Positions 1 through 64,000 of a stretch of 64,000 bases of DNA are shown in pieces. The notes under the pieces are model-generated. The model worked only from the letters and a program-made list of their open reading frames with translations, searched no databases and had not been told where the DNA came from. The DNA is from Mycobacteriales bacterium (GTDB taxonomy: Bacteria > Actinomycetota > Actinomycetes > BP-191). The position numbers and the translations under genes were made by a program. The stretch is from positions 1 through 64,000 of the forward strand of contig DASTMB010000026.1 of assembly GCA_035714365.1 (NCBI GenBank). Reading direction: 5' to 3'. Each line of letters begins with the position of its first letter. Position 1 is the first letter of the stretch.

Positions 1-1697
1 TCGCCGAGCGTGACCAGCGTGCGCTCGCCGGTGGCGCGGTCCTTGACCTCGACCTGGCCGTCCTTGAGCGCCCGCCCGAACGTCACGATCGACGGCAGCC
101 CGAGCAGGTCCGCGTCGGCGAACGCCACGCCGGCCGACACGCCGCGGTCGTCCAGCAGGACGCGCAGCCCGGCCGCCTCCAGGTCGGCGCAGGCCGCCTC
201 GGCCGCCTCCAGCGCCGCCGGGTCCTTGCCGACCGGCACCAGGTGCACGTCGGCGGGCGCGACCGCGCGCGGCCAGCGGATGCCGGACTCGTCGTGGTGC
301 TGCTCCACGATCGCCGCGACCGCGCGCGAGACGCCGATGCCGTACGAGCCCATCGTGACGCGCACCGGCTTGCCGTCCGGGCCGAGCACGTCGAGCTCGA
401 ACGCGTCGGCGAACTTCCGGCCGAGCTGGAAGATGTGGCCGATCTCGATGCCGCGGTCGATGGACATCGGCGAGCCGCAGCGCGGGCAGGGGTCGCCGGC
501 GCGCACCTCGGCGGCGGGCACCGTGCCGGACGGCGTGAAGTCGCGGCCGTACGTGACGTTGACCGCGTGCTGCCCCTCGGCGTTGGCGCCGGTCACCCAC
601 GACGAGCCGGGCGCGACCGACGGGTCGACCACGTACCGCACGCCCTCGGGCAGCCCCTGCGGCCCGATGTAGCCGCGCACCAGGCCGGGGACCTTCGCGA
701 AGTCCTCCCCCTCGAACGCCGCCACCTCGGCCGGGTAGACGTTCGCCTCCAGCCGCTTGAGGTCGACCTCGCGGTCGCCGGGCAGGCCGACGACGAGGAC
801 CTCGTCGTCCTTGCCGGGGGTGCGCAGCTTCACGACGACGTTCTTCAGCGTGCTGCCCGCGTCGACGTCGTAGCCCTTGTCGCGCAGGAGCTGCACCAGC
901 GACTCGATGGTCGGCGTGTCCGGCGTGTCGAGGACCTCCAGCGGCCCCGGCTCGCCGCCGGTGACCGGCGCGGCGCCGGTCTCGACGGCCTCGGTGTTGG
1001 CGGCGTAGTCGCACGACGTGCAGCGGACGTAGGTGTCCTCCCCGGACGGCGCCACCGCGAGGAACTCCTCGCTGGACGAGCCGCCCATCGCGCCCGCGAC
1101 CGCGAAGACGATCCGGTAGTCGAGGCCGAGCCGGTCGAACGTCCGGACGTACGCCGCGCGGTGCAGGTCGTACGAGCGCTGCAGCCCGTCGTCGTCGAGG
1201 TCGAACGAGTACGAGTCCTTCATGAGGAACTCGCGCCCGCGCAGGATGCCGGCGCGCGGCCGGGCCTCGTCGCGGTACTTCGTCTGGATCTGGTACAGCG
1301 AGAGCGGCAGGTCCTTGTAGGACGAGTACTCGCTCTTGACCAGCGTCGTGAACAGCTCCTCGTGCGTCGGCCCGAGGAGGTAGTCGGCGCCCTTGCGGTC
1401 CTTCAGCCGGAAGATGCCGTCGCCGTACTCGGTCCACCGGCCGGTGGCCTCGTAGTACTCGCGGGGCAGCAGCGCCGGGAACAGCACCTCCTGGGCGCCG
1501 ATCCGGTCCATCTCCTCGCGGACGATGCGGGCGACGTTCTCCAGCACGATCTTGCCGAACGGCAGCCACGTGTAGATGCCGGGCGCGACGCGGCGGATGC
1601 ACCCGGCGCGCACGAGCAGCTTGTGGCTCGGGACGTCCGCGTCCGCCGGGTCCTCACGCAGGGTGCGCAGGAACAGCGTCGACATCCGCAGGGCCAC
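1..1697 (-). CDS. proS: Prolyl-tRNA synthetase (C-terminal end outside window)
   Basis: Charges tRNA-Pro with proline in the cytoplasm. The protein opens with the class II N-terminus ([11 protein letters not shown], then [22 protein letters not shown]), followed by GPTHEELFT and [16 protein letters not shown] (motif 2), a YbaK-type editing insertion in the middle, and motif 3 with the anticodon-binding domain ([13 protein letters not shown]). About 565 codons are present, so only a short C-terminal tail lies off the left edge. I chose a GTG at 1697 because GAGGAG (1704-1709) lies 6 bases upstream. The ATG at 1685 is in frame but 18 bases from that site. It stands apart from the GNAT-ispG-rseP-dxr block, separated by two small genes. 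Confidence 0.96.
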
Positions 1698-1775
1698 CGG
1701 GTACTCCTCGCTCGCAGGGTGCAGCGAGGATACCGAGCGGCCCCGCGGACGCCGACCTGGTTTGCCGGCGCGCCG

Positions 1776-2177
1776 TCAGGCGCGGTGCTCCACCCCGCCC
1801 CCGAGCGCCTCCCAGACCTGCTGGGTGTTCTCGAACGTCCGGTTGTCGGGCAGCCGCCGCAGCAGGTCGAGGATCGGCCCCGGGGCCTGCTCCTCCACCG
1901 CCACGTCCTCGAGCACCTGGCGGTTGGCCGGGAACGCCGACTTGCGCAGCCGCTTGGCCAGCTCCGACCGCAGCTCCAGCTCGTCGTGGCCCATGCCCTG
2001 CGTGTCCCTGGCGTCGCCGTTGAGGATCCCGTCCGCGACCGGCTGGTCCTCGCCGGACGGCTCGGCCTCGCGCCACTCCTCGACCCGCGACTCGATCGGC
2101 GCGCCACGGGTGAGCGACTCCGTCTCGGACGACATCTCGTCGTCGACCCGGAAGCCGTGCTTGGTGTTCCGCTCCAT
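1776..2177 (-). CDS. DUF2795 domain protein
   Basis: Small soluble protein of about 133 residues with no signal peptide or membrane segment. The N-terminal 'KHGFRVDDEMSSETESL...' and 'VEEWREAEPSGEDQP' segments and the C-terminal 'LRKSAFPANRQVLEDVA...ILDLLRRLPDNRTFEN...VWEALGG' are the layout I know from actinobacterial DUF2795 proteins, whose function is not established. ATG 2177 (MERN) is preferred because GAGG lies 8 bases upstream; an ATG at 2183 is too close to it. Longer upstream reading would run into the divergent gene at 2253. The intergenic space to that gene is about 75 bases. Confidence 0.8.
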   Translation of the reverse strand: MERNTKHGFRVDDEMSSETESLTRGAPIESRVEEWREAEPSGEDQPVADGILNGDARDTQGMGHDELELRSELAKRLRKSAFPANRQVLEDVAVEEQAPGPILDLLRRLPDNRTFENTQQVWEALGGGVEHRA

Positions 2178-2252
2178 CGTCATCACCTCGACCGGCCCCG
2201 TACCCCCGGGCAGGGCGGGGTACGCGCCCGGCCGCGCGGGTAGCGCAACGGC

Positions 2253-2609
2253 ATGAGCGACTGGAGCGGACACAGCCCCGACCGGCCCGACGACCCGCAG
2301 GGGCCGCCCGGCACCGACCCGGCGCTCGCCGCGCCGAGCGGGCCGGACGAGACCGGCGACAAGACGAACGCGCCGGCCGGCCCCGGCGCCACGTCCGCCG
2401 AGGACGTCGAGACCGAGCTGAAGGCGGCACGGGAGGCGGGCGAGTACGCGGCCGCCGTCGCCGGCGTCGACCCGGACGCCGCCGCGCCGATCCCACGCGA
2501 CGCGACCGAACGGCTGGCCGAGCCCGGCACCGCGTCGAGCGCGCCCGCCGAGGGCGAGGACGCGCCGTTGACGGCGGACGACCTGTCGCGGAGCGCGGAC
2601 CAGGGCTAG
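2253..2609 (+). CDS. Small disordered hypothetical protein
   Basis: A 118-residue protein rich in Pro, Gly, Ala, Asp and Glu, predicted by eye to be disordered and acidic, with one helix-like stretch (EDVETELKAAREAGEYAAAV). No known domain, signal peptide or membrane segment is visible. It is divergent from the DUF2795 gene. Upstream of the ATG there is no strong ribosome binding site (GGGTAGCGCAACGGC), which lowers confidence. Its codon positions show the strong third-position GC bias of real genes here. The stop is followed within 10 bases by the first of two GCTTCCGGGAAGC palindromes. Confidence 0.6.
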   Translation: MSDWSGHSPDRPDDPQGPPGTDPALAAPSGPDETGDKTNAPAGPGATSAEDVETELKAAREAGEYAAAVAGVDPDAAAPIPRDATERLAEPGTASSAPAEGEDAPLTADDLSRSADQG

Positions 2610-2617
2610 ACCCCGCC

Positions 2618-2670
2618 GCTTCCGGGAAGCGAATCGCGCTTTCGCCGTGCGGGGCCTGCTTCCGGGAAGC
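2618..2670. repeat. Paired GCTTCCGGGAAGC palindromes, copy A
   Basis: Two identical 13-base palindromes (GCTTCCGGGAAGC) lie at 2618-2630 and 2658-2670, start-to-start distance 40 bp. The spacer contains GCCGTGCGGGG (2644-2654). The same pair, with the same 40 bp distance and the same spacer word, recurs at 14996-15048. This copy sits between two convergent genes and ends 3 bases before the GNAT stop codon. It could be a protein-binding site, a terminator pair or a dispersed repeat; the sequence does not decide. Confidence 0.85.
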
Positions 2671-2672
2671 GG

Positions 2673-3517
2673 CTAGAACAGCACCGAGGTGAACGAGCCG
2701 ACGGTCGTGAAGCCGACGCGCTCGTACGCCCGGCGCGCGGGCGCGTTGTAGTCGTTGACGTAGAGGCTGACGACCGGCGACACCGACTCCAGCGCGAGGT
2801 CGACCACGGCGGCGGTGCCGGTCGTGCCGAGCCCCTGCCCGCGCAGCGCCGGGTCGACCCAGACGCCCTGGATCTGGCACGCCTGCGACGTGGCCGAGCC
2901 GATCTCCGCCTTGAACAGCACCCGGCCGTTCTCGATCCGCGCGAACGACCGCCCTTCCGCGATCAGCTCCGCGACCCGCGCCCGGTACAGCGCGCCGCCG
3001 TCGCCGGCGACCGGCGAGACGCCGACCTCCTCGGTGAACATCGCGACGCAGGCGGGCAGCACCGTGTCGAGCTCGTCGACGCGCACCCGCCGCACCGCCG
3101 GGTCGCCCGGCACCTGCGCGGGCCGGTCGGTGGCCATCAACGGCTGGTGCCGCACGTCGCGCGCCGCGCCCCAGTACGGCGCCAGCAGCCCCCACATCGC
3201 GTCCACGGCCGCGCTCGGCCCGACGATCGAGGAGCAGCGCCGCCCGGACCGCCGCGCCCGCTCGGCGAACTGCGCCGCCGCCGCGGGCGTGGCCTCCACC
3301 GGCATGACGTTGGCGCCCGCGTAGCAGAGCGAGACGAGCCGGCCGTCCTCGGAGTACCCCCACACCTCGGAGCCGAGGCGGCGCGCGTCAAGGCCGATGC
3401 TCTCCAGCCGCGAGGCGACGTAGACGTTCGCGACGGGGTCGCGGTGGGCGACCTCGAGCGCCGCGTCCAGGTCGCGGTCGTCGAGGAGGCGGACGGCCTC
3501 GCGCGCGCGCAGCAGGG

Positions 3518-3521
<4 letters not shown>
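2673..3521 (-). CDS. GNAT family N-acetyltransferase (two-domain, ispG-linked)
   Basis: About 282 residues. The C-terminal half is a GNAT fold with the acetyl-CoA loop '[22 protein letters not shown]' and '[19 protein letters not shown]'. The N-terminal half ('[27 protein letters not shown]', then '[24 protein letters not shown]') resembles the DUF4081 domain paired with GNAT in this neighbourhood; Rv2867c next to ispG in M. tuberculosis is the same arrangement. Substrate unknown. The start is odd: between the ispG stop and the conserved N-terminus there is no ATG, GTG or TTG. The only candidates are CTG codons, the first at 3521, forming a CTGA overlap with the ispG TGA. The first GTG (3365) would remove 52 conserved residues. 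Confidence 0.85.
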
Positions 3522-4671
<1,150 letters not shown>

Positions 4672-4675
<4 letters not shown>

Positions 4676-5871
4676 GGCCCGGAGAACGGGTTGGCGATGG
4701 GGTTGGTGATCCCCGCGTAGATCAGCACGAGCGTCAGCGATCCCATCAGGACGATGAAGCCGACCATGGCCGGCATCAGTTTACGGAGGTCCACCCGGCC
4801 CGGGTCGCGCCGGCCCAGTGCCCGCGCGATCCGCGAGCGCACCTGCTCGAACACCAGGATCGCCAGGTGCCCGCCGTCGAGCGGCAGCAACGGCAGCAGG
4901 TTGAAGATGCCGATGAACACGTTCAGCGCCGCGATCATCCCGATCAGCGCCACGAACTGCCCGCTGTCGAACGCCTGCGCGCTGAACCGGCCCAGGTCCA
5001 CCACGCTCACCGGCGCGCCGTCGGTGACGCTGCGCGGCTTGTCCGACGCGGCGTCGCGGAACAGCGACGGCAGCTTCGCCGGGATCTCCCCCATGGCCTT
5101 CACCGAGCCGGTCGTCAGCTCCCAGAACGCCGACCCGGCGCGGCCGATCGCGGCCACCGGGCCGAGGCGTTCGGACTCCTCGCCGACCGTCACGCCGATG
5201 CGGCCCTGCTCCTCCGTCCTGCCGTCGATCGTCGTGGCGATGCGCTGCACGGTCACCCGCAGCGGGATGCGCCGCCCGTCGCGCTCCACGACCACCTCGG
5301 CGGGCCCGGTCGCGTGGGCGTGGGTGGCGTTGGAGAACTCCTGCCAGCGCGCGATCTCACGGCCCTCGAACGCCACGACCCGGTCGCCGGGCCGGATGCC
5401 CGCGGCCTTCGCCGGGGACGGCGGCTGGCCGGCGCAGGACGCGCGCGGGTCGTCCTGGAGGCAGTCGGCGACCGTGCCGATCTTGGTGGTCTCCTTCGGC
5501 TGCGCGAACGCCAGCGTGGCGCCGGCCAGCAGCACGAACGCGATGACGAAGTGCATCGCCGACCCCGCCGCCAGCACCACGGCGCGTTGCGGCGCGGGCT
5601 GGCGCCAGAACGCCCGCGGCTCGTCGCGCGGGTCGTCCAGCTCCTCGAGCTGGGTCATCCCGACGATCTTCACGAAGCCGCCGACCGGGAACGCCTTGAC
5701 GCCGTACTCCGTCTCGCCGCGCCAGGTGGACCACAGCGTCGGGCCCATGCCGATGAAGTAGCGGCTCGCCTTCATGCCGAACCGCTTGGCCGTCACGAGG
5801 TGGCCGATCTCGTGCAGCGCGATGCTGGCCAGCAGCGCGACCGCGAAGACCAGGACTCCCAGGGCACCCAC
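4672..5871 (-). CDS. rseP: Site-2 intramembrane zinc metalloprotease (RseP/Rip1)
   Basis: Membrane-embedded M50 protease that cleaves anti-sigma factors and other transmembrane substrates. The zinc motif HEIGH is at residues 20-24 in the first membrane helix, and the third ligand motif [12 protein letters not shown] lies near the C-terminus. A PDZ domain is seen around '[22 protein letters not shown]', with '[11 protein letters not shown]' before it. About 399 residues, normal length. GTG 5871 is preceded by GGGAG at a 7-base spacing and shares one base with the dxr stop (TAGTG). Longer in-frame reading upstream is only overlap with dxr. Confidence 0.95.
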
Positions 5872-7082
5872 TACGACGCTCCCACCGCGCGGGCGGGGGA
5901 CGTCCCCACCAGCTCCCGGGCGCGCCGGCGCGCCCAGGCCTCTGCTTCCAGAACATCGGCCAGCGTCGCGGAGTTCCCGACCTCGTGCTCGCCGAGGACG
6001 CGTTCGACCGTCCGCACGATGCCGGGGAACGGCAGCGCGCCCGCCAGGAACGCCGCCAGGGCCTCCTCGTTGGCCGCGTTGAACACGCCGGGCGCCGTGC
6101 CGCCGAGCTCGCCCGCGGCGCGGGCCAGGCCGACCGCCGGGAACGCCGTCGCGTCCAGCGGCTCGAACGTCAGCTCGTGCGCGCGGGTCCAGTCCATCGG
6201 CGCCTGCGCCTCCGGCACCCGGTCCGGCCAGGACAGCCCGAGGCTGATCGGCAGCCGCATGTCCGGCGGGCTCACCTGCGCGATGGTCGAGCCGTCCGCG
6301 AACTCCACCATCGAGTGCACCAGCGACTGCGGGTGCACCACGACCTCGATCGCGGCGTACGGGACGTCGAAGAGCAGGTGCGCCTCGATCACCTCGAGGC
6401 CCTTGTTGACCAGCGTCGCCGAGTTGATCGTGACGACCGGGCCCATGTCCCACGTCGGGTGCGCCAGCGCCTGCTCCGGCGTCACGCCGTCCAGGCTGCC
6501 CGCCGGCCGGCCGCGGAACGGCCCGCCGCTCGCCGTCAGCACCAGCCGCCGTACCTCGTCCCTGCGGCCGCCGCGCAGGCACTGCGCGAGCGCGCTGTGC
6601 TCGCTGTCCACCGGCACGATCTGGCCCGGCTTCGCCCGCTCCTTGACGAGCGGGCCGCCGACGATGAGCGACTCCTTGTTGGCCAGCGCCAGCGTCCGCC
6701 CCGCGTCCAGCGCGGCGAGCGTGGGGGCGAGGCCGATCGAGCCGGTCATGCCGTTGAGCACCACGTCGCACGGCCACGCCGCGACCTCGGTCGCGGCGTC
6801 CGGCCCGGCCAGGATCTTCGGCACGGCGTACTCGCCGGCCGCCCAGCCGCGGCGTTGCGCGGCGGCGTAGAACGCGAGCTGGAGGTCCTGCGCCGCCGTC
6901 GCCTTCGCGACGCCCACGACCTCGACGCCGAGGTCGAGCGCCTGCTCGGCCAGCGCGCCCGGGTCGTTGCCGGCGGCGGCCAGGCCCACGACGCGGAACC
7001 GGGCGGCGTTGCGGCGGACCACGTCGACCGCCTGCGTGCCGACCGAGCCGGTCGAGCCGAGCAGCACCACGTCGCGCGTCAC
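5871..7082 (-). CDS. dxr: 1-deoxy-D-xylulose-5-phosphate reductoisomerase
   Basis: NADPH-dependent first committed enzyme of the non-mevalonate pathway (DXP to MEP), target of fosmidomycin. The N-terminal nucleotide-binding motif is '[16 protein letters not shown]'; the catalytic region shows '[13 protein letters not shown]', '[10 protein letters not shown]', '[28 protein letters not shown]' and '[14 protein letters not shown]', which carry the metal ligands and flexible loop. About 403 residues. GTG 7082 follows a purine-rich GAGGATGGGGG. It heads the dxr-rseP-ispG-GNAT operon and is divergent from a membrane-protein operon starting at 7164. Confidence 0.96.
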
Positions 7083-7163
7083 CCCCCCATCCTCCCGCAC
7101 GGGCTTACGGAGCGCGACGCCGGGTAACCCGAGCGCACACCAGCACAGCCCGAGGGAGACCGC

Positions 7164-7856
7164 ATGACGACAGCACGCGAGACCGCGACCACCGCGGTGC
7201 AGGAGGCGGGCGCGGTGGCCGGGACGGCGCGGGACGAGGCCGCGACCGTCGCCACCACGGCGGCCGACCAGGCGCGCACCGTCGCGCAGACCGCGACCGA
7301 GGCCGGCGGCCAGGTCGTCGGCGAGGCCGCGCGCCAGGCACGCGACCTGGTCGCCGAGACCCGCCAGCAGGTACGCACCCAGGCCGAGACGCAGACCCAG
7401 CGCCTCGCCGAGAACACCCGTTCGCTCGCCGGGCAGCTCACGTCGCTCGCGCGGGGCAACGCGCAGGAGGGTCCGGTCACGGACATCGCGCAGCAGCTCG
7501 CCGGCAAGGTCGAGACGCTCGCCGGCTACATCGAGGGGCGGTCGCCCGAGGTGATCCTCGACGACCTCCGCACGTTCGCGCGGCGCAGGCCCGGGCTGTT
7601 CCTGCTCGGTGCCGGCGCGGTCGGCTTCCTCGCCGGGCGGCTGGTCAAGGGCGCCACGGCGGACGACCCGGCCACCACCGGCTCGGCCGGCGGCAGCGGC
7701 GGCACCAGCGGCCTGGGCACCGCCACCGGCGACCCGGTCGCGGGCATGGAGCTCGGCGTGGGCACCCCGACGGTGACGCCGTCGACGCAGGTGCCGACGT
7801 TCACCGCGCCCACGCCCGACCCGTACCCGGCCAACGGCGGCTACGGCAATGTCTGA
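7164..7856 (+). CDS. Ala/Thr-rich membrane-associated protein
   Basis: 230 residues. The first 110 are a long Ala/Thr/Glu/Gln-rich amphipathic region ([15 protein letters not shown]...), reminiscent of apolipoprotein-like or LEA-type helices. Next come a conserved-looking '[30 protein letters not shown]' and one membrane helix '[18 protein letters not shown]'. The tail is Gly/Thr/Pro-rich. RBS GAGGGAGA precedes the ATG. It overlaps the Holin-X gene by 8 bases and begins a three-gene operon. Function unknown; the make-up suggests a cell-envelope or stress role. No enzyme motif is present. Confidence 0.85.
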
Positions 7857-8256
7857 GCGCATCGACCTCGACGCGCCCCCCGGCCAGCGCGGCGTCGGGG
7901 AGCTGATCGGCGAGATCGCGTCCGACCTGAGCGCGCTGGTCCGCCAGGAGATCGCGCTGGCCAAGGCCGAGGTCAAGCAGGAGGCCGGCAAGGCGGGCGG
8001 CGCCGCGGGGATGTTCGGCGGCGCCGGCGTGGCCGGCCTGCTCGTCGCGATCTTCGGCACGTTGACGCTGATGTTCGCCCTGGACGCGCTCATGCCGATC
8101 GGCTGGGCCGCGTTGATCGTGACCGTGCTGTGGGCCGTCACCGGCCTGGTCCTGTACACGCGCGGCCGCGACAAGCTGCGTTCGGTCAAGGCGCCGCAGC
8201 AGACCATCGAAACCCTGAAGGAGGACGCCCGATGGGCGAGTCACCCGAGCAGCTGA
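7849..8256 (+). CDS. Actinobacterial Holin-X family membrane protein
   Basis: 135 residues. An N-terminal helix '[36 protein letters not shown]' is followed by two membrane helices (about residues 55-80 and 82-105) and a basic C-terminus. This is the phage_holin_3_6 (Holin-X) layout. Despite the name, no prophage genes are nearby, so I treat it as a chromosomal membrane protein of unknown role that accompanies DUF3618 proteins. The ATG lies 8 bases inside the upstream gene, and the 3' end overlaps the next gene by 25 bases, so the three are probably co-translated. Confidence 0.85.
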
Positions 8257-9089
8257 GGGCGCAGATCGACGAGACGCGCGGCGAGCTGCAGCGAGACGTC
8301 GACGCGCTGGCCGAGAAGGTCAACCCCAAGCGCGTCGTCGAACGCCGCGTCGGCGCCGTGCGCGGTGCCGTCGGCAACGTCCGCGACCGCGTGATGGGTG
8401 CCGCCGAGTCGGCCGCGTCCACCGTCGGCGGCGGCGTGTCCGGCACCGCCTCCACCGTCGGCGGCGGCGTCTCCGGCGCCGCGTCGACCGTCGGCTCCGG
8501 CGTCACGTCGGCCGCGTCCGGCATCGCCTCCGGCGTGTCGAGCGTGGCGGGCACGACCGCCGGCGCCGTGACGAACGCGCCGCAGGTCGCGAAGAGCAAG
8601 GCGCAGGGCGCGCCGGTCGCGGCCGGGTTCGTGGCGTTCGGCATCGGGATGCTGGCCAGCCAGCTCTTCCCGGCGACGCAGAAGGAGCGGAGCGCGGCGG
8701 ACGCCGTGAAGGAGCACGCCGCCGACCTCAAGGAGCCGCTCACCGAGATCGCGACCGAGATCAAGGACAACCTCGCCGAGCCGGCCACGCAGGCGTTCGA
8801 CTCGGTGAAGGAGACGGCGACGCAGGCGGTCGAGCAGACCAAGGAGCAGGCGTCCCAGGCCGCGACCGAGGTGAAGGACACCGCGCAGACGGCGACGGAG
8901 AACGTCACGTCGCAGGCGCAGGACTCGGCCGCCACGGTGACCGACGCGGGCAGCGGCGGCACGGGCACCGGCACGACGCCGTACCCGGCCGAGCCCGCCG
9001 GCGTCACCGACCCGGCGTTCGGGACGGGCACCGGCCTCGGCACCACCACGACCGGCTCGGACGCGACGCGCCCGATCGGCGGCTTCTAG
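8232..9089 (+). CDS. DUF3618-type membrane protein with tandem Gly/Val/Ser repeats
   Basis: 285 residues. The N-terminus '[41 protein letters not shown]' is the DUF3618 signature. Then come three 11-residue repeats ([11 protein letters not shown] type), a membrane segment around '[19 protein letters not shown]', and a long Ala/Glu/Lys/Gln helix region with '[27 protein letters not shown]'. The last 40 residues are Gly/Thr/Pro-rich, much like the tail of the first gene of this operon, which suggests the two share a common origin or partner. The ATG at 8232 is embedded in the end of the Holin-X gene. Function unknown. Confidence 0.85.
8421..8519 (+). repeat. Three tandem 33-base units inside the DUF3618 gene
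   Basis: Units at 8421-8453, 8454-8486 and 8487-8519 each begin ACCGTCGG and encode TVGG/S-GV-S/T-G/S-A-S undecapeptides. The first two are nearly identical and the third has drifted. They are coding repeats, not spacers. Confidence 0.8.
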
Positions 9090-9104
9090 CCCCTCCGGCA
9101 CGAC

Positions 9105-9137
9105 GGGAGCCCCGGACCGCAACGGTCCGGGGCTCCC
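9105..9137 (+). terminator. Perfect 15-bp hairpin after the DUF3618 operon
   Basis: GGGAGCCCCGGACCG, loop CAA, then its exact complement. It lies 16 bases after the stop codon at 9089. No U-run follows, as is common in high-GC actinobacteria. Almost the same hairpin recurs at 9651-9685. Confidence 0.8.
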
Positions 9138-9217
9138 GCGTGCGTAAGGAACCTGCCGTCCGGACGTGTGGGGTGCAGCGGCGCCGCCCCGGCGCCGACC
9201 AGCCAGAAGGAGCCCCC

Positions 9218-9643
9218 ATGTCCCGCAGGACCGTCGCACTCGCGCTCGCCGCTCTGGCCGCGGCGGGCGGCACGTTCGCGCCGTCCGCGTCCGCCGCGAC
9301 CTCGAACACCTGGGCCACCACCGTCAGCGGCGCCCAGGGGAGCACCACCGTCTACGGCGTCGGCACGGCCACCGGCGTCGTCCACGGCGCCGGCCAGGAC
9401 GTCGTGCTGAGCTGCGACGCCGTCAGCCCGCAGCGCGTGACCGTCCAGGTCGGGTGCTACCTGTGGGGCAACTCCGAGGGCAAGGCCTACTACGGCACCG
9501 TGCGCACGACGGGCACCCTCGCCCACTGGGAGGGCACCGTGCACCTGTCGGCCGCGCAGACCTACCTGCTCTGCGTCCACGTGAACATCGGGACCGGCAG
9601 CACCTGGCTGCGTTCCTCGTGCTCCGCGTCCGTCTCGGTCTGA
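9218..9643 (+). CDS. Small secreted protein, unknown function
   Basis: 141 residues. A classic Sec signal peptide (SRRTVALALAALAAAGGTFAPSASAA, cleavage probably after ASA near residue 27) is followed by a roughly 115-residue beta-rich domain with four cysteines (LSCDAV, VGCYLWG, LLCVHV, SSCSA) that could form two disulfides. ATG 9218 is chosen over upstream starts because AGAAGGAG lies 5-6 bases before it and the signal peptide begins there. The gene lies alone between two near-identical hairpins, so it is probably transcribed by itself. It is loosely similar in style to the exported proteins at 45.1-46.8 kb. Confidence 0.85.
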   Translation: MSRRTVALALAALAAAGGTFAPSASAATSNTWATTVSGAQGSTTVYGVGTATGVVHGAGQDVVLSCDAVSPQRVTVQVGCYLWGNSEGKAYYGTVRTTGTLAHWEGTVHLSAAQTYLLCVHVNIGTGSTWLRSSCSASVSV

Positions 9644-9650
9644 CGAACGA

Positions 9651-9685
9651 CGGGAGCCCCGGACCGCGAGGGTCCGGGGCTCCCG
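9651..9685. terminator. Hairpin between secreted gene and tRNA-Ala
   Basis: CGGGAGCCCCGGACC, loop GCGAG, complement. It lies 8 bases after the stop at 9643 and 8 bases before the 3' end of the convergent tRNA, so it may stop transcription from both sides. The left arm is identical to that of the 9105 hairpin. Confidence 0.8.
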
Positions 9686-9693
9686 TCTACCTG

Positions 9694-9766
9694 TGGAGGT
9701 AAGGGGATTCGAACCCCTGACCCCTTGCCTGCCGAGCAAGTGCTCTACCAGCTGAGCTATACCCCC
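9694..9766 (-). tRNA. tRNA-Ala (anticodon GGC)
   Basis: The cloverleaf folds completely on the minus strand: acceptor GGGGGTA/TACCTCC, D-arm GCTC..GAGC, anticodon stem CTTGC/GCAAG with loop TCGGCAG (anticodon GGC, reads GCC), T-arm AGGGG TTCGAAT CCCCT, discriminator A. The G3-U70 wobble pair, the alanine identity element, is present. CCA is not encoded. Confidence 0.95.
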
Positions 9767-9784
9767 AGGTGGACGTCGCGCAGT

Positions 9785-10411
9785 CTACAAGACCGGCTCG
9801 GTCGCGGGCGCATCGTTCGCCGGGTCGGCGCCGAGGTTGTACCCGGACAGCCGCCACCGCTCCCCCTGCCGGGCCAGCGTCGCCCACCGCGCGTTGCCGA
9901 GCACCGTGAACGCCGCCCGCGCCTCGGCCGGCAGCCCCAGCAGCGCCAGCACCAGCGCGCGGCCGGTGCCGCCGTGCGTCACGACGACGAGCGGCCCGCC
10001 GTCGCCGAGCGCCTCCGTGACGCAGGAGACCGCCCGCGCGGCGACCTCGGCGAGGGTCTCCCCGCCCTCCCGGCGCACGTCCTCGCCGGCCAGCCACGCC
10101 GCGTACGTGCGAGGGAACCGCGAGGCAACCTCGTCCCGCGTCAGCCCCGACCACTCCCCCACGTGCACCTCGCGGAGCCGCGGGTCGAGCGTGACCGGCA
10201 GGCCCAGCGCCCCGGCGGTGGCGGACGCGCGCAGCAGGTCCGACGACACGACCCGGGCCGGGCGCAACGCCGCCAGCCGGACGGCGGCGGCACGCGACTG
10301 CGCGACGCCCACGTCGTCCAGCGGTACGTCGGCCTGGCCCTGGAAGCGGCCGGTGTCGTTCCACTCGGTCCGCCCGTGGCGCCAGACGACGAGGTCCGGC
10401 GCGTCCGTCAC
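9785..10411 (-). CDS. Histidine phosphatase (phosphoglycerate mutase superfamily)
   Basis: 208 residues. The catalytic RHG motif is at 'VVWRHGRTEWN', the second histidine at 'VVVTHGGTGRALV', and Glu at 'LREVHVGEWSGL'. In Mycobacterium the gene at this position after rsfS (Rv2419c, gpgP) is a glucosyl-3-phosphoglycerate phosphatase for methylglucose lipopolysaccharide synthesis. By position this could be the same, but sequence alone supports only a small-molecule phosphatase. The GTG start at 10411 forms a GTGA overlap with the rsfS stop. Its own 3' end lies 18 bases from the 5' end of tRNA-Ala, both on the minus strand. Confidence 0.88.
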   Translation of the reverse strand: MTDAPDLVVWRHGRTEWNDTGRFQGQADVPLDDVGVAQSRAAAVRLAALRPARVVSSDLLRASATAGALGLPVTLDPRLREVHVGEWSGLTRDEVASRFPRTYAAWLAGEDVRREGGETLAEVAARAVSCVTEALGDGGPLVVVTHGGTGRALVLALLGLPAEARAAFTVLGNARWATLARQGERWRLSGYNLGADPANDAPATEPVL

Positions 10412-10806
10412 CGCGCGGCCGCGTCCTCGTCGGAGTCGGTGAACTCGATCCGCGGGCAGTCCTTCCAGAGGCGTTCCAGCGAGTAGAACGTCCGCTCCTC
10501 GGTGTGCAGCACGTGCACGACCACGTCGACGAAGTCGAGCAGCACCCAGCGCGCCTCGCGCTCGCCCTCGCGGCGCAGCGGCTTGGCGCCGAGGTCGCGC
10601 AGCCGGCCCTCCACCTCGTTGACGATGGCGCCGACCTGGCGCTCGTTCGGGGCGGAGCAGATGACGAAGCAGTCGGTGATGACGAGCTGCTCGCTCACGT
10701 CGAGGATGACGATGTCGCGCGCGAGCTTGTCCGCCGCGGCCTGGGCGGCGGTGAGGGCGAGCTCGACGGCACGCGGTTGAGCGGTCACCGGAACAGCGTG
10801 CCACAC
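10408..10806 (-). CDS. rsfS: Ribosomal silencing factor RsfS
   Basis: About 126-132 residues. Binds ribosomal protein L14 and blocks 30S-50S joining in poor nutrient conditions. The family core is clear: 'DIVILDVSEQLVITDCFVICSAPNERQVGAIVNEVEGRL' and 'WVLLDFVDVVVHVLHTEERTFYSLERLWKD'. The start is uncertain: ATG 10806 or, giving the more usual length, GTG 10788; neither has a clear ribosome binding site. It follows the LCP gene by 10 bases and overlaps the phosphatase, so nadD-LCP-rsfS-phosphatase form one operon. Confidence 0.95.
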   Translation of the reverse strand: MWHAVPVTAQPRAVELALTAAQAAADKLARDIVILDVSEQLVITDCFVICSAPNERQVGAIVNEVEGRLRDLGAKPLRREGEREARWVLLDFVDVVVHVLHTEERTFYSLERLWKDCPRIEFTDSDEDAAAR

Positions 10807-10816
10807 CGGCGCCGCG

Positions 10817-12094
10817 TCAGGGCTTGTAGTCGGCCCCGATGACGACGATGACGTCGGCGACGGACTGTGTCTGCGCGCTGATCCGCACGGCGGCCGGCGA
10901 GAGGTTCAGCAACGTCGCCACGCGCCGCGCCTTGTCCAGCGACGCGTCGGAGGAGTCGAACACGACGACGACCGACTCCTTCTCCCCGAACGGCTGCTTG
11001 TTGCGCGTGCCGACGACCTTGAACTCGTCGCGCAGCCGGCCCGCCACGCTCGCGCCGAGGCCGGGCGTGCCGACGCCGTTGAGGACGAGCACGCGGTTGG
11101 TGCCGTCGTCGCGGCCGGGCGGGATCGAGTCGGCGAGCTGGGCGCGGACCAGCGCCGCGACCTCGTCGACCTTGATGCTGAACGTCGTGGACCCGCCGCC
11201 GGTGTTGATCGCCGAGACGGGCAGCACCTGCGGCTCGTACCGGTCGCCGGCGTGCGCGTCGCGCACCCCTTGGAGGAACGCCGCCAGCTCGCCCGGCGAC
11301 CACCCCGGGAGCTGCGAGCCGGGGCCGAGCGCGGCGAGGCTGGTGGTCAACGTCGCGGGGTCGTCGGGCAGCCCGTCGAGGACGGCCTCGAGGACCGACT
11401 GGAGCCGGGCCTGGAAGGTGATCTCGTCCTGGCCGCGCGCGACGTACGTGGCGTAGGCGAGGGCGGTGGCGCCGTCGAGGCGCTGGCCCGGGCCGGCGCG
11501 GAGGAGGATGGTCGAGCTGCCCTTCGGGCCGTTCTGGACGACGTCCACGTCGACGTCGACGACGACGCCGCCCGCCCGGTCGACCAGCGTCGCGAACGCA
11601 TCGCCGCTGAGCGTCCAGTCGTGGTCCACGGTGACGCCCATCAGGTCCGCGACGGCGTCCTTCGCGACGGCGGGGCCGCCGAGGCGGATGGCGTTGCCGA
11701 GGACGACGTTGCCGATGCCGGCGACGTCGGCGAGCGTGTGCGGCGGGATCAGCACCATCGTGGCGCGCCGCGGCTCCGGGTCGTACGCGAGGAGCACGGT
11801 GGCGCGGCCGGCCTTGTTCGCGCCGGTGACCGTGAGCAGCAGCGTCCGCTGGGTGCGGCCCTTGGCGGCCGGCGGCTTCTTGTCGGTGGTGACCGCCTTG
11901 CCGACGAACGCCGCGGCGGCGAGCAGGACGAGCGCCCCCACGACCACGAGCGCGACCGTGCTGCGGCGGCGGCGCTGCTTGCGGCGGCGCTGGCGGACGG
12001 AGGCGCGGGAGGCGCGGCGCCCGGGGGCGAGGTTCTGCGGGGCGACCGGCGTCGTGGACTCGCCGCGGCCGGCGCGCCGCTTGCCGCGCGCCAT
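10817..12094 (-). CDS. LytR-CpsA-Psr protein with LytR_C domain
   Basis: 425 residues. A highly basic cytoplasmic N-terminus (RQRRRKQRRRR) is followed by one membrane helix (about residues 45-65) and an extracellular LCP domain ('TVLLAYDPEPRRATMVLIPPHTLADVAGIG', 'GGVVVDVDVDV', 'GQRLDGATALAYATYV'). The C-terminal LytR_C domain includes 'NRVLVLNGVGTPGLGASVAGRLRDEFKVVG'. LCP proteins attach glycopolymers to peptidoglycan. The classical LCP arginine cluster is only partly recognisable, so ligase activity is inferred. ATG 12094 shares one base with the nadD stop (TGATG). It sits between nadD and rsfS, as in Streptomyces. Confidence 0.85.
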   Translation of the reverse strand: MARGKRRAGRGESTTPVAPQNLAPGRRASRASVRQRRRKQRRRRSTVALVVVGALVLLAAAAFVGKAVTTDKKPPAAKGRTQRTLLLTVTGANKAGRATVLLAYDPEPRRATMVLIPPHTLADVAGIGNVVLGNAIRLGGPAVAKDAVADLMGVTVDHDWTLSGDAFATLVDRAGGVVVDVDVDVVQNGPKGSSTILLRAGPGQRLDGATALAYATYVARGQDEITFQARLQSVLEAVLDGLPDDPATLTTSLAALGPGSQLPGWSPGELAAFLQGVRDAHAGDRYEPQVLPVSAINTGGGSTTFSIKVDEVAALVRAQLADSIPPGRDDGTNRVLVLNGVGTPGLGASVAGRLRDEFKVVGTRNKQPFGEKESVVVVFDSSDASLDKARRVATLLNLSPAAVRISAQTQSVADVIVVIGADYKP

Positions 12095-12678
12095 CAGGCG
12101 GTCCCGGCGTAGAGGCCGTGGGACGCGATGTAGTCGGCGACGGCGTCGGGCACGAGGTACCTGATCGGCGCGCCGCGCTCGACCCTGGAGCGGACGTCGG
12201 AGGCGGAGACCTCCAGCGCGGGGGTGTCGACCAGCGTCACCGCGCCCGCCGGGAACGCCGTCACGTCCACGAGGTACCCGGGCCGGGTCACGCCGACGAG
12301 GTGCGCGAGCGCGAACAGCGCCTCCGGCTCGCGCCACGTCGGCACGCCCGCGAGCGCGTCCGCGCCGAGCACGAAGAACAGGTCGTCGCCGCCGGCGGCG
12401 AGCGCGCGCAGCGTGTCGACCGAGTACGTCGGCCCCTCGCGGTCGATCTCGACCCGGCTCACCGAGAACCGCGGGTCGTGCTCGGTCGCGAGCAGCGTCA
12501 TCGCGTACCGGTCCTCGGCGGGCGAGACGGGCCGCGCCGCCTTCTGCCACGGCAGGCCGGTCGGCACGAACACCACCTCCGCGAGCTCCAGCCGGTACGC
12601 CACCTCCGACGCGCAGACGAGGTGGCCGAGGTGGACGGGGTCGAACGTCCCGCCCATCACGCCCACCCGCCGCGTCAC
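12094..12678 (-). CDS. nadD: Nicotinate-nucleotide adenylyltransferase
   Basis: 194 residues. Transfers AMP to nicotinate mononucleotide in NAD synthesis. The nucleotidyltransferase HxGH motif is seen in 'VGVMGGTFDPVHLGHLVCASEV', and the ISSTxxR-like motif as 'EVSASDVRSRVERGAPIRYLVPDAVADYI'. GTG 12678 puts the conserved N-terminus (VTRRVGVMGG) in the usual place. The ribosome binding site is weak, which is unusual beside its neighbours. It is 20 bases downstream of the VWA gene stop and starts the nadD-LCP-rsfS operon. Confidence 0.96.
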   Translation of the reverse strand: MTRRVGVMGGTFDPVHLGHLVCASEVAYRLELAEVVFVPTGLPWQKAARPVSPAEDRYAMTLLATEHDPRFSVSRVEIDREGPTYSVDTLRALAAGGDDLFFVLGADALAGVPTWREPEALFALAHLVGVTRPGYLVDVTAFPAGAVTLVDTPALEVSASDVRSRVERGAPIRYLVPDAVADYIASHGLYAGTA

Positions 12679-12698
12679 GGGAGCGACACTAGCGGGAG

Positions 12699-14068
12699 TC
12701 AGACCGGGAGCAGGCGAGTCACGAACGCCTGGAGCTGCTCGGCGTTGCGGCACTCGACCAGCTCGTCCACCAGCGGCGCGTACTGCGAGACGGCCGAGTC
12801 GCCGGAGTCCCAGTACGCGCGCGGCTCCGGGTTGAGCCAGTACGCGTGCCGCGCGCGCTTCACGACGCTCGCCAGCGCGGCGGCGCCGGTGGCCCGGTAG
12901 TTGTTGCGGGCGTCGCCGAGGATCAGCAGCGACGTGCGCGGCCCGACCGCGTCGGCGTAGCGCTCGGCGAACACCTCGAACGAGTGCCCGTAGTCGCTGT
13001 GCCCGTCGAACCACACGAGCCGTGCCTCCTCCGACAGCCGCCGCATGGCGTCGCCGAAGTCGCCGGTCGCGAAGTAGTCGGTGACCTCGTCGCAGGTGTC
13101 GATGAACGCGAACGCCCGCACCTTGCTGAACTGCTCGCGCAGCGCGTACGCGAGCATCAGCGTGAACCGCGCGAACGCGCTCACCGACCCGCTCACGTCG
13201 CAGAGGATGACCAGCTCCGGCCGGTGCGGCCGCAACGGCCGGTGGTGCGTGACGACGGGCACGCCGCCGGTGCCGAGGCTGGCCCGCACGGTGCGCCGGA
13301 AGTCCAGGCGGCCGCGCCGCCCCAGCCGCCGCCGCGCCGCGAGACGGGTCGCCAGCCGGCGGGCCAGCGGCAGCACGGTGCGGCGCAGCTCGGCCAGGTC
13401 GTCGCGGGTCGCGCGGACGAAGTCGACGTGCTCCGGCAGCCCCTTCACCGCCGTCTTCGCGACCGCCTCGACGCCCTTCTCCTCGGCGAGCAGGCGGCGT
13501 ACCTCGGCGTCGACGTACCGCTCGAACTGCCGGGTGCGTTCGGTGATGGTCTGCCGCGCGACCTGCTCCGCCAGCCCACCGCGCGGGACGTCGGCGAGCA
13601 GCCGGGCGATCAGCGTCTCCGGCGACAGCGCGCGCATGACCCGGTAGGAGAAGAACGACTGCCGTCCCGGCGCGGCGTCGGCGCGGCCGAGCCCCTGCAC
13701 CGCCAGCCGCGCCAGCCGGCGCAGCGTCGCGTCGTCGGCCTCCAGCAGCAGCCGGGCCAGCGCCTCCCGCATCTGCTCCGCGTCGGCCGGGTCGACGCCC
13801 GCGAGCGGGTCGTCCGCGCCGCCGTCGGCGTCCGGCGTCGCGAGGCCGTGCGCGAGCGGGAACCACAGGTCGAACAGCGCGTCGAACGCCGGCCGGTGCG
13901 CGGCGCGCTTCACCGTCGTGGCGGCCAGCCCCTCGCGGAGCGTCTCGCGTTCGACCAGCTCGACGCTGGTCAGCGCGCGGACCGCGTCGATGCTCTCCGC
14001 GAGGCTCACCGGGATGCCCGCGCGGCGCAGCGCCTCGACCAGGGAGACCGTCCGGTCGAGGAGGCCGG

Positions 14069-14072
<4 letters not shown>
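12699..14072 (-). CDS. VWA domain protein, CoxE-like partner of MoxR
   Basis: About 457 residues. The C-terminal von Willebrand A domain has a MIDAS motif, 'LVILCDVSGSVSAF' (DxSxS). The N-terminal CoxE-like helical part starts 'LLDRTVSLVEALRRAGIPVSLAESIDAV'. MoxR/CoxE pairs act as AAA+ chaperone modules that insert cofactors or activate enzymes; no client enzyme is adjacent here. The start is unusual: the conserved N-terminus follows the MoxR stop directly and only a CTG (14072, CTGA overlap) is available. The next in-frame GTG, at 14009, would cut off 21 residues of the conserved helix. Confidence 0.87.
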
Positions 14073-14947
<875 letters not shown>

Positions 14948-14995
14948 GGCGCCTCCTCGTCTGCGGACCGAACGCCATTCTGCCGCGTGCCCGGC

Positions 14996-15048
14996 GCTTC
15001 CGGGAAGCGGGCCGTGCGGGGAGGACGTCGGTGGCGCTTCCGGGAAGC
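14996..15048. repeat. Paired GCTTCCGGGAAGC palindromes, copy B
   Basis: Identical palindromes at 14996-15008 and 15036-15048, again exactly 40 bp start to start. The spacer holds GCCGTGCGGGG at 15011-15021, which is 15 bases into the element here and 26 bases in copy A. This copy lies between the divergent moxR and dehydrogenase genes, where regulatory sites would be expected. Confidence 0.85.
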
Positions 15049-15091
15049 GCGGCGGCGCGGCGGGGGCGGCGGCGCTGGCAGGATGGGCGGC

Positions 15092-15961
15092 ATGCGAGTG
15101 GCGTTCCTGGGTCTGGGTCGGATGGGCGCGCCGATGGCGGCGCACGTGGCGCGGGCGGGGCACGACCTCACCGTCTGGAACCGCACCCCCGGCCGGGCCG
15201 CCGACCTGGTCGCGCTCGGCGCGCGGGAGGCGGGCTCGGTCGCGGACGCGGTGCGCGACGCCGAGGTGGTCGTGACGATGCTGTTCGGGCCGGACGCCGT
15301 CCGCGAGGTGGTCGCGGAGGTGGTCGCGGCGGCGCCGCCGGGGACGTTGCTGGTGGAGTGCTCGACCATCGGCCCGGCGGTGGCGCGCGAGCTGGCCGAG
15401 CTGGGGCGGGCGAAGGGGCACCGGTTCGTGGACGCGCCGGTCGCCGGCTCGGTGGCGCCGGCGACGGAGGGCACGCTCGGCGTGCTGGCGGGCGGCACCG
15501 ACGCGGACGTCGCCGCGGCGCGGCCGCTGCTGGAGCTGTGGGGCGACCCGGCGCGGGTCCGCCACCTCGGCCCGGCCGGCTCCGGCAGCGCGATGAAGCT
15601 GGTCATCAACCTCACGCTCGGCGTCGCGATGGGCGGCGTCGGCGAGGCGCTGCGGCTGGCGGGCGACCTCGGCGTCGACCGCGCGGCGGCGCTCGACGTG
15701 ATCGCGACCGGCCCGCTCGGCGTCTCCGTCAACACCAAGCGGGCGATGCTCGACAGCGGGGACTTCACCCCGACGGGGTTCTCGCTCGACCTGATGGCGA
15801 AGGACCTGGCGCTCGCCGTCGACGCCGCCGACAACGACCTGGCGCTCACGCGCGCGGCGCTCGACGCGGCCCGCGACGCGGTCGCGGCGGGTCACGGTTC
15901 GGACGACTACGCCTCGCTGGCGGGCCACCTGGGGTACGAAGGAAGCCACGACAGCGTCTGA
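15092..15961 (+). CDS. NAD(P)-dependent beta-hydroxyacid dehydrogenase family protein
   Basis: 289 residues. Rossmann motif '[35 protein letters not shown]', signature region 'FVDAPVAGSVAPATEGTLGVLAGG' and the catalytic-lysine segment 'GSGSAMKLVINLTLG' place it with 3-hydroxyisobutyrate / tartronate-semialdehyde / glyoxylate reductases. The substrate cannot be told. ATG 15092 gives the standard start just before the Rossmann fold; another in-frame ATG at 15083 is possible. It is followed 11 bases later by a VOC-family gene, so the two may act on related small molecules. Confidence 0.9.
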   Translation: MRVAFLGLGRMGAPMAAHVARAGHDLTVWNRTPGRAADLVALGAREAGSVADAVRDAEVVVTMLFGPDAVREVVAEVVAAAPPGTLLVECSTIGPAVARELAELGRAKGHRFVDAPVAGSVAPATEGTLGVLAGGTDADVAAARPLLELWGDPARVRHLGPAGSGSAMKLVINLTLGVAMGGVGEALRLAGDLGVDRAAALDVIATGPLGVSVNTKRAMLDSGDFTPTGFSLDLMAKDLALAVDAADNDLALTRAALDAARDAVAAGHGSDDYASLAGHLGYEGSHDSV

Positions 15962-15972
15962 GGGGGGCACCG

Positions 15973-16326
15973 GTGGTCACCGCCCGGGTCAACAACGTCA
16001 CGATCGACTGCGCCGACCCCGCCGCGCTGGCGGCGTTCTACGCGGCGCTGCTGGACCGGCGGGTCGTCTGGGAGGGCGGCCCGTACGTCGTCGTCGGCCG
16101 CTCCGACCCGGCCGAGCCGAACCTCGTCTTCCAGCGCGTCGCCGACCCGACGCCGGGCAAGGGGCGGATCCACCTCGACGTGCACGTGGACGACGTCGAC
16201 GCGGCCACCGAACGCGCCGTCGACCTCGGCGCGCGGCGCGGCGAGGACGTGGCGGAGCTCGGGATGTCGTGGCGCGTGATGAGCGACCCCGAGGGCAACC
16301 CGTTCTGCCTCGCCCCCGGCGCGTGA
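15973..16326 (+). CDS. VOC (glyoxalase/bleomycin-resistance) superfamily protein
   Basis: 117 residues forming one VOC module: 'VNNVTIDCADPAALAAFYAALLDRRVVWEGGPYVVVG' and 'HLDVHVDDVDAATERAVDLGA', ending 'VMSDPEGNPFCLAPG'. Members bind a metal or small ligand; function varies. The single-domain size suggests a dimer. GTG 15973 follows GAGGGGGG. The stop overlaps the next gene as GTGA. Confidence 0.85.
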   Translation: MVTARVNNVTIDCADPAALAAFYAALLDRRVVWEGGPYVVVGRSDPAEPNLVFQRVADPTPGKGRIHLDVHVDDVDAATERAVDLGARRGEDVAELGMSWRVMSDPEGNPFCLAPGA

Positions 16327-17678
16327 CGACGTCGTTCGGCACCGGCTGGCGCTGCGTCTGCGGCGTCTCCGGGCTCACCACCATCTACTGCCCGTACTGC
16401 GGGCGGACCTCGCCGCTGTTCACGCCGCCACCGCCCTACGCGGGGCCGGTGCCGCCGCCGCCCGGCCGGGTCGGCCTGGACCGGCGCGGCAAGCGGCTGG
16501 CGCTGCTGATCGCGCTGACGCTGCTGGTGGGGCTGAACCGCGCCGTCGTCCGCCTCGACCAGCGCACGGAGGCGCGCCGCGCCGCGCGGCAGGCCGCGCT
16601 GGAACGCGTCGTCGCCGAGCTGGAGACGTTCGTGGCGGCGCGGCACGGCGGGCCGTTCACGCGCACGGTCGCGGTGCGGCTGCTGGACGACCGCGAGTTC
16701 GTGGTGGCGCTGCGCGCGGGCGGGGCACTGCCGGACGACGACCTCGTGCCGTCGCCGACGCGCGCGCCGGTGCGCGACAACGGCGACTTCGACGCCACGC
16801 TGCGCGCGTTCGGGCTGGCCGACGCCGGCGACGGCTCCGAGCGCGAGGCCCGCAACGACCTGCTGACCGGCGGCGTCTTCGGCCTCTACGACGAACGCCG
16901 CGGCCGGCTGCTGGTGCGCGGGTCGGCGGTGACGCCGTTCGCCCGGATGGTGCTCGTGCACGAGCTGACGCACGCCTGGCAGGACCAGCACTACGGCCTG
17001 ACGACGGTGCACGACAAGAGCGGCGGCGGCGGGAAGGACGACAGCGACCGCGCGGTCACGGCGCTGGTCGAGGGCGACGCGTCGCGGGTTGAGCAGGACT
17101 GGCGGGACGCGCAGAGCGAGGCGGACCGCGCGGCGATCGCGGCGTACGAGCGGGAGCTGAACCGCCGCCGCCGCGGCGAGCCGAGCCGCGTCGAGCGCAC
17201 GCTGGACGCCCTCTACGGCTTCCCGTACACGGCCGGCGAACGGTTCGTGCGCGCGCTGTACGAGCGCGGCGGCAACGCGGCCGTGGACGCGGCGTTCGCG
17301 CACCCGCCGCTGACGACGGAGGAGGTGCTGCGGCCGGCGCTGTACCCGCGCCGCGGCGGCACGCCCGAGGTGCCCGCGCCGCGCGCCGACGGGACGCTGG
17401 TCGACGACGGGACGCTGGGGCAGGTCGGCCTGGTGGTGCTGCTCGGCCGCGGCGAGGTGACGCGGGAGGCGGTCGAGAACGCCACCGGCTGGGAGGGTGA
17501 CGCCTACGTGACGTGGCGCGACGGCGACCGCGTCTGCGCGCGGCTCGCGCTGCGGATGGACTCGCCGGCCGCGCGCGACCGGGTGCTGGTGACGTTGCGG
17601 CCGCGCGGGGTGCTGCGCAGCGTCGGCGCGACGGAGCTGGTGCTGCGGTCCTGCGCGACGGGCACCGCGGGCCCGTGA
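16323..17678 (+). CDS. Putative membrane-anchored zinc metallopeptidase with zinc ribbon
   Basis: 451 residues. The N-terminus has a zinc ribbon (CVCG at about residues 11-14 and CPYCG at 23-27), then a Pro-rich linker, one membrane helix (LALLIALTLLVGLN, about residues 58-72) and a large domain containing HELTHAWQDQHY, a clear HExxH zincin motif. A downstream 'ALVEGDASRVEQDW' could supply a glutamate ligand. I do not recognise a named family. The GTG start makes a GTGA overlap with the VOC gene; the longer ATG frame at 16269 is only overlap. The following gene is a small membrane protein coupled in the same way. Confidence 0.8.
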   Translation: MTTSFGTGWRCVCGVSGLTTIYCPYCGRTSPLFTPPPPYAGPVPPPPGRVGLDRRGKRLALLIALTLLVGLNRAVVRLDQRTEARRAARQAALERVVAELETFVAARHGGPFTRTVAVRLLDDREFVVALRAGGALPDDDLVPSPTRAPVRDNGDFDATLRAFGLADAGDGSEREARNDLLTGGVFGLYDERRGRLLVRGSAVTPFARMVLVHELTHAWQDQHYGLTTVHDKSGGGGKDDSDRAVTALVEGDASRVEQDWRDAQSEADRAAIAAYERELNRRRRGEPSRVERTLDALYGFPYTAGERFVRALYERGGNAAVDAAFAHPPLTTEEVLRPALYPRRGGTPEVPAPRADGTLVDDGTLGQVGLVVLLGRGEVTREAVENATGWEGDAYVTWRDGDRVCARLALRMDSPAARDRVLVTLRPRGVLRSVGATELVLRSCATGTAGP

Positions 17679-18070
17679 GCGGGCGGCACCGGCTGGGCCG
17701 GCCCGGCGACCCGTTCGTGTTCGGGACGCCACCGGCGCGCTGGCGGACCGTGACGGCGCGGCTGTGGCGGCCCCGGCGCGTCCGGGCGCTGGCGGCGCTG
17801 CTGCTGGCCGTGGCGGGGCTGCTCGGCGACTCGGTGGGCCGCGGCGTGCCGCTCGGCGACTACAACTGGCCGGTCGTCGGGCCGTTCCTCGTGGTCCCGC
17901 TGGTCGTGCTGGTCTGCTCGCCGGTGCCGTACCTGGGGCGCGGGGTGGCGCTGCTCGCGGCGCTGCTGGAGACGCCGGCGGCGCTGGTCGCCGCGCTGTT
18001 CACGTTCGGGCTGTGGCAGCTCCCGGCGGTGGCCGCGCTGTGGGCGACGTTCGGGGCGAAGGACCCCTAG
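17675..18070 (+). CDS. Small polytopic membrane protein
   Basis: 131 residues with about three hydrophobic helices (roughly 36-52, 66-86 and 92-118) after a basic N-terminus. No known motif. The GTG start overlaps the stop of the HExxH protein (GTGA), so it may be its partner. It ends 7 bases before the convergent proA stop. Function unknown. Confidence 0.7.
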   Translation: MSGRHRLGRPGDPFVFGTPPARWRTVTARLWRPRRVRALAALLLAVAGLLGDSVGRGVPLGDYNWPVVGPFLVVPLVVLVCSPVPYLGRGVALLAALLETPAALVAALFTFGLWQLPAVAALWATFGAKDP

Positions 18071-18077
18071 GAGGGTT

Positions 18078-19310
18078 CTAGCGAACGTGGCCGGAGCCGG
18101 TGACGACGTACTTGGTGCTGGTCAGCTCGGGCAGGCCCATCGGGCCGCGGGCGTGCAGCTTCTGCGTGGAGATGCCGATCTCGGCGCCGTAGCCGAACTC
18201 GCCGCCGTCGGTGAACCGCGTCGACGCGTTGACCATCACCGCCGCGCTGTCGACGGTCGCCACGAACCGCCGCGCCGCCTCCTGCGACCCGGTGACGATC
18301 GCCTCCGTGTGGCCGCTGCCGTACGTCCTGATGTGCGCGACCGCCGCGTCCAGCGACGGCACCACGCGGACGGCCAGGTCGAGCGACAGGTACTCGGCGT
18401 ACCAGTCGTCCTCGGTCGCCGGGACCACGCCGCCGAACGCCGCCACGGCCTCGTCGCCGTGCACGGTGACTCCGTTGGCGTGGAACGCCTCCAGCGCCTT
18501 CGGCAGGAACTCCGCCGCCACCGCCTCGTGCACCAGCAGCGTCTCGGCGGCGTTGCAGACCGACGGCCGGGACACCTTCGCGTTGACGGCGATGTCGAGC
18601 GCCATGGCCAGGTCGGCGGCGGCGTCGACGTAGACGTGGCAGTTGCCGACGCCGGTCTCGATCACCGGCACCGTCGAATCCTCGACGACGCTGCGGATCA
18701 GGTCGGCGCCGCCGCGCGGGATCAGCACGTCGACCAGACCGCGCAGCCGCATCAGCTCCTTCACCGCGTCGCGGTCGCCGCCGACGAGCTGCACCGCGTC
18801 GCGCGGCAGCCCCGCGCCCGCGACCGCGTCGGCGAGCACCGCGACCAGGCAGGCGTTGGAGCCCGCGGCGGTCGACGAGCCGCGCAGCAGCACGGCGTTG
18901 CCGCTCTTGAGGCAGATGCCGGCGGCGTCGGCGGTGACGTTGGGGCGGGCCTCGTAGACGATCCCGACGACGCCCAACGGCACCCGCACCTGGCGCAGCT
19001 CGAGGCCGTTCGGCAGCGTGCCGCCGCGGACCACCTCGCCGACCGGGTCGGGAAGCGCCGCGAGCGAACGCAGCCCGTCCGCCATGGCGGCGACGCGCTC
19101 GGCGGACAGCGCGAGCCGGTCGCGCAGCGCGGGCGCGAGGTCGCTGCCGCGGTCGAGGTCGCGGGCGTTGGCGGCCAGCACCTCCGGCGTCCGCGCCACC
19201 AGCGCGTCGGCCATGGCGCGCAACCCCGCGTCCTTGACCGCGCGCGACGCCAGCGCCAGCTCGGCGGCGGCGGCCTGCGCGCGTTCGGCCTGGGCGCGGA
19301 CCTCGCTCAT
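18078..19310 (-). CDS. proA: Gamma-glutamyl phosphate reductase
   Basis: 410 residues. NADPH-dependent reduction of glutamyl 5-phosphate to glutamate semialdehyde, second step of proline synthesis. The aldehyde-dehydrogenase fold shows '[32 protein letters not shown]' and the catalytic cysteine in '[17 protein letters not shown]'. The C-terminal '[30 protein letters not shown]'-type segment is intact. ATG 19310 overlaps the proB stop (ATGA). Confidence 0.97.
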
Positions 19311-20434
19311 GCCCCGAGGGTAGCCCGCAGCACCACCAGGTCGTCGCGGTGGACGACCTCGCGCTCGTACGCCGGCCCCAGCTCGGCGGCGAGGTCGCGC
19401 GTGGACCGGCCGAGCAGCGCGGGCAGCTCGGCGGCGCCGTAGTTGACCAGGCCGCGCGCGACGACGACGCCGTCGGGCGCGAGCAGCTCGACCGGGTCGC
19501 CCGCCGCGAACTCCCCCTCCACGGCCGTGACGCCGGCCGGCAGCAGCGAGAGGCGGCGGTCGACGACGGCGCGCACGGCGCCCTCGTCCAGCCGCAGCCG
19601 CCCGGCGGGCGCCGTCGCGTGAGCGAGCCAGTGCAGCCGCGACGCGGTGCGCGCGGCCGCGGCGTGGACGTAGGTGCCGACGTCGTCGCCGCGCACGGCG
19701 GCCGTCACGGCGGACGCCGCCGCGATCACGACGGCGGCGCCGCTGCCCGCCGCGATCCGCGCGGCGTCGAGCTTGGTGGCCATGCCGCCGGTGCCGAGCG
19801 CTCCCCCGCCGCCGGCCGCGACCGCGTCGAGCGCGGCCAGGTCGGCCACCTCGGGCAGCAGCCGCGCGTCCGGCACCCGCCGCGGGTCGGCGTCGTACAC
19901 GCCGGCCACGTCGGAGAGCAGCACCAGCAGGTCCGCGCCGACCAGGCCGGTGACGAGCGCGGCCAGCCGGTCGTTGTCGCCGAAGCGGATCTCGGCGGTG
20001 GCGACGGCGTCGTTCTCGTTGACGACGGGAACGACGCCGAGCGCGAGCAGGCGGTCCAGCGTCCGGCGGGCGTTGAGGTAGTGGGCGCGGCGCACGACGT
20101 CGTCGGCGGTGAGCAGCACCTGCCCGACGCGCAGCCCGTGCTCGCCGAACGCCGCGGCGTACCGGTGCACCAGCGCGCCCTGCCCGACGCTCGCCGCCGC
20201 CTGCAACGTCGCCAGGTCGCGCGGCCGCCGCGCCAGCCCGAGCGGGCCGAGCCCGGCGGCGATGGCACCGGAGGAGACGAGGACGACCTCCCGGCCGCCG
20301 GAACGCAACGCGGCCAGCGCCGCGACCAGCGCGTCGACGCGCGCGGCGTCGAGGTGCCCGTCGGCCGAGGCGAGCGACGACGAGCCGACCTTGACGACGA
20401 CCCGGCGCGCGCCCGCGACCGCCGCGCGGGTCAC
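19307..20434 (-). CDS. proB: Glutamate 5-kinase
   Basis: 375 residues: an amino-acid kinase domain ('[12 protein letters not shown]', '[18 protein letters not shown]', '[12 protein letters not shown]', '[25 protein letters not shown]') followed by a C-terminal PUA domain. Makes glutamyl 5-phosphate and is normally feedback-inhibited by proline. The GTG at 20434 makes a GTGA overlap with obg, and the stop overlaps proA. In many actinobacteria proB also follows obg directly. Confidence 0.97.
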
Positions 20435-21840
20435 CGCTCCTCGTCGTCCTCGGCGTGCACGCGGCGCGCCTTCTTGGCGGCCAGCCGCTCGTCGGCGCCG
20501 GTACGCGTGGAGGCGGGCGCGAACCGTTCGTCCTCCCCGCGCCGGGTGCCCTGGAACGCCTCCTCGGTCGGCTCCCAGTCGAACGTCCAGTCGCCGATGG
20601 TCACCTCGGCCCCCGCCTCGGCGCCCTGCTTGCGCAGCTCGGCCTCGACGCCGATGCGGGCCAGCCGGTCGGCGAGGTAGCCGACGGCCTCGTCGTTGTC
20701 GAAGTTCGTCTGCCGCACCCAGCGCTCGACCCGCTCGCCGCGCACGAGGTAGCCGCCGCCGTGGCGGGTCACCGTGAAGCCGCTGTCGTCCACCGCCGCC
20801 GGCCGCAGCACGACCCGCGTCGGCTCCGGCGGCGGCGCCGCCGCGCGGGCCGCGCGCACCGCCTCCGCCATCGCGTACGCGAGCGCCCGGACGCCGTCGT
20901 GGGTCGCCACGCTCGTCTCGTGGACGGCCAGCCCGCGCGCCTCCAGGTCGGGGCGGACCAGCTCGGCGAGGTCGCGGCCGACGTCGGTCTTGTTCAACGC
21001 CACCAGCCGCGGCCGGTCGGCCAGCCCGCCGTACTGCGCCAGCTCGTGCTCGATCGCGTCGATGTCGGACAGCGGGTCGCGCCCCGGCTCCTGCGTCGCC
21101 AGGTCGACGACGTGCACCAGAACGGCGCAGCGTTCGACGTGGCGCAGGAACTCCAGGCCGAGGCCCTTGCCCTGCGACGCGCCAGGGATCAGCCCCGGCA
21201 CGTCGGCGACGGTGAACGTCACGTCCCCGGCGGTGACGACGCCGAGGTTCGGGACCAGCGTCGTGAACGGGTAGTCGGCGATCTTCGGCTTCGCCGCCGA
21301 GAGGACCGAGATGAGCGAGGACTTCCCGGCGCTCGGGAAGCCGACCAGCGCCACGTCGGCGACGGTCTTCAGCTCGAGCACGACGTCGACCGACTCGCCC
21401 GGCTCCCCCAGCTCCGCGAACCCGGGCGCCTTGCGCCGCTGCGACGCCAGCGCGGCGTTGCCGCGGCCGCCGCGGCCGCCCTTCGCGACGACGTAACGGA
21501 CGCCGGTGCCGACCAGGTCGGCCAGCAGCTCGCCGGTCGCCGCGTCGCGCACCACCGTGCCGTCGGGGACGGGCAGCACCAGGTCGTCGGCGTTGGCGCC
21601 GTGGCGGTTGGAGCCCATGCCCTGCCGGCCGGAGCCGGCCTTCTGGTGCGGGTGGAAGTGGAAGTCGATGAGCGTCGTCACGCCGGGGTCGACGGCGAGC
21701 ACGACGTCCCCGCCGTTGCCGCCGTTGCCGCCGTCCGGGCCGCCGAGCGGCTTGAACTTCTCCCGGTGGATGCTCGAGCACCCCGGCCCGCCGTCGCCCG
21801 CGGCGACGTGCAGGACCACCCGGTCGACGAACACGGTCAC
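20431..21840 (-). CDS. obg: GTPase Obg
   Basis: Essential ribosome-associated GTPase involved in 50S maturation and growth control; 469 residues. Gly-rich OBG fold at the N-terminus, G domain with G1 'GFPSAGKSS' (167-175), G2/G3 'DYPFTTL' and 'DVPGLI', G4 'NKTD', then the actinobacterial C-terminal OCT domain ('[41 protein letters not shown]') and an acidic/basic tail. Two GTG starts are possible: 21840 matches the family N-terminus but sits against the GAGGGA, while 21834 has a 6-base spacing. Confidence 0.97.
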
Positions 21841-21858
21841 TCCCTCGGAAAAGACGAA

Positions 21859-21885
21859 GGGCGGGCCCGCAGGTGCGGCCCGCCC
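21859..21885 (-). terminator. Hairpin between rpmA and obg
   Basis: On the minus strand GGGCGGGCCGC-ACCT-GCGGGCCCGCCC (one bulged C), followed by TTCGTCTTTTCC. It lies 15 bases after the rpmA stop. The T-rich tail makes it a good intrinsic terminator or a partial one that sets lower expression of obg than of the ribosomal proteins. Confidence 0.7.
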
Positions 21886-21900
21886 TCTCGTACGACCGGC

Positions 21901-22155
21901 CTACTCGGCCGGGACCACGCTGACGGTCTTGCGCCCGCGGCGCGTGCCGAACTTCACCGCGCCCGGCGCGAGCGCGAACAGCGTGTCGTCGCCGCCGCGG
22001 CCGACCTGGTCACCCGGGTGGAAGTGGGTGCCGCGCTGGCGGACGAGGATCTCGCCGGCCTTGACGACCTGGCCGCCGAAGCGCTTCACGCCGAGGAACT
22101 GCGGGTTGGAGTCGCGGCCGTTACGGCTGGACGACGCGCCCTTCTTGTGAGCCAT
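21901..22155 (-). CDS. rpmA: 50S ribosomal protein L27
   Basis: 84 residues, normal length. '[48 protein letters not shown]' is the standard L27 sequence; the N-terminal tail reaches the peptidyl-transferase centre. It starts directly with MAHKKG, so no N-terminal cleavage as in Firmicutes is implied. It follows rplU by 4 bases. Confidence 0.98.
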
Positions 22156-22159
22156 CTGG

Positions 22160-22468
22160 TCAGCTCCCGCTCTCGATGCCGGTCACGCGCACCTGCGTGT
22201 ACTGCTGCCGGTGGCCCTGGCGCTTGTGGTAGCCGGTCTTGTTCTTGAACTTGTGGATCCGGATCTTCGGGCCCTTGGTGGCGCCGACGATCTCGGCGGT
22301 GACGGCGACGTTCTTCAACGCCGCCGCGTCGGTCGTGACCGTCTCGCCGTCGACGAGCAGCACGGCCGGCAGGGTGACCGTGCCGGTGGCGTCGAGCTTC
22401 TCGACCTCGATGACGTCGCCGACCGCGACCTTGTGCTGCTTGCCGCCGGTCTTGACGATGGCGTACAC
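22160..22468 (-). CDS. rplU: 50S ribosomal protein L21
   Basis: 102 residues. '[24 protein letters not shown]' at the N-terminus and '[35 protein letters not shown]' at the C-terminus are diagnostic. GTG 22468 is chosen over the longer in-frame start at 22528: it has AGGAG at an 8-base spacing and gives the family length. It is the first gene of the rplU-rpmA-obg-proB-proA run. Confidence 0.98.
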
Positions 22469-22507
22469 GAGTCGTGCTCCTGACTGCTGCGATGGCGTGA
22501 CGAAGCG

Positions 22508-22540
22508 GCGCGCCGAGAGCGCGCACAAGGAGGGAGCGTA
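22508..22540 (-). promoter_or_regulatory. Possible rplU promoter -10 and leader hairpin
   Basis: On the minus strand TACGCT (22535-22540) could be a -10 box, and 11 bases downstream GCGCGC-TCTCG-GCGCGC (22508-22524) can fold in the 5' leader. The -35 is not recognisable. L21 operons often carry autoregulatory leaders, but I cannot match a known structure. Confidence 0.35.
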
Positions 22541-22561
22541 CCTCAGGTCGGTCGCGGCAGG

Positions 22562-23779
22562 CTACCCGGCCGCCTCGTTCGCGAGCTGGCCGGCGGCGAG
22601 GCCCGCGGCGGCGACGACCGCGCCGAGGCCAACCAGCGCCCACGGGCCGCCGCGCACGACGATCCAGGCCATGAGGATCGGGCCGAAGATGTCGTGCACG
22701 GCGAAGCCGAGCGACCAGACGCCGAGGTACCGCCCGCGCAGCGCCTCCGGCGCCAGCCCGAGCGACACCGCCCAGCCGCCCACCGCCTCCCACAGCTCGG
22801 CCGCGCACTCGACCACGCCGACGACGAGCAGCAGCGCCACCGCGGGGGCGGCGGGCAGCGGCGACGCGACCGCCATCAGCACGCAGGTCAGCAGCAGCGT
22901 GAGGCCGCTCCACCGCAACGCCCGCCCGCCCTGCGCGACCGTCACCGACCGGCGGCTGAACGGCACCTGGAGCAGCACGACCAGCGCCGAGTTCATCGTG
23001 AAGATGATCCCGGCGAGCGCGGTGGGCGCGTGGGTGCGCTGGTCGATCCACAGCGGGAAGCCGAACAGCAGGATCGTCAGGTGCAGCGACAGCAGGCCAT
23101 GCAGCCCGGCCAGCGCGAGGAACCTGCGGTCGTTGAACACCGCGCCGTAGCCCGGGCCGCGGCCGGTCGCGGGCCGCACGTGCGCGTCGCGCACCCGCGC
23201 GAGCAGCAGGGCCGCCCCGACGAACGTCGCCGCGTCGCCGAGCACCAGCGCGATGTACGGGCCGCGCCCGCCGACGGCGAGCGCGAGGCTGACGAGCAGG
23301 CCGCCGGCGCCGTAGCCGATGTTGCGGATCGCGCGGATGAACGCGAGCGTCGTCACGCGCTCCCGCTCGTCGCCGAGCGTCGCCGCGAGCGCCTGGAACG
23401 CCGGGCGCGCCATCGTGTCGGCGAGGTTGGTCAACGACACCAGCACGGCGAACGCCGCGAACCCGCGCACCAGCGGGTAGCTCGCGTACGCGACGGTGCG
23501 GACGCCGAACAGCGCGAGCGCCGTGCGGCGCGGACCGTAGCGGTCGATGACCGGCCCGCCGATGATCGGACCGAGCATGCCGACGCCGCCGGCGATGCCG
23601 AGCCCGAGGCCGACGCGCGTCACCGGCAGGCCGGTGACCTTGACGAAGAACAGCGCGGACACCGGCAGGAACAGGCCGTTGCCGAGCGCGTCGACCACCG
23701 CGGCGACCGCGAAGATCCGCGCGTCCCGCCCCTCCGGGACCGCGAGCAGGGCGGCGAGGCGGGCGCGGACGCGGGTCAC
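22562..23779 (-). CDS. Major facilitator superfamily transporter
   Basis: 405 residues with about 10-12 hydrophobic helices. The cytoplasmic loop 2-3 motif appears as 'GGPVIDRYGPRRTALALFGVRTVAY', typical of MFS drug or sugar exporters. 'GNGLFLPVSALFFVKVTGLP' starts helix 1. The substrate is unknown. GTG 23779 is used; longer reading would cross the divergent phosphatase promoter region. It ends 93 bases upstream of rplU and is probably independent of it. Confidence 0.85.
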   Translation of the reverse strand: MTRVRARLAALLAVPEGRDARIFAVAAVVDALGNGLFLPVSALFFVKVTGLPVTRVGLGLGIAGGVGMLGPIIGGPVIDRYGPRRTALALFGVRTVAYASYPLVRGFAAFAVLVSLTNLADTMARPAFQALAATLGDERERVTTLAFIRAIRNIGYGAGGLLVSLALAVGGRGPYIALVLGDAATFVGAALLLARVRDAHVRPATGRGPGYGAVFNDRRFLALAGLHGLLSLHLTILLFGFPLWIDQRTHAPTALAGIIFTMNSALVVLLQVPFSRRSVTVAQGGRALRWSGLTLLLTCVLMAVASPLPAAPAVALLLVVGVVECAAELWEAVGGWAVSLGLAPEALRGRYLGVWSLGFAVHDIFGPILMAWIVVRGGPWALVGLGAVVAAAGLAAGQLANEAAG

Positions 23780-23840
23780 CCCGCGGAGTCTGCCAAGCCC
23801 GCGCGCCGGGGGCGCGGACATTCCCTGCGAGGATGCGGGC

Positions 23841-24629
23841 GTGGGCGAGACGGCGGCGTTGCTGGACCTGGCGGTACGGCTGGCGCGCGAGGCGGGCGCG
23901 TTGCTGCTGGACCGGCTGCCCGACGCCCGCACCGGCGTGACGAGCAAGAGCAGCCCCACCGACGTCGCCACCGACGCCGACCGGGCCGCCGAGGCGCTGA
24001 TCACGGAGACGCTGCGCCGGGAGCGCCCGGGCGACGCGATCCTCGCCGAGGAGGGCACCGCCGACACCGGCACCACCGGGCTGCGCTGGGTGGTCGACCC
24101 GCTCGACGGGACCGTCAACTACGTCTACCGCGCGCCGGCGTTCTGCGTCTCCGTCGCGGTGGAGGACGCGGACGGCTGGCTCGCGGGCGCGGTGTACGAC
24201 CCGCAGCGCGACGAGCTGTTCACCGGCGCGCGCGGCGAGGGGTCCGCGTGCGACGGCGCGCCGTTGCGCTGCACCGGCGTGACCGACCTGTCGCGGGCCC
24301 TGGTCGCGACCGGGTTCTCCTACGTCGCCGCCGACCGCGCGGCGCAGGCGGGCGTGCTGACGCGGGTGCTGCCGGCGGTGCGCGACATCCGCCGCGGCGG
24401 CAGCGCCGCGCTGGAGATCTGCGGCGTCGCGGCCGGCCGCGTGGACGCGTACTACGAGCTCGGCCCGGCGCCGTGGGATCGCGGCGCGGGCAGCGTGATC
24501 GCGACCGAGGCGGGCGCGGTGGTCCGCGTGCTGCGCACCCCGGACGGCCGCGACCTCACCGTCGCCGCCGCGCCGGGCGTCTTCGACGCGCTGGTCGGCC
24601 TGCTCCGCGAAGCGGGCGCGGTCGGCTAG
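23841..24629 (+). CDS. Inositol monophosphatase family protein
   Basis: 262 residues. Metal-binding motifs: 'ILAEEGTADTG', 'RWVVDPLDGTVNYVYRAPAFCVSVAVE' (DPLDGT) and 'YYELGPAPWDRGAGSVIATEAGA' (WDxGAG). This covers the Li-sensitive phosphatase superfamily (inositol-1-phosphatase, SuhB, histidinol-phosphatase-like). Actinobacteria need inositol phosphatases for phosphatidylinositol and mycothiol, but the substrate here is inferred. The GTG start follows GAGG by 9 bases. Its TAG stop shares the palindrome CTAG (24626-24629) with the stop of the convergent gene. Confidence 0.9.
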   Translation: MGETAALLDLAVRLAREAGALLLDRLPDARTGVTSKSSPTDVATDADRAAEALITETLRRERPGDAILAEEGTADTGTTGLRWVVDPLDGTVNYVYRAPAFCVSVAVEDADGWLAGAVYDPQRDELFTGARGEGSACDGAPLRCTGVTDLSRALVATGFSYVAADRAAQAGVLTRVLPAVRDIRRGGSAALEICGVAAGRVDAYYELGPAPWDRGAGSVIATEAGAVVRVLRTPDGRDLTVAAAPGVFDALVGLLREAGAVG

Positions 24630-27121
24630 GCGCGCCGGCGGCGGGTGAGCGCCGCGGCGCCCGCGGCGCCGAGCACCGCCGCCACCGGCAGCGCGCCGGG
24701 CAGGCCGGTCGTCGGGATGCGCGACGGCGGTGCGGCGGCCGGCGGCGCCGGCGCGTCGTGTCGCGGCGTCACCGTTCCCTGCCGCACCGGCTGCGGCGCC
24801 ACCAGGCCGCCGAGCGGGAGCACGAACGCGCCGCGGCCGAAGTTGGCGGCGTAGAGCGTGTTGGTGCCCGCCTGGTACGCGAGGTCCCAGATCGGCGCCA
24901 TCGGCAGCCCGGTGCCGACGCGGTACCACCTGCCGCTCGCCGGGTCGTCGGTCCAGAACACGCCGACGTCGGTGCCCGCGAACAGCCCGCTGCCGACCGG
25001 CAGCACCTTGCCGACGGGCGCGTTCGGCAGGTTGCCGCTGACGTCGGTCCACGTCACGCCGCGGTCGGTGCTGCGGAACACGTGCGGCGCCTGCTGCCCG
25101 CCGCGGAACCCGGAGAACGCCGCGTACGCGACGTCCGGGTGCCGCGGGTCGATCGCGACGCTCGTCACGTACGCCTTCGGCAGGTCCGGGTCGGTGCTCT
25201 CGGTCCACGACGTGAGCGGGTTGGCGGCGTTGTCGTGCGAGTACCAGAGGTGGCCGTCGTCGGTGCCGACGAGCAGGAAGCCCGTGTCGGCGTCGGTGAC
25301 GGCGATGGTCGAGACGGTGTCGTAGTTGCGGAACAGCGGGTTGGTCTCGGTGCTGCCCGCCTCGCCGTCGGTGAGGTCCGGGCTGATCGGCGTCCAGCTC
25401 GCGCCGTCGTCGGTGGAGCGGTGCACGATCGACGAGGCGGTGTAGACGGTGTGCGGGTTGGCGGGGTCGAACTCGATCGGCGTGAGCCAGTTCTTCCGCT
25501 CGCCCGCGACGTAGTCGCCCCAGTCGTCGCCGGAGTTGCCGCCGTCGTGGCTGACCATGCAGGCGCCGTACTGGCTGCACCCGTAGACGATCTGGTCGTC
25601 CTCCGGGTTGATCCGCATCTCGGTGCCGTCGCCGCCGGTGATGTCGTTCCAGCCGGCCGGGCTGGTCTCGCCCTCGTTGTCCCACGACCGGTTGCCGCCG
25701 TTGTCCTGGAGGCCGCCGACGATCCGGTCCGGCCGCTGCTGCGACACGTCGATGGAGAAGAGCTGGTTCCACGGCATGTACTCGCCGTGCTCCCACTCGG
25801 CCCCGTTGTCGTCGGAGCGGTAGAGGCCGCCGTCGTTGCCGAGGTAGACCCGGTCCGCCACCTTCGGGTCCCACGCCATCGCGTGCTGGTCGGCGTGGAA
25901 GCCGTTCGGCGCGGAGAAGCTCGCGCCGCCGTCCTTGCTCTCCGACAGGTTGACGCCGGTGGCGTAGACGTGGGTCGGCGACTTCGGGTCGACGTAGACG
26001 CGGCCGAACCACCACGCGTAGACGTAGCCGCCGGTGACGAGCGAGTCGTCGAACGACTTCGCGACGAACGTGTCGCCGCCGTCGGTGGACACGTAGAAGC
26101 CGCCGGTGAGGCCGTCGACGGTCGAGGAGAGGACGTAGACGAGGTTGCCGGTCGCGGCGGCGACGCCGAGCCGGCCGACCGTCTTCAGGCCCGGGCCGAA
26201 GAACGCCGTGCCGATCGGCGCCCACGTCGCGCCGCCGTCGGTGGAGCGGTAGAGGCCGGAGCCGCCGCCGGTGTAGTCGCGGCTGTCCGGCTTGCGCAGC
26301 CGGTCCCACATCGTGGCGTAGACGGTCCTGCTGTCGTCGGGGTCGAGCGCGAGGTCGACCGCGCCGGCCGACTCGGTGCTGCCCGCGAGCACCTTGGTCC
26401 AGTGGTCGCCGCCGTCGGTCGACAGGTACACGCCGCGCTCGCCGCCGGTCGCGAACAGCGGGCCGTTCGCCGCGACCCAGACCCGCTTCGGATCCTTCGG
26501 GTCGACGACGACACGGCCGATGCGCTCGCTGGCCGCCAGCCCGACCTGCTGCCAGTGCCTGCCGCCGTCGCGGCTGCGGTAGACGCCGGTGCCGCCGTAG
26601 GTGAGCGAGCCGCCGCCCGGGCCGGCCTCGCCGGTGCCGGCGTAGAGCGTGCCGTCCGGCGCGATCGCGAGCGCGCCGATCGTCTGCACCAGGTCGTCCG
26701 GCCAGACCGAGGCGAACGTCTTCCCGGCGTCGGTGGAGTGCCAGACGCCGCCCGTCGCGGTGGCGACGTAGATGGCGTTGGGCGTCTTCGGGTCGACGAC
26801 GACGTCGAGGACGCGGCCGCCGACGTTGGTCGGCCCCTGGAGCTGCCACGGCCGGCTCGCGAGCGCGCCCGGCGCGGCCAGCGCCTGGGTGCGGGCGCGC
26901 GCGAACGCGCCCGGCGGCACGACCGCCGTCTTCCCCGCCGTGCGCAGCAACGCCGCGTCGCCGGGCACCGGCTGCGGGCCGAGCTCGCCGAGCGTGGGCA
27001 TCGTGCCGGCGCGCGGCGAGAGCGCGCGCGGCGCGGCCCGATGCGGTGCCGTCCCCTGCGGGGCGGTGACGAGCGCGGCCGCCGCGAGGAGGGCGGTGAG
27101 AGCCAGAGGGGTGTGGTTCAC
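24626..27121 (-). CDS. Secreted BNR/sialidase-type beta-propeller protein
   Basis: 831 residues. Signal peptide at the start ('HTPLALTALLAAAALVTAPQG'), then about ten BNR-like repeats of the form 'GVYxSTDGGxxW' (for example 'GVWHSTDAGKTFASVW', 'GVYRSRDGGRHWQQV', 'GLYRSTDGGATWAPI', 'HVFRSTDRGVTWTDV'), which fold as beta-propellers as in VPS10/sortilin-like exported proteins. The C-terminus is 'IPTTGLPGALPVAAVLGAAG' followed by a basic RRRR, resembling a sortase-sorted or membrane-anchored tail with a non-canonical LPxTG. No glycosidase catalytic residues are identified. GTG 27121; it is separated from the RNase gene downstream end by 44 bases. Confidence 0.85.
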   Translation of the reverse strand: MNHTPLALTALLAAAALVTAPQGTAPHRAAPRALSPRAGTMPTLGELGPQPVPGDAALLRTAGKTAVVPPGAFARARTQALAAPGALASRPWQLQGPTNVGGRVLDVVVDPKTPNAIYVATATGGVWHSTDAGKTFASVWPDDLVQTIGALAIAPDGTLYAGTGEAGPGGGSLTYGGTGVYRSRDGGRHWQQVGLAASERIGRVVVDPKDPKRVWVAANGPLFATGGERGVYLSTDGGDHWTKVLAGSTESAGAVDLALDPDDSRTVYATMWDRLRKPDSRDYTGGGSGLYRSTDGGATWAPIGTAFFGPGLKTVGRLGVAAATGNLVYVLSSTVDGLTGGFYVSTDGGDTFVAKSFDDSLVTGGYVYAWWFGRVYVDPKSPTHVYATGVNLSESKDGGASFSAPNGFHADQHAMAWDPKVADRVYLGNDGGLYRSDDNGAEWEHGEYMPWNQLFSIDVSQQRPDRIVGGLQDNGGNRSWDNEGETSPAGWNDITGGDGTEMRINPEDDQIVYGCSQYGACMVSHDGGNSGDDWGDYVAGERKNWLTPIEFDPANPHTVYTASSIVHRSTDDGASWTPISPDLTDGEAGSTETNPLFRNYDTVSTIAVTDADTGFLLVGTDDGHLWYSHDNAANPLTSWTESTDPDLPKAYVTSVAIDPRHPDVAYAAFSGFRGGQQAPHVFRSTDRGVTWTDVSGNLPNAPVGKVLPVGSGLFAGTDVGVFWTDDPASGRWYRVGTGLPMAPIWDLAYQAGTNTLYAANFGRGAFVLPLGGLVAPQPVRQGTVTPRHDAPAPPAAAPPSRIPTTGLPGALPVAAVLGAAGAAALTRRRRA

Positions 27122-27165
27122 ACGCGCGGAGTTCGGTGCCGCGGCGCGCGTTCCTCCCGGACCGG

Positions 27166-29736
27166 CTACTCCGGTGCCGCCGCGAACCGCCACTCCGGCG
27201 GCGTGAGGTCCTCGTACGACGCGCCGTCGGGGCCGCTGCCGTTCGCCTCGGCGGGCGGCGGCGGGGGCGCCGCGGCCGGCGCCGCGGCCTCGGCCGCCTC
27301 GACCGGCGCGGCGGGCTCGACCTGCTCGGCCGGCTCGGCCACCTCGACCGGCTCGGCCACCGGGTCCGGCTCCGCGTCGGCCTGCGGCTCGCCCTTCGGC
27401 CGCTTCGCGACCTGCGCGGGCGTCGGGGCGCCGTTCTTCTGCTTCGGCTCCTTCGGCGCGCCCGGGAACTGCGGCACGACCTTCACGCCGCGGCCGTTGC
27501 ACTCGGGGCAGGTCTCGGTGAACGCCTCGAACAGCCCCTGCGAGATCCGCTTGCGCGTCATCTGGAGCAGGCCGAGCGAGGTGAGCTCGGCGACCTGGTG
27601 CTTGGTGCGGTCGCGGCCGAGGCACTCCTTGAGCCGGCGGGTCACCAGCTCGCGGTTGCTCTCCAGGATCATGTCGATGAAGTCCACGACGATGATCCCG
27701 CCGATGTCGCGCAGCCGGAGCTGGCGGACGATCTCCTCGGCGGCCTCGAGGTTGTTCTTGGTGACGGTCTCCTCGAGGTTGCCGCCCTTGCCGGTGAACT
27801 TGCCGGTGTTGACGTCGACCACCGTCATCGCCTCGGTGCGGTCGATGACGAGCGAGCCGCCGGACGGCAGCGACACCTTGCGGTCCAGCGCCTTCGCGAT
27901 CTGCTCGTCCACGCGGTAGGCGTCGAAGATCGCCTTCGGGCCCTGGTGGCGTTCGAGCCGGGGCAGCAGGTCGGGCGCGAGCGTCGAGAGGTACCCCTCG
28001 ATCAGCTCGTAGTCCTGGTCACCCTCGACCACGAGCCGGGCGAAGTCCTCGTTGAAGTTGTCGCGGACGACGCGGATGACCAGGTCCGGCTCGCCGTGCA
28101 GCAGCGCGGGCGCCGACTCCTTCTTGGCCTTCTTCTCGATGACCTCCCACTGCGCCTGGAGGCGGCGCAGGTCGGCGGTGAGGTCCTCCTCGCTCGCGCC
28201 CTCGGCGGCGGTGCGGATGATGACGCCCGCGCCCTCCGGCTTGAGCTGCTTGAGCAGGCTCTTCAGGCGGGCGCGCTCGATGTCGGGGAGCTTGCGCGAG
28301 ATGCCGGTCATCGACTGCTCGGGCACGTAGACCATGTACCGGCCGGGCAGGCTGACCTGCGACGTGAGCCGCGCGCCCTTGTGGCCGATCGGGTCCTTGG
28401 TGACCTGCACGACGATCTGCTGGCCGGACTTCAACGCCTGCTCGATGCGCGGCGCGCGGCCCTCCAGCGCGGAGGCGTCGTAGTTGACCTCGCCGGCGTA
28501 GAGGACGGCGTTGCGGCCCTTGCCGATGTCGACGAACGCCGCCTCCATCGACGGCAGGACGTTCTGGACGCGGCCGAGGTAGACGTTGCCGGCGTACGAC
28601 GTGGCGGTCGCGCGGGTGACGTAGTGCTCGACGAGGATGCCGTCCTCGAGGACCGCGATCTGGCTGGTGTCGCCGCTCTGGCGGACCAGCATGATCCGGT
28701 CGACCGCCTCGCGCCGGGCCAGGAACTCCGCCTCGGTGACGATCGGCGGCCGGCGCCGGCCCTGGTCGCGGCCGTCGCGGCGGCGCTGCCGCTTGGCCTC
28801 GAGCCGGGTGGAGCCCTTGATGCCCTGGACCTCGCTGGCCGGCTCGCGCGCGGGCCGCACCTTGACGACCGTCGGGACGCCGTCCTCGACGGTCTCCACG
28901 ACGCCCTCGCCGCCGCCGCGCTTGCGGCGCCGCCGGCGGCGGGTGCCGGTCGTGCCGCCCTCGCCGTCCGGCTCGCCCTCGGCGGCGGCCGGCTCGGCCT
29001 CGGCGGCGGGCTCGGCCGCGGGGGCCGGCTCCGCCTGCTCGTCGCCCTCGGCGCCCTCCTCGCCCGAACGCGACCGTCCCCGGCCGCGGCGGCCGCGGCG
29101 GCGGCGCTTGCGCGGCCCGGCGCCGTCGCCGTCCTCGCCGCCCTCGGCCTGCTCGGCGGCGTCGTCGGCCGCCTCGTCCGCGGCGGCCGTCTCCTCGGCC
29201 TCGTCCTCGTCGGTGTCGGCGGGGGGCGGGGCGTCGGCGGGGTCGAGCACGATGCGCGGGCGGCGCCGGCGCGGCGCCGGCTCCTCGGTCGGCACCGGCG
29301 GCTGGAACAGCACCACCGGCGGCGGCGCCTTGCGGCGGCGCCCGGTGGGGGCGGCCTCGGGCTCGGTCGGGGTCGCCACGGCCTCGGGCGGCGCGACGGC
29401 GCCGTCGGTGGCGTCGACGGGCGCCGGCGCGGCCTTGCGGGCGCGGGTGCGCTTGGCGGGCTTCGCCGGGGCCTCGGCCTCGGCGGCCGGCGCCTCCGGC
29501 GTGTCGGGCGCCGTTGCGGGCGGCGGCACCGCGGGCGCCTTGCGGGCGCGGGTGCGCTTGGCGGGCGCCGGCGCGTCGGCGGCCGGTGCCGCGCCGGTTA
29601 ATGCTGCCTCCGCGAGCGCGCCCTCGCCCACCGAGGCGGTGGCCTCGGGCGGCGGCGCGGCGGCCTTGGCCTTGCGCGGCGCGCGCTTGCGCGCGGGCTT
29701 GGCGGGGGTGGTGTCCTGCGTCTCGTCGTCGGCCAT
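27166..29736 (-). CDS. rng: Ribonuclease E/G
   Basis: 856 residues. Endoribonuclease for rRNA/tRNA maturation and mRNA decay. The first ~330 residues are low-complexity Ala/Pro/Glu with basic patches (KRTRARKA repeats). An S1 domain follows ('GNVYLGRVQNVLPSMEAAFVDIGKGRNAVLYAGEV'), then the catalytic DNase I-like domain with 'VVVDFIDMI' (metal aspartates, near 684) and the zinc-link 'CPECNGRG' (near 742), then another disordered tail. Having the disordered part at both ends is the actinobacterial form. ATG 29736 has GGAGGAA 8 bases upstream; a longer in-frame start at 29790 is less likely. Confidence 0.95.
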   Translation of the reverse strand: MADDETQDTTPAKPARKRAPRKAKAAAPPPEATASVGEGALAEAALTGAAPAADAPAPAKRTRARKAPAVPPPATAPDTPEAPAAEAEAPAKPAKRTRARKAAPAPVDATDGAVAPPEAVATPTEPEAAPTGRRRKAPPPVVLFQPPVPTEEPAPRRRRPRIVLDPADAPPPADTDEDEAEETAAADEAADDAAEQAEGGEDGDGAGPRKRRRRGRRGRGRSRSGEEGAEGDEQAEPAPAAEPAAEAEPAAAEGEPDGEGGTTGTRRRRRRKRGGGEGVVETVEDGVPTVVKVRPAREPASEVQGIKGSTRLEAKRQRRRDGRDQGRRRPPIVTEAEFLARREAVDRIMLVRQSGDTSQIAVLEDGILVEHYVTRATATSYAGNVYLGRVQNVLPSMEAAFVDIGKGRNAVLYAGEVNYDASALEGRAPRIEQALKSGQQIVVQVTKDPIGHKGARLTSQVSLPGRYMVYVPEQSMTGISRKLPDIERARLKSLLKQLKPEGAGVIIRTAAEGASEEDLTADLRRLQAQWEVIEKKAKKESAPALLHGEPDLVIRVVRDNFNEDFARLVVEGDQDYELIEGYLSTLAPDLLPRLERHQGPKAIFDAYRVDEQIAKALDRKVSLPSGGSLVIDRTEAMTVVDVNTGKFTGKGGNLEETVTKNNLEAAEEIVRQLRLRDIGGIIVVDFIDMILESNRELVTRRLKECLGRDRTKHQVAELTSLGLLQMTRKRISQGLFEAFTETCPECNGRGVKVVPQFPGAPKEPKQKNGAPTPAQVAKRPKGEPQADAEPDPVAEPVEVAEPAEQVEPAAPVEAAEAAAPAAAPPPPPAEANGSGPDGASYEDLTPPEWRFAAAPE

Positions 29737-29849
29737 GCCGAACGTTCCTCCGACACGTCCCGGGTGCTCGCCCCGGCTCACCGGGGGCACCGCGCGGGTC
29801 GTGCTTCCTGTCTCGTGCCGGTGGCGTGAACCACCGGAAGCCTGTCGCC

Positions 29850-30626
29850 CTAACGGGCGTTCGCGACGGCGCCCGTCCCGGCACTCGCCGCGCGGTCAGG
29901 CGCGAGCGGGTCGGCCAGGTGGCCGGCTTCGTCGAGCAGACCCTGGGCCGACCGTGTCGCCTCCGGAGGGGCGGGCAGGTCGAGCCCCGCGACTGCGCGA
30001 AGCCCCGACAGGACGTCGTCGGGCCGGACGGCGGGTGTGGTGTGCCGTACGACCAGGTGGAGTATCGCACAGGGCGGCACGTCACCCGACGCGCGCACCT
30101 CGGCGTGTCGGATGGGGCCGCGCGCGTCGATGGTGCGCGTCCCGTCCTTGGTGCGGCGTTCGACGGGCACGGCCTCGGCCGCGAGGAACGCCGCGACCGC
30201 CGCGGCGGCGCTCTCCACCGGCACCCCGGGCAGCCGCACCGACCAGGCGGACCCGTCGATCCGGTCCGGCAGCGACCCCGGCCCGGCCTCGACGCACTCC
30301 ACGACGTCCAGCCCGGACGGCAACGACGCGTCCACCGCCTTCGCGAACGCCTCCACGTCCACCCGCTCGGCCAGCCCGACCTCCACGTACTCCGCCTCGC
30401 TGGCCGCGCCGGTCGGCGCCGCCCCCACGTACGAGATCTTCGGGTGCGGCGAGAACCCCGCCGAGAACGCCACCGGCGCACCGGCCCGCCGAAGAGCCCG
30501 CTCCAGCGCGCGCGCGAAGTCCCGGTGCGAGATGAACCGCAACCGCCCCCGCTTCGCGTACCTGATCCGCACCTTCTGCACCACCGGAGGAGGCGGCGGC
30601 CCGTCAGGCGTGCGCTGCCGGCTCAT
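29850..30626 (-). CDS. TIGR03936 radical-SAM-linked protein (DUF2344)
   Basis: 258 residues. 'VRIRYAKRGRLRFISHRDFARALERALRRAGAPVAFSAGFSPHPKISY' is the family signature. The protein nearly always neighbours, or is fused to, the radical SAM protein encoded next to it here (30733-32637). Function unestablished. The gene for RNase E/G follows, the same order as in Streptomyces. Between this gene and the radical SAM gene there is one copy of the long-stem hairpin repeat. Confidence 0.9.
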   Translation of the reverse strand: MSRQRTPDGPPPPPVVQKVRIRYAKRGRLRFISHRDFARALERALRRAGAPVAFSAGFSPHPKISYVGAAPTGAASEAEYVEVGLAERVDVEAFAKAVDASLPSGLDVVECVEAGPGSLPDRIDGSAWSVRLPGVPVESAAAAVAAFLAAEAVPVERRTKDGTRTIDARGPIRHAEVRASGDVPPCAILHLVVRHTTPAVRPDDVLSGLRAVAGLDLPAPPEATRSAQGLLDEAGHLADPLAPDRAASAGTGAVANAR

Positions 30627-30648
30627 CGCGGGGGGAACGGCAGGCGCG

Positions 30649-30720
30649 CGCGGTACGGGCTGCCGGTCCGGCGACTAAGGGAGCGCAGCGGAACTAGCCG
30701 GACCGGCAGCCCGTGCCGCG
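30649..30720 (+). repeat. Long-stem hairpin element with CGACTAA...CTAG loop, copy 1
   Basis: 23-bp stem (30649-30671 with 30698-30720) closed by a 26-base loop that begins CGACTAAGGGAGC and ends GGAACTAG. The single non-Watson-Crick position is a G-U pair when read on the plus strand and an A-C mismatch on the minus strand. It begins 12 bases past the stop of the minus-strand radical SAM gene. Copies 2 and 3 are at 52251 and 55115. Confidence 0.85.
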
Positions 30721-30732
30721 TGAGCCCGGGAG

Positions 30733-32637
30733 TCACGGCACGACCGAGAGGGGCAGCAGCGTGCGCCCGGTGGGACCGATCTGGATCTCGGTCCCCATGC
30801 CGGGGCAGACGCCGCAGTCGTAGCACGGGTTCCAGCGGCAGTCGGCGACCTCGGCGGCGGCGAGCGCCTCCTGCCAGTCGGCCCAGAGCCACTCCTTCTC
30901 CAGCCCCGAGTCCAGGTGGTCCCAGGGCAGGACCTCCGTCTCGCCGCGCTCGCGCGTCGTGTACCAGCCGACGTCGATCCCGGCCGCCTCGGCGGCGCGC
31001 ATCCACCGCTCGTAGGAGAAGTGCTCGCTCCACCCGTCGAACCGCCCGCCGTCCTCCCACACCTTCCGGATGACGGCGCCGACGCGCCGGTCGCCGCGGG
31101 AGAGCAGGCCCTCGACGATGCCGGGCTCGCCGTCGTGGTAGCGGAAGCCGATGGAACGCCCCAGCGTCCGGTCGGCGTTGATCGCGTCGCGCAGCAGGCG
31201 GAGGCGGCGGTCGACGGTGGCGGCGTCGGCCTGGCCGGCCCACTGGAACGGCGTGTGCGGCTTGGGCACGAACCCGCCGATGGAGACGGTGCAGCGGACG
31301 TCCTTCTGGCCGGTCTCGCGGCGGCCGGTGCGGATGACCTCGTGCGCGAGCTCGGCGATCTCGAGCACGTCCTCGTCGGTCTCGGTCGGCAGGCCGCACA
31401 TGAAGTAGAGCTTCACCTGCCGCCACCCCGCCTTGTACGCGGTGGTGACGGTGCGGATCAGGTCCTCCTTGGTGACGCCCTTGTTGATGACGGCGCGGAG
31501 GCGCTCGGAGCCGCCCTCGGGGGCGAACGTCAGGCCGGAGCGGCGGCCGTTGCGGGTGAGCTCGTTGGCGAGGTCGACGTTGAACGCGTCGACGCGCGTG
31601 GACGGCAGTGACAGCGACGTCTGCGTGCCCTCGTACCGGTCGGCGAGGCCCTTGGCGACGGGGCCGATCTCGGAGTGGTCGGCGCTGGACAGCGACAGCA
31701 GCCCGACCTCCTCGTAGCCGGTGGCGGCGAGGCCGCGCTCGACCATCTCGCCGATGCCGGTGATGGAGCGTTCGCGCACCGGGCGGGTGATCATCCCGGC
31801 CTGGCAGAACCGGCAGCCGCGGGTGCAGCCGCGGAAGATCTCGACGCTCATCCGCTCGTGCACGGTCTCGGCGAGCGGCACGAGCGGCTGCTTCGGGTAC
31901 GGCCACTCGTCGAGGTCCATGACGGTCCGCTTGCGGACGCGGAACGGCACGCCGGAGCGGTTCGGCACGACGCGCTTGATGCGGCCGTCGGGCAGGTGCT
32001 CGACGTCGTAGAACCGCGGCACGTACACGCCCTCGACCTCGGTCGCGAGCCGGTACAGCAGGTCCTCGCGGGTGCCGCCGGACTGCTTCCACGAGCGGAC
32101 GACGGCGGTCATCTCGAGGACGGCCTGCTCGCCGTCGCCGAGCACCGCGCAGTCGACGAAGTCGGCGATCGGCTCCGGGTTGAACGCCGCGTGCCCGCCC
32201 GCGACGACCACCGGGTGGGTGGGGTCGCGGTCGCGCGCGAGCAGCGGGATGCCGGCCAGGTCGAGGGCGTTGAGGAGGTTCGTGTACCCGAGCTCGGTCG
32301 AGAACGACACGCCCAGCAGGTCGAACGCGCGCACCGGCCGGTGCGCGTCCACCGTGAACTGCGGCACGCCGTGCTCGCGCAAGAGGCGTTCCAGGTCGGG
32401 CCAGACCGCGTAGGTGCGCTCGGCGAGGACACCCGGCTGCTCGTTGAGCACCTCGTAGAGGATCATGACGCCCTGGTTCGGCAGCCCCACCTCGTACGCG
32501 TCCGGGTACATCAGGCACCACCGCACGTCGGCGGCGTCCCAGTCCTTGACGGTGGCGTTCAGCTCGCCGCCGACGTACTGGACCGGCTTCTGCACGCGCG
32601 GCAGCAGCGGCTCCAGCCGCGGGAAGATCGATTCCAT
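30733..32637 (-). CDS. TIGR03960 family B12-binding radical SAM protein
   Basis: 634 residues. The N-terminal domain resembles a cobalamin-binding module. The radical SAM cluster motif is 'IFRGCTRGCRFCQAGMI' (CxxxCxxC), followed by 'GLLSLSSADHSEIG' and 'LTFAPEGGSERLRAVINKG'. A C-terminal cysteine cluster 'CRWNPCYDCGVCPGMGTEI' may bind a second Fe-S centre. The substrate is unknown; constant association with TIGR03936 and RNase E/G hints at RNA or translation. ATG 32637 (MESIFPRLEPLLPRVQKPVQY) matches the family start and overlaps, on the opposite strand, the start codon of the divergent lipoprotein gene. Confidence 0.9.
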   Translation of the reverse strand: MESIFPRLEPLLPRVQKPVQYVGGELNATVKDWDAADVRWCLMYPDAYEVGLPNQGVMILYEVLNEQPGVLAERTYAVWPDLERLLREHGVPQFTVDAHRPVRAFDLLGVSFSTELGYTNLLNALDLAGIPLLARDRDPTHPVVVAGGHAAFNPEPIADFVDCAVLGDGEQAVLEMTAVVRSWKQSGGTREDLLYRLATEVEGVYVPRFYDVEHLPDGRIKRVVPNRSGVPFRVRKRTVMDLDEWPYPKQPLVPLAETVHERMSVEIFRGCTRGCRFCQAGMITRPVRERSITGIGEMVERGLAATGYEEVGLLSLSSADHSEIGPVAKGLADRYEGTQTSLSLPSTRVDAFNVDLANELTRNGRRSGLTFAPEGGSERLRAVINKGVTKEDLIRTVTTAYKAGWRQVKLYFMCGLPTETDEDVLEIAELAHEVIRTGRRETGQKDVRCTVSIGGFVPKPHTPFQWAGQADAATVDRRLRLLRDAINADRTLGRSIGFRYHDGEPGIVEGLLSRGDRRVGAVIRKVWEDGGRFDGWSEHFSYERWMRAAEAAGIDVGWYTTRERGETEVLPWDHLDSGLEKEWLWADWQEALAAAEVADCRWNPCYDCGVCPGMGTEIQIGPTGRTLLPLSVVP

Positions 32638-33316
32638 GACGTGGTCCAGCGTACGTGACCGGCGCGGCGGCGGGCACCGGGTCGTTGCGGCAGGGGTGGC
32701 GCTGCTGCTCGCCGGCTGCTCCACCGGGTACCGCCGCGCCGCGCCCGCGACGGCGACGGCGACCGCCACGGCCGGGCCGGCGGTCACCGCGTCGCCGGCC
32801 GGGCCGGCGTCCGTGGACGTCGACGGCGACGGCCGCCCGGACCCCGTGACGATCGTCGAGGACGGCCCGCGCACGTCGCCCGCCTGGCGGTGGGGGGTGC
32901 GCGTGGCGCTGTCGTCGCGCGGGCCGCGCACCCTCTGGTCCGGCTGCTGCGCGATGGACGGCCAGGAGCTCGGCCCCGCCGGCGACGTCGACGGCGACGG
33001 CCGCGCCGAGGTGTCCGGCTCGGACGGCGCGACGGCGACCACGCGCGGGTGGTTCCTCGCCACGCTCTCCGGCGACCGCCTGGTCCGCGTCACCGGGCCG
33101 GCGCTCGCGACGGGGCTCGGCGAGGGCGGCCGCGAGGTGTCGTGGAGCTGCGTCCCCGGCGGGATCGTCATGACCAGCGTGGTGTTCCAGGGGACCGCCG
33201 GGACCCGGACGTACTACCGGCTGGACGGCACCCGGCTGGTGCGCGTCCGCACCGTCCACGACCGCTGGGGCGGCGGCGTCGCGCGGCCGCCGGAGTACGG
33301 CGCGTTCTCCTGCTGA
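32636..33316 (+). CDS. Putative lipoprotein with DxDxDG repeats (FG-GAP/VCBS-like)
   Basis: 226 residues. Signal with lipobox LLLAGC (Cys near residue 29), then a Thr/Ala/Pro linker and a domain with two Ca-binding-like loops (DVDGDGRPDPV and DVDGDGRAEV). C-terminal part contains four further cysteines. Homologous in layout to the gene at 35118. ATG 32636 has GGAAG about 9-13 bases upstream and overlaps the ATG of the divergent radical SAM gene by 2 bases, so little room remains for a 5' leader on either side. The sigma factor gene starts 42 bases downstream. Function unknown. Confidence 0.75.
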   Translation: MTWSSVRDRRGGGHRVVAAGVALLLAGCSTGYRRAAPATATATATAGPAVTASPAGPASVDVDGDGRPDPVTIVEDGPRTSPAWRWGVRVALSSRGPRTLWSGCCAMDGQELGPAGDVDGDGRAEVSGSDGATATTRGWFLATLSGDRLVRVTGPALATGLGEGGREVSWSCVPGGIVMTSVVFQGTAGTRTYYRLDGTRLVRVRTVHDRWGGGVARPPEYGAFSC

Positions 33317-33323
33317 CCCGCGC

Positions 33324-33350
33324 ACAACCTTTCCGGGCGTTCGGGCGTCC
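33324..33350 (+). promoter_or_regulatory. Candidate ECF-type promoter before the sigma gene
   Basis: ACAACC (33324-33329), 16 bases, CGTCC (33346-33350), ending 8 bases before the ATG of the sigma factor gene. ECF promoters usually have an AAC-containing -35 and a CGT-type -10, so this could be self-activation by the sigma factor. This is inference from spacing and pattern only. Confidence 0.4.
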
Positions 33351-33358
33351 AACGCGAC

Positions 33359-33883
33359 ATGACTGTGGCCGGCACGGCGATCGGAGGGGGCGTGGACGTC
33401 GGTGCTGACGAGGCGCTGACCGCGTTGTACGCGGCCCACTACCGCTCGCTGGTCCGCCTCGCCGCCCTGCTGCTCGACGACCTGCCCGCGTGCGAGGACG
33501 TCGTCCAGGAGGCGTACGTCCGCGTGTACCGCGCGTGGGGCCGCATCGGCGACCAGAACAAGGCGCTCGCCTACCTGCGGCAGACCGTCGTCAACCTCAG
33601 CCGGTCGGCGTTGCGCCGCCGCCTCGTCGCGCGCCGGCTCGCGCCGCGTCCGGACGGCGCCGGCGCCGACCCGGCGTACGCCGCCGTCGAGCGCGACGCG
33701 CTCGTCCGCGCGTTGCGCACGCTCCCCCGCCGCCAGCGCGAGGCGCTGGCGCTCCGCTACCTCGCCGACCTGACGGAGGCGCAGACCGCCGCCGCCATGG
33801 GCTGCGGCGTCGGCTCGGTGAAGGCGTACGCCTCCCGCGGCCTCGCCACGCTCGGCACGTTGCTGAAGGAGACCGACCGATGA
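33359..33883 (+). CDS. SigE-family extracytoplasmic-function sigma factor
   Basis: 174 residues. Sigma region 2 at 'ALYAAHYRSLVRLAALLLDDLPACEDVVQEAYVRVYRAWGRI' and region 4 at 'ALRTLPRRQREALALRYLADLTEAQTAAAMGCGVGSVKAYASRGLATL' (helix-turn-helix). This is the SigE-family (TIGR02983-like) form. The ATG at 33359 gives a short Gly/Val extension; a GTG at 33392 could be the true start. The gene overlaps the downstream membrane protein by ATGA, the usual place for an anti-sigma factor. Confidence 0.92.
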   Translation: MTVAGTAIGGGVDVGADEALTALYAAHYRSLVRLAALLLDDLPACEDVVQEAYVRVYRAWGRIGDQNKALAYLRQTVVNLSRSALRRRLVARRLAPRPDGAGADPAYAAVERDALVRALRTLPRRQREALALRYLADLTEAQTAAAMGCGVGSVKAYASRGLATLGTLLKETDR

Positions 33884-35121
33884 CGCCCGAGGAGCTCCGC
33901 GCGGGACTCGACCGCGCCGTCGAGCCGCTCCGGCCCGGCCCGGAGTCGTACGAACGCCTGCGCGCCGGCGTCGAACGCCGCCGCGGCGCCGTGCGCCGGT
34001 ACGTGCTCGCGGCCGTCACCACGGCCGCCGTCGTGGCCGTCGGCACCGCGGTCGCGCTGCCGCGCGCCGACGCGCCTGCGCCACCCCTGCGGCCGGCCCC
34101 GGTCGCGCCGAAGCCGCTACCGCCGGACGCCGAACGCCCGATGACGTTCGAGGAGGTCGTGGCGACGCGGACCGCGGCCTGCGCCGGCCGCGGGGGCATT
34201 GCGGGAGTGGTCGCGCAGGGACCCCCCGACAAGTGGCTGCTGGACGCGCAGGGCCCGCTGACCCTCTCGCTGTTCGTGCGGGAGGGCACCACGATCCCGG
34301 CCGGGCTGCACGTGGTCGTGACCGCCCCCGACGGCGGGACGGCGACCGCGATGGCGAAGGGCCTCGGCGCGCCGTCGCTGCGGTACCCGGCCGACTTCGC
34401 GGGCGCCGACACCAGCCGGTCCGGCGTGTACCGGGCCGACTGGCAGGCCGCCGACGGCACCCCGGTCACCTGCGGCGCGTTCTTCCTCGCCCACCCCCGC
34501 GGGCACGTGCTCCCGCGCGCCGGGCGGGCCGCGGACGGCGACGTGGACGGCGACGGGGTCGCCGACGTGGTCGAGGTGCTCGTGGACCCGCCGCCGCGGC
34601 CCGGCGAGCCGCCGACGCTGCGGCCGGGGATCACCTGGACCCTGCGCGCCGACCTCAGCGCGCTCGGGGTCCGCAGCGTGGAGCTGTTCGGCGGGTCCGG
34701 GTACGGCGCCGGCTCCGGCGTCGCCGACCAGACCCGCGGCCGCGCCCTCGGCGTCGTCGACATGGACGACGACGGGTACGGCGACATCCCGCTCGACCGC
34801 CGCCCCACCCCCGGGGACGGCGTCCACGCCTACGCCCACCTGGTCGCGGGGATGCTGGCGGTGGAGGACTTCCACGTGGCGAGCACCGGCGACCGGTACG
34901 GCTGGGGGTGCGCCGACACCACGCCGGCCCACCCGGGACGCGAGGTGTACGGCACCGCCCTGACGACCCGCGACGGCACCGTCACCAGCCGCCGCCAGAC
35001 CGTCCTGCTCCGCGACGGCGTCCTCGGCTACGCCCTCACCGAGACGCGCACCTGGCCCGAGGGCGACCCCGCACCCGCGGGGTGGGACGCCGGCTTCGAC
35101 TGCGGAGGAGTGCACGGATGA
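33880..35121 (+). CDS. Single-pass membrane protein, candidate anti-sigma factor
   Basis: 413 residues. A short cytoplasmic N-terminus (about 40 residues, 'TPEELRAGLDRAVEPLRPGPESYERLRAGVERRRGAVRR') precedes one membrane helix (YVLAAVTTAAVVAVGTAVAL) and a long exported part with two Ca-binding-like loops (DVDGDGVADVVEVL, DMDDDGYGD). No HxxxCxxC zinc anti-sigma motif is present, so the anti-sigma role is inferred from position (ATGA overlap with the sigma gene) and topology only. The exported domain is related in style to both flanking lipoproteins. The stop overlaps the next gene by ATGA. Confidence 0.8.
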   Translation: MTPEELRAGLDRAVEPLRPGPESYERLRAGVERRRGAVRRYVLAAVTTAAVVAVGTAVALPRADAPAPPLRPAPVAPKPLPPDAERPMTFEEVVATRTAACAGRGGIAGVVAQGPPDKWLLDAQGPLTLSLFVREGTTIPAGLHVVVTAPDGGTATAMAKGLGAPSLRYPADFAGADTSRSGVYRADWQAADGTPVTCGAFFLAHPRGHVLPRAGRAADGDVDGDGVADVVEVLVDPPPRPGEPPTLRPGITWTLRADLSALGVRSVELFGGSGYGAGSGVADQTRGRALGVVDMDDDGYGDIPLDRRPTPGDGVHAYAHLVAGMLAVEDFHVASTGDRYGWGCADTTPAHPGREVYGTALTTRDGTVTSRRQTVLLRDGVLGYALTETRTWPEGDPAPAGWDAGFDCGGVHG

Positions 35122-35921
35122 ACCGCCACCTGCTGGCCTGCGCCGCCGTGGCGGCGCTCGCCGCCTGCCGTCCCGCGGGTCCGACGGCCGCCCCGTCGAG
35201 CGCGCCCGCGCCCGCCACCACCACGGCCACGGTCACCCCCACGGCCACCGCCACCACGCCGCCGGTGACGCTCGCGCCGGCCAGCCCGCCACCGCCGCGG
35301 GCCGACACGCCGATCGGCTTCGGCCGCACCGTCACCGGCGACGTCGACGGCGACGGCCGCGCCGACTCGGTGCGGCTCGTGCACAACCAGTACCCGCAGG
35401 CGGACCGGCGTTGGCGCTGGGGCGTCGTCGCCGTCCTCGCCCGCGGCGGCCCGCGCTACCTGTGGCGGCAGCCGGGCGCCGACAGCAACGAGGCACAGTG
35501 GCTCACCGGCGTCACCGACATGAACGGCGACGGCCGCGCCGAGATCGTCGCCAGCCCGGGCGGCTGGGCCCAGGGCTCGTTCCACGACGTGGTCGTGCTC
35601 ACCGGCGGCCGGCTGGTCCGGGCCACCGCCTCCGGCCGGCTGGTGGTGTTCGAGACGAACAAGCCGGACGCGGCGCCCGTCGGCTTCGGCTGCGCCGAGT
35701 CCGTCGCCTCCTCGCCCGGCCGCGAGGTCTACCGCGTCCAGGCGGTCAGCGAGGACGGCGGGCGGACCTACCGGCTGACCCGCGAGGACTACCGGCTCAC
35801 CGGCGCGACCCTGGCCCTGGTGCGCACCCGCACGGCGCGCTGGACCGCCGGCACGGCGAAGCCCGCCGGCTTCCCCGCCGGCCTGCACTGCGGGTCGTTG
35901 CGGGTCTCCGTCATGGGGTGA
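35118..35921 (+). CDS. Putative lipoprotein with DxDxDG repeats, third of cluster
   Basis: 267 residues. Lipobox LAAC (Cys near 20), a Thr/Ala/Pro linker of about 45 residues, then 'GDVDGDGRADSVRLVHNQY' and 'DMNGDGRAEIVASPGGW', Asp-rich loops as in FG-GAP/VCBS proteins, and 'GCAESVASSPGREVYRVQAV'. That last stretch matches 'GCADTTPAHPGREVYGTAL' of the preceding protein, so the two are paralogous. ATGA overlap with the upstream gene. Its 3' end overlaps the convergent PH-domain gene by 11 bases. Confidence 0.82.
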   Translation: MNRHLLACAAVAALAACRPAGPTAAPSSAPAPATTTATVTPTATATTPPVTLAPASPPPPRADTPIGFGRTVTGDVDGDGRADSVRLVHNQYPQADRRWRWGVVAVLARGGPRYLWRQPGADSNEAQWLTGVTDMNGDGRAEIVASPGGWAQGSFHDVVVLTGGRLVRATASGRLVVFETNKPDAAPVGFGCAESVASSPGREVYRVQAVSEDGGRTYRLTREDYRLTGATLALVRTRTARWTAGTAKPAGFPAGLHCGSLRVSVMG

Positions 35922-36327
35922 GCGCGACCTCGTGGCCGTGCCCGGCGGCGTAGGCGGCGACGGCCTGCGCCGTGCGCGGCGCGACGTGCGCGGCCGGCGC
36001 CGGGGGCCGCCACGACACCCACGGCAGCGCGACCCGCTCGCCCGCGCGCGTCACCGCGAGCGTGCCCTGCCGCCCGCCGTCGGTGAACGCCACGACCTCC
36101 GGCCAGGGCAGCCGCCGCGTCCCGCGCACCCGGCGGACCGTGACGCCGCCGGGGTCGAGCTCGGTCCGCGTCCGCCACACCATCGCCGCGAACGCCGCCG
36201 CCGCCACGGCCGGCAGCACCGCCAGCCGGGTGTGCGGCCCCAGCGCGAACGCCGCCGCCAGCCAGCCGGACAGCATGGCGTACTGCCACCACGGCGCGCG
36301 CAGCACGACGGGCTCGCCGGCGTTCAC
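35911..36327 (-). CDS. PH-domain (bPH6-like) membrane protein, paralogue 1
   Basis: 138 residues. Two N-terminal hydrophobic helices ('WWQYAMLSGWLAAAFALG', 'LAVLPAVAAAAFAAMVW') are followed by a compact beta domain, 'TELDPGGVTVRRVRGTRRLPWPEVVAFTD...VTRAGERVALPWVSWRPP', typical of actinobacterial PH-domain proteins. A GTGA overlap joins it to the upstream paralogue. Function unknown; these proteins are usually envelope-associated. Confidence 0.8.
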   Translation of the reverse strand: MNAGEPVVLRAPWWQYAMLSGWLAAAFALGPHTRLAVLPAVAAAAFAAMVWRTRTELDPGGVTVRRVRGTRRLPWPEVVAFTDGGRQGTLAVTRAGERVALPWVSWRPPAPAAHVAPRTAQAVAAYAAGHGHEVALTP

Positions 36328-36734
36328 AGCCCCTCCGCCGCGGGCTCGTAGCCGTGGTCCCGTGCGTACGCGAGGACCCGCGCGGCCGCGCGCGGCGACT
36401 CCGTTCCCCCGCGGGCCGGCGGCCGCCACTCCACCCACGGCAACGTCACCCGCTCGCCGTCGCGCGTCACCGCGACCACGGCGGCGCGCCGCCGGGCCAG
36501 CGCCGCCACGTCGGCCCACGCCACGCGCCGTTCACCCCAGAACCGGCGCACCGTCACGCCCTCCCGGTCGAGCACCGTGCGCATCCGCCACAACGACCAC
36601 AGGAAGGGCACCAGCAGGGCCAGCACCACCCACCGCCACGGGTCCTCAGGGGCGCGCACCAGCATCGACGCCGCCAGCGCGCCGTAGCCGATGCCGAGCC
36701 AGCGGTTCGGCCCGATCGAGACCCGGTCAGGCAC
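36324..36734 (-). CDS. PH-domain (bPH6-like) membrane protein, paralogue 2
   Basis: 136 residues with the same plan as its neighbour: two N-terminal helices (about 11-26 and 33-48), then 'MRTVLDREGVTVRRFWGERRVAWADVAALARR...VTRDGERVTLPWVEWRPP' and a C-terminal helix 'VLAYARDHGYEP'. Clearly a tandem duplicate of the 35911 gene. Overlaps the upstream membrane protein by 8 bases, so the three are co-transcribed. Confidence 0.82.
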   Translation of the reverse strand: MPDRVSIGPNRWLGIGYGALAASMLVRAPEDPWRWVVLALLVPFLWSLWRMRTVLDREGVTVRRFWGERRVAWADVAALARRRAAVVAVTRDGERVTLPWVEWRPPARGGTESPRAAARVLAYARDHGYEPAAEGL

Positions 36735-37317
36735 GCCGCGACCGCCAGGCCGCCAGCGCCCCCGCCACCGCCGACCCGGACAGCCCCAGCGCCAGGTCGC
36801 CGACCGTGTCCCGGTACGCCGTCACCGACTCGTTCGTCTTGAGGACGAACGCGCCGAGCTCGCCGACCTCCCAGAGGATCGCGGTCACCGCGCCGAAGCC
36901 CGCGCAGAGCCCGAACGTCACCCACCACGGGAAGGCGCGCCGCGCCAGCGGCACCGCGACGGCCCCGGTGAGGATGCCCCAGTTGACCAGGTGGCAGGCG
37001 TCGTCGAACCACGAGACGCGGTCGTAGAGGTCGAGGGCGTTGCCGAGCAGGTCGACCACGAACGGCGTCGTCACGAGCAGGTCGACCAGGGCCGGGTAGG
37101 CGGACCGCCGCCGGGAGATCACCCAGACGGCAGGTACCAATGCGGCGGCCGCGGGGTAGAGGACCGCTCTCGCGGTCATCGCCTTGTCGGCGAAGCGCTC
37201 CCACCCGAGGTGGGTCAGCGCGAACGCCACCAGCGCGAGCAGCGCGACCTTGAGCCCGGCCGTCGCCCACAGCAGCGCGGGCGACGGCCGGACTCCAGGG
37301 TCGTTCGTGTCCGCCAT
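36727..37317 (-). CDS. Polytopic membrane protein, DUF2238/YjdF-like
   Basis: 196 residues with about five membrane helices. Polar residues inside the membrane region ('DRVSWFDDACHLVNWGIL', 'ILWEVGELGAFVLKTNE', 'DTVGDLALGLSGSAV') recall the DUF2238/YjdF family with conserved D, H, W and E positions. Function unknown. First gene of the run leading to the two PH proteins; 25 bases downstream of the protease gene stop. Confidence 0.75.
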   Translation of the reverse strand: MADTNDPGVRPSPALLWATAGLKVALLALVAFALTHLGWERFADKAMTARAVLYPAAAALVPAVWVISRRRSAYPALVDLLVTTPFVVDLLGNALDLYDRVSWFDDACHLVNWGILTGAVAVPLARRAFPWWVTFGLCAGFGAVTAILWEVGELGAFVLKTNESVTAYRDTVGDLALGLSGSAVAGALAAWRSRRA

Positions 37318-37342
37318 CAGGCGGCTGAGCCTACGGCTCCCG

Positions 37343-38311
37343 CTACGGCGACGGAACGATGGTCGCGGTCTGCAGCGTCCAGCCGGTCGCGATCTGCTGG
37401 ATGTAGGTCAGCCGCGTGCCGGCGAGCATGCCCGGGTAGATGTCGCCGGGGATCCCGCCGTCGGAGATCACGATGTGCGTGAAGTTGCCGGCGCCCTCGC
37501 CGCCGTACACCTCGACGCCGGAGCCGGAGTCGCCCTCGAAGCCGACGCCGTACCAGGCGAACGCCCGGCCGTTGCGCGCCCGCCAGATCGGCGCGACGCC
37601 CGCGCGCGGCGTGCCGCCTGCGCCGGTGCCCATGCCGTGGCCGAAGTGCTTCACCGCGGTGATCGAGTTGGCCGCGTACGTGCCCGTCGGGCCGCCCCAG
37701 ACCGGCATGCTCGGGTTCACCCAGGAGCTGTACTCGGGGTAGAGCTGGATCATCGCGAAGTCGTCGCCGATGCCGTTGTTGTGGCTCAGCACGAACTTGC
37801 CGATGTGGTAGAAGCCCGGCAGCCGGCCCGAGCCGACCGGCGGCACGACGTACGCCGTCACGTCCGGGAACCCGCCCAGCGCGTCGCTCGCCGCGCAGTG
37901 GCCGGCCGTGCCCAGGCCGTACGCGCCGTTCTTGGTGAAGACGAAGTTCGCGGTGCACCAGGCGAAGCCGACGTAGCCGTCCGAGCCGTCCTGGATCGTC
38001 ACCAGCCAGGTGCCGGGGCGGATGCCGGTCGACACGAGACCGACGGCGCGCGGCCCACCGGGGAGCTGCGCCCCGTCGGGCAGGCGGACGCCCGTGCTGC
38101 CCGCGGCCATCACCTTCTTGGCGAACGCCGCGTCGTACCACGACGGGCCGGCCGTCGACATCGGCACCGCCCAGCCGCCCTCGAACCGTTCGGCGCCGGG
38201 GACCGGCGGCTTGGCGAGCGCGGCCGTCGTCGCGGACGACGCGCCCGCGGTGACCGAGAGCGCGGCCGCCGCGAGGGCGACGACTCCGCGCAGGAGCAGG
38301 GTGGGACGCAT
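37343..38311 (-). CDS. Secreted trypsin-like serine protease
   Basis: 322 residues. Signal peptide with a long hydrophobic core (LLLRGVVALAAAALSVTAGASSA). Catalytic triad visible: His138 in TAGHC, Asp183/184 in GDDFAMIQL, Ser262 in GDSGSG. Paired cysteines around 119 and 139 could bridge next to the histidine. The 100-residue segment before the protease domain may be a propeptide. Similar to S1-family exported proteases of actinobacteria. The ATG is well placed at the signal peptide. Confidence 0.88.
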   Translation of the reverse strand: MRPTLLLRGVVALAAAALSVTAGASSATTAALAKPPVPGAERFEGGWAVPMSTAGPSWYDAAFAKKVMAAGSTGVRLPDGAQLPGGPRAVGLVSTGIRPGTWLVTIQDGSDGYVGFAWCTANFVFTKNGAYGLGTAGHCAASDALGGFPDVTAYVVPPVGSGRLPGFYHIGKFVLSHNNGIGDDFAMIQLYPEYSSWVNPSMPVWGGPTGTYAANSITAVKHFGHGMGTGAGGTPRAGVAPIWRARNGRAFAWYGVGFEGDSGSGVEVYGGEGAGNFTHIVISDGGIPGDIYPGMLAGTRLTYIQQIATGWTLQTATIVPSP

Positions 38312-38370
38312 GCGAGAACTCCTTCGGTAGGGGTCTGGAGTGCTCCCCCCCGAAGCCCGTTCAGTGTCCG

Positions 38371-38841
38371 CTATGTCCGGTTCTGGCGCAATGCCCCGGG
38401 GTCGTCCGTGCCCCAGCGCCCGTCACTGCGCAACGGCACCGGGTGGCCGTGCGCGGCCGCCCACGCGGCGACGCGTTCGACCGAGTCCCTGCGCACCCGT
38501 CCGTCCCGCCCGGGCGCGTACCAGCGCACCACCGGCAACGACACGCACCGCCCGTCCACGGTCACCACGACCGCCGACGGCCCGGCGCGCACCAGCGCCG
38601 CGACGTCGGTCCACTCGATCCGCTCCGAACGCCCGAACAGCCGCGCGACCGTCACCGCGTGCGGCGTCAGCACCGTGCGCGGCCACGTCGACAGCCACGC
38701 CAGCACCGCGAACACCACCGCCGTCCCGGCCGCCATCGCGCTGCGGTACGCCACCGCCAGCACGGCCGTCAGCACCGCGGAGGCGACGCTCCGCCACAGC
38801 GGCCGGTCCGCGAGCACCACCACGTCCCGGGGCCGCCCCAC
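38371..38841 (-). CDS. PH-domain (bPH6-like) membrane protein, paralogue 3
   Basis: 156 residues, same plan as the two genes at 35.9-36.7 kb: N-terminal helices ('SVASAVLTAVLAVAYRS', 'AAGTAVVFAVLAWLS'), then 'PRTVLTPHAVTVARLFGRSERIEWTDVAALVRAG...VTVDGRCVSLPVVRWYAPG'. It is separated from them by the protease and the DUF2238-like gene. Its longer C-terminus is Arg/Asp-rich. Function unknown. Confidence 0.8.
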   Translation of the reverse strand: MGRPRDVVVLADRPLWRSVASAVLTAVLAVAYRSAMAAGTAVVFAVLAWLSTWPRTVLTPHAVTVARLFGRSERIEWTDVAALVRAGPSAVVVTVDGRCVSLPVVRWYAPGRDGRVRRDSVERVAAWAAAHGHPVPLRSDGRWGTDDPGALRQNRT

Positions 38842-38915
38842 CGCACCTCCCCGCGCCGCCGCGTGTCACTCCCCCGCCCTAGACTGGACCCTGTCCCCCA
38901 CGCGAGGAGGTCCTC

Positions 38916-38939
38916 ATGCGGGACGAAGAGGAAGAGTAG
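38916..38939 (+). CDS. Heptapeptide ORF MRDEEEE
   Basis: ATG-CGG-GAC-GAA-GAG-GAA-GAG-TAG. AGGAGG (38905-38910) lies 5 bases before the ATG, the best ribosome binding site seen in the window. A possible -10 box TAGACT is at 38880-38885. A strong hairpin begins 1-2 bases after the stop. The strand is opposite to both neighbours (PH gene starts at 38841 leftward, rodA ends at 38990). The arrangement looks like an attenuator leader or a self-contained micro-gene, but no downstream gene on this strand follows. It could be chance; the combination makes that less likely. Confidence 0.45.
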   Translation: MRDEEEE

Positions 38940-38940
38940 A

Positions 38941-38967
38941 GCCGCCCGCCGCGCCCCAGGCGGCGGC
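38941..38967 (+). terminator. Hairpin after the heptapeptide ORF
   Basis: GCCGCC-C-GCC, 8-base loop, GGC-GGCGGC: nine GC pairs with one bulge. It lies directly after the TAG of the heptapeptide ORF and about 22 bases before the end of the convergent rodA gene, so it may also serve rodA. Confidence 0.6.
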
Positions 38968-38989
38968 CGGTCCGGCCCAGCCGAACGCG

Positions 38990-40195
38990 TCAGTCCCAGG
39001 CGTTGCCGCGCATCTTGACGTTGCAGAGCAGGCCGATGGCCATCATGTTCGCGAACATCGACGACCCGCCGTAGGACACGAACGGCAGCGGCAGCCCGGT
39101 GACGGGCATGATCCCGAGCGTCATCCCGATGTTGACGAACGACTGGAACGCGAACCACGACACCACGCCCGCCGCTACCAGCGTCCCGAACATGTCGGCG
39201 GCGTTGACGGCTATTCGGGTGCCACGCCAGAGCACCATGCCGAGCAGCAGCAGGATCGCGCCGGCGCCGACGAAGCCGAGCTCCTCCCCCGCGACCGTGA
39301 ACACGAAGTCGGTCTGCTGCTCGGGCACGAACTGGCCGTTGGTCTGCGTGCCCTGGAACAACCCCTTGCCGGTGACCCGCCCGGAGCCGATCGCGATCTT
39401 CGCCTGCTTGACGTTGTAACCGGTGTGGCGGGGGTCGGCGTTCGGGTTCGCGAACGCCGTGAGCCGCTTCTCCTGGTACGGCTTCAGCAGGTGGAAGTGC
39501 AGGATGCCGAAGCCGCCGAGCACGCCGAGCAGGATCAGGCCGGCGACCCAGCGCCGCGGCGCGCCGGACACGGCGAGCACGCCGAGGATGACGAAGACGA
39601 ACACCATCGTCGTGCCGAAGTCCGGCTGGAGCAGGATCAGCGCCATCGGCACGGCGGCGAGCAGCAGCACGAGCAGCACGTCGCCGTCGCGCGGGTCGGT
39701 CTCGTTGTCGCGTTTCTCGCCGAGGATCATCGCCATGCCGACGACGAGCGCGACCTTCGCGAACTCCGACGGCTGGATCTGGAACCCGCCCCCGATGACG
39801 ATCCACGAGTGGGCGCCGTTGATGGTCGACCCCAGCGGCGAGAGCACGGCGACCAGGCCGATGCAGGACGCGATGTAGACGATCGGCGCGTACGCCCGCA
39901 GCATCCGGTAGTCGACCAGCGCGGCGACGGCGCCGAGCGCGAGGCCGATGCCGAGGTTCAGCACGTGCCGCTTGAGGAAGGTGTTCGGGTCGAGCCCCTT
40001 GGCGGCGAGGTTGGACCGCGTCGCCGACCAGACGAGCATCGAGCCGATGGCGGACAGCGCGATCGCCGACAGCACGAGCAGCCAGTCCAGCCGCCGCAGC
40101 GGCGACTCCCGGTCGAACGCCTTCTCCCGGAACGACTCGCGCCGCGACAGCGGCACCGGCGAGACGCGCGGGGTGGCCCACTCCTCGGTCGTCAC
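38990..40195 (-). CDS. rodA: Peptidoglycan glycosyltransferase RodA (SEDS family)
   Basis: 401 residues, ten hydrophobic helices. SEDS motifs: 'GAHSWIVIGGGFQIQPSEFAKVALVV', 'LILLQPDFGTTMVF' (catalytic Asp region), 'DFVFTVAGEELGFVGAGAIL' and 'GLPLPFVSYGGSSMFANMMAIGLL'. Polymerises lipid II for cell elongation with PBP2. The GTG at 40195 makes a GTGA overlap with mrdA. The ~40-residue N-terminal cytoplasmic extension is charged. Confidence 0.95.
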   Translation of the reverse strand: MTTEEWATPRVSPVPLSRRESFREKAFDRESPLRRLDWLLVLSAIALSAIGSMLVWSATRSNLAAKGLDPNTFLKRHVLNLGIGLALGAVAALVDYRMLRAYAPIVYIASCIGLVAVLSPLGSTINGAHSWIVIGGGFQIQPSEFAKVALVVGMAMILGEKRDNETDPRDGDVLLVLLLAAVPMALILLQPDFGTTMVFVFVILGVLAVSGAPRRWVAGLILLGVLGGFGILHFHLLKPYQEKRLTAFANPNADPRHTGYNVKQAKIAIGSGRVTGKGLFQGTQTNGQFVPEQQTDFVFTVAGEELGFVGAGAILLLLGMVLWRGTRIAVNAADMFGTLVAAGVVSWFAFQSFVNIGMTLGIMPVTGLPLPFVSYGGSSMFANMMAIGLLCNVKMRGNAWD

Positions 40196-42375
40196 GCGAC
40201 CGCCCCCCGTCGCCTGGGCAACGGCTCCGGCAGCGCGACCGCGGACGCGACCGCCGACGGCGCGGGCGAGGCGGGAGCGGGGCGGGGCGCGGGCGGCGCC
40301 GAGACGGTGCCGTCGGCCGCGACCTTGGGCAGCGCCACCGGCGGCACGCCGCCCGGGTAGGCCGCCTTGTGCCCCTCGAGGCCGTAGATGCCGTCCCAGA
40401 TCTGCCGGACGGCGGGCGCGGCGACCTGGCCGCCCTGGCCGGCCTGCTCGACCATGACGACGACCGCGTACCGCGGGTGGCCGACCGGACCGTACGACGC
40501 GAACCACGACGTGTTCTGCTTGCCGACGACCTCGGCGGTGCCGGTCTTGCCGGCGACCGGCAGGGTGCCGTAGGGGAAGCCCGCGAACGCCCCCTTCGCG
40601 GTGCCGTCCGTCGGCACGGCGGCGAGCGCGTTGTTGATGTAGGCGAGCGTCTGCGGGCTCACCTTCACCTTGCGCAACGGCTTCGGGTCGATGCGGCGCA
40701 CGACCTTGCCGTCCGGGCCGATGACCGCCTTGGCGATGCGCGGCTCGTAGACCGTGCCGCCGTTGGCGAGCGCGGCGTAGGCCATCGCCATCTGCAACGG
40801 CGTGACCAGCACCTCGCCCTGCCCCACGTAGTGGTTGGCCTCGTCGCCGAGCCGGTAGGCGTACCCCTCCTTGCAGTTCTCCTGGGAGATGGCGCGGACG
40901 TAGTCGGAGTAGGCCGGGTTCTGCGCGTCCTTGCAGTACTGCTCCTTGTTCTCCTCCCACGTCCGGCGGCGCAGCTCGCGGTCCATGATCACGCCCGCGC
41001 GCTCGTCGGGGAGGTCGATGCCGGTACGGCGGCCGAAGCCGAACTCCCGCGCCATCGCCTGGAGCGCCTCGACCGGCTTGCGCTTCTGCTCGACCAGGCC
41101 GTTGTCGCGGAACCACTCGTTGATCGCGAACTGGTAGTAGACCGTGTCGCAGGACTTCACCAGCGTCGTGTAGAGGCTGATCGTGCCCTCGCCGCGGCCC
41201 TCGAAGTTGCTCTTGTACGAGTTGCCGACCTTGAGCTTGCCGGGGCAGGAGTACGACCCGCCGAGCGGCGCCAGCCCGCCCTCGACCGCCGCCGCCGTCG
41301 ACACCAGCTTGAACGTCGACCCGGGCGCGAAGCGGCCCTGCACCGCCCGCGACACCAGCGGGTCGCCGGCCTGCTCGCCGAACAGCCGCTCGTAGTCCTT
41401 CTTCGGGATCGGCACGCCGAACGCCGCCGGGTCGAACGTCGGGTTGCTGGCGAGGGCGACCACGCGGCCGTTCGTCACGTCGACCACGACCGCCGCGCCG
41501 GACGGGGCCGGCGAGAGCCGGCCGTGCGTGTCCGGCGGCCGGCGCCGCGCGTACGCCATCCAGTCGGCCAGCGCCTTCTCCGCCGCCTGCTGCACGCCCG
41601 TGTCGAGCGAGAGCACCAGGTCGTTGCCGGGCACCGCCTCCTGCGTCTCGACCACGCCGGTGACCCGGCCGAGCCTGTTGACGGCGACGGTCTGCAGCCC
41701 GGAGACGCCCTTGAGGTCGCGGTCGTAGACCTCCTCGACGCCGCCGCGGCCGACCAGGTCGCTCGCGTCGTAGCCGTTCTTGTACCGGCCCTTGCCGACC
41801 TCGTCGGCGGAGATGCGGCCGAGGTAGCCGAAGACGTGCGCGGCCAGCGTCCGTCGCGGGTACGCGCGGACGGCGACGGCCTTGGCCTCCACGCCCGGGA
41901 AGTCCTCCCGGTGCTCCATGATCCGGAACGCCACCTCCGGCGGCACGTCCTTCGCGACCGGGACGGGCTGGAGCGGGGAGCCGTTGTTGCAGACGGTGAT
42001 GTGCTTCCTGCGCCGCTCCGCCGCGGACTCGCACGGCTTCACCTGCATGGCCAGCTCGTCGGCCGGGACCTTGATGAGCGCGGACAGCCGCTTGAGCATC
42101 GCGGCGCCCTTGTCCTTCTGGGTCGAGAGCTGGGCGTAGGAGATCGAGACGACGAGGCTGGTGCGGTTGGTGACCAGCTCGCGGCCGAGGTCGTCGAGGA
42201 TCCGGCCGCGGGTGGCGGCCTCCACGATGGTGCCGCGGCCGTTGTCGGCGGCGATGCGCTCGTACTGCGCGCCCGCCAGGACCTGGAGGTACCAGAGCCG
42301 GCCGAACAGCGTGGCGACCAGGCTCAGGACCAGGAGCTGAAGGACGCCGAGCCGGAGCCGGGAGCGGTCACTCAT
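40192..42375 (-). CDS. mrdA: Penicillin-binding protein 2 (transpeptidase)
   Basis: 727 residues. N-terminal membrane anchor (LGVLQLLVLSLVATLFGRLWYL), PBP dimerisation domain with 'RGRILDDLGRELVTN', then the transpeptidase domain with STFK at 353-356 (catalytic Ser353), SxN equivalent 'SCD' in 'LVKSCDTVYYQFA', and KTG in 'PVAGKTGTAEVVGKQNTSWFASYGP'. The C-terminus is Pro/Ala-rich. Class B PBP partner of RodA in elongation. ATG 42375, 7 bases after mreD. Confidence 0.96.
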   Translation of the reverse strand: MSDRSRLRLGVLQLLVLSLVATLFGRLWYLQVLAGAQYERIAADNGRGTIVEAATRGRILDDLGRELVTNRTSLVVSISYAQLSTQKDKGAAMLKRLSALIKVPADELAMQVKPCESAAERRRKHITVCNNGSPLQPVPVAKDVPPEVAFRIMEHREDFPGVEAKAVAVRAYPRRTLAAHVFGYLGRISADEVGKGRYKNGYDASDLVGRGGVEEVYDRDLKGVSGLQTVAVNRLGRVTGVVETQEAVPGNDLVLSLDTGVQQAAEKALADWMAYARRRPPDTHGRLSPAPSGAAVVVDVTNGRVVALASNPTFDPAAFGVPIPKKDYERLFGEQAGDPLVSRAVQGRFAPGSTFKLVSTAAAVEGGLAPLGGSYSCPGKLKVGNSYKSNFEGRGEGTISLYTTLVKSCDTVYYQFAINEWFRDNGLVEQKRKPVEALQAMAREFGFGRRTGIDLPDERAGVIMDRELRRRTWEENKEQYCKDAQNPAYSDYVRAISQENCKEGYAYRLGDEANHYVGQGEVLVTPLQMAMAYAALANGGTVYEPRIAKAVIGPDGKVVRRIDPKPLRKVKVSPQTLAYINNALAAVPTDGTAKGAFAGFPYGTLPVAGKTGTAEVVGKQNTSWFASYGPVGHPRYAVVVMVEQAGQGGQVAAPAVRQIWDGIYGLEGHKAAYPGGVPPVALPKVAADGTVSAPPAPRPAPASPAPSAVASAVALPEPLPRRRGAVA

Positions 42376-42382
42376 CGAGCCT

Positions 42383-42892
42383 CTACAGACGGCTGACCGG
42401 GTCGTCGCCGCGGCTGCGCAACGCCGTCACGGCCGCGAACACGAACGGGGTGAGGACCACATCATAGAGACTCGTCAGCACCAGCGACCGGACGACCGGC
42501 TCCCCCGCGACCCGCGGGTCGCCGAGCAGCGCCGACAGTGCCGCGTACGCCAGCACCGCCGCCGCGGTGAGTCCGCCGACCACCGCCATCGGCGTGAACG
42601 TCGACAGCCGGTCGAAGTACGACCGGATCACGCCGGCCGCGTACCCCACCACGCAGAGCACGAGCGCGAGCAGCCCGACGGTGTGGCTGCCGAGCAGGTC
42701 CGCGACCAGCCCGGCGCCGAACCCGGCGCCCATGCCGACCGCCGGGCCGTCGGAGAGCGCGAAGCAGATCACCGCCACCAGCACCAGGTCCGGCTTCGCG
42801 CCGAGGAACGACAGCCGCGCCAGCACCGTCACCTGGAGCAGCAGCGCGGTGAACAGGCCGAGGACGACGACGGCGAGACGGTTGGCCGCCAC
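42383..42892 (-). CDS. mreD: Rod shape-determining protein MreD
   Basis: 169 residues with five hydrophobic helices ('LAVVVLGLFTALLLQVTVLAR', 'LVLVAVICFALSDGP', 'GFGAGLVADLLGSHTVGLLALVLCVVGYAAGVI'), the usual MreD topology. The GTG at 42892 follows the mreC stop by one base. Part of the mreB-mreC-mreD-mrdA-rodA elongation cluster. Confidence 0.93.
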   Translation of the reverse strand: MAANRLAVVVLGLFTALLLQVTVLARLSFLGAKPDLVLVAVICFALSDGPAVGMGAGFGAGLVADLLGSHTVGLLALVLCVVGYAAGVIRSYFDRLSTFTPMAVVGGLTAAAVLAYAALSALLGDPRVAGEPVVRSLVLTSLYDVVLTPFVFAAVTALRSRGDDPVSRL

Positions 42893-42893
42893 G

Positions 42894-43937
42894 TCACGGC
42901 GTCCGCGTCGGCGACGGCGGCCCGAACGTCGGCGGCGCGGTCGGCGTGGCCGACGGCGACGGGGACGCGCTCGCGCAGGCCGGGGACGGCGCCGCGGACG
43001 CGGACGGCCGCGGCGAGGCGGACGGCGACGCGGGCGGGCACGGCGGCAGCGTCGGCGGCGGGGTGGTCGGCGGCGGCGTCGTGGGGCGCGGCGGGAGGAC
43101 GGCGTTGCGCGGGTCCTTGCGCGGCGGCTGCACGACGACTCCGACGACGTCGAGCGCCGTGAACGTCACGAACGGCCGCACCGTGACCGTCCGCGTCAGC
43201 ACCGAACGTTCCTTGCTCACGCTCGTCACGACGCCGATCGGCACGCCGGCGACGATGCCGCCCTGCACGCCGTTGCTGACGACCGCCTCGCCCTTCGTCA
43301 CCTTCGCGCTCGGCGCGAGGAGCTGCATCTCCATCGGGTCCAGGCCGTTGCCGGTCACCGGACCGGTCGTGCCGTGGGCGGCGAGCCGCCCGATCACCGT
43401 GAACTCCGGGTCCACCGCGAGCAGCACCTGCGCCGTGAACGGCGCCACCGTCACGACCTTGCCGACCAGCCCGTCGCCGTTGACGACCGTCTGGTCCTCG
43501 CGCACGCCGTCGCGGCTGCCGCAGTCGAGCGTCGCCGTCCACTCGAAGTTGTCGGGGCCGACCGCGACGACCCGGCAGCGGACCGTCTTGTAGCCGCCGC
43601 GCGCGGTGAGGCCGTCGAGCCTGCGCAGCTCGTCGTTCTCCCGGCGCAGGTCGTCGACCTGGTGCAGCTCATTGCGCAGCCGGTCGTTCTCGGCGCGCAG
43701 CTTCTTCACCTCGTCGTTGAGGCCGCCGAGGTCGCCGAGCGTGGACAGCGCGTTGCCGATGGGGCGGACCACGCTGGTGACGGCGCGTTCGACCGGTCCG
43801 AAGACCGTCGCCGCGGCCGACCGCAGCGTGCGCAGGGCGCCGCCGTCGCCGGCCCGGTAGTCGACCGTGATCAGCGTGAACGACGTGAGGATGAGCAGCG
43901 CGAGGACGACCCGGACCCGGCGCGAGTCGCGGTACAC
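42894..43937 (-). CDS. mreC: Rod shape-determining protein MreC
   Basis: 347 residues. One N-terminal membrane helix (VVLALLILTSFTLITVDY), a coiled-coil ('LNDEVKKLRAENDRLRNELHQVDDLRRENDELRRLDGL', about 73-110) and two beta domains ('VVAVGPDNFEWTATLDCGSRDGV', 'VGKVVTVAPFTAQVLLAVDPEF'). The last ~75 residues are a Pro/Ser/Ala/Thr-rich extension, longer than in model MreC proteins. GTG 43937, 6 bases downstream of the mreB stop. Confidence 0.95.
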   Translation of the reverse strand: MYRDSRRVRVVLALLILTSFTLITVDYRAGDGGALRTLRSAAATVFGPVERAVTSVVRPIGNALSTLGDLGGLNDEVKKLRAENDRLRNELHQVDDLRRENDELRRLDGLTARGGYKTVRCRVVAVGPDNFEWTATLDCGSRDGVREDQTVVNGDGLVGKVVTVAPFTAQVLLAVDPEFTVIGRLAAHGTTGPVTGNGLDPMEMQLLAPSAKVTKGEAVVSNGVQGGIVAGVPIGVVTSVSKERSVLTRTVTVRPFVTFTALDVVGVVVQPPRKDPRNAVLPPRPTTPPPTTPPPTLPPCPPASPSASPRPSASAAPSPACASASPSPSATPTAPPTFGPPSPTRTP

Positions 43938-43943
43938 GTGCCC

Positions 43944-44978
43944 TTAGTGCCGCGGCGAGGAGATCAGCACCTGGCGGAGCGCCTCGAACTCCTCGACGCA
44001 CTTGCCGGAGCCCATCGCCACCGAGTGGAGCGGGTTGTCGGTGATGTGGATCGGCATGCCGGTCTCGTGCTTCAGCCGCTCGTCCAGGCCCTTGAGCAGC
44101 GCGCCGCCGCCGGTGAGCACGATGCCGCGGTCCATGACGTCGCCGGAGAGCTCGGGCGGGCACTTGTCGAGCGTCGTCTTCACGGCGTCGACGATGGCGT
44201 TGACCGGCTCCTCGATCGCCTTGCGGATCTCCTCGGCGCTGACCACGATCGTCTTCGGCAGGCCGGAGACCAGGTCGCGGCCGCGGATCTCCGCGTGCGG
44301 CTCGTCGGGCGCCGGGAACGCCGACCCGATCGCCATCTTGATCTCTTCCGCGGTGCGCTCGCCCAGCATGAGCGAGTACTCCTTCTTGACGTAGCTGATG
44401 ATCGCGTTGTCCAGCTCGTCGCCGCCCACGCGGATGCTCTGGCTCGTCACGATGCCGCCGAGGCTGATGACCGCGACCTCGGTGGTGCCGCCCCCGATGT
44501 CAACGACCATGTTGCCGGTCGGCTCGTGCACGGGGAGCCCGGCGCCGATCGCGGCGGCCATCGGCTCCTCGATGATGTAGACCTTGCGCGCGCCCGCCTG
44601 GTAGCCGGCCTGCTCGACCGCCCGCTGCTCCACGCCGGTGATGCCGCTCGGGACACACACCACGACGCGCGGCTTGGCGAAGTGGCGGCGGCGGTGCACC
44701 TTCTGGATGAAGTAGCGCAGCATCCGCTCGGTCGTCTCGAAGTCGGCGATGACGCCGTCCTTCAACGGCCGGATCGCGACGATGTTGCCCGGCGTGCGGC
44801 CGATCATCCGCTTGGCCTCGGTGCCGACGGCGAGGATGCCCTTGTTGTTCGTGTTGATCGCGACGACGGACGGCTCGTTGAGCACGATGCCGCGGCCGCG
44901 GACGTAGACGAGGGTGTTGGCGGTACCGAGGTCGACGGCCATGTCTCGACCGAGGAACGACAGGCTGCTGGCTGCCAT
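43944..44978 (-). CDS. mreB: Rod shape-determining protein MreB (actin-like)
   Basis: 344 residues. Nucleotide-binding motifs: phosphate 1 '[25 protein letters not shown]', connect 1 and '[16 protein letters not shown]', phosphate 2 '[21 protein letters not shown]', adenosine '[22 protein letters not shown]'. The N-terminus '[15 protein letters not shown]' includes the amphipathic membrane-binding stretch. The ATG at 44978 lacks a strong ribosome binding site; GGAAGG is 14 bases away. First gene of the elongation cluster, transcribed away from the secreted-protein operon stop at 45107. Confidence 0.97.
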
Positions 44979-45026
44979 GGCGAAGAGAGTGACCTTCCAG
45001 GGGGAACGTGGCGAATGCCGACTCGC

Positions 45027-45057
45027 ATGGTAGCCGAGCGGGCGGCGCGGGCGTTAA
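45027..45057 (-). promoter_or_regulatory. Candidate mreB promoter
   Basis: Minus strand TTAACG (45052-45057) and TACCAT (45027-45032), 19-base spacer, about 48 bases upstream of the mreB ATG. A plausible SigA-type promoter with a long spacer, weaker than the one at 46881. Confidence 0.45.
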
Positions 45058-45106
45058 TGGCCGCCGCTGCCCTCGCGGAGGGTGAGGGACCCGCCGCGCT
45101 GCGTGC

Positions 45107-45496
45107 TCACTGGCAGCGCGTCGCCGCCCGGAAGCGGGTGCTGACGGTGACGCAGAACGCCGTCGGCACGCCCGCCGGCGCCCGCACCATGCCCGTTGCC
45201 GCGGCGGCCATGCCCGTGGTCGTGGCGCCGACGTAGCCGTACACCTCGTGCGTGGTGCGATGCTCGACCCAGCAGCCGACGCCGACCTCGGTGGCCGGGT
45301 CGCTCGCGACGGCGTGCGCCGCCAGCAGGTACCGGACGGTGGACTCGTCCGCGACGCCGGGCGACACCACGCACTGGGCATACGCGCCACCGGCGAACGG
45401 CCCGTCGCGCACGACGAGCACGTGTGGCGCGTCCGCGCGGGCGGGCGCGGCGAGACCGGCGGTGACCAGCACCGCCGCGGTCACTGCTCTGCGCAT
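45107..45496 (-). CDS. Small exported protein
   Basis: 129 residues. Signal peptide (RRAVTAAVLVTAGLAAPARA, cleavage after ARA). The mature part has four cysteines ('AQCVVSP', 'GVGCWVEH', 'AFCVTVS', 'TRCQ') that could pair. 'ADESTVRYLLAAHAVASDPATEVGVGCWVEH...VYGYVGATTTGMAAAATGMV' resembles the plan of the third protein in this operon (46348), suggesting paralogy. ATG 45496 has GGGGGAG upstream; the longer in-frame start at 45535 would overlap the previous gene. Last gene of a three-gene operon. Confidence 0.8.
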   Translation of the reverse strand: MRRAVTAAVLVTAGLAAPARADAPHVLVVRDGPFAGGAYAQCVVSPGVADESTVRYLLAAHAVASDPATEVGVGCWVEHRTTHEVYGYVGATTTGMAAAATGMVRAPAGVPTAFCVTVSTRFRAATRCQ

Positions 45497-45506
45497 GACT
45501 CCCCCG

Positions 45507-46355
45507 TCAGACGTCGAGCCAGAGGAACACCGCACCCGCGGCGTCGATCGTCCCCGCCGCCGCCACCTCGGTCTGCATCGTCCAGGTGCCGGGATCCAGC
45601 ACCGTCCACCCGATGCTGAACGACGCGTGGTCCTGGCGCGGCTGCGCGTCGACGACGGCCGTGCCGTCCTCGCACTCGGGCAGCGACACGAGTGGCGGCC
45701 CGCCGCTGTAGTAGCAGCCGGAGGTGCGGGTGGTCGCGGTGAGCGGCGTGTTGAACCACAGGTAGCTCAGCGCATGCGTTCGCCGGGACAGCTCGTGGGT
45801 GTCCAGCGCCTCGTAGCGCGCGGTGGTCCTGGCCGCCGGCGCCGCCACCGCGGTGCGCAGGCCGAGGGGCGTCGCCGGCGCGAACGTCACGGTGCCCGGC
45901 CGCAGCCCCGGCAGCCGCAGCCGGACCGAGCCGGTGCCCGACCCGAGCAGCACGAGCCGGTACACGCCCGCGGGGAACGAGAACCCCTCGCCCGCGATCG
46001 GCCAGACGAGGTCGCGGGTGCCGTGGGCGGCCGGCAGGTGCAGCCCGACGACGCTCAGCGCGTGCGCGTCGGCGCGGGCGGGCAGCACCGCGAACCCGCG
46101 TATCCCGGAGCCGGAGACGGTGAGGTGCGGGTGGTAGAACTCGGCGGCGTTGCCGCCGGCGAGGAAGTCGACCCGCCGGTCGAACCGCACCAGCACCGAG
46201 CGCGCGCCGGTCCCGCGCAGCGTCACGTACTCCCGCGCCACCGGCACGCCGGCCGCGACGGCCGGGGCCAGCGGGAGGAGGCTGGGGAGCAGCAGCGCGA
46301 GGAGGAGCCGGCGCAGCCGCGGGCGGGGGGCGCGCACGTCCCCGCCGTCACGCAC
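45507..46355 (-). CDS. Exported beta-rich protein
   Basis: 282 residues. Signal peptide (RRLLLALLLPSLLPLAPAVAAG), then a beta-rich body with little charge ('REYVTLRGTGARSVLVRFDRRVDFLAGG', 'FPAGVYRLVLLGSGTGSVRLRLPGL', 'GTWTMQTEVAAAGTIDAAGAVFLWLDV'), perhaps a jelly-roll. Two cysteines (SGCYYS, PECED) are close enough to pair. No known domain is recognised. The GTG at 46355 overlaps the upstream gene by 8 bases; GTG 46337 is also possible. Confidence 0.78.
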   Translation of the reverse strand: MRDGGDVRAPRPRLRRLLLALLLPSLLPLAPAVAAGVPVAREYVTLRGTGARSVLVRFDRRVDFLAGGNAAEFYHPHLTVSGSGIRGFAVLPARADAHALSVVGLHLPAAHGTRDLVWPIAGEGFSFPAGVYRLVLLGSGTGSVRLRLPGLRPGTVTFAPATPLGLRTAVAAPAARTTARYEALDTHELSRRTHALSYLWFNTPLTATTRTSGCYYSGGPPLVSLPECEDGTAVVDAQPRQDHASFSIGWTVLDPGTWTMQTEVAAAGTIDAAGAVFLWLDV

Positions 46356-46815
46356 CCAGCACCACGCAGCTCTCGACCGGCTGGCGGGTGGCCGGGGAAC
46401 CGTCGAGGTAGGCCGCGTTGGCGAGGACGCAGCCGTAGAGCGCGGGCGCGAGCCTCGGCACCGGCGCGGTGCTGCCGGTCGCGGCCTCCGGTCCCGGCAG
46501 GGTGATCCCGGTGTGGCCGTACTCGCTCAGGGTGCCGGTGGCGGGACGCAACGTGCAGATCACCGAGGTGGAGACCGGGACGACGCCGCTCGCGTGCGCG
46601 GTCGCGGCGTAGAGCACCGTGATGGTGTCGCCGAAGCTCTGCGACGGCAGCGTCGACCCGAACACGCACTGCGCCCGCACCGTGCGCAGGCCGGAGCCCT
46701 CGGTCACGGTCGCGATGCCCACCGCCCCCGCGCCGGCCGCGTGCGCGCCGCCCGCCGGCAGAAGTGAGAGCAGCGCCGCGGCCGCTGTCGCGGCGCGCGG
46801 AATTCGTCCGGCCAT
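46348..46815 (-). CDS. Small exported protein, operon leader
   Basis: 155 residues. Signal peptide (GRIPRAATAAAALLSLLPAGGAHAAG). Four cysteines in the mature part (AQCVFG, VICTLR, YGCVLA, ESCVVLG). 'LYAATAHASGVVPVSTSVICTL' parallels the 45107 protein ('LLAAHAVASDPATEVGVGCWV'), so the two are probably distant paralogues with the 282-residue protein encoded between them. The best promoter in the window lies 66-96 bases upstream of the ATG. Confidence 0.78.
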   Translation of the reverse strand: MAGRIPRAATAAAALLSLLPAGGAHAAGAGAVGIATVTEGSGLRTVRAQCVFGSTLPSQSFGDTITVLYAATAHASGVVPVSTSVICTLRPATGTLSEYGHTGITLPGPEAATGSTAPVPRLAPALYGCVLANAAYLDGSPATRQPVESCVVLGA

Positions 46816-46880
46816 GTTCTCCCCGTTCCCCGTCGCCCGTTGCCGAGCGCGTCATACCGCCCGGAATGTGCGGTCCGGGG

Positions 46881-46911
46881 ATGCTATCGACCCACCGCGG
46901 GGAATTGTCAA
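46881..46911 (-). promoter_or_regulatory. Strong SigA-type promoter of the exported-protein operon
   Basis: Minus strand TTGACA (46906-46911, perfect -35) and TAGCAT (46881-46886; 19-base spacer) or GATAGC (17-base spacer). It lies in a locally AT-richer stretch between ndk and the operon. The upstream flank is the T-run of the ndk terminator. Confidence 0.65.
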
Positions 46912-46915
46912 AATC

Positions 46916-46936
46916 GCGGGTGAGAAAGTCACCCGC
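46916..46936 (-). terminator. ndk terminator
   Basis: GCGGGTGA-CTTTC-TCACCCGC followed by GATTTTG on the minus strand; begins 2 bases after the ndk stop. One of the few hairpins here with a T-run, which merges into the -35 of the next promoter. Confidence 0.75.
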
Positions 46937-46938
46937 CG

Positions 46939-47346
46939 TCAGAGAGCAGGGAAGAAGATGCCGATCTCGCGCTGGGCGGACTCGGGCGAGTCGGAGCCGT
47001 GGACGAGGTTCTGGCCGATCTCCAGCGCGTAGTCGCCGCGCAGCGAGCCGGGCGCCGACTTCACCGGGTCGGTGACGCCCATCAGCGTGCGCACCGCCTC
47101 GACCGCGCGCGGCCCCTCGACCACCAGCGCGACGAGCGGGCCGCCCGTGATGAAGTCGACCAGCTCGCCGAAGAACGGCCGCTCCCGATGCTCGCCGTAG
47201 TGCTCCTCCGCGGTCTCGCGGGACAGCGTGCGCAGCTCCATCGCGACGAGCGTGAGCCCCTTGCGCTCCAGCCGGGAGACGACCTCGCCGACGAGGCCGC
47301 GGCGGACGCCGTCGGGCTTGACGAGGACGAGGGTGCGCTCGGACAC
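46939..47346 (-). CDS. ndk: Nucleoside diphosphate kinase
   Basis: 135 residues, normal size. Ping-pong transfer of phosphate between NTPs and NDPs through His116 (QNLVHGSDS). '[33 protein letters not shown]' starts the ferredoxin fold. GTG 47346. Follows folC by 40 bases in the valS-folC-ndk order typical of actinobacteria. Confidence 0.97.
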
Positions 47347-47386
47347 GGGGGGCTCCTTCGGAACGGTTCGGCTGCGGCGACGGACT

Positions 47387-48724
47387 CTAGCCGACCAGCA
47401 GGGTCCGGGCCTCGCCGACCGTGTAGAGCGAGCCGGTGACGAGCACGCCCGACGACGGCGACTCGTCGGCGAGCGCGACCGCCGCGTCGATGGCGTTCGG
47501 CAGCACCGGCTCGACGGTGACCCGGTCGGGCCCGAACACGTCGACCGCGACCCGTGCCAGGTCGTCCACCGGCAGGCCGCGCGGCGAGCGATTGCTCGTC
47601 ACGACGACGTCGGAGAGGACGGGTTCGAGCAGCGAGAGCATCGCGTGCGCGTCCTTGTCGGCCAGCACCGCGACGACGCCGACCACCCGGTCGAACGCGA
47701 ACGCCTCGCCCAGCGCGGTCACCAGCGCCGCCACGCCGCCCGGGTTGTGCGCGCCGTCGAGCAGCACCGTCGGGCTGCGGCGGACGACCTCGAGCCGGCC
47801 CGGCGAGTCGGCGAGCGCGAAGCCGGCCCGCACGGCGTCGACGTCCAGCGCCGCGGCCCCGCCGCCGAGGAACGACTCGACCGCCGCGAGCGCGCACGCG
47901 GCGTTGGACGCCTGGTGCGCGCCGTGCAGCGGCAGGAACACGTCCTCGTACAGCCCGCCGAGCCCCTGGATGCTCACGAGCTGCCCGCCGAGCGCGACCG
48001 ACCGCGCGGTGACGCCGAAGTGGACGCCCTCGACGGCCAGCTCGGCGCCGACCTCGGCGGCGCGGCGCACCAGCACCTCGGCCGCCTCGACGGTCTGCAC
48101 GCCCGAGATGACGCGCGCGCCCTCGTGCACGATGCCGGCCTTCTCGGTCGCGACCTCGGTCACGGTCGAGCCCAGCTCCGGGTGGTCGAGCGAGACGGGG
48201 GTGACGACGCAGGTGGCGGCGTGCAGGACGTTCGTGGCGTCCCACTGCCCGCCCATGCCCACCTCGACCACGGCGACGTCGACCGGCGCGTCGGCGAACG
48301 CCGCGTACGCCATCGCCGTGAGCGTCTCGAAGTACGTCACCCGCAGCGGGTGCCGCGAGTCGACCAGGTCGAGGTACGGCGCGACGTCGTCGTACGCCGC
48401 CGCGAACGCCGCCTCGTCCAGCGGCACGCCGTCGACGGCGATGCGTTCGCGGACGGTGGCGAGGTGCGGCGACGTGTACCGCCCCGGCCGCAGCCCGAAG
48501 CCGCGCAGCAGCGCGTCGACCATCCGCGTCGTCGACGTCTTGCCGTTGGTGCCGGTGAGGTGGATCGCCGGGTACGACCGCTGCGGCGAGCCGAGAAGGT
48601 CCATCACCTCGGTGATCCGGGTGATGTCCGGCTGCATCGCGAGGACCTCGTCGCGGCCCGGGATGCGTTGCGCGAGAGCGCGTTCCACCCGGGCGAACGC
48701 CTCCGCGGCGGTCTCCTCCGTCAC
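47387..48724 (-). CDS. folC: Folylpolyglutamate synthase / dihydrofolate synthase
   Basis: 445 residues. Mur-ligase-like ATPase: P-loop '[15 protein letters not shown]' (58-64), '[34 protein letters not shown]', '[10 protein letters not shown]' and '[19 protein letters not shown]'. Adds glutamate to folates and, in many bacteria, makes dihydrofolate. The GTG at 48724 forms a GTGA overlap with valS. Confidence 0.96.
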
Positions 48725-51321
48725 TGCGCGGGCAGGGCGGCGAGCAGCGCGCGGAGCCGGTCGGCCTCGCCCTCGGCGTCGGCGAGCCGCTGCCGGGTCT
48801 CGGCGACGACGGCGGGCGGGGCCTTCTCCGCGAACGCCGCGTTGCCGAGCTTGCCGGACAGCTTCTTCGCCTCGGCCTCGTGGCCGGCGATCGCCTTGGT
48901 GAGCCGGGCGCGTTCGGCCGCGACGTCGACGGCGCCGGACAGGTCGAACGACACCTCCACGCCGGCCGCGGTGACCGTGGACCAGCCGTCACCGGCCTCG
49001 CCGGCGAGGTCGAGCCGGGCCAGCGACGCGAGCGCGGGGCCGTACGTCGCGGCGAACGCCTCGTCGGCGCGCACGACGGCGGGCAGCTTGGCGCTCGGCT
49101 TCACCTGCTGCTCGGCGCGGAACCGCCGCACCTCGGTGACCACGGCCTGCAGCCGCTCCACCTCGGCCTCGGCGGCGTCGTCGTGCCGCGCCGGGTCGGC
49201 GGCCGGCCACTCGGCGACGACGACGGAGTCGCCGCCGGTGAGCGACGGCCAGAGCGCGTCGGTGACGTACGGCACGACCGGGTGCAGCAGCCGCAGCAGC
49301 GTGTCGAACACGTGCCCGAGCACCGCTCGCGTCCGGGCGACCGCTGCCTCGTCGCCGCTCGCGAGCGGGATCTTCGCGAGCTCGAGGTACCAGTCGCAGA
49401 GCTCGTCCCACGCGAAGTGGTACAGCGTCTGCGACAGCGCGCCCCACTCGTACGCCTCGTACGACGCGTCCACCGCGGCCACGACGCGTTGCAGCCGCGA
49501 CAGGATCCAGCGGTCCGGCCCGGTCAGCTCCTCCGCCGGCGGCAGCGGCGCGGCCGCGTCGGCGCCGGACAGCAGCGCGAAGCGGGTGGCGTTCCACAGC
49601 TTGTTGCAGAAGTTCCGCGCGCCCTCGACCCACTCGTCGGCGATCGCCGCGTCGGAGCCGGGGTTGGCGCCGCGGGCCAGCGCGAACCGCAGCGCGTCGG
49701 CGCCGTAGCGGTCCATGAACTCCAGGGGGTCGATGACGTTCCCCTTGGACTTGCTCATCTTCTGGCCCTTGCTGTCGCGGACCAGGCCGGTGATCGACAC
49801 CGTGCGGAACGGCACGTCCGGCATCGCGTAGAGCCCGAACATCATCATCCGGGCCACCCAGAAGAAGATGATGTCGTAGCCCGTGACGAGCACGTCGGTC
49901 GGGTAGAAGCGGCGGAGCTCCGGCGTGTCGTCCGGCCAGCCGAGCGTCGAGAACGGCCACAGCGCCGACGAGAACCACGTGTCCAGCACGTCCTCGTCCT
50001 GCCGCAGCGCCGTGTCGCCGCAGTCGGGGCAGGCGCTCGGGTCGTCGACGGCGCAGACCTGGTGGCCGTTGGCGCAGTACCAGACGGGGATGCGGTGGCC
50101 CCACCAGAGCTGCCGGCTGATGCACCAGTCGTGCATGTGGTCGACCCAGTCGAAGTACGTCTTCTCCCAGGTCCGCGGCACGAACTCGGTCCGCCCCGCG
50201 CGCACCGCGTCGCCCGCCGCCTTCGCGAGCGGCTCGACCTTGACGAACCACTGCAACGACAGCCGCGGCTCGACCACCGTGTGGCAGCGCTGGCAGTGGC
50301 CGACGGCGTGGACGTACGGCCGCTTCTCGGCGACGACCAGCCCCTGCTCGGCGAGCGCCTCGCGCACCGCGCGCCGCGCCGCGAACCGGTCCAGGCCGCG
50401 GAACTGCTCGGGGACCGCGTCGTTCAGCGTCGCGTCGGGGTTGAGGATGTCGACCGCCGGCAGGCCGTGCCGCTGGGCGATCGCGAAGTCGTTGGGGTCG
50501 TGCGCGGGCGTCACCTTCACCGCGCCGGTGCCGAACTCCGGGTCCACGTGCTCGTCGGCCACGACCCGGATCTCCCGGCCGACCAGCGGCAGCGTGACCG
50601 TCGTGCCGACGAGGTGGCGGTACCGCTCGTCGTCCGGGTGCACCGCGACGGCGGTGTCGCCGAGCATCGTCTCGACGCGGGTCGTCGCCACCGTCAGCGG
50701 GCCGTACGCGATCGACACCAGCTCGCCGTCGACGTCCTTGTGCTCGACCTCGATGTCCGACAGCGCCGTCATGCAGCGCGGGCACCAGTTGATGATGCGT
50801 TCGGCCCGGTAGATCAGGCCGTCCTCGTAGAGCCGCGCGAAGATCGTGCGGACCGCGCGGGAGAGCCCCTCGTCCATCGTGAAGCGTTCGCGGCTCCAGT
50901 CGACGCCGGTGCCGAGTCGCCGCATCTGGCCGAGGATCTTGCCGCCGTACTCCTCCTTCCACCGCCACACCCGCTCGACGAACGCCTCCCGCCCCAGCGT
51001 GTGCCGGGTCTGGCCCTCCTCGCCGAGGTTGCGCTCGACGGCGTTCTGCGTGGCGATGCCGGCGTGGTCCATGCCGGGCAGCCAGAGCGCCTCGTACCCC
51101 TGCATCCGGCGGCGGCGGGTCAGCGCGTCCATCATCGTGTGCTGGAGCGCGTGGCCCATGTGCAGGCTGCCGGTGACGTTCGGCGGCGGGATGACGATGA
51201 CGTACGGCGTCTTCTCGCTCGCCGCGTCCGCGCCGAAGTAGCCGCGGGCTACCCACGACTCGTACAGCCGCCCCTCGACGTCGTGCGGCAGGTACTCCTT
51301 CGGGAGGTCGGCGTTCGGCAT
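48721..51321 (-). CDS. valS: Valyl-tRNA synthetase
   Basis: 866 residues, full length. HIGH motif as HMGH (54-57) after '[13 protein letters not shown]', KMSKS at about 521 ('[19 protein letters not shown]'), CP1 editing domain between ('[24 protein letters not shown]'), zinc-type cysteines 'CPDCGD' and the C-terminal coiled-coil ('[48 protein letters not shown]') that holds tRNA. ATG 51321. Confidence 0.98.
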
Positions 51322-51363
51322 GGCCGGGAGTCTACGGAGCGACGCGGGCGAGGCGCCTCCGGG

Positions 51364-52209
51364 TTAGCGGTAGGCGGCCATGGGGCGGCGGCGGCGTTGC
51401 TCGGGCGGCGGCTCGTCCAGGGCCTTCGCGGCCCGCAGCAGCGTGAACAGCCCGTCGACGGCCTCGTCGGCCGCCACGTCGTAGTCGACGACGACGCTCG
51501 GCGGCGCGCCGAGGTGCCCGATGACCGGGTGCTCGCCGTCCAGCGGCAGGAACGCCACCATCGGCTGCCCGAACCCCGGGTCGAACGTGTGCCCCGGCTC
51601 CAGCGGCTCCAGCGTCGTCGCTCGCACGGCGGCCAGGTGGCCGATGAGCTGCCCGGCGGCGCGGGTGCCGGCGTCCGGCACGTCGAGGGCGACCAGCTCC
51701 GGGTGCGCCCACTTCGCCATGCCGTGCGTGTGCAGCGTGGCGGTCCGCCCGTCGCCGGCCCAGGACGCGTGGATGGAGATGTGCGCGCGGGCGTCGAACG
51801 GCTTCGGCCGTCCCGGCCGCCCGAACCGCTTCGCCCACTCCTTCGCGGTCCAGACCCGCTCGGCGGTGAGGTCGACGACCGGCCCGTCCGCCCACCGGGC
51901 GAGCGCGCCGACGGCGCCGACCATGAACGCCACGGCGTCCGGGTACAGCGAGTCCTCGCGCGCCACCTCGACGGTGACGGCCTGCCGGTACAGGTGCGGC
52001 GTCGGGTACGCGCGCTTCGGGATCGGCGGCTCCCGCTCGAACGCCAGGGTCCGCAGCACCTCCAGCAGCGGCTCCCCCGCCGCCACCGCCCGCGCCGTCA
52101 GCGTCCACTCGGCCGGGTCCAGCGCGGGGACGTCGGCCGCCCGCAGCAGGTCGGCCGGCGGCTCGTCGTCCCGCGTCGTGAACACCGCGTACGAGGCATG
52201 TGCGTCCAT
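51364..52209 (-). CDS. Conserved-looking cytoplasmic protein, unknown function
   Basis: 281 residues, no signal peptide or membrane helix. Distinct features are 'AHISIHASWAGDGRTATLHTHGMAKWAHPELVALDVPDAGTRAAGQLIGHLAA' (a His-rich turn), 'PMVAFLPLDGEHPVIGHLGAPPSVVVDYD' and an Arg-rich end. The first 70 residues contain a separate alpha/beta part. It is reminiscent of DUF4261/DUF2314-type proteins, but I cannot confirm this. It lies between clpX and valS; the upstream 140 bases contain copy 2 of the hairpin repeat. Confidence 0.72.
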   Translation of the reverse strand: MDAHASYAVFTTRDDEPPADLLRAADVPALDPAEWTLTARAVAAGEPLLEVLRTLAFEREPPIPKRAYPTPHLYRQAVTVEVAREDSLYPDAVAFMVGAVGALARWADGPVVDLTAERVWTAKEWAKRFGRPGRPKPFDARAHISIHASWAGDGRTATLHTHGMAKWAHPELVALDVPDAGTRAAGQLIGHLAAVRATTLEPLEPGHTFDPGFGQPMVAFLPLDGEHPVIGHLGAPPSVVVDYDVAADEAVDGLFTLLRAAKALDEPPPEQRRRRPMAAYR

Positions 52210-52250
52210 CGCGCAGGACGCTACCCGAGCGCACAGAGGAGCGACGGGCG

Positions 52251-52327
52251 CGGGATCGGGTACCGCACCGGCGACTAAGGGAGCCCGCGCCAGCGGGCGG
52301 AACTAGCCGGTGCGGTAGCCGGTCGCG
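52251..52327 (+). repeat. Long-stem hairpin element with CGACTAA...CTAG loop, copy 2
   Basis: 21-base arms (52251-52271 with 52307-52327), two mismatches and one G-U pair on the plus strand. The 35-base loop starts CGACTAAGGGAGC and ends GGAACTAG, with a small inner hairpin CCCGC..GCGGG. It starts 22 bases past the clpX stop on the minus strand. The arm sequence differs from copy 1 while pairing is kept. Confidence 0.83.
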
Positions 52328-52349
52328 GGCCCGCCGCTGGCTGTGAGCG

Positions 52350-53618
<1,269 letters not shown>

Positions 53619-53717
53619 CGACCGTCACACCCTCTCGACAACCCCGACCGACGCCACGACGGTACCGCCATTTACGTCGGTTCGGGGACTGGTAGGTCTG
53701 AAGTTACCGCCGCGCCG

Positions 53718-54359
53718 TCATGCCGGGGTCGTGGCGAGACCGGCGAGCTTGCGCGTCGTGATCACCTCATCGATCAGGCCGTACTCGACCGCCTCGTGCG
53801 GGGTGAGGATCTTGTCCCGCTCGATGTCGGACCGGATCTGGTCCAGGTCGCGGCCCGTGTGCCGCGCCAGCATCTCCTCGAGCTGGCTGCGCATCCGCAT
53901 GATCTCGCGCGCCTGGATCTCGATGTCGCTGGACTGGCCCTCGCCGCCGCCCGACGGCTGGTGGATGAGCACGCGGGAGTGCTCCAGCGCGTACCGCTTG
54001 CCCTTCGTGCCCGCCGAGAGGATCACGGCCGCCGCCGAGGCCGCCTGGCCCATGCAGATCGTCGAGATGTCCGGGCGGATGAACTGCATCGTGTCGTAGA
54101 TCGCCGTCAGCGCCGTGAACGAGCCGCCCGGCGAGTTGATGTACAGGTGGATGTCGCGGTCCGGGTCCTCCGACTCCAGGTACAGGAGCTGGGCCATGAC
54201 GTCGTTGGCCGACACGTCGTCGACCTGCACGGCCAGGAAGACGATCCGCTCCTTGAGCAGGCGGCTGTAGACGTCGGTGGCGTACTCCCCGCGGCTCGTC
54301 TTCTCGATGATGCCGGGGAGGATGTAACGCCCGGTGGGGGCGGGCAGCGGCTGGCTCAT
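53718..54359 (-). CDS. clpP2: ATP-dependent Clp protease proteolytic subunit ClpP2
   Basis: 213 residues. Catalytic Ser108 in '[12 protein letters not shown]', His133 in 'VLIHQPSGG', Asp in the '[11 protein letters not shown]' region. The N-terminus '[32 protein letters not shown]' is like mycobacterial ClpP2. Forms a mixed double ring with ClpP1. 11 bases after the clpP1 stop. Confidence 0.96.
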
Positions 54360-54370
54360 GTCGGTCCCTC

Positions 54371-55003
54371 TCAGCTCACCGGGCCGGCGGACGGGACCTG
54401 CTGGGCCCGCTGCACGACGTGGTCGACGAAGCCGTAGTCCTTCGCCTCGTCGGCGGTGAACCAGCGGTCGCGGTCGGAGTCCTTCTCGATCTGCTCGATC
54501 GGCTGGCCGGTGTGGAACGCGATCCGCTCGGCCATCTTGTGCTTGGTGTAGAGCATCTGCTCCGCCTGGATCGCGATGTCGCTCGCCGTGCCGCCGATCC
54601 CGCCGGACGGCTGGTGCATCATGATCCGCGCGTGCGGCAGGCTGTACCGCTTGCCCGGCGCGCCCGCGCAGAGCAGGAACTGGCCCATCGACGCGGCCAG
54701 GCCCAGCGCCACCGTCGCCACGTCGTTCTCGACGTACTGCATGGTGTCGTAGATCGCCATGCCGGCCGAGACGGAGCCGCCCGGCGAGTTGATGTACAGG
54801 AAGATGTCGCGCGTCGGGTCCTCCGCCGCCAGGAGCAGCAGCTGCGCGCAGATGACGTTGGCGATGGTGTCCTCGACGACCTGGCCGAGGAAGATGATGC
54901 GCTCCTTGAGCAGGCGGTTGAAGACCTGCTCGTCGGGGTTGGTGAACGCGTTCGGTGCGCGCATGACCGGCGTGATGATGCCGGGAGTGTCGATGCCGTT
55001 CAT
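54371..55003 (-). CDS. clpP1: ATP-dependent Clp protease proteolytic subunit ClpP1
   Basis: 210 residues. Ser105 in '[12 protein letters not shown]', His130 in '[13 protein letters not shown]', Asp in '[13 protein letters not shown]'. ATG 55003 has AGCAGG 5 bases upstream and gives the family start; the frame is open further upstream but that reading would run through the hairpin repeat. Position between tig and clpP2 matches Mycobacterium (clpP1-clpP2 after tig). Confidence 0.96.
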
Positions 55004-55114
55004 CGTCACCTGCTCGTCTCTCGTCGGAAGGTCACGTTCGACCCTAACGCGAGGGGGCGACAGAACGCGTCCCGCTCGGGCCGCGTTCGCCGTGGGCGTA
55101 CGGGCGGGGTCGGC

Positions 55115-55182
55115 GGGGCGGCATACCGTTCGCGCTAGGGCGGCCTTCGGCCGCTTTAGTCGCGCGAACGGCACGCCGCCCC
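55115..55182 (-). repeat. Long-stem hairpin element with CGACTAA...CTAG loop, copy 3
   Basis: 20-base arms (55115-55134 with 55163-55182), 28-base loop. On the minus strand the loop reads CGACTAAAGCGGCC...CCCTAG with a 6-bp inner hairpin (GCGGCC/GGCCGC). Two positions are G-U pairs on the minus strand and A-C mismatches on the plus strand, so the strand with CGACTAA first is again the one that pairs fully. It starts 10 bases past the tig stop. Confidence 0.85.
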
Positions 55183-55192
55183 ACCTCCCACG

Positions 55193-56614
55193 TCAGTGCG
55201 CGTGGTCGTGGCCCTCGTGGTCGTGGTCGTGGTCCTCGTGGCCCTCGGCGGCGACCTCGTCCAGCGTCGCCTCGAGGAGACTGGTGGACTGGGCGTCGTC
55301 GCGGAGGTCGGAGAGGTCGACCGGGGCGCCGTTGCTGTCGGTCACCGTGGCGGCCTCGAGGACCATCGCGAGCGCCTTGCCGCGGACGATCTCGGCCATC
55401 AACGCCGGGAGCTGGCCCTGGCGGACGAGGCGTTGCGCCAGGTCGTCGGGCGACAGCCCCGCGCGCTGGGCGCGGCGGACCACCTGGTCGGTCAGCTCGG
55501 TCTCCGAGACGCCGAGCTCCTCCTTGATGCCGATCGCGTCGAGGACGAGCTGCGCCTGGACGGCCTGCTCGGCGCCGCTGCGCGCGTCCGCCTCGAGCTC
55601 CTCGCGGGTCTGGCCGGAGTCGGCGAGGAACGCGTCCATGTCCATGCCGGCCTCGGCGACCTGCTCCTCCATCCGCCGCAGCCGCCACGACGTCTCCGCC
55701 TCGACCATCGACTCCGGCATGGGGACGGTGGTGCGTTCGAGCAGGACCTCGAGGACGCGGTCGCGCGCCTGCACACCCTGCTCCAGCCGGCGGATCCGCT
55801 CCATCCGGGTGCGGACGTCGTCGCGCAGCTCGGCGATCGTCTCGAACTCGCTCGCCGTCCTGGCGAACTCGTCGTCGAGCGCCGGGAGGTCCTTCTCCTT
55901 CACCGCCGTCACGGTCACGTGGAACGTCGCCGTGGTGCCGGCGTGCACCCCGTACTGGATCTCGGCGGTGAACGTCCGCTCGTCGCCGGCCGCCGCGCCC
56001 GTCACCGCCTCGTCCACACCGGTGATGAGCGAGTCCGAGCCGACCTCGTACGACAGCCCGGTCGCCTCCGACCCCTCGATCGGCTCGCCGTCGGGGGTGG
56101 TCGCGCGGATGTCGAGCAGGACGTAGTCGCCGGTGGCGGCGGGGCGTTCGACCGTCTTCAACGACGCGAACCGGTCGCGCAGCGAACCGAGCTGCGCGTC
56201 CACCTCCTCGTCCGGGACGGCGACGGCGTCGACCACGACCGGGAGGCCCTCGTACGGCGGCAGCTCGATGTCGGGCCGTACGTCGACGGTGGCGGTGAAC
56301 GTCAGCGGCTGCCCGTCCGCGAACGACGTGAGGTCGACCTCCGGCTGGCCGATCGCCGCCACCTGGTTCTCGTCCACGGCCTCGCGGTACAGGCGCGGGA
56401 GGGCGTCGTTGAGCGCCTCCTCCAGCACGACGCCGCGACCGACGCGCTGGTCGAGGATGCGCGGGGGCACCTTGCCGGGGCGGAAGCCCTGCACCTTCAC
56501 CTGCCGCGAGATGCGCTTGTACGCCGTGTCGATCGACGGCGCGAGCTCCTCGAACGGAACCTCGACGTTGAGCTTGACCCTCGTGGGCGAGAGGGTCTCG
56601 ACGCTGGCCTTCAC
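55193..56614 (-). CDS. tig: Trigger factor (ribosome-associated chaperone/prolyl isomerase)
   Basis: 473 residues. N-terminal ribosome-binding domain with 'GFRPGKVPPRILDQRVGRGVVLEEALND' (GFRxGKxP signature), central FKBP-like domain, then a long helical C-terminal domain. The tail is His/Asp-rich ('EGHEDHDHDHEGHDHAH'), unlike E. coli trigger factor, and could bind metal. The protein is otherwise normal. Followed by clpP1-clpP2, as in most bacteria. Confidence 0.97.
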   Translation of the reverse strand: MKASVETLSPTRVKLNVEVPFEELAPSIDTAYKRISRQVKVQGFRPGKVPPRILDQRVGRGVVLEEALNDALPRLYREAVDENQVAAIGQPEVDLTSFADGQPLTFTATVDVRPDIELPPYEGLPVVVDAVAVPDEEVDAQLGSLRDRFASLKTVERPAATGDYVLLDIRATTPDGEPIEGSEATGLSYEVGSDSLITGVDEAVTGAAAGDERTFTAEIQYGVHAGTTATFHVTVTAVKEKDLPALDDEFARTASEFETIAELRDDVRTRMERIRRLEQGVQARDRVLEVLLERTTVPMPESMVEAETSWRLRRMEEQVAEAGMDMDAFLADSGQTREELEADARSGAEQAVQAQLVLDAIGIKEELGVSETELTDQVVRRAQRAGLSPDDLAQRLVRQGQLPALMAEIVRGKALAMVLEAATVTDSNGAPVDLSDLRDDAQSTSLLEATLDEVAAEGHEDHDHDHEGHDHAH

Positions 56615-56683
56615 GGCGCTCCTGGCAGGGTGCTGCGGGGCGCGGCGGACACGCCCGGACGACAGGTGAAGGTGGAAGCGTAC

Positions 56684-56759
56684 TGGTCGGGGCGGGGAGA
56701 CTCGAACTCCCGATCTCGTGCACCCAAAGCACGCGCGCTAGCCACTACGCTACGCCCCG
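56684..56759 (-). tRNA. tRNA-Pro (anticodon TGG)
   Basis: Acceptor CGGGGCG/CGCCCCG, anticodon stem CGTGC/GCACG with loop TTTGGGT (TGG, reads CCA), T-arm GGGAG TTCGAGT CTCCC, discriminator A and an encoded CCA. The C1-G72 pair is typical of bacterial tRNA-Pro. Lies 69 bases upstream of tig on the same strand. Confidence 0.95.
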
Positions 56760-56789
56760 CGGCGCCTGCGCGAGTCTAGGGCGCCCGGC

Positions 56790-56860
56790 GCGGGCGTAGC
56801 TCAATGGTAGAGCTCCAGTCTTCCAAACTGGTGACGCGAGTTCGATTCTCGTCGCCCGCT
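56790..56860 (+). tRNA. tRNA-Gly (anticodon TCC)
   Basis: Acceptor GCGGGCG/CGCCCGC, D-arm GCTC/GAGC, anticodon stem CCAGT/ACTGG with loop CTTCCAA (TCC, reads GGA), T-arm CGAGT TCGATTC TCGTC, discriminator T. CCA not encoded. Its last base is also the last base of the stop codon of the convergent phosphatase gene. Confidence 0.95.
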
Positions 56861-57939
56861 CAGGACCGCCAGATCATCGCCAGGGCGCGGTCGTCGGTGG
56901 CGGCGGGGGCGACCGAGTCGATGAGCCGCGCGGCGCCGCCGCGGAACGTCGAGATGACCAGGCGGTTCGCCTCGCCGAGCAGCTTGTCGATGCCGAGCTC
57001 GAGGTCGCGGCCGGGCACCTCGACCAGGCCGTCGGTGAACAGCAGCAGCGCGTCGCCGGGGCGCAGCCGGCCGCGGACGGCGTTCCACGAGCCGTCGTCG
57101 AACAGCCCGAGCGCGCTGCCCTCCGCCGACGACAGCGACCAGACGCCCTTGCCGGCGTCGAACTGCGCGGCGGGCGGGTGCCCGGCGCTGTCGAGCAGGT
57201 AGTCGCCGGTCTCCAGGTCGATCGCGACGTGGATCGCGGTCGCGAACCCCTCCTCCCACGCCTGCCGCCGCAGGTACGAGTTGGCGGCGTGGAGGAACTG
57301 GTCGGCGGGGACGGCGCCGAGCAGCCCGCCGAGCGCGCCGGACAGGAGCAGCGCGCGGGTGCCGGCGTCGAGGCCCTTGCCGGAGACGTCGACGAGCGCG
57401 ACCTCCAACGAGCGCCCGCCCGCGGTGCGCGCGGAGACGAGGAAGTCGCCGCCGAAGCCGGCGCCGCCGGCGGAGCGCTGCTCCAGCTCCCAGCTCCACC
57501 CGGCGGGCAGCGCGGGGAGCTCGCCCTGGACGCGGAGGCGTTCGCGCAGCTCGACCAGCATGCTCTCGCCGCGCAGGCCGCTGACGCCGAGGCGTTCGCG
57601 GCTGGAGACGAGCAGGTACGAGACCCCGGCGACGGCCAGCAGCAGCACGAACGTCGCCGGGCGGACGCCGAGGGACCCGCGCCGGGCGAGCACGACCAGC
57701 ACCCCCGCGAACGCCGCCAGCGCGACGATCGCGATGTCGCGGCGGCGGGCGAGGAGCAGCCCGCCGGCGAGGACGGGGAGGGTGAGCAGCGACGGCGGCA
57801 CCCACCGCAGGTCGCCCACGCAGGACAGCACCGCGAGCAGGGTCACCAGGGCGAGCAGCCCGGGCAGCGCGAGCGTGGTGGCGGTCGCCCCCGCACGGCG
57901 CGCGCGCAGGGTCGCCGAGGAGGCTGGGCTCAGCATCAC
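56860..57939 (-). CDS. SpoIIE/RsbU-type PP2C phosphatase with membrane domain
   Basis: 359 residues. About four membrane helices (roughly 25-110), then a SpoIIE phosphatase domain: 'AGFGGDFLVSARTAGGRSLEVALVDVSGKGLDAG', 'DSAGHPPA', 'LLLFTDGLVEVPGRDLELG' and 'DDRALAMIWR' contain the metal aspartates. Such proteins dephosphorylate anti-anti-sigma factors. The divergent gene encodes a RsbW-like ATPase, a likely partner. The GTG at 57939 and ATG at 57936 are both possible. The stop touches tRNA-Gly. Confidence 0.9.
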   Translation of the reverse strand: MMLSPASSATLRARRAGATATTLALPGLLALVTLLAVLSCVGDLRWVPPSLLTLPVLAGGLLLARRRDIAIVALAAFAGVLVVLARRGSLGVRPATFVLLLAVAGVSYLLVSSRERLGVSGLRGESMLVELRERLRVQGELPALPAGWSWELEQRSAGGAGFGGDFLVSARTAGGRSLEVALVDVSGKGLDAGTRALLLSGALGGLLGAVPADQFLHAANSYLRRQAWEEGFATAIHVAIDLETGDYLLDSAGHPPAAQFDAGKGVWSLSSAEGSALGLFDDGSWNAVRGRLRPGDALLLFTDGLVEVPGRDLELGIDKLLGEANRLVISTFRGGAARLIDSVAPAATDDRALAMIWRS

Positions 57940-58102
57940 CTGTCCATACGGTCACAAGAGTCGCACCGCGGTCAAACCGCCGATTGCGGGTGCCCGGGTT
58001 TGGGGGGACCCGCAGCGGGCAATGCCACCATGTCTGTGTGTCACCGCACGGCTACTGTTGCCTGTCCTCATCCATGCACGAACGAGCGCCCGGTTCGGGG
58101 AG

Positions 58103-58489
58103 ATGACCAGCCAAGCCCGCCTCGCGCTGCGCCCGGTGCCGGCCAGTGCCGCCGACGCTCGCGCGTTCGTCGACCGCACCCTCGGGGAGTGGGGCTGCGA
58201 CGAGCTGCTGGACGCGGCGCGGCTGCTGGTGAGCGAGCTGGTCACCAACGCCGTCCTCCACGCCCGGACCGAGATCGAGCTGCTGCTCCACGCGCGCGGC
58301 ACCGGCGTACGGATCGCCGTCCGCGACCGCAGCCCGGCGACGCCGGTGGTGCGCCACTACGAGGACGAGGCGATGACCGGCCGCGGGCTGGCGCTGGTGG
58401 AGGAGCTGGCGGCGCAGTGGGGCGTCGACGCGCACGAGGACGGCAAGACGGTGTGGTTCGAGCTGGACGAGCAGCCGCCCCGGCGGTGA
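58103..58489 (+). CDS. RsbW-like GHKL ATPase (anti-sigma/serine kinase)
   Basis: 128 residues. GHKL ATP-binding motifs: N box 'LLVSELVTNAVLHA', G1 'IAVRDRSPA', G2 'AMTGRGLALVEELAAQWG'. This is the standalone HATPase_c_2 family, common in actinobacteria as anti-sigma kinases. No sigma factor is adjacent; the PP2C gene is divergent, 163 bases away. ATG 58103 sits directly after GGGGAG, so spacing is poor; an upstream start in frame cannot be excluded. Confidence 0.87.
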   Translation: MTSQARLALRPVPASAADARAFVDRTLGEWGCDELLDAARLLVSELVTNAVLHARTEIELLLHARGTGVRIAVRDRSPATPVVRHYEDEAMTGRGLALVEELAAQWGVDAHEDGKTVWFELDEQPPRR

Positions 58490-58548
58490 GCCGCCGTCCG
58501 GGGCGAGCCGCCTGACGCGGCACCGCCAGGCGTGGTACGACCTCCCGC

Positions 58549-59754
58549 ATGCCGGTCGAGGTCCGCACGATCACCGAGCCGGAGATCCCGGCGCTGCAGC
58601 ACCAGGTGGAGACGGCGTTCGGCGCCGACCCCGACCCGGACGAGCTGGCGGCGTGGCGCCCGCTGATCGAGCCGGACCGCACGCTCGGCGCGTTCGACGG
58701 CGGCGACCTGGTCGGAACGGCGGCGGCGTTCACGTTCGACATGACGGTGCCGGGCGGGCCGGTGCCCGCGGCCGGCGTGACGGGCGTGGGCGTGCGCGCG
58801 ACGCACCGCCGCCAGGGCATCCTCACCGCGCTGATGCGCCGGCAGCTCGCGGACGTGCCGGAGGCGTTCGCGACGCTGTGGGCGAGCGAGCAGGCGATCT
58901 ACGGCCGGTACGGCTACGGCGTCGCGAGCCGCCGCCTGCACACGACGATCCAGGCGCACGACCCGCCGCTGCTCGGTCCGCCGCCGGCCGGGCGGGTCCG
59001 GCTGGTGGACCTCCCGGAGATGGCGGCGCTGGCGCCGCCGCTCTACGACGCGGTCCGGGGCGACCGCCCGGGCATGGTGAGCCGGTCGCCGCGGCGGTGG
59101 TCGACGCGGCTGTCCGACCTGCCGAACCACCGGGCCGGCGCCTCCGCGCAGCGCAACGCCGTCTACGAGCGCGACGGCGAGCCGCGCGGCTACGCGTGGT
59201 ACCGGCTCAAGGCCGACTGGGCCGACACCCGCCCGAACGGCGCCGTCCGCGTCAAGGAGGTCGTCGCGCTCGACGCCGACGCGCACGTGGGGCTGTGGCG
59301 GTACCTGCTGGGCATCGACCTGATGCGGTCGGTGACGTGGGACGTCATGCCGGTCGACGACCCGGTGCCGCACCGGCTGGCCGACCAGCGGCTGGCGCGG
59401 ATGGTGGTCGGCGACGGCCTGCACGTCCGGCCGCTCGACGTGCCGCGGCTGCTCGCCGGGCGGGCGTACCTCGGGAGCGGGCGCGTGGTGCTCGACGTCG
59501 TGGACGACGCCGGCTACGCGGCCGGCCGGTACGCGCTGGACGCGTCACCCGACGGCGCGACGTGCGAACGCACGACGCAGAGCGCCGACCTGGCGCTGTC
59601 GGCGGTGGAGCTCGGCGCGGTGTACCTCGGCGACACGCCGTTGCGCACGCTGCACGAGGCGGGGCGGGTGGACGAGCACACGCCGGGCGCGGTCGTCCGC
59701 GCCTCGCGGCTGCTCGCGTGGGACCGCCCGGCCTGGTGCGCGGAGATCTTCTAG
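58549..59754 (+). CDS. eis: Eis-type GNAT N-acetyltransferase
   Basis: 401 residues: two GNAT-like folds and a sterol-carrier-like C-terminal domain. Acetyl-CoA loop 'GVGVRATHRRQGILTALMRRQL'; 'WASEQAIYGRYGYGVASRR' contains the expected catalytic tyrosine; it ends '...CAEIF', whose terminal carboxylate serves catalysis in Eis. Eis enzymes acetylate aminoglycosides and protein lysines at several positions. No aminoglycoside gene cluster is nearby. Its TAG stop shares CTAG with the convergent nei gene. Confidence 0.9.
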   Translation: MPVEVRTITEPEIPALQHQVETAFGADPDPDELAAWRPLIEPDRTLGAFDGGDLVGTAAAFTFDMTVPGGPVPAAGVTGVGVRATHRRQGILTALMRRQLADVPEAFATLWASEQAIYGRYGYGVASRRLHTTIQAHDPPLLGPPPAGRVRLVDLPEMAALAPPLYDAVRGDRPGMVSRSPRRWSTRLSDLPNHRAGASAQRNAVYERDGEPRGYAWYRLKADWADTRPNGAVRVKEVVALDADAHVGLWRYLLGIDLMRSVTWDVMPVDDPVPHRLADQRLARMVVGDGLHVRPLDVPRLLAGRAYLGSGRVVLDVVDDAGYAAGRYALDASPDGATCERTTQSADLALSAVELGAVYLGDTPLRTLHEAGRVDEHTPGAVVRASRLLAWDRPAWCAEIF

Positions 59755-60545
59755 CCGCGCTGGCACTCCGGGCACCAGTAGATCGTCCGGGCCCCGAGGT
59801 CCCCCGACCGGACCGGCGTGCCGCAACGCCGGCACGGCAGGTCGGTGCGCCGCCACAGGTAGTGCCGGTCCGCGTCGCTCGGCCGCCCGCCGCGCCGGTC
59901 GCGGTCGGCCGGCTCGGTCGTGACGATCCGGCCGAGCCGGACGCCGGTGCGCAGCATCCGCGCCAGCGTGTCCCACAGCGCGTCGAACTCCTCGCGCGTC
60001 AGCGTCCGCGCCGGCCGGTGCGGGTCGATGCCGAGGACGTAGAGCGCCTCGGCCCGGTACACGTTGCCGATGCCGGCTATCGCCGACTGGTCGAGCAGCA
60101 GCGCGGCGATCGGGGTGTCGCGGCGGGACACCTTGCGCCAGAGGCGTTCGCGGTCGGCCTTCGGGTCGAGCGGGTCCGGGCCGAGCCGGTCGAGGATCGC
60201 GTCGCGCTCCGCGCGGCCGATGCGCTCGCAGACGGTGGGCCCGCGCAGGTCGACCAGCACGTCGTCCGTCGCCATGCGCAGCCGGACCGCGCCGCGCGGC
60301 GCGGGGAACGGCCGCTCGTGCTCCTCGAACACGCCGTAGATGCCGAGGTGCACGTGCACGACGTCGGGCCCGAACTCGTAGAACAGGTGCTTGCCGTACG
60401 GCCGCACCCGGTCCAGCACCCGCCCGTCCAGCGCCGCCGCGTCGGACGCGAAGCGGCCCTGCGGGCTGGACAGCCGCAACGCCCGCCGCGCGAGCAGCGC
60501 GTTGTGCCGCCGGGCGAGCCGGTGGATCGTGTGACCCTCGGGCAT
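59751..60545 (-). CDS. nei: DNA glycosylase/AP lyase (Nei/Fpg family)
   Basis: 264 residues. N-terminal 'PEGHTIHRLARRHNALL' with Pro2/Glu3 as nucleophile/acid after Met removal, H2TH region 'DQSAIAGIGNVYRAEALYVLGIDP', and C-terminal zinc finger 'CRRCGTPVRSGDLGARTIYWCPEC'. 'PEGHT' rather than 'PELPE' suggests the Nei2 rather than Fpg branch. Removes oxidised pyrimidines. Next to rpiB as in M. tuberculosis (nei2-rpiB). Convergent with eis by sharing CTAG. Confidence 0.95.
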   Translation of the reverse strand: MPEGHTIHRLARRHNALLARRALRLSSPQGRFASDAAALDGRVLDRVRPYGKHLFYEFGPDVVHVHLGIYGVFEEHERPFPAPRGAVRLRMATDDVLVDLRGPTVCERIGRAERDAILDRLGPDPLDPKADRERLWRKVSRRDTPIAALLLDQSAIAGIGNVYRAEALYVLGIDPHRPARTLTREEFDALWDTLARMLRTGVRLGRIVTTEPADRDRRGGRPSDADRHYLWRRTDLPCRRCGTPVRSGDLGARTIYWCPECQRG

Positions 60546-60569
60546 GACGCGATCCTCGCAGGAGGCACG

Positions 60570-60764
60570 GTGGCGGGCGGGAAGAAGGGCGGCGCGAAGC
60601 CGGACCGCGGCACGGCGAATCTCGCCGGCGGCGGCCCGTCGATCGTCGGCGTGGTTGGCGCGATGCGCGCCCGCGACGTGTCCCGCATCCGCCCGGCCGA
60701 CGAGGCGCGCGCGGAGCGGACCGTGGTGGTCCGCCGCCGCCCGCCGGAGCCGGAGCAGCGTTAG
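60570..60764 (+). CDS. Basic 64-residue protein
   Basis: A Lys/Gly-rich N-terminus (AGGKKGGAKPDRGTANLAGGG) is followed by 'PSIVGVVGAMRARDVSRIRPADEARAERTVVVRRRPP', a plausible short helical segment with Arg/Asp/Pro. GTG 60570 has AGGAGG 5-6 bases upstream, one of the better sites here, which is the main support. Divergent from nei by 24 bases. Its TAG overlaps the TAA of convergent rpiB (TTAG). No family recognised. Confidence 0.62.
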   Translation: MAGGKKGGAKPDRGTANLAGGGPSIVGVVGAMRARDVSRIRPADEARAERTVVVRRRPPEPEQR

Positions 60765-61207
60765 CGGGACGTCTCGTACGCGCCGATCTGGCCGATGCGC
60801 CGGACGTGCCGGTCGTCGCCGCTGAACGCCGTCCCGAGGAACGTCCGCACGACCTCGACCGCCTCGTCCGGCGAGAGGAACCGGGCGCCGAGCGAGCAGA
60901 CGTTGGCGTCGTTGTGCTCGCGGGCGAGCCGAGCGATCTCGGTCGACCAGCAGAGCGCGGCGCGCGCGCCGGGGACCTTGTTGGCGGCGATCTGCTCACC
61001 GTTGCCGCTGCCGCCGAGGACGACCGCGAACGCCCCCTCCGCGACCGCGTCCCGCGCCGCCGCGATGCAGAACGACGGGTAATCGTCCTCCGCGTCGTAG
61101 GCGAACGCGCCGCGGTCGGCGACGTCGTGGCCGTCGGCCGCGAGGACGGCGCGCAGGTGCTCCTTGAGCTCGTAGCCGGCGTGGTCGGTGCCGAGGAAGA
61201 CGCGCAT
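60761..61207 (-). CDS. rpiB: Ribose-5-phosphate isomerase B
   Basis: 148 residues. 'VFLGTDHAGYELKEHLRAVLAADGHDVADRGAFAYDAEDDYPSFC' and 'VVLGGSGNGEQIAANKVPGARAALCWSTEIARLAREHNDANVCSLGARFLSPDEA' are characteristic. Pentose phosphate pathway. The serine 'GGSGNG' replaces the cysteine base of E. coli RpiB, as in other actinobacteria. The ATG starts directly after the TAG of the upstream gene (TAGATG). Confidence 0.95.
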   Translation of the reverse strand: MRVFLGTDHAGYELKEHLRAVLAADGHDVADRGAFAYDAEDDYPSFCIAAARDAVAEGAFAVVLGGSGNGEQIAANKVPGARAALCWSTEIARLAREHNDANVCSLGARFLSPDEAVEVVRTFLGTAFSGDDRHVRRIGQIGAYETSR

Positions 61208-63286
61208 CTACTCCTGCCAGGGGATCGGGCGGACGGTGCCGCCGTCGACGGCGTAGAGGACGACGTCCACGGCGCCGTCGTGAAGGTACCGGTCGTCCAC
61301 CAGGCCCATGAACCGCCACTTCCCGTCGCGCGGCCCGGGCACCACCGCGGCGCCGCCGGCGAACGTCCCGTCGACCGCGATCGCGAACCACGTGGACCCG
61401 CCCGCGGGGGCGCGGTCGAGGTCGCCGCGGACCATCGCGGGGACGCTCTCGGCGCCGAGCCGGACGTGCGCGAGGTCGATGCCGTCGGCGAGCGTCGCGC
61501 GCACCGCCGCGGGCGGGCCGACGGCGGGCGACCCGGCCGCCCCGACGCGGCGGCCGACCAGTGACCGGACGGCCTTCGGCACGAACAGCCCGCGCTGCCC
61601 GAGCGCCGGCGTCACGACGCGCGGCGCGATGCCGTGCCGCGTCGCGGGGCGGAACCGCGCGGCGTCGATCTCCCGCCGCTCCCCCGGCACGTCGTACCAG
61701 TACTTGCGGTCGCCGGTGCGCGGCGGGCCGAGCAGCGAGACGCCGTCCACCGGCCACGGCACGTCGAGGTCGAGCACGTCGGCGATCGTGGGCAGGAGGT
61801 CGACGTGCTGCTCGTTGCGCGGGTCGACCCGGCCGTGCCGCTGGCCCGGCGTCTTCACGAACAGCGGCACCCAGGCCAGGTCGCTCGCGGTGGCGTCCTC
61901 GAGGGAGCGCCAGTGGGCACCGGGCGCGAGGCCCTCGCCGTGGTCGGCGGTGACGACGAGCAGCGCGTCGTCGAACAGCGACGACGCGTGCATCCGGTCG
62001 AGCAGCGCGTCGACGAGGCCGTCGGTGTACGCGAGCTGGAGCAGCAGGCGTTGCCGGGCGAGCGCGGCGAGCACCGGGTCGTTCGCGAGCAGCCGGGACG
62101 GCCCCTCCGGCTGCGGCGGGAGGACGTGCGCGAGCGGGATCGTGTCGTAGCGGCGGCCGGACGGCAGGTACCGCCACGGCCCGTGCGGCAGCAGCAGGTG
62201 CAGGAAGCTCAACGTCGGCCGGTCGCTCGCCCGCAGCCCGTCGAGGAACGCCGTGAAGCGCTCCGGCTGGCTCTCCTTCGCCTCGCCCATCCGGAACCCC
62301 GGCGACGCGCCGGCCGGCGGCTCCGAACGCTCCTCGTACGCGCCGCCGATCTCCTCGCGGGCCGGGTACGGCGACACCAGCTCGCGCGCGACGCCGGCCG
62401 TGTCGCGCAGCAACGGCGCCAGGCCGGTCGCGCGCCCGGCCGGCGTGCCGGAGCAGACCGAGGGCGGGCAGAGCTGCGCGACGGACTCGTACGCGTGCAC
62501 GTCGTAGCTCGGCGCGAGCAGCGTGAACAGGTTGTCCGGGTACTCCGTGTACGACGGCGCGACCGCGCGCCGCGGGTAGCGGCCGGTGAGCATCGCCGGC
62601 GCCGCGTACGGCGTCCACCCGCTGACGCCGGTCGCGTCCGGGTACCACGTCGTCTCGCGGGCGAGCCGCGCGAAGCCGGGGAACAGCCGCCCGTCGACCT
62701 GCCCGTGCTCGTCCAGCAGCGCGCGCAGCGGGAACTCGTCGAGGAACACGAACACCACCGGCGGCCGCTTCGCCGCGACCGCGCGACCGGACGCGCCGTG
62801 CGCGGCCGGCCGCAGCAGCGCGCCGGCGGGCGTCGTCGCGACGAACAGCAGCGCGAACACCAGCGGCGCCGGCGTCGCGACCACGAGCACCTGCCGGAAC
62901 GTACGGGAGCGCGCGGCGAGCACCGCCAGCGCCGCGCCGGCGGCCACGGCGGCGGCCGCGAGAACCGCTCCGGTGGCGAGGTGCAGGTCCTTGCCCGCCT
63001 GCACCGCGACCACCGCGAGCAGCCCGCCGGTGAACGCGTGGTGCAGCCCGCGCTGCACCCGCCCGCCGAGCCGCCACGCCGCCTGCTCCACGCCCCAGAG
63101 CAGCAGCGGCGGGCCGAGCGCGACGAGCAGCAGCAACGCCGCCAGGTCGGCGGGCGTCGCCCGCCGGTAGAGGAACAGGTCCGGGCTGCGGCCGGTCACG
63201 TCGAGCAGCGGCTGCGCGATCGCGAACGCCGTCAGCGCCAGCAGCTCGGCGAGCCGCCGCGCGCCGGAGCGTCCCGGCGGCGTCAA
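61208..63286 (-). CDS. Membrane-anchored sulfatase/phosphatase-like protein
   Basis: 692 residues. About five membrane helices in the first 170 residues, then an exported alkaline-phosphatase superfamily domain: 'PPVVFVFLDEFPLRALLDE', 'PDATGVSGWTPYAAPAMLTGRYP', 'LSFLHLLLPHGPWRYLPSG', 'DALLVVTADHGEGLAPG'. These are in the order of sulfatase-type metal ligands; the usual CxPxR formylglycine site is not seen (TGVSGWTP has Ser/Thr), so it is more like a phosphoethanolamine- or lipid phosphate-type hydrolase/transferase. Ends 'WRFMGLVDDRYLHDGAVDVVLYAVDG'. The TTG start overlaps the stop of the upstream paralogue (TTGA). Confidence 0.85.
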   Translation of the reverse strand: MTPPGRSGARRLAELLALTAFAIAQPLLDVTGRSPDLFLYRRATPADLAALLLLVALGPPLLLWGVEQAAWRLGGRVQRGLHHAFTGGLLAVVAVQAGKDLHLATGAVLAAAAVAAGAALAVLAARSRTFRQVLVVATPAPLVFALLFVATTPAGALLRPAAHGASGRAVAAKRPPVVFVFLDEFPLRALLDEHGQVDGRLFPGFARLARETTWYPDATGVSGWTPYAAPAMLTGRYPRRAVAPSYTEYPDNLFTLLAPSYDVHAYESVAQLCPPSVCSGTPAGRATGLAPLLRDTAGVARELVSPYPAREEIGGAYEERSEPPAGASPGFRMGEAKESQPERFTAFLDGLRASDRPTLSFLHLLLPHGPWRYLPSGRRYDTIPLAHVLPPQPEGPSRLLANDPVLAALARQRLLLQLAYTDGLVDALLDRMHASSLFDDALLVVTADHGEGLAPGAHWRSLEDATASDLAWVPLFVKTPGQRHGRVDPRNEQHVDLLPTIADVLDLDVPWPVDGVSLLGPPRTGDRKYWYDVPGERREIDAARFRPATRHGIAPRVVTPALGQRGLFVPKAVRSLVGRRVGAAGSPAVGPPAAVRATLADGIDLAHVRLGAESVPAMVRGDLDRAPAGGSTWFAIAVDGTFAGGAAVVPGPRDGKWRFMGLVDDRYLHDGAVDVVLYAVDGGTVRPIPWQE

Positions 63287-64000
63287 CCCCAGCGCACCGG
63301 GTGCAGGGTCGATCCGTCGACGGCGTAGAGCGCGACGTCGTTGGCGCCGTTGCGCAGCGCCTTGTCGGAGAACAGGCCGAGGAACCGCCACTTCCCGTCG
63401 CCGCCGGGGACGGCCGCGACCGAGCCGGCGATGGTGCCGTTGACCGACACCGCCCACCACGTCGAGGAGCCGGACAGCGGCGGGTCGACACGGCCCCAGA
63501 GCATCGCCGGGACCTTGCCCGACCTGAGGTCCACGCGGGTCAGGTCGGTCCTCACGTTCTCGGCGAGGATCGCGCGCGCCGGCGACGCCGAGCCGATCGC
63601 GAACGACGACACCTTCCGCCCGACCACGCCCCGCAACGGCCCCGAGGCGAACAGCCCGGGCACCCCGAGCTCCGGCCGGGCCAGCTCGGGCGCCAGGCCC
63701 TTCGCGACGGTCGGCAGCCACCGCGCCGGGTCGATGTGCTGCGGCTTGCCCGGGTCGTCGAACCACGTGCGGTCGGTGGTGGTGCGGGCCCGCCCGAGCA
63801 TCGACTGCCCGTCCACGTGCCACGGGATCTTCACGTCGAGCACGTCGGCGATGGTGGGCAGGATGTCGACCTGCTGCTCGTTGCGGCGGTCGACCTTCGG
63901 CGCGCGCTGGTGCGGCGTCTTCACGAACAGCGGCACCCAGGCGAGCTCGGCCGGGTTGTTCGCCGACAGGCGGCGGGACCGGCTGCGCGGGAACAACCCG
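63283..64000 (-). CDS. Sulfatase/phosphatase-like protein, C-terminal part (5' end outside window)
   Basis: The last ~239 codons of a paralogue of the downstream gene. 'ELAWVPLFVKTPHQRAPKVDRRNEQQVDILPTIADVLDVKIPWHVDG' aligns closely with 'DLAWVPLFVKTPGQRHGRVDPRNEQHVDLLPTIADVLDLDVPWPVDG', and both end 'DGKWRF..GL...YAVDGxTxxPxxW'. A tandem duplication with conserved C-terminal beta region. The catalytic half lies beyond the right edge. Overlaps the next gene by 4 bases. Confidence 0.85.
   Translation of the reverse strand, partial: GLFPRSRSRRLSANNPAELAWVPLFVKTPHQRAPKVDRRNEQQVDILPTIADVLDVKIPWHVDGQSMLGRARTTTDRTWFDDPGKPQHIDPARWLPTVAKGLAPELARPELGVPGLFASGPLRGVVGRKVSSFAIGSASPARAILAENVRTDLTRVDLRSGKVPAMLWGRVDPPLSGSSTWWAVSVNGTIAGSVAAVPGGDGKWRFLGLFSDKALRNGANDVALYAVDGSTLHPVRWG

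Follow-up and report, generated by a model that had tools for sequence, protein, structure and literature searches.

A genus-restricted family of long-stem hairpins: a probable undescribed mobile hairpin of REP-like type, or a structured RNA with dispersed copies

Three long hairpins, each with a loop that starts with CGACTAA and ends with CTAG, lie close to the ends of genes in the 64,000 nucleotides of DNA from an uncultured actinobacterium analysed here (the window). This raises the question of what a conserved loop carried by stems of different sequence may represent. All three hairpins were found at the positions and with the polarity given in a preliminary description, with stems of 20-26 bp, and the adjoining genes are indeed those for a radical SAM protein (TIGR03960), clpX and tig, whose stop codons are 12, 22 and 10 bases away from the respective hairpins.

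Three hairpins of a dispersed family

Copy 1 (30647..30722, plus strand, subtype A) was identified with a covariance model (E 1.6e-11) and by folding as RNA and DNA. The arms of its outer stem, at 30647-30671 and 30698-30722, enclose the conserved module at 30672-30697 (CGACTAAGGGAGCGCAGCGGAACTAG), which consists of CGA, a CTA/TAG that may pair, the purine-rich internal loop AGGGA/GGAAC and an inner mini-hairpin closed by a C(GCA)G triloop. The radical SAM gene and TIGR03936 flank this copy, which is antisense to the two genes. Copy 2 (52247..52331, plus strand, subtype A; stem at about 52251-52271 and 52307-52327, loop at 52272-52306) lies 3' of clpX and antisense to it. Copy 3 (55111..55186, minus strand, subtype C), which was likewise identified with the covariance model and by RNA and DNA folding, has arms at about 55163-55186 and 55111-55134 and a loop at 55135-55162, read on the minus strand (CGACTAAAGCGGCCGAAGGCCGCCCTAG); it is found immediately beyond the tig stop and is sense to tig. 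Compared with dinucleotide shuffles, the folds of the window copies lay lower by 6.8 to 9 sd as RNA and by 6.2 to 6.8 sd as DNA.

We then considered the genome holding the window (G000, 3.80 Mb) and those of two other species of the same genus (G001 and the sister species G002). The exact pattern CGACTAAN{10,40}CTAG gave 49 matches across G000, as compared to 5 for the reversed pattern that served as control. A covariance model built from all exact-pattern matches, and then its successor, detected about 67 copies in G000, 19 in G002 and 4 in G001, with a few of the listed matches corresponding to the opposite strand of an already counted copy. The window copies are thus three of many, and the view that they belong to a dispersed family with a conserved loop is borne out by the exact pattern, the covariance model and the alignment alike. 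No copies were found in a covariance search of about 770 sampled actinobacterial genomes outside the genus (class n=392, phylum n=395, overlapping groups, with the stricter filters applied in these large searches), and pattern scans of GTDB r220 genomes and viral contigs gave 0 matches, records close to G000 possibly being omitted from these scans. Among the genomes sampled, the family is therefore restricted to one genus. Five copies are carried by contig ends of G000 (C12, C16, C29, C76 and C87; 0.7 expected, p 7e-4), which indicates that the hairpins break the assembly and that the copy number in G000 is probably undercounted. At one locus (L035, 1475-1638), two copies of different subtypes are separated by about 80 bp and share one orientation.

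Family-wide, the outer stem measures 18-26 bp and the loop 25-42. From the outside inwards, the outer stem is followed by CGA, by a CTA/TAG that is able to pair, by a purine-rich internal loop and by an inner hairpin of variable size (2 to about 12 bp), which is closed by a C(GNA)G triloop in 53 of 64 G000 copies. Such triloops are exceptionally stable in DNA, yet they are found in RNA too, and we take their prevalence as a weak hint toward DNA. Loops were assigned to subtypes A (AAGGGAGC..GCGGAAC), A' (A plus one extra A and T), B (AAAGGAGC..GCGGGAC) and C (AAAGCG..CGCC). In an alignment of 79 copies the loop columns C30, U31 and A33 are almost invariant, and an A to G change in CTA/TAG, present in 9 rows, still gives a G-U pair. 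Since CTA/TAG is nearly invariant, its pairing is hardly tested by covariation; the RNA energy model leaves it unpaired. The termini of the copies are not conserved. Across the copies, the base of the stem carries no conserved tag such as GTAG or CGTC, a U tract does not follow the stem, and a promoter-like column is lacking at any fixed upstream distance. The sole feature beyond the stem is a 5' flank of about 10-20 nt that is purine-rich (70% vs 55%) in every gene context.

Pairing, polarity and gene context

Covariation was assessed over the 21 outer-stem pairs of the 79-copy alignment, with shuffles and a slid pairing as controls. All 21 pairs change on both sides. Paired cells amount to 95.3%, as compared to 62.7% when shuffled and about 40% when slid, and there are 570 doubly changed cells versus 164 in shuffles; because of the kinship among copies the shuffle counts are not probabilities, whereas the slid control preserves relatedness. 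It should be noted that strong covariation by itself is no proof of RNA.

The wobble pairs reveal which strand is involved. The bias first noted in the three window copies holds for the whole family: at stem positions 1-18, read on the CGACTAA strand, 76 G·T pairs were counted against 4 A·C pairs, and the wobbles are concentrated at positions 9-10 and 18. Other kinds of long hairpin in 1.2 Mb of G002 show no such polarity (128:116; Fisher p 8e-14 for the difference). The bias is present in every gene context, as defined with a codon-usage gene caller (antisense 24:2, sense 23:1, convergent 19:1 and divergent 8:0). Its equal strength in antisense copies indicates that one strand is kept foldable and that this strand is the element's own and not that of the neighbouring mRNA. 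The CGACTAA strand folds and is kept foldable, and the earlier view that these hairpins are not simply terminators is upheld by the 24 G·T to 2 A·C in antisense copies, where the folding strand is not the transcript.

None of the copies is inside a gene. The majority are located just beyond a stop codon, often within about 20 nt, and in several convergent gene pairs the hairpin fills the intergenic gap. By context, the G000 copies comprise 19 sense, 21 antisense, 12 convergent and 9 divergent ones. Divergent gaps are used less than expected (9/61 vs 144/475, p 0.01), to an extent no different from that of other long hairpins (25/193). Adjacent copies on one contig, counted by hand, have opposite orientations in 15 cases and the same orientation in 11. 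Orientation is thus random relative to genes and contigs. A polarity set by the replication strand was ruled out by this mixed orientation along contigs, GC skew being too weak to use.

Turnover of sites and evolution of the stems

Five sites are shared between species. Four are common to G000 and G002 (clpX, L016, L025 and L029) and one is shared with G001 (L042); at clpX the stem of the G002 copy (L050) is different yet fully paired. Another candidate, L085 and L062 of G002, did not align as one site. The stems at the five shared sites differ by 17 double transversions, 4 double transitions, 5 whole-pair indels and 6 single changes, in short alignments on which the indel count depends, and the subtype is identical in both species at 4 of the 5. 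For about 12 G000 sites, the two flanks map near each other in G002. A copy is present at 2 of these sites and a degenerate copy at 1; the others are empty or hold an unrelated palindrome. In G001, the radical SAM/TIGR03936 operon has no hairpin. Where G000 has a copy at L006, G002 has a plain hairpin (contig C24 near 118200). The 5' arm of this plain hairpin is similar to the outer arm of the corresponding copy in G000, which would fit a gain or loss of the centre.

From copy to copy, the stems differ nearly as much as sequences drawn independently from a single positional profile would, with only a slight excess over column shuffles as a signal of recent duplication. No clean empty site was resolved, nor any target-site duplication, for which the flanks are too diverged. 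Sites therefore turn over between species, but a recent burst is not visible. Template switching between hairpin arms is a published mechanism (PMC8794818), and the observed pair flips and whole-pair indels fit what is expected of arm-to-arm copying. However, template switching alone gives no polarity, so that selection on one folded strand is required. The family offers a clean natural test of compensatory change, in which pair flips and indels combined with strict polarity separate one-strand selection from palindrome correction.

Possible identities of the family and other repeats

The preliminary description proposed either a mobile hairpin or a dispersed structured RNA. Both still lead among the explanations, but active jumping finds no support in stems that show little recent copying. 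Our preferred reading, held tentatively and at somewhat less than even confidence, is a genus-restricted, REP-like, non-autonomous dispersed palindrome in which folded, CGACTAA-bearing single-stranded DNA would be the working form. It is based on the many intergenic copies, their random orientation, the covariation, the polarity tied to the loop, and the gain and loss of sites. The folded strand would be single-stranded DNA, and a putative protein may recognise its CGA/CTAA…CTAG loop module and thereby spread or keep copies. The outer stem would have to pair while being otherwise fairly free in sequence, and template switching between the arms during replication could help it to change on both sides at once. 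Several observations weigh against a REP-like element. A link to a TnpA/RAYT-type enzyme, as suggested earlier, found no support: no Y1 transposase (PF01797) was found in G000, G001 or G002, the control genomes being positive. As other candidate partners, TnpB (PF07282) was absent from G000, and reverse transcriptase (PF00078) from G000 and G002, with one match in G001 only; Y2 transposase (PF04986) gave no match, and the controls were equally silent. No partner protein emerged from these searches. Moreover, given the dissimilarity of the copies a recent burst of transposition is not visible, neither a target-site duplication nor a clean empty site was resolved, and C(GNA)G triloops would suit RNA as well. 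Lastly, at shared sites the stems have kept their pairing where they are, which points to a resident function and not only to selection at the time of a move.

The main rival, possible but in our estimate rather unlikely, is that the family is a dispersed structured RNA, the CGACTAA strand being transcribed at every copy and the hairpin, of about two A-form turns with a conserved internal loop, being bound by a protein or processed. This would agree with the covariation, with G-U wobbles and G-U for A-U in CTA/TAG on a single strand only, with the clustering of wobbles at positions 9-10 and 18, and with an internal loop of a kind that a protein would bind. Nonetheless, copies antisense to both neighbours are as many as sense ones, so that antisense transcripts would be needed at dozens of unrelated places. 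A common upstream promoter-like column is lacking, a consensus scan at copy 1 found no promoter, and Rfam 15 models at gathering score matched only tRNAs in the window and no family corresponding to the hairpins.

We regard it as improbable that the hairpins are terminators or mRNA 3'-end hairpins of the actinobacterial type without a U tract, although termination may be a side effect. Consistent with such a role are the distance of about 20 nt or less from the stop codon for most copies, the filled convergent gaps, the plain hairpin replacing a copy at L006, and the share of divergent gaps, which equals that of other long hairpins. Yet the polarity follows the loop and not the transcript, and in antisense copies A·C stands in the mRNA at places where the opposite strand forms G·T (24:2). 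In addition, a U tract is missing, nine copies are found in gaps between divergent starts, and termination requires no conserved loop. Least probable are functionless palindromes kept perfect by intrastrand template switching (PMC8794818), which may still contribute, given the predominance of pair flips and whole-pair indels between orthologous stems and the several unrelated long-palindrome families in the genus, but which as the whole story are largely refuted, since they predict no strand preference, other G002 palindromes lack polarity, and the 76:4 ratio and conserved loop need selection.

Compared with known systems, the family shares with GTAG REPs and REPINs with RAYT (PMC3733652, PMC3116915) a dispersed, intergenic, palindromic and polar nature, proximity to stops, tolerance of G·T pairs, sub-families with alternative complementary stems, and a copy number that differs between related species. 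It has no GTAG at the hairpin end, no cognate RAYT was found in the three genomes, and its stem of 18-26 bp and loop of 25-42 contrast with the 5-13 bp and 2-20 of GTAG REPs (PMC3733652). In the present family, moreover, it is the loop that is conserved and the stem that varies. CGTC-tagged REPs are similarly dispersed and intergenic with no dedicated transposase known, but they have a CGTC tag, 8-9 bp stems and 4-5 base loops (PMC3733652), whereas the present family is longer and has no tag. The family is REP-like in its behaviour, but as it departs from REPs in tag, stem length and Y1 transposase, we file it among dispersed palindromic repeats and not as a REP. MITE-type repeats such as ERIC and Correia are also short, non-autonomous and intergenic, but their ends are conserved, whereas the present family is conserved at its centre and varies at its ends. 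The family further resembles integron attC sites, in which the stem of a folded DNA strand varies, unpaired features are conserved and a single strand is read. In contrast to attC, conserved core boxes are absent from the base of the stem, and the copies are scattered and not arrayed, with no cassette structure seen. In this family the usual REP layout is turned around: the centre is conserved, the arms are free, and the known REP transposase is missing. A new, Y1-independent class of strand-polar mobile or structural hairpin, whose central loop would be read by a putative protein and whose free-sequence 20 bp arms would be kept paired partly by template switching, is conceivable, if doubtful. 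Should there be a partner protein, Actinomycetota would harbour a hairpin-reading enzyme of a new kind.

Other repeats were met during the analysis. Further long-palindrome families of G002 (L180-L239, e.g. L181, L182 and L190) have no wobble polarity. They include TTTCGTGATCTTGGC…GCCAAGATCACGAAA (about 33 in 1.2 Mb), GGTTACTGGTGAGTAGCGAC…GTCGCTACTCACCAGTAACC (about 15) and smaller families built on GCAAGCGTTTCCTGCAGCG and GATCACCTGTGTCC. The sequence GCTTCCGGGAAGCG (window 2618-2671 and 14996-15049) has 50 occurrences in G000, which are often paired at a spacing of exactly 40 bp, and none in G001 or G002; it is a separate, species-specific repeat. Finally, two plain hairpins with a near-identical stem (CGGGAGCCCCGGACCG…) flank a short region of the window at 9103-9137 and 9648-9686, adjoining a tRNA gene at 9694-9766, and these are probably terminators.

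Follow-up and report, generated by a model that had tools for sequence, protein, structure and literature searches.

In Cupriavidus metallidurans, CnrH, CnrY and CnrX are, respectively, an ECF sigma factor, a class II anti-sigma factor and an exported metal sensor, and class II anti-sigma domains are short and divergent. CnrY embraces its sigma factor with two helices (PMC4598750), and in Bacillus subtilis the anti-sigma factor of SigV, RsiV, which has a single transmembrane helix at residues 37-59, is itself the lysozyme receptor (PMC4183432). The SigE of Streptomyces coelicolor has no anti-sigma factor and is under two-component control; promoters in the sigE-cseABC system have the form AAC...CGTC, the sigE promoter is not a target of SigE itself, and the lipoprotein CseA damps this envelope-stress sigma system (PMC6767563), which sets a precedent for the tuning of such a system by a lipoprotein. 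The locus described here lies in the window, the whole stretch of 64,000 nucleotides that was analysed, and comprises four genes that we call LpA, sigma, MemP and LpB (Table 1). From its sequence and structural models we consider it likely that MemP is the membrane anti-sigma factor of a positively autoregulated sigma operon, with an integrin-like ectodomain as the sensor.

Table 1. Features of the sigma/MemP locus, in window coordinates
Feature	Coordinates	Strand	Description
LpA	32636-33316	+	predicted lipoprotein, 226 aa, lipobox LAGC28, FG-GAP-like domain; 5' of the conserved promoter
sigma-E-type promoter ACAAC-N17-CGTC	33324-33349	+	9 nt before the sigma ATG; conserved in 49/49 loci
sigma	33359-33883	+	SigE-family ECF sigma factor, 174 aa; TIGR02983; start codon consistent with promoter position
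MemP	33880-35121	+	413-aa membrane partner (single-pass); putative anti-sigma factor; ATGA overlap, conserved pair
MemP N-terminal two-helix module, aa 1-41	33880-34002	+	proposed sigma-binding segment; kept across partners
MemP transmembrane segment, aa 42-60	34003-34059	+	hydropathy; sole hydrophobic segment (about aa 42-60)
MemP extra exported segment, about aa 85-212	34132-34515	+	gap in homologues; low pLDDT
MemP FG-GAP/integrin-like ectodomain, aa 219-408	34534-35103	+	homology to LpB; weak integrin alpha structural matches
LpB	35118-35921	+	predicted lipoprotein, 267 aa, lipobox LAAC17, FG-GAP; last gene of the operon; ATGA overlap

The gene content first proposed for this locus, a SigE-family sigma factor among two lipoproteins and one single-pass membrane protein, was confirmed by the lipoboxes, by hydropathy and by the TIGR02983 model of the SigE family, against which sigma scores 167.9 bits for a cut-off of 141.55; Pfam finds both sigma-70 regions 2 and 4 in the protein. 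The last three genes are indeed joined by ATGA overlaps, at 33880 between sigma and MemP and at 35118 between MemP and LpB. As for the surroundings, the LpA start codon overlaps, at 32635-32638, the likely start of a divergent radical-SAM gene (MESIFPRLEPLLP), so that the two genes would have common 5' ends; in the congener G002 they lie ~440 bp apart. Downstream, on the minus strand, two small paralogous membrane proteins (35911-36327 and 36324-36734) both score above the cut-off for bPH_6, a bacterial PH domain, and a third paralogue probably lies at 38371-38841, also on the minus strand. Between them, at 37343-38311 on the same strand, is a protein that is predicted to be exported; it looks trypsin-like (GTAGHCA...GDSGSG), has no Pfam match and has a counterpart near the same sigma locus in G002 (L042:3197-4126); a role for it as a site-1 protease is pure speculation.

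The conserved ECF promoter lies in the 42-nt gap between LpA and sigma, which makes sigma-MemP-LpB the likely co-regulated unit and leaves LpA outside. The AAC-N17-CGTC form was found in every one of 49 loci (the window, G002 and 47 Frankia-type loci), and none of the seven AAC/CGTC positions varies among the 33 unique sequences, against an average conservation of 66% in the spacer and 59% in the upstream flank. Its elements and their spacing are also those of mapped sigma-E promoters of S. coelicolor (PMC6767563). The stricter pattern ACAAC-N17-CGTCMRA has a single match in the 3.8-Mb genome of the window strain (G000), at the sigma promoter, and none in the control; the ACAACCTT form has one match in G000 and one in G002, each at the sigma promoter, and ACAACCT-N15-CGTC has 20 matches in the genome. 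Few targets are predicted beyond the operon itself. The N17 form also precedes 20 of 87 loci, against 1.1 in shuffles, in a set that consists almost wholly of other sigma/partner pairs, with the window and G002 counted in. Sigma-MemP-LpB is thus probably an autoregulated operon, in which this very sigma factor would recognize CAAC-N17-CGTC. Since the -10 element ends only 9 nt before the ATG at 33359, the promoter position suggests a leaderless transcript for these three genes.

How far does this arrangement extend beyond the strain? A search of 148 relatives with MemP alone matched its first ~70 residues in a congener and in seven genomes that belong to a single family; within this family, a profile search of 394 genomes returned matches over the full or nearly full length of MemP in 33 genomes. 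A scan of named genomes, which overlap in part with the other genome set, recovered the same pair in Frankia, Pseudofrankia, Parafrankia and Protofrankia; judging from the names in this separate scan, the family with the pair would be the Frankiaceae. In every Frankia-family locus with a full-length match that we examined, sigma adjoins the MemP homologue. The two genes make up an operon by themselves in each Frankia-family locus that was inspected, as well as in one of the two congeners (G002). The other congener, G001, has no MemP match; its best sigma matches are 60% and 59% identical, the former with a different partner. In the Frankia-family loci read, the pair occupies a constant place between genes whose N-terminal sequences we read as those of a crotonyl-CoA reductase and an acetyl-CoA acetyltransferase. 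Two oddities were met among these loci: in a Protofrankia locus (L117:4125-5152) MemP is broken into two overlapping reading frames, by a frameshift or a sequencing error, and a contig labelled Candidatus Melainabacteria (CAJCIY010000193.1, our L134) carries an actinobacterial-type sigma/FG-GAP pair and probably belongs to a mis-binned actinobacterium.

The original prediction treated the four genes as one system that might co-occur across genomes. Co-occurrence beyond this strain was indeed found for sigma and MemP, in the Frankia family and G002, but it does not extend to the four-gene set, and we rejected the idea of a conserved four-gene block. LpA is kept beside the sigma gene elsewhere only in G002, and is thus a genus-level feature; LpB was found beside the pair in the window strain only, being absent from this position in G002 and Frankia; and the promoter excludes LpA. 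The conserved unit is therefore the sigma/MemP pair, which is probably a conserved but uncharacterized actinobacterial switch.

The Asp-rich FG-GAP-like loops announced for all three exported proteins are there, two of DxDxDG type in each (at residues 61 and 117 in LpA, 221 and 294 in MemP, 75 and 134 in LpB). Pfam FG-GAP matches LpA with 25.0 bits and LpB with 25.6 bits, over a gathering cut-off of 22.1; MemP has no Pfam or NCBIfam match. With composition correction off, LpB shows homology to residues 195-411 of MemP (E 7e-18) and to LpA (E 8e-29). Two cysteines and the first-loop aspartates do not vary among 34 aligned homologues; given this conservation, and the recurrence of sigma with MemP across a family, the domain shared by LpA, MemP and LpB is more than a chance resemblance, and the invariant cysteines make a disulfide in it likely. 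Calcium would be bound at the conserved loops, and it is plausible that these exported calcium-loop domains are the sensing part. Structure prediction, suggested at the outset, yielded a beta ectodomain at residues 219-408 of MemP (mean pLDDT of the whole model 67) and a model of LpB in which block pLDDT is mostly near or above 90 over residues 70-250. The best matches of the ectodomain in a fold search are parts of the integrin alpha propeller, only at Z 7.0-7.8 and all below 8, so that the integrin/FG-GAP-like fold type is weakly supported. XAC2610 (4qtq) and CarG (4o7j) also came near the top, with Z below 8, and we dropped for that reason the lysozyme-inhibitor analogy that they had suggested.

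LpA and LpB have the appearance of stand-alone, lineage-specific copies of the exported domain of MemP. It is quite conceivable, if somewhat doubtful, that they stand outside the signalling altogether, LpA as an independent neighbour and LpB as a duplicate subject to drift or simply an output of sigma. LpA lies beyond the promoter-defined unit, LpB turned up in one strain only, and copies of the exported domain occur elsewhere in Frankia with neither an adjoining sigma gene nor a convincing promoter site. These copies are free-standing proteins of Frankia-family genomes (L103-L110 and L113-L115), several with a lipobox; no gene for a SigE-type sigma factor adjoins them, and no convincing promoter site was found 5' of the free-standing Frankia lipoproteins. 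Against this, another species of the genus also keeps LpA next to the sigma gene, LpB is joined to MemP by an ATGA overlap, and both are homologues of the MemP ectodomain.

The anti-sigma reading of MemP gains support from the wider family of related sigma factors. In a search with the sigma sequence, 77 of the 80 nearest sigma genes, mostly from Streptomyces, overlap a partner by 4 nt, as do 106 of 111 pairs in all. The N-terminal ~40 residues of MemP are the part common to these partners, which bears out the original view of the membrane protein as the partner of sigma: the module occurs in 76 of 78 partners of the nearest 80 sigma genes, where the membrane helix follows it immediately (some of these same loci had contributed to the model of the module), and 76 of the 78 have exactly one transmembrane segment. 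Profile matches confined to the N-terminus also adjoin a sigma gene in other families. The exported domains of the partners vary by lineage, being Gmad2/Germane, FG-GAP or without a Pfam match. The sigma tree gathers the module-bearing pairs, with L252 as the one exception, in a clade of 58 (support 0.83), and the FG-GAP pairs cluster weakly (support 0.26). One sigma clade combined with variable exported domains is what would be expected if the N-terminus were the sigma-contacting part. Within the window genome the module is found at 2 of 30 sigma loci. Two further loci (L111:2067-4744 and L112:2783-4461) pair a sigma factor from another clade with a downstream single-pass protein whose FG-GAP domain is related but whose N-terminus differs; from these, the pairing of sigma factors with FG-GAP may have arisen more than once.

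In the model of MemP, a confident helix at residues 3-17 is followed by a second, 21-58, that runs through the membrane. A PDB sequence search with the 40-position profile of the module matched no solved anti-sigma factor, and no curated anti-sigma family matched above cut-off. Membership in NF052375 was considered and rejected: 9 of 31 members of set A4 matched, with a best E of 8e-4, far below the 100-bit cut-off, and matches to that family fall at other loci, not at MemP. The zinc motif HxxxCxxC is absent from MemP, LpA and LpB, as had been said of the membrane protein; its absence is nevertheless not odd, the whole partner family having the short two-helix module instead, and about 44% of class I anti-sigma domains also lack the motif (PMC7406223).

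An autoregulated sigma factor with an overlapping single-pass partner, in which the cytoplasmic segment is conserved and the outside domain changes, points to a sigma/membrane anti-sigma pair. Co-occurrence, overlap and a conserved N-terminus show a partnership and not its sign, and MemP could also be a membrane-anchored co-activator or docking protein required for the activity or localization of sigma, with its exported domain holding it at a site in the wall, the more so as sequence comparison found the module unlike any solved anti-sigma factor. We find this improbable, because an overlapping single-pass partner of an apparently autoregulated ECF sigma is usually an anti-sigma factor in characterized systems (PMC8103513) and because the helix layout of MemP is like that of CnrY. 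Less probable again is that sigma is controlled mainly by transcription or another regulator, as are some ECF sigmas without an anti-sigma factor, such as the Streptomyces SigE under its two-component system (PMC6767563), and that MemP is merely a co-transcribed surface protein, since only the cytoplasmic N-terminus and transmembrane helix of the partner are kept across families, neither of which a surface output needs, and the sigma promoter is itself of sigma-E type. The anti-sigma reading is supported by the recurrence of the pair, the 77 overlaps in 80, the module clade, the two-helix-then-membrane model and the invariant promoter; we counted against it the lack of a solved or curated anti-sigma match for the module, the ectodomain Z below 8, the extra segment of MemP, the L252 exception to the clade and the small number of predicted targets.

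Under the anti-sigma reading, the cytoplasmic two-helix segment of MemP, ~40 residues long, would at rest bind this stress-type sigma factor, hold it at the cell membrane and keep it off RNA polymerase, and the single transmembrane helix would join the segment to the integrin/FG-GAP-like domain, which has two Asp loops of calcium type and a probable disulfide. An external change (a ligand, calcium or a wall-related protein) would alter or cleave the ectodomain, upon which the N-terminal segment would release sigma, and the freed sigma would transcribe from CAAC-N17-CGTC promoters, its own included. LpB, from the same burst, and LpA, made separately, would bear this domain too, on a lipid anchor, and their most likely role would be to adjust the sensor, either as competitors for its ligand or by presenting that ligand to it. 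What we observe are the gene structure, the homology of the domains, the co-occurrence, the conserved promoter and the predicted helices and fold type; the binding, inhibition and release of sigma, the binding of calcium and the role of the lipoproteins are what we infer in this scheme. More tentatively, the module could be an undescribed anti-sigma domain across a large actinobacterial clade of the SigE family, coupled, in this genus and in Frankia, to an integrin-like sensor with calcium loops, itself copied into switch-modulating lipoproteins.

The claim that no described system has such a make-up holds in part: sigma/anti-sigma pairs are well known, but the module family and the FG-GAP sensor are apparently new. 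In the literature searched we found nothing that joins ECF or SigE-family sigma factors with FG-GAP, nor a description of the module as a family or of an FG-GAP ectodomain as a sensor, although the ECF reclassification may list the family. The pair makes a large group of actinobacterial sigma factors, the control of which is, as far as we found, uncharacterized, accessible to experiment: they combine one short module, one transmembrane helix and exchangeable outside domains, with a predicted promoter as read-out. The FG-GAP variant is kept across Frankia, a group of plant-symbiotic nitrogen fixers, and would show, if the reading is true, an integrin-like calcium-loop domain at work in bacterial signalling.

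Compared with known systems, the exported domain recalls the FG-GAP beta-propeller of integrin alpha, XAC2610 (4qtq) and CarG (4o7j) by its DxDxDG loops and by weak fold matches, at Z below 8 and E above 1e-3, and has fewer blades than a full propeller. The sigE-cseABC system has in common with the window locus the SigE-family name, the promoter form and a lipoprotein, but no anti-sigma factor. The SigE-family pairs of Streptomyces at the asd locus, and of other families at the rsmE-HIT locus, come from the same sigma clade, mostly with the 4-nt overlap, the same module and one transmembrane helix, and in some a related promoter upstream; unlike MemP, they carry a different exported domain, with no FG-GAP. 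RsiV resembles MemP in its short cytoplasmic part, single transmembrane helix and large exported domain as sensor, whereas its ectodomain is DUF4163/DUF3298, and its ligand and cleavage by signal peptidase are features of RsiV. Finally, although no sequence similarity between CnrY and MemP was found, and MemP is fused to a large FG-GAP-like ectodomain and has a putative mode of sigma binding, CnrY has, like MemP, a short cytoplasmic two-helix segment before one transmembrane helix, and the Cnr system places separate exported sensor proteins beside its anti-sigma factor, as LpA and LpB stand beside MemP.
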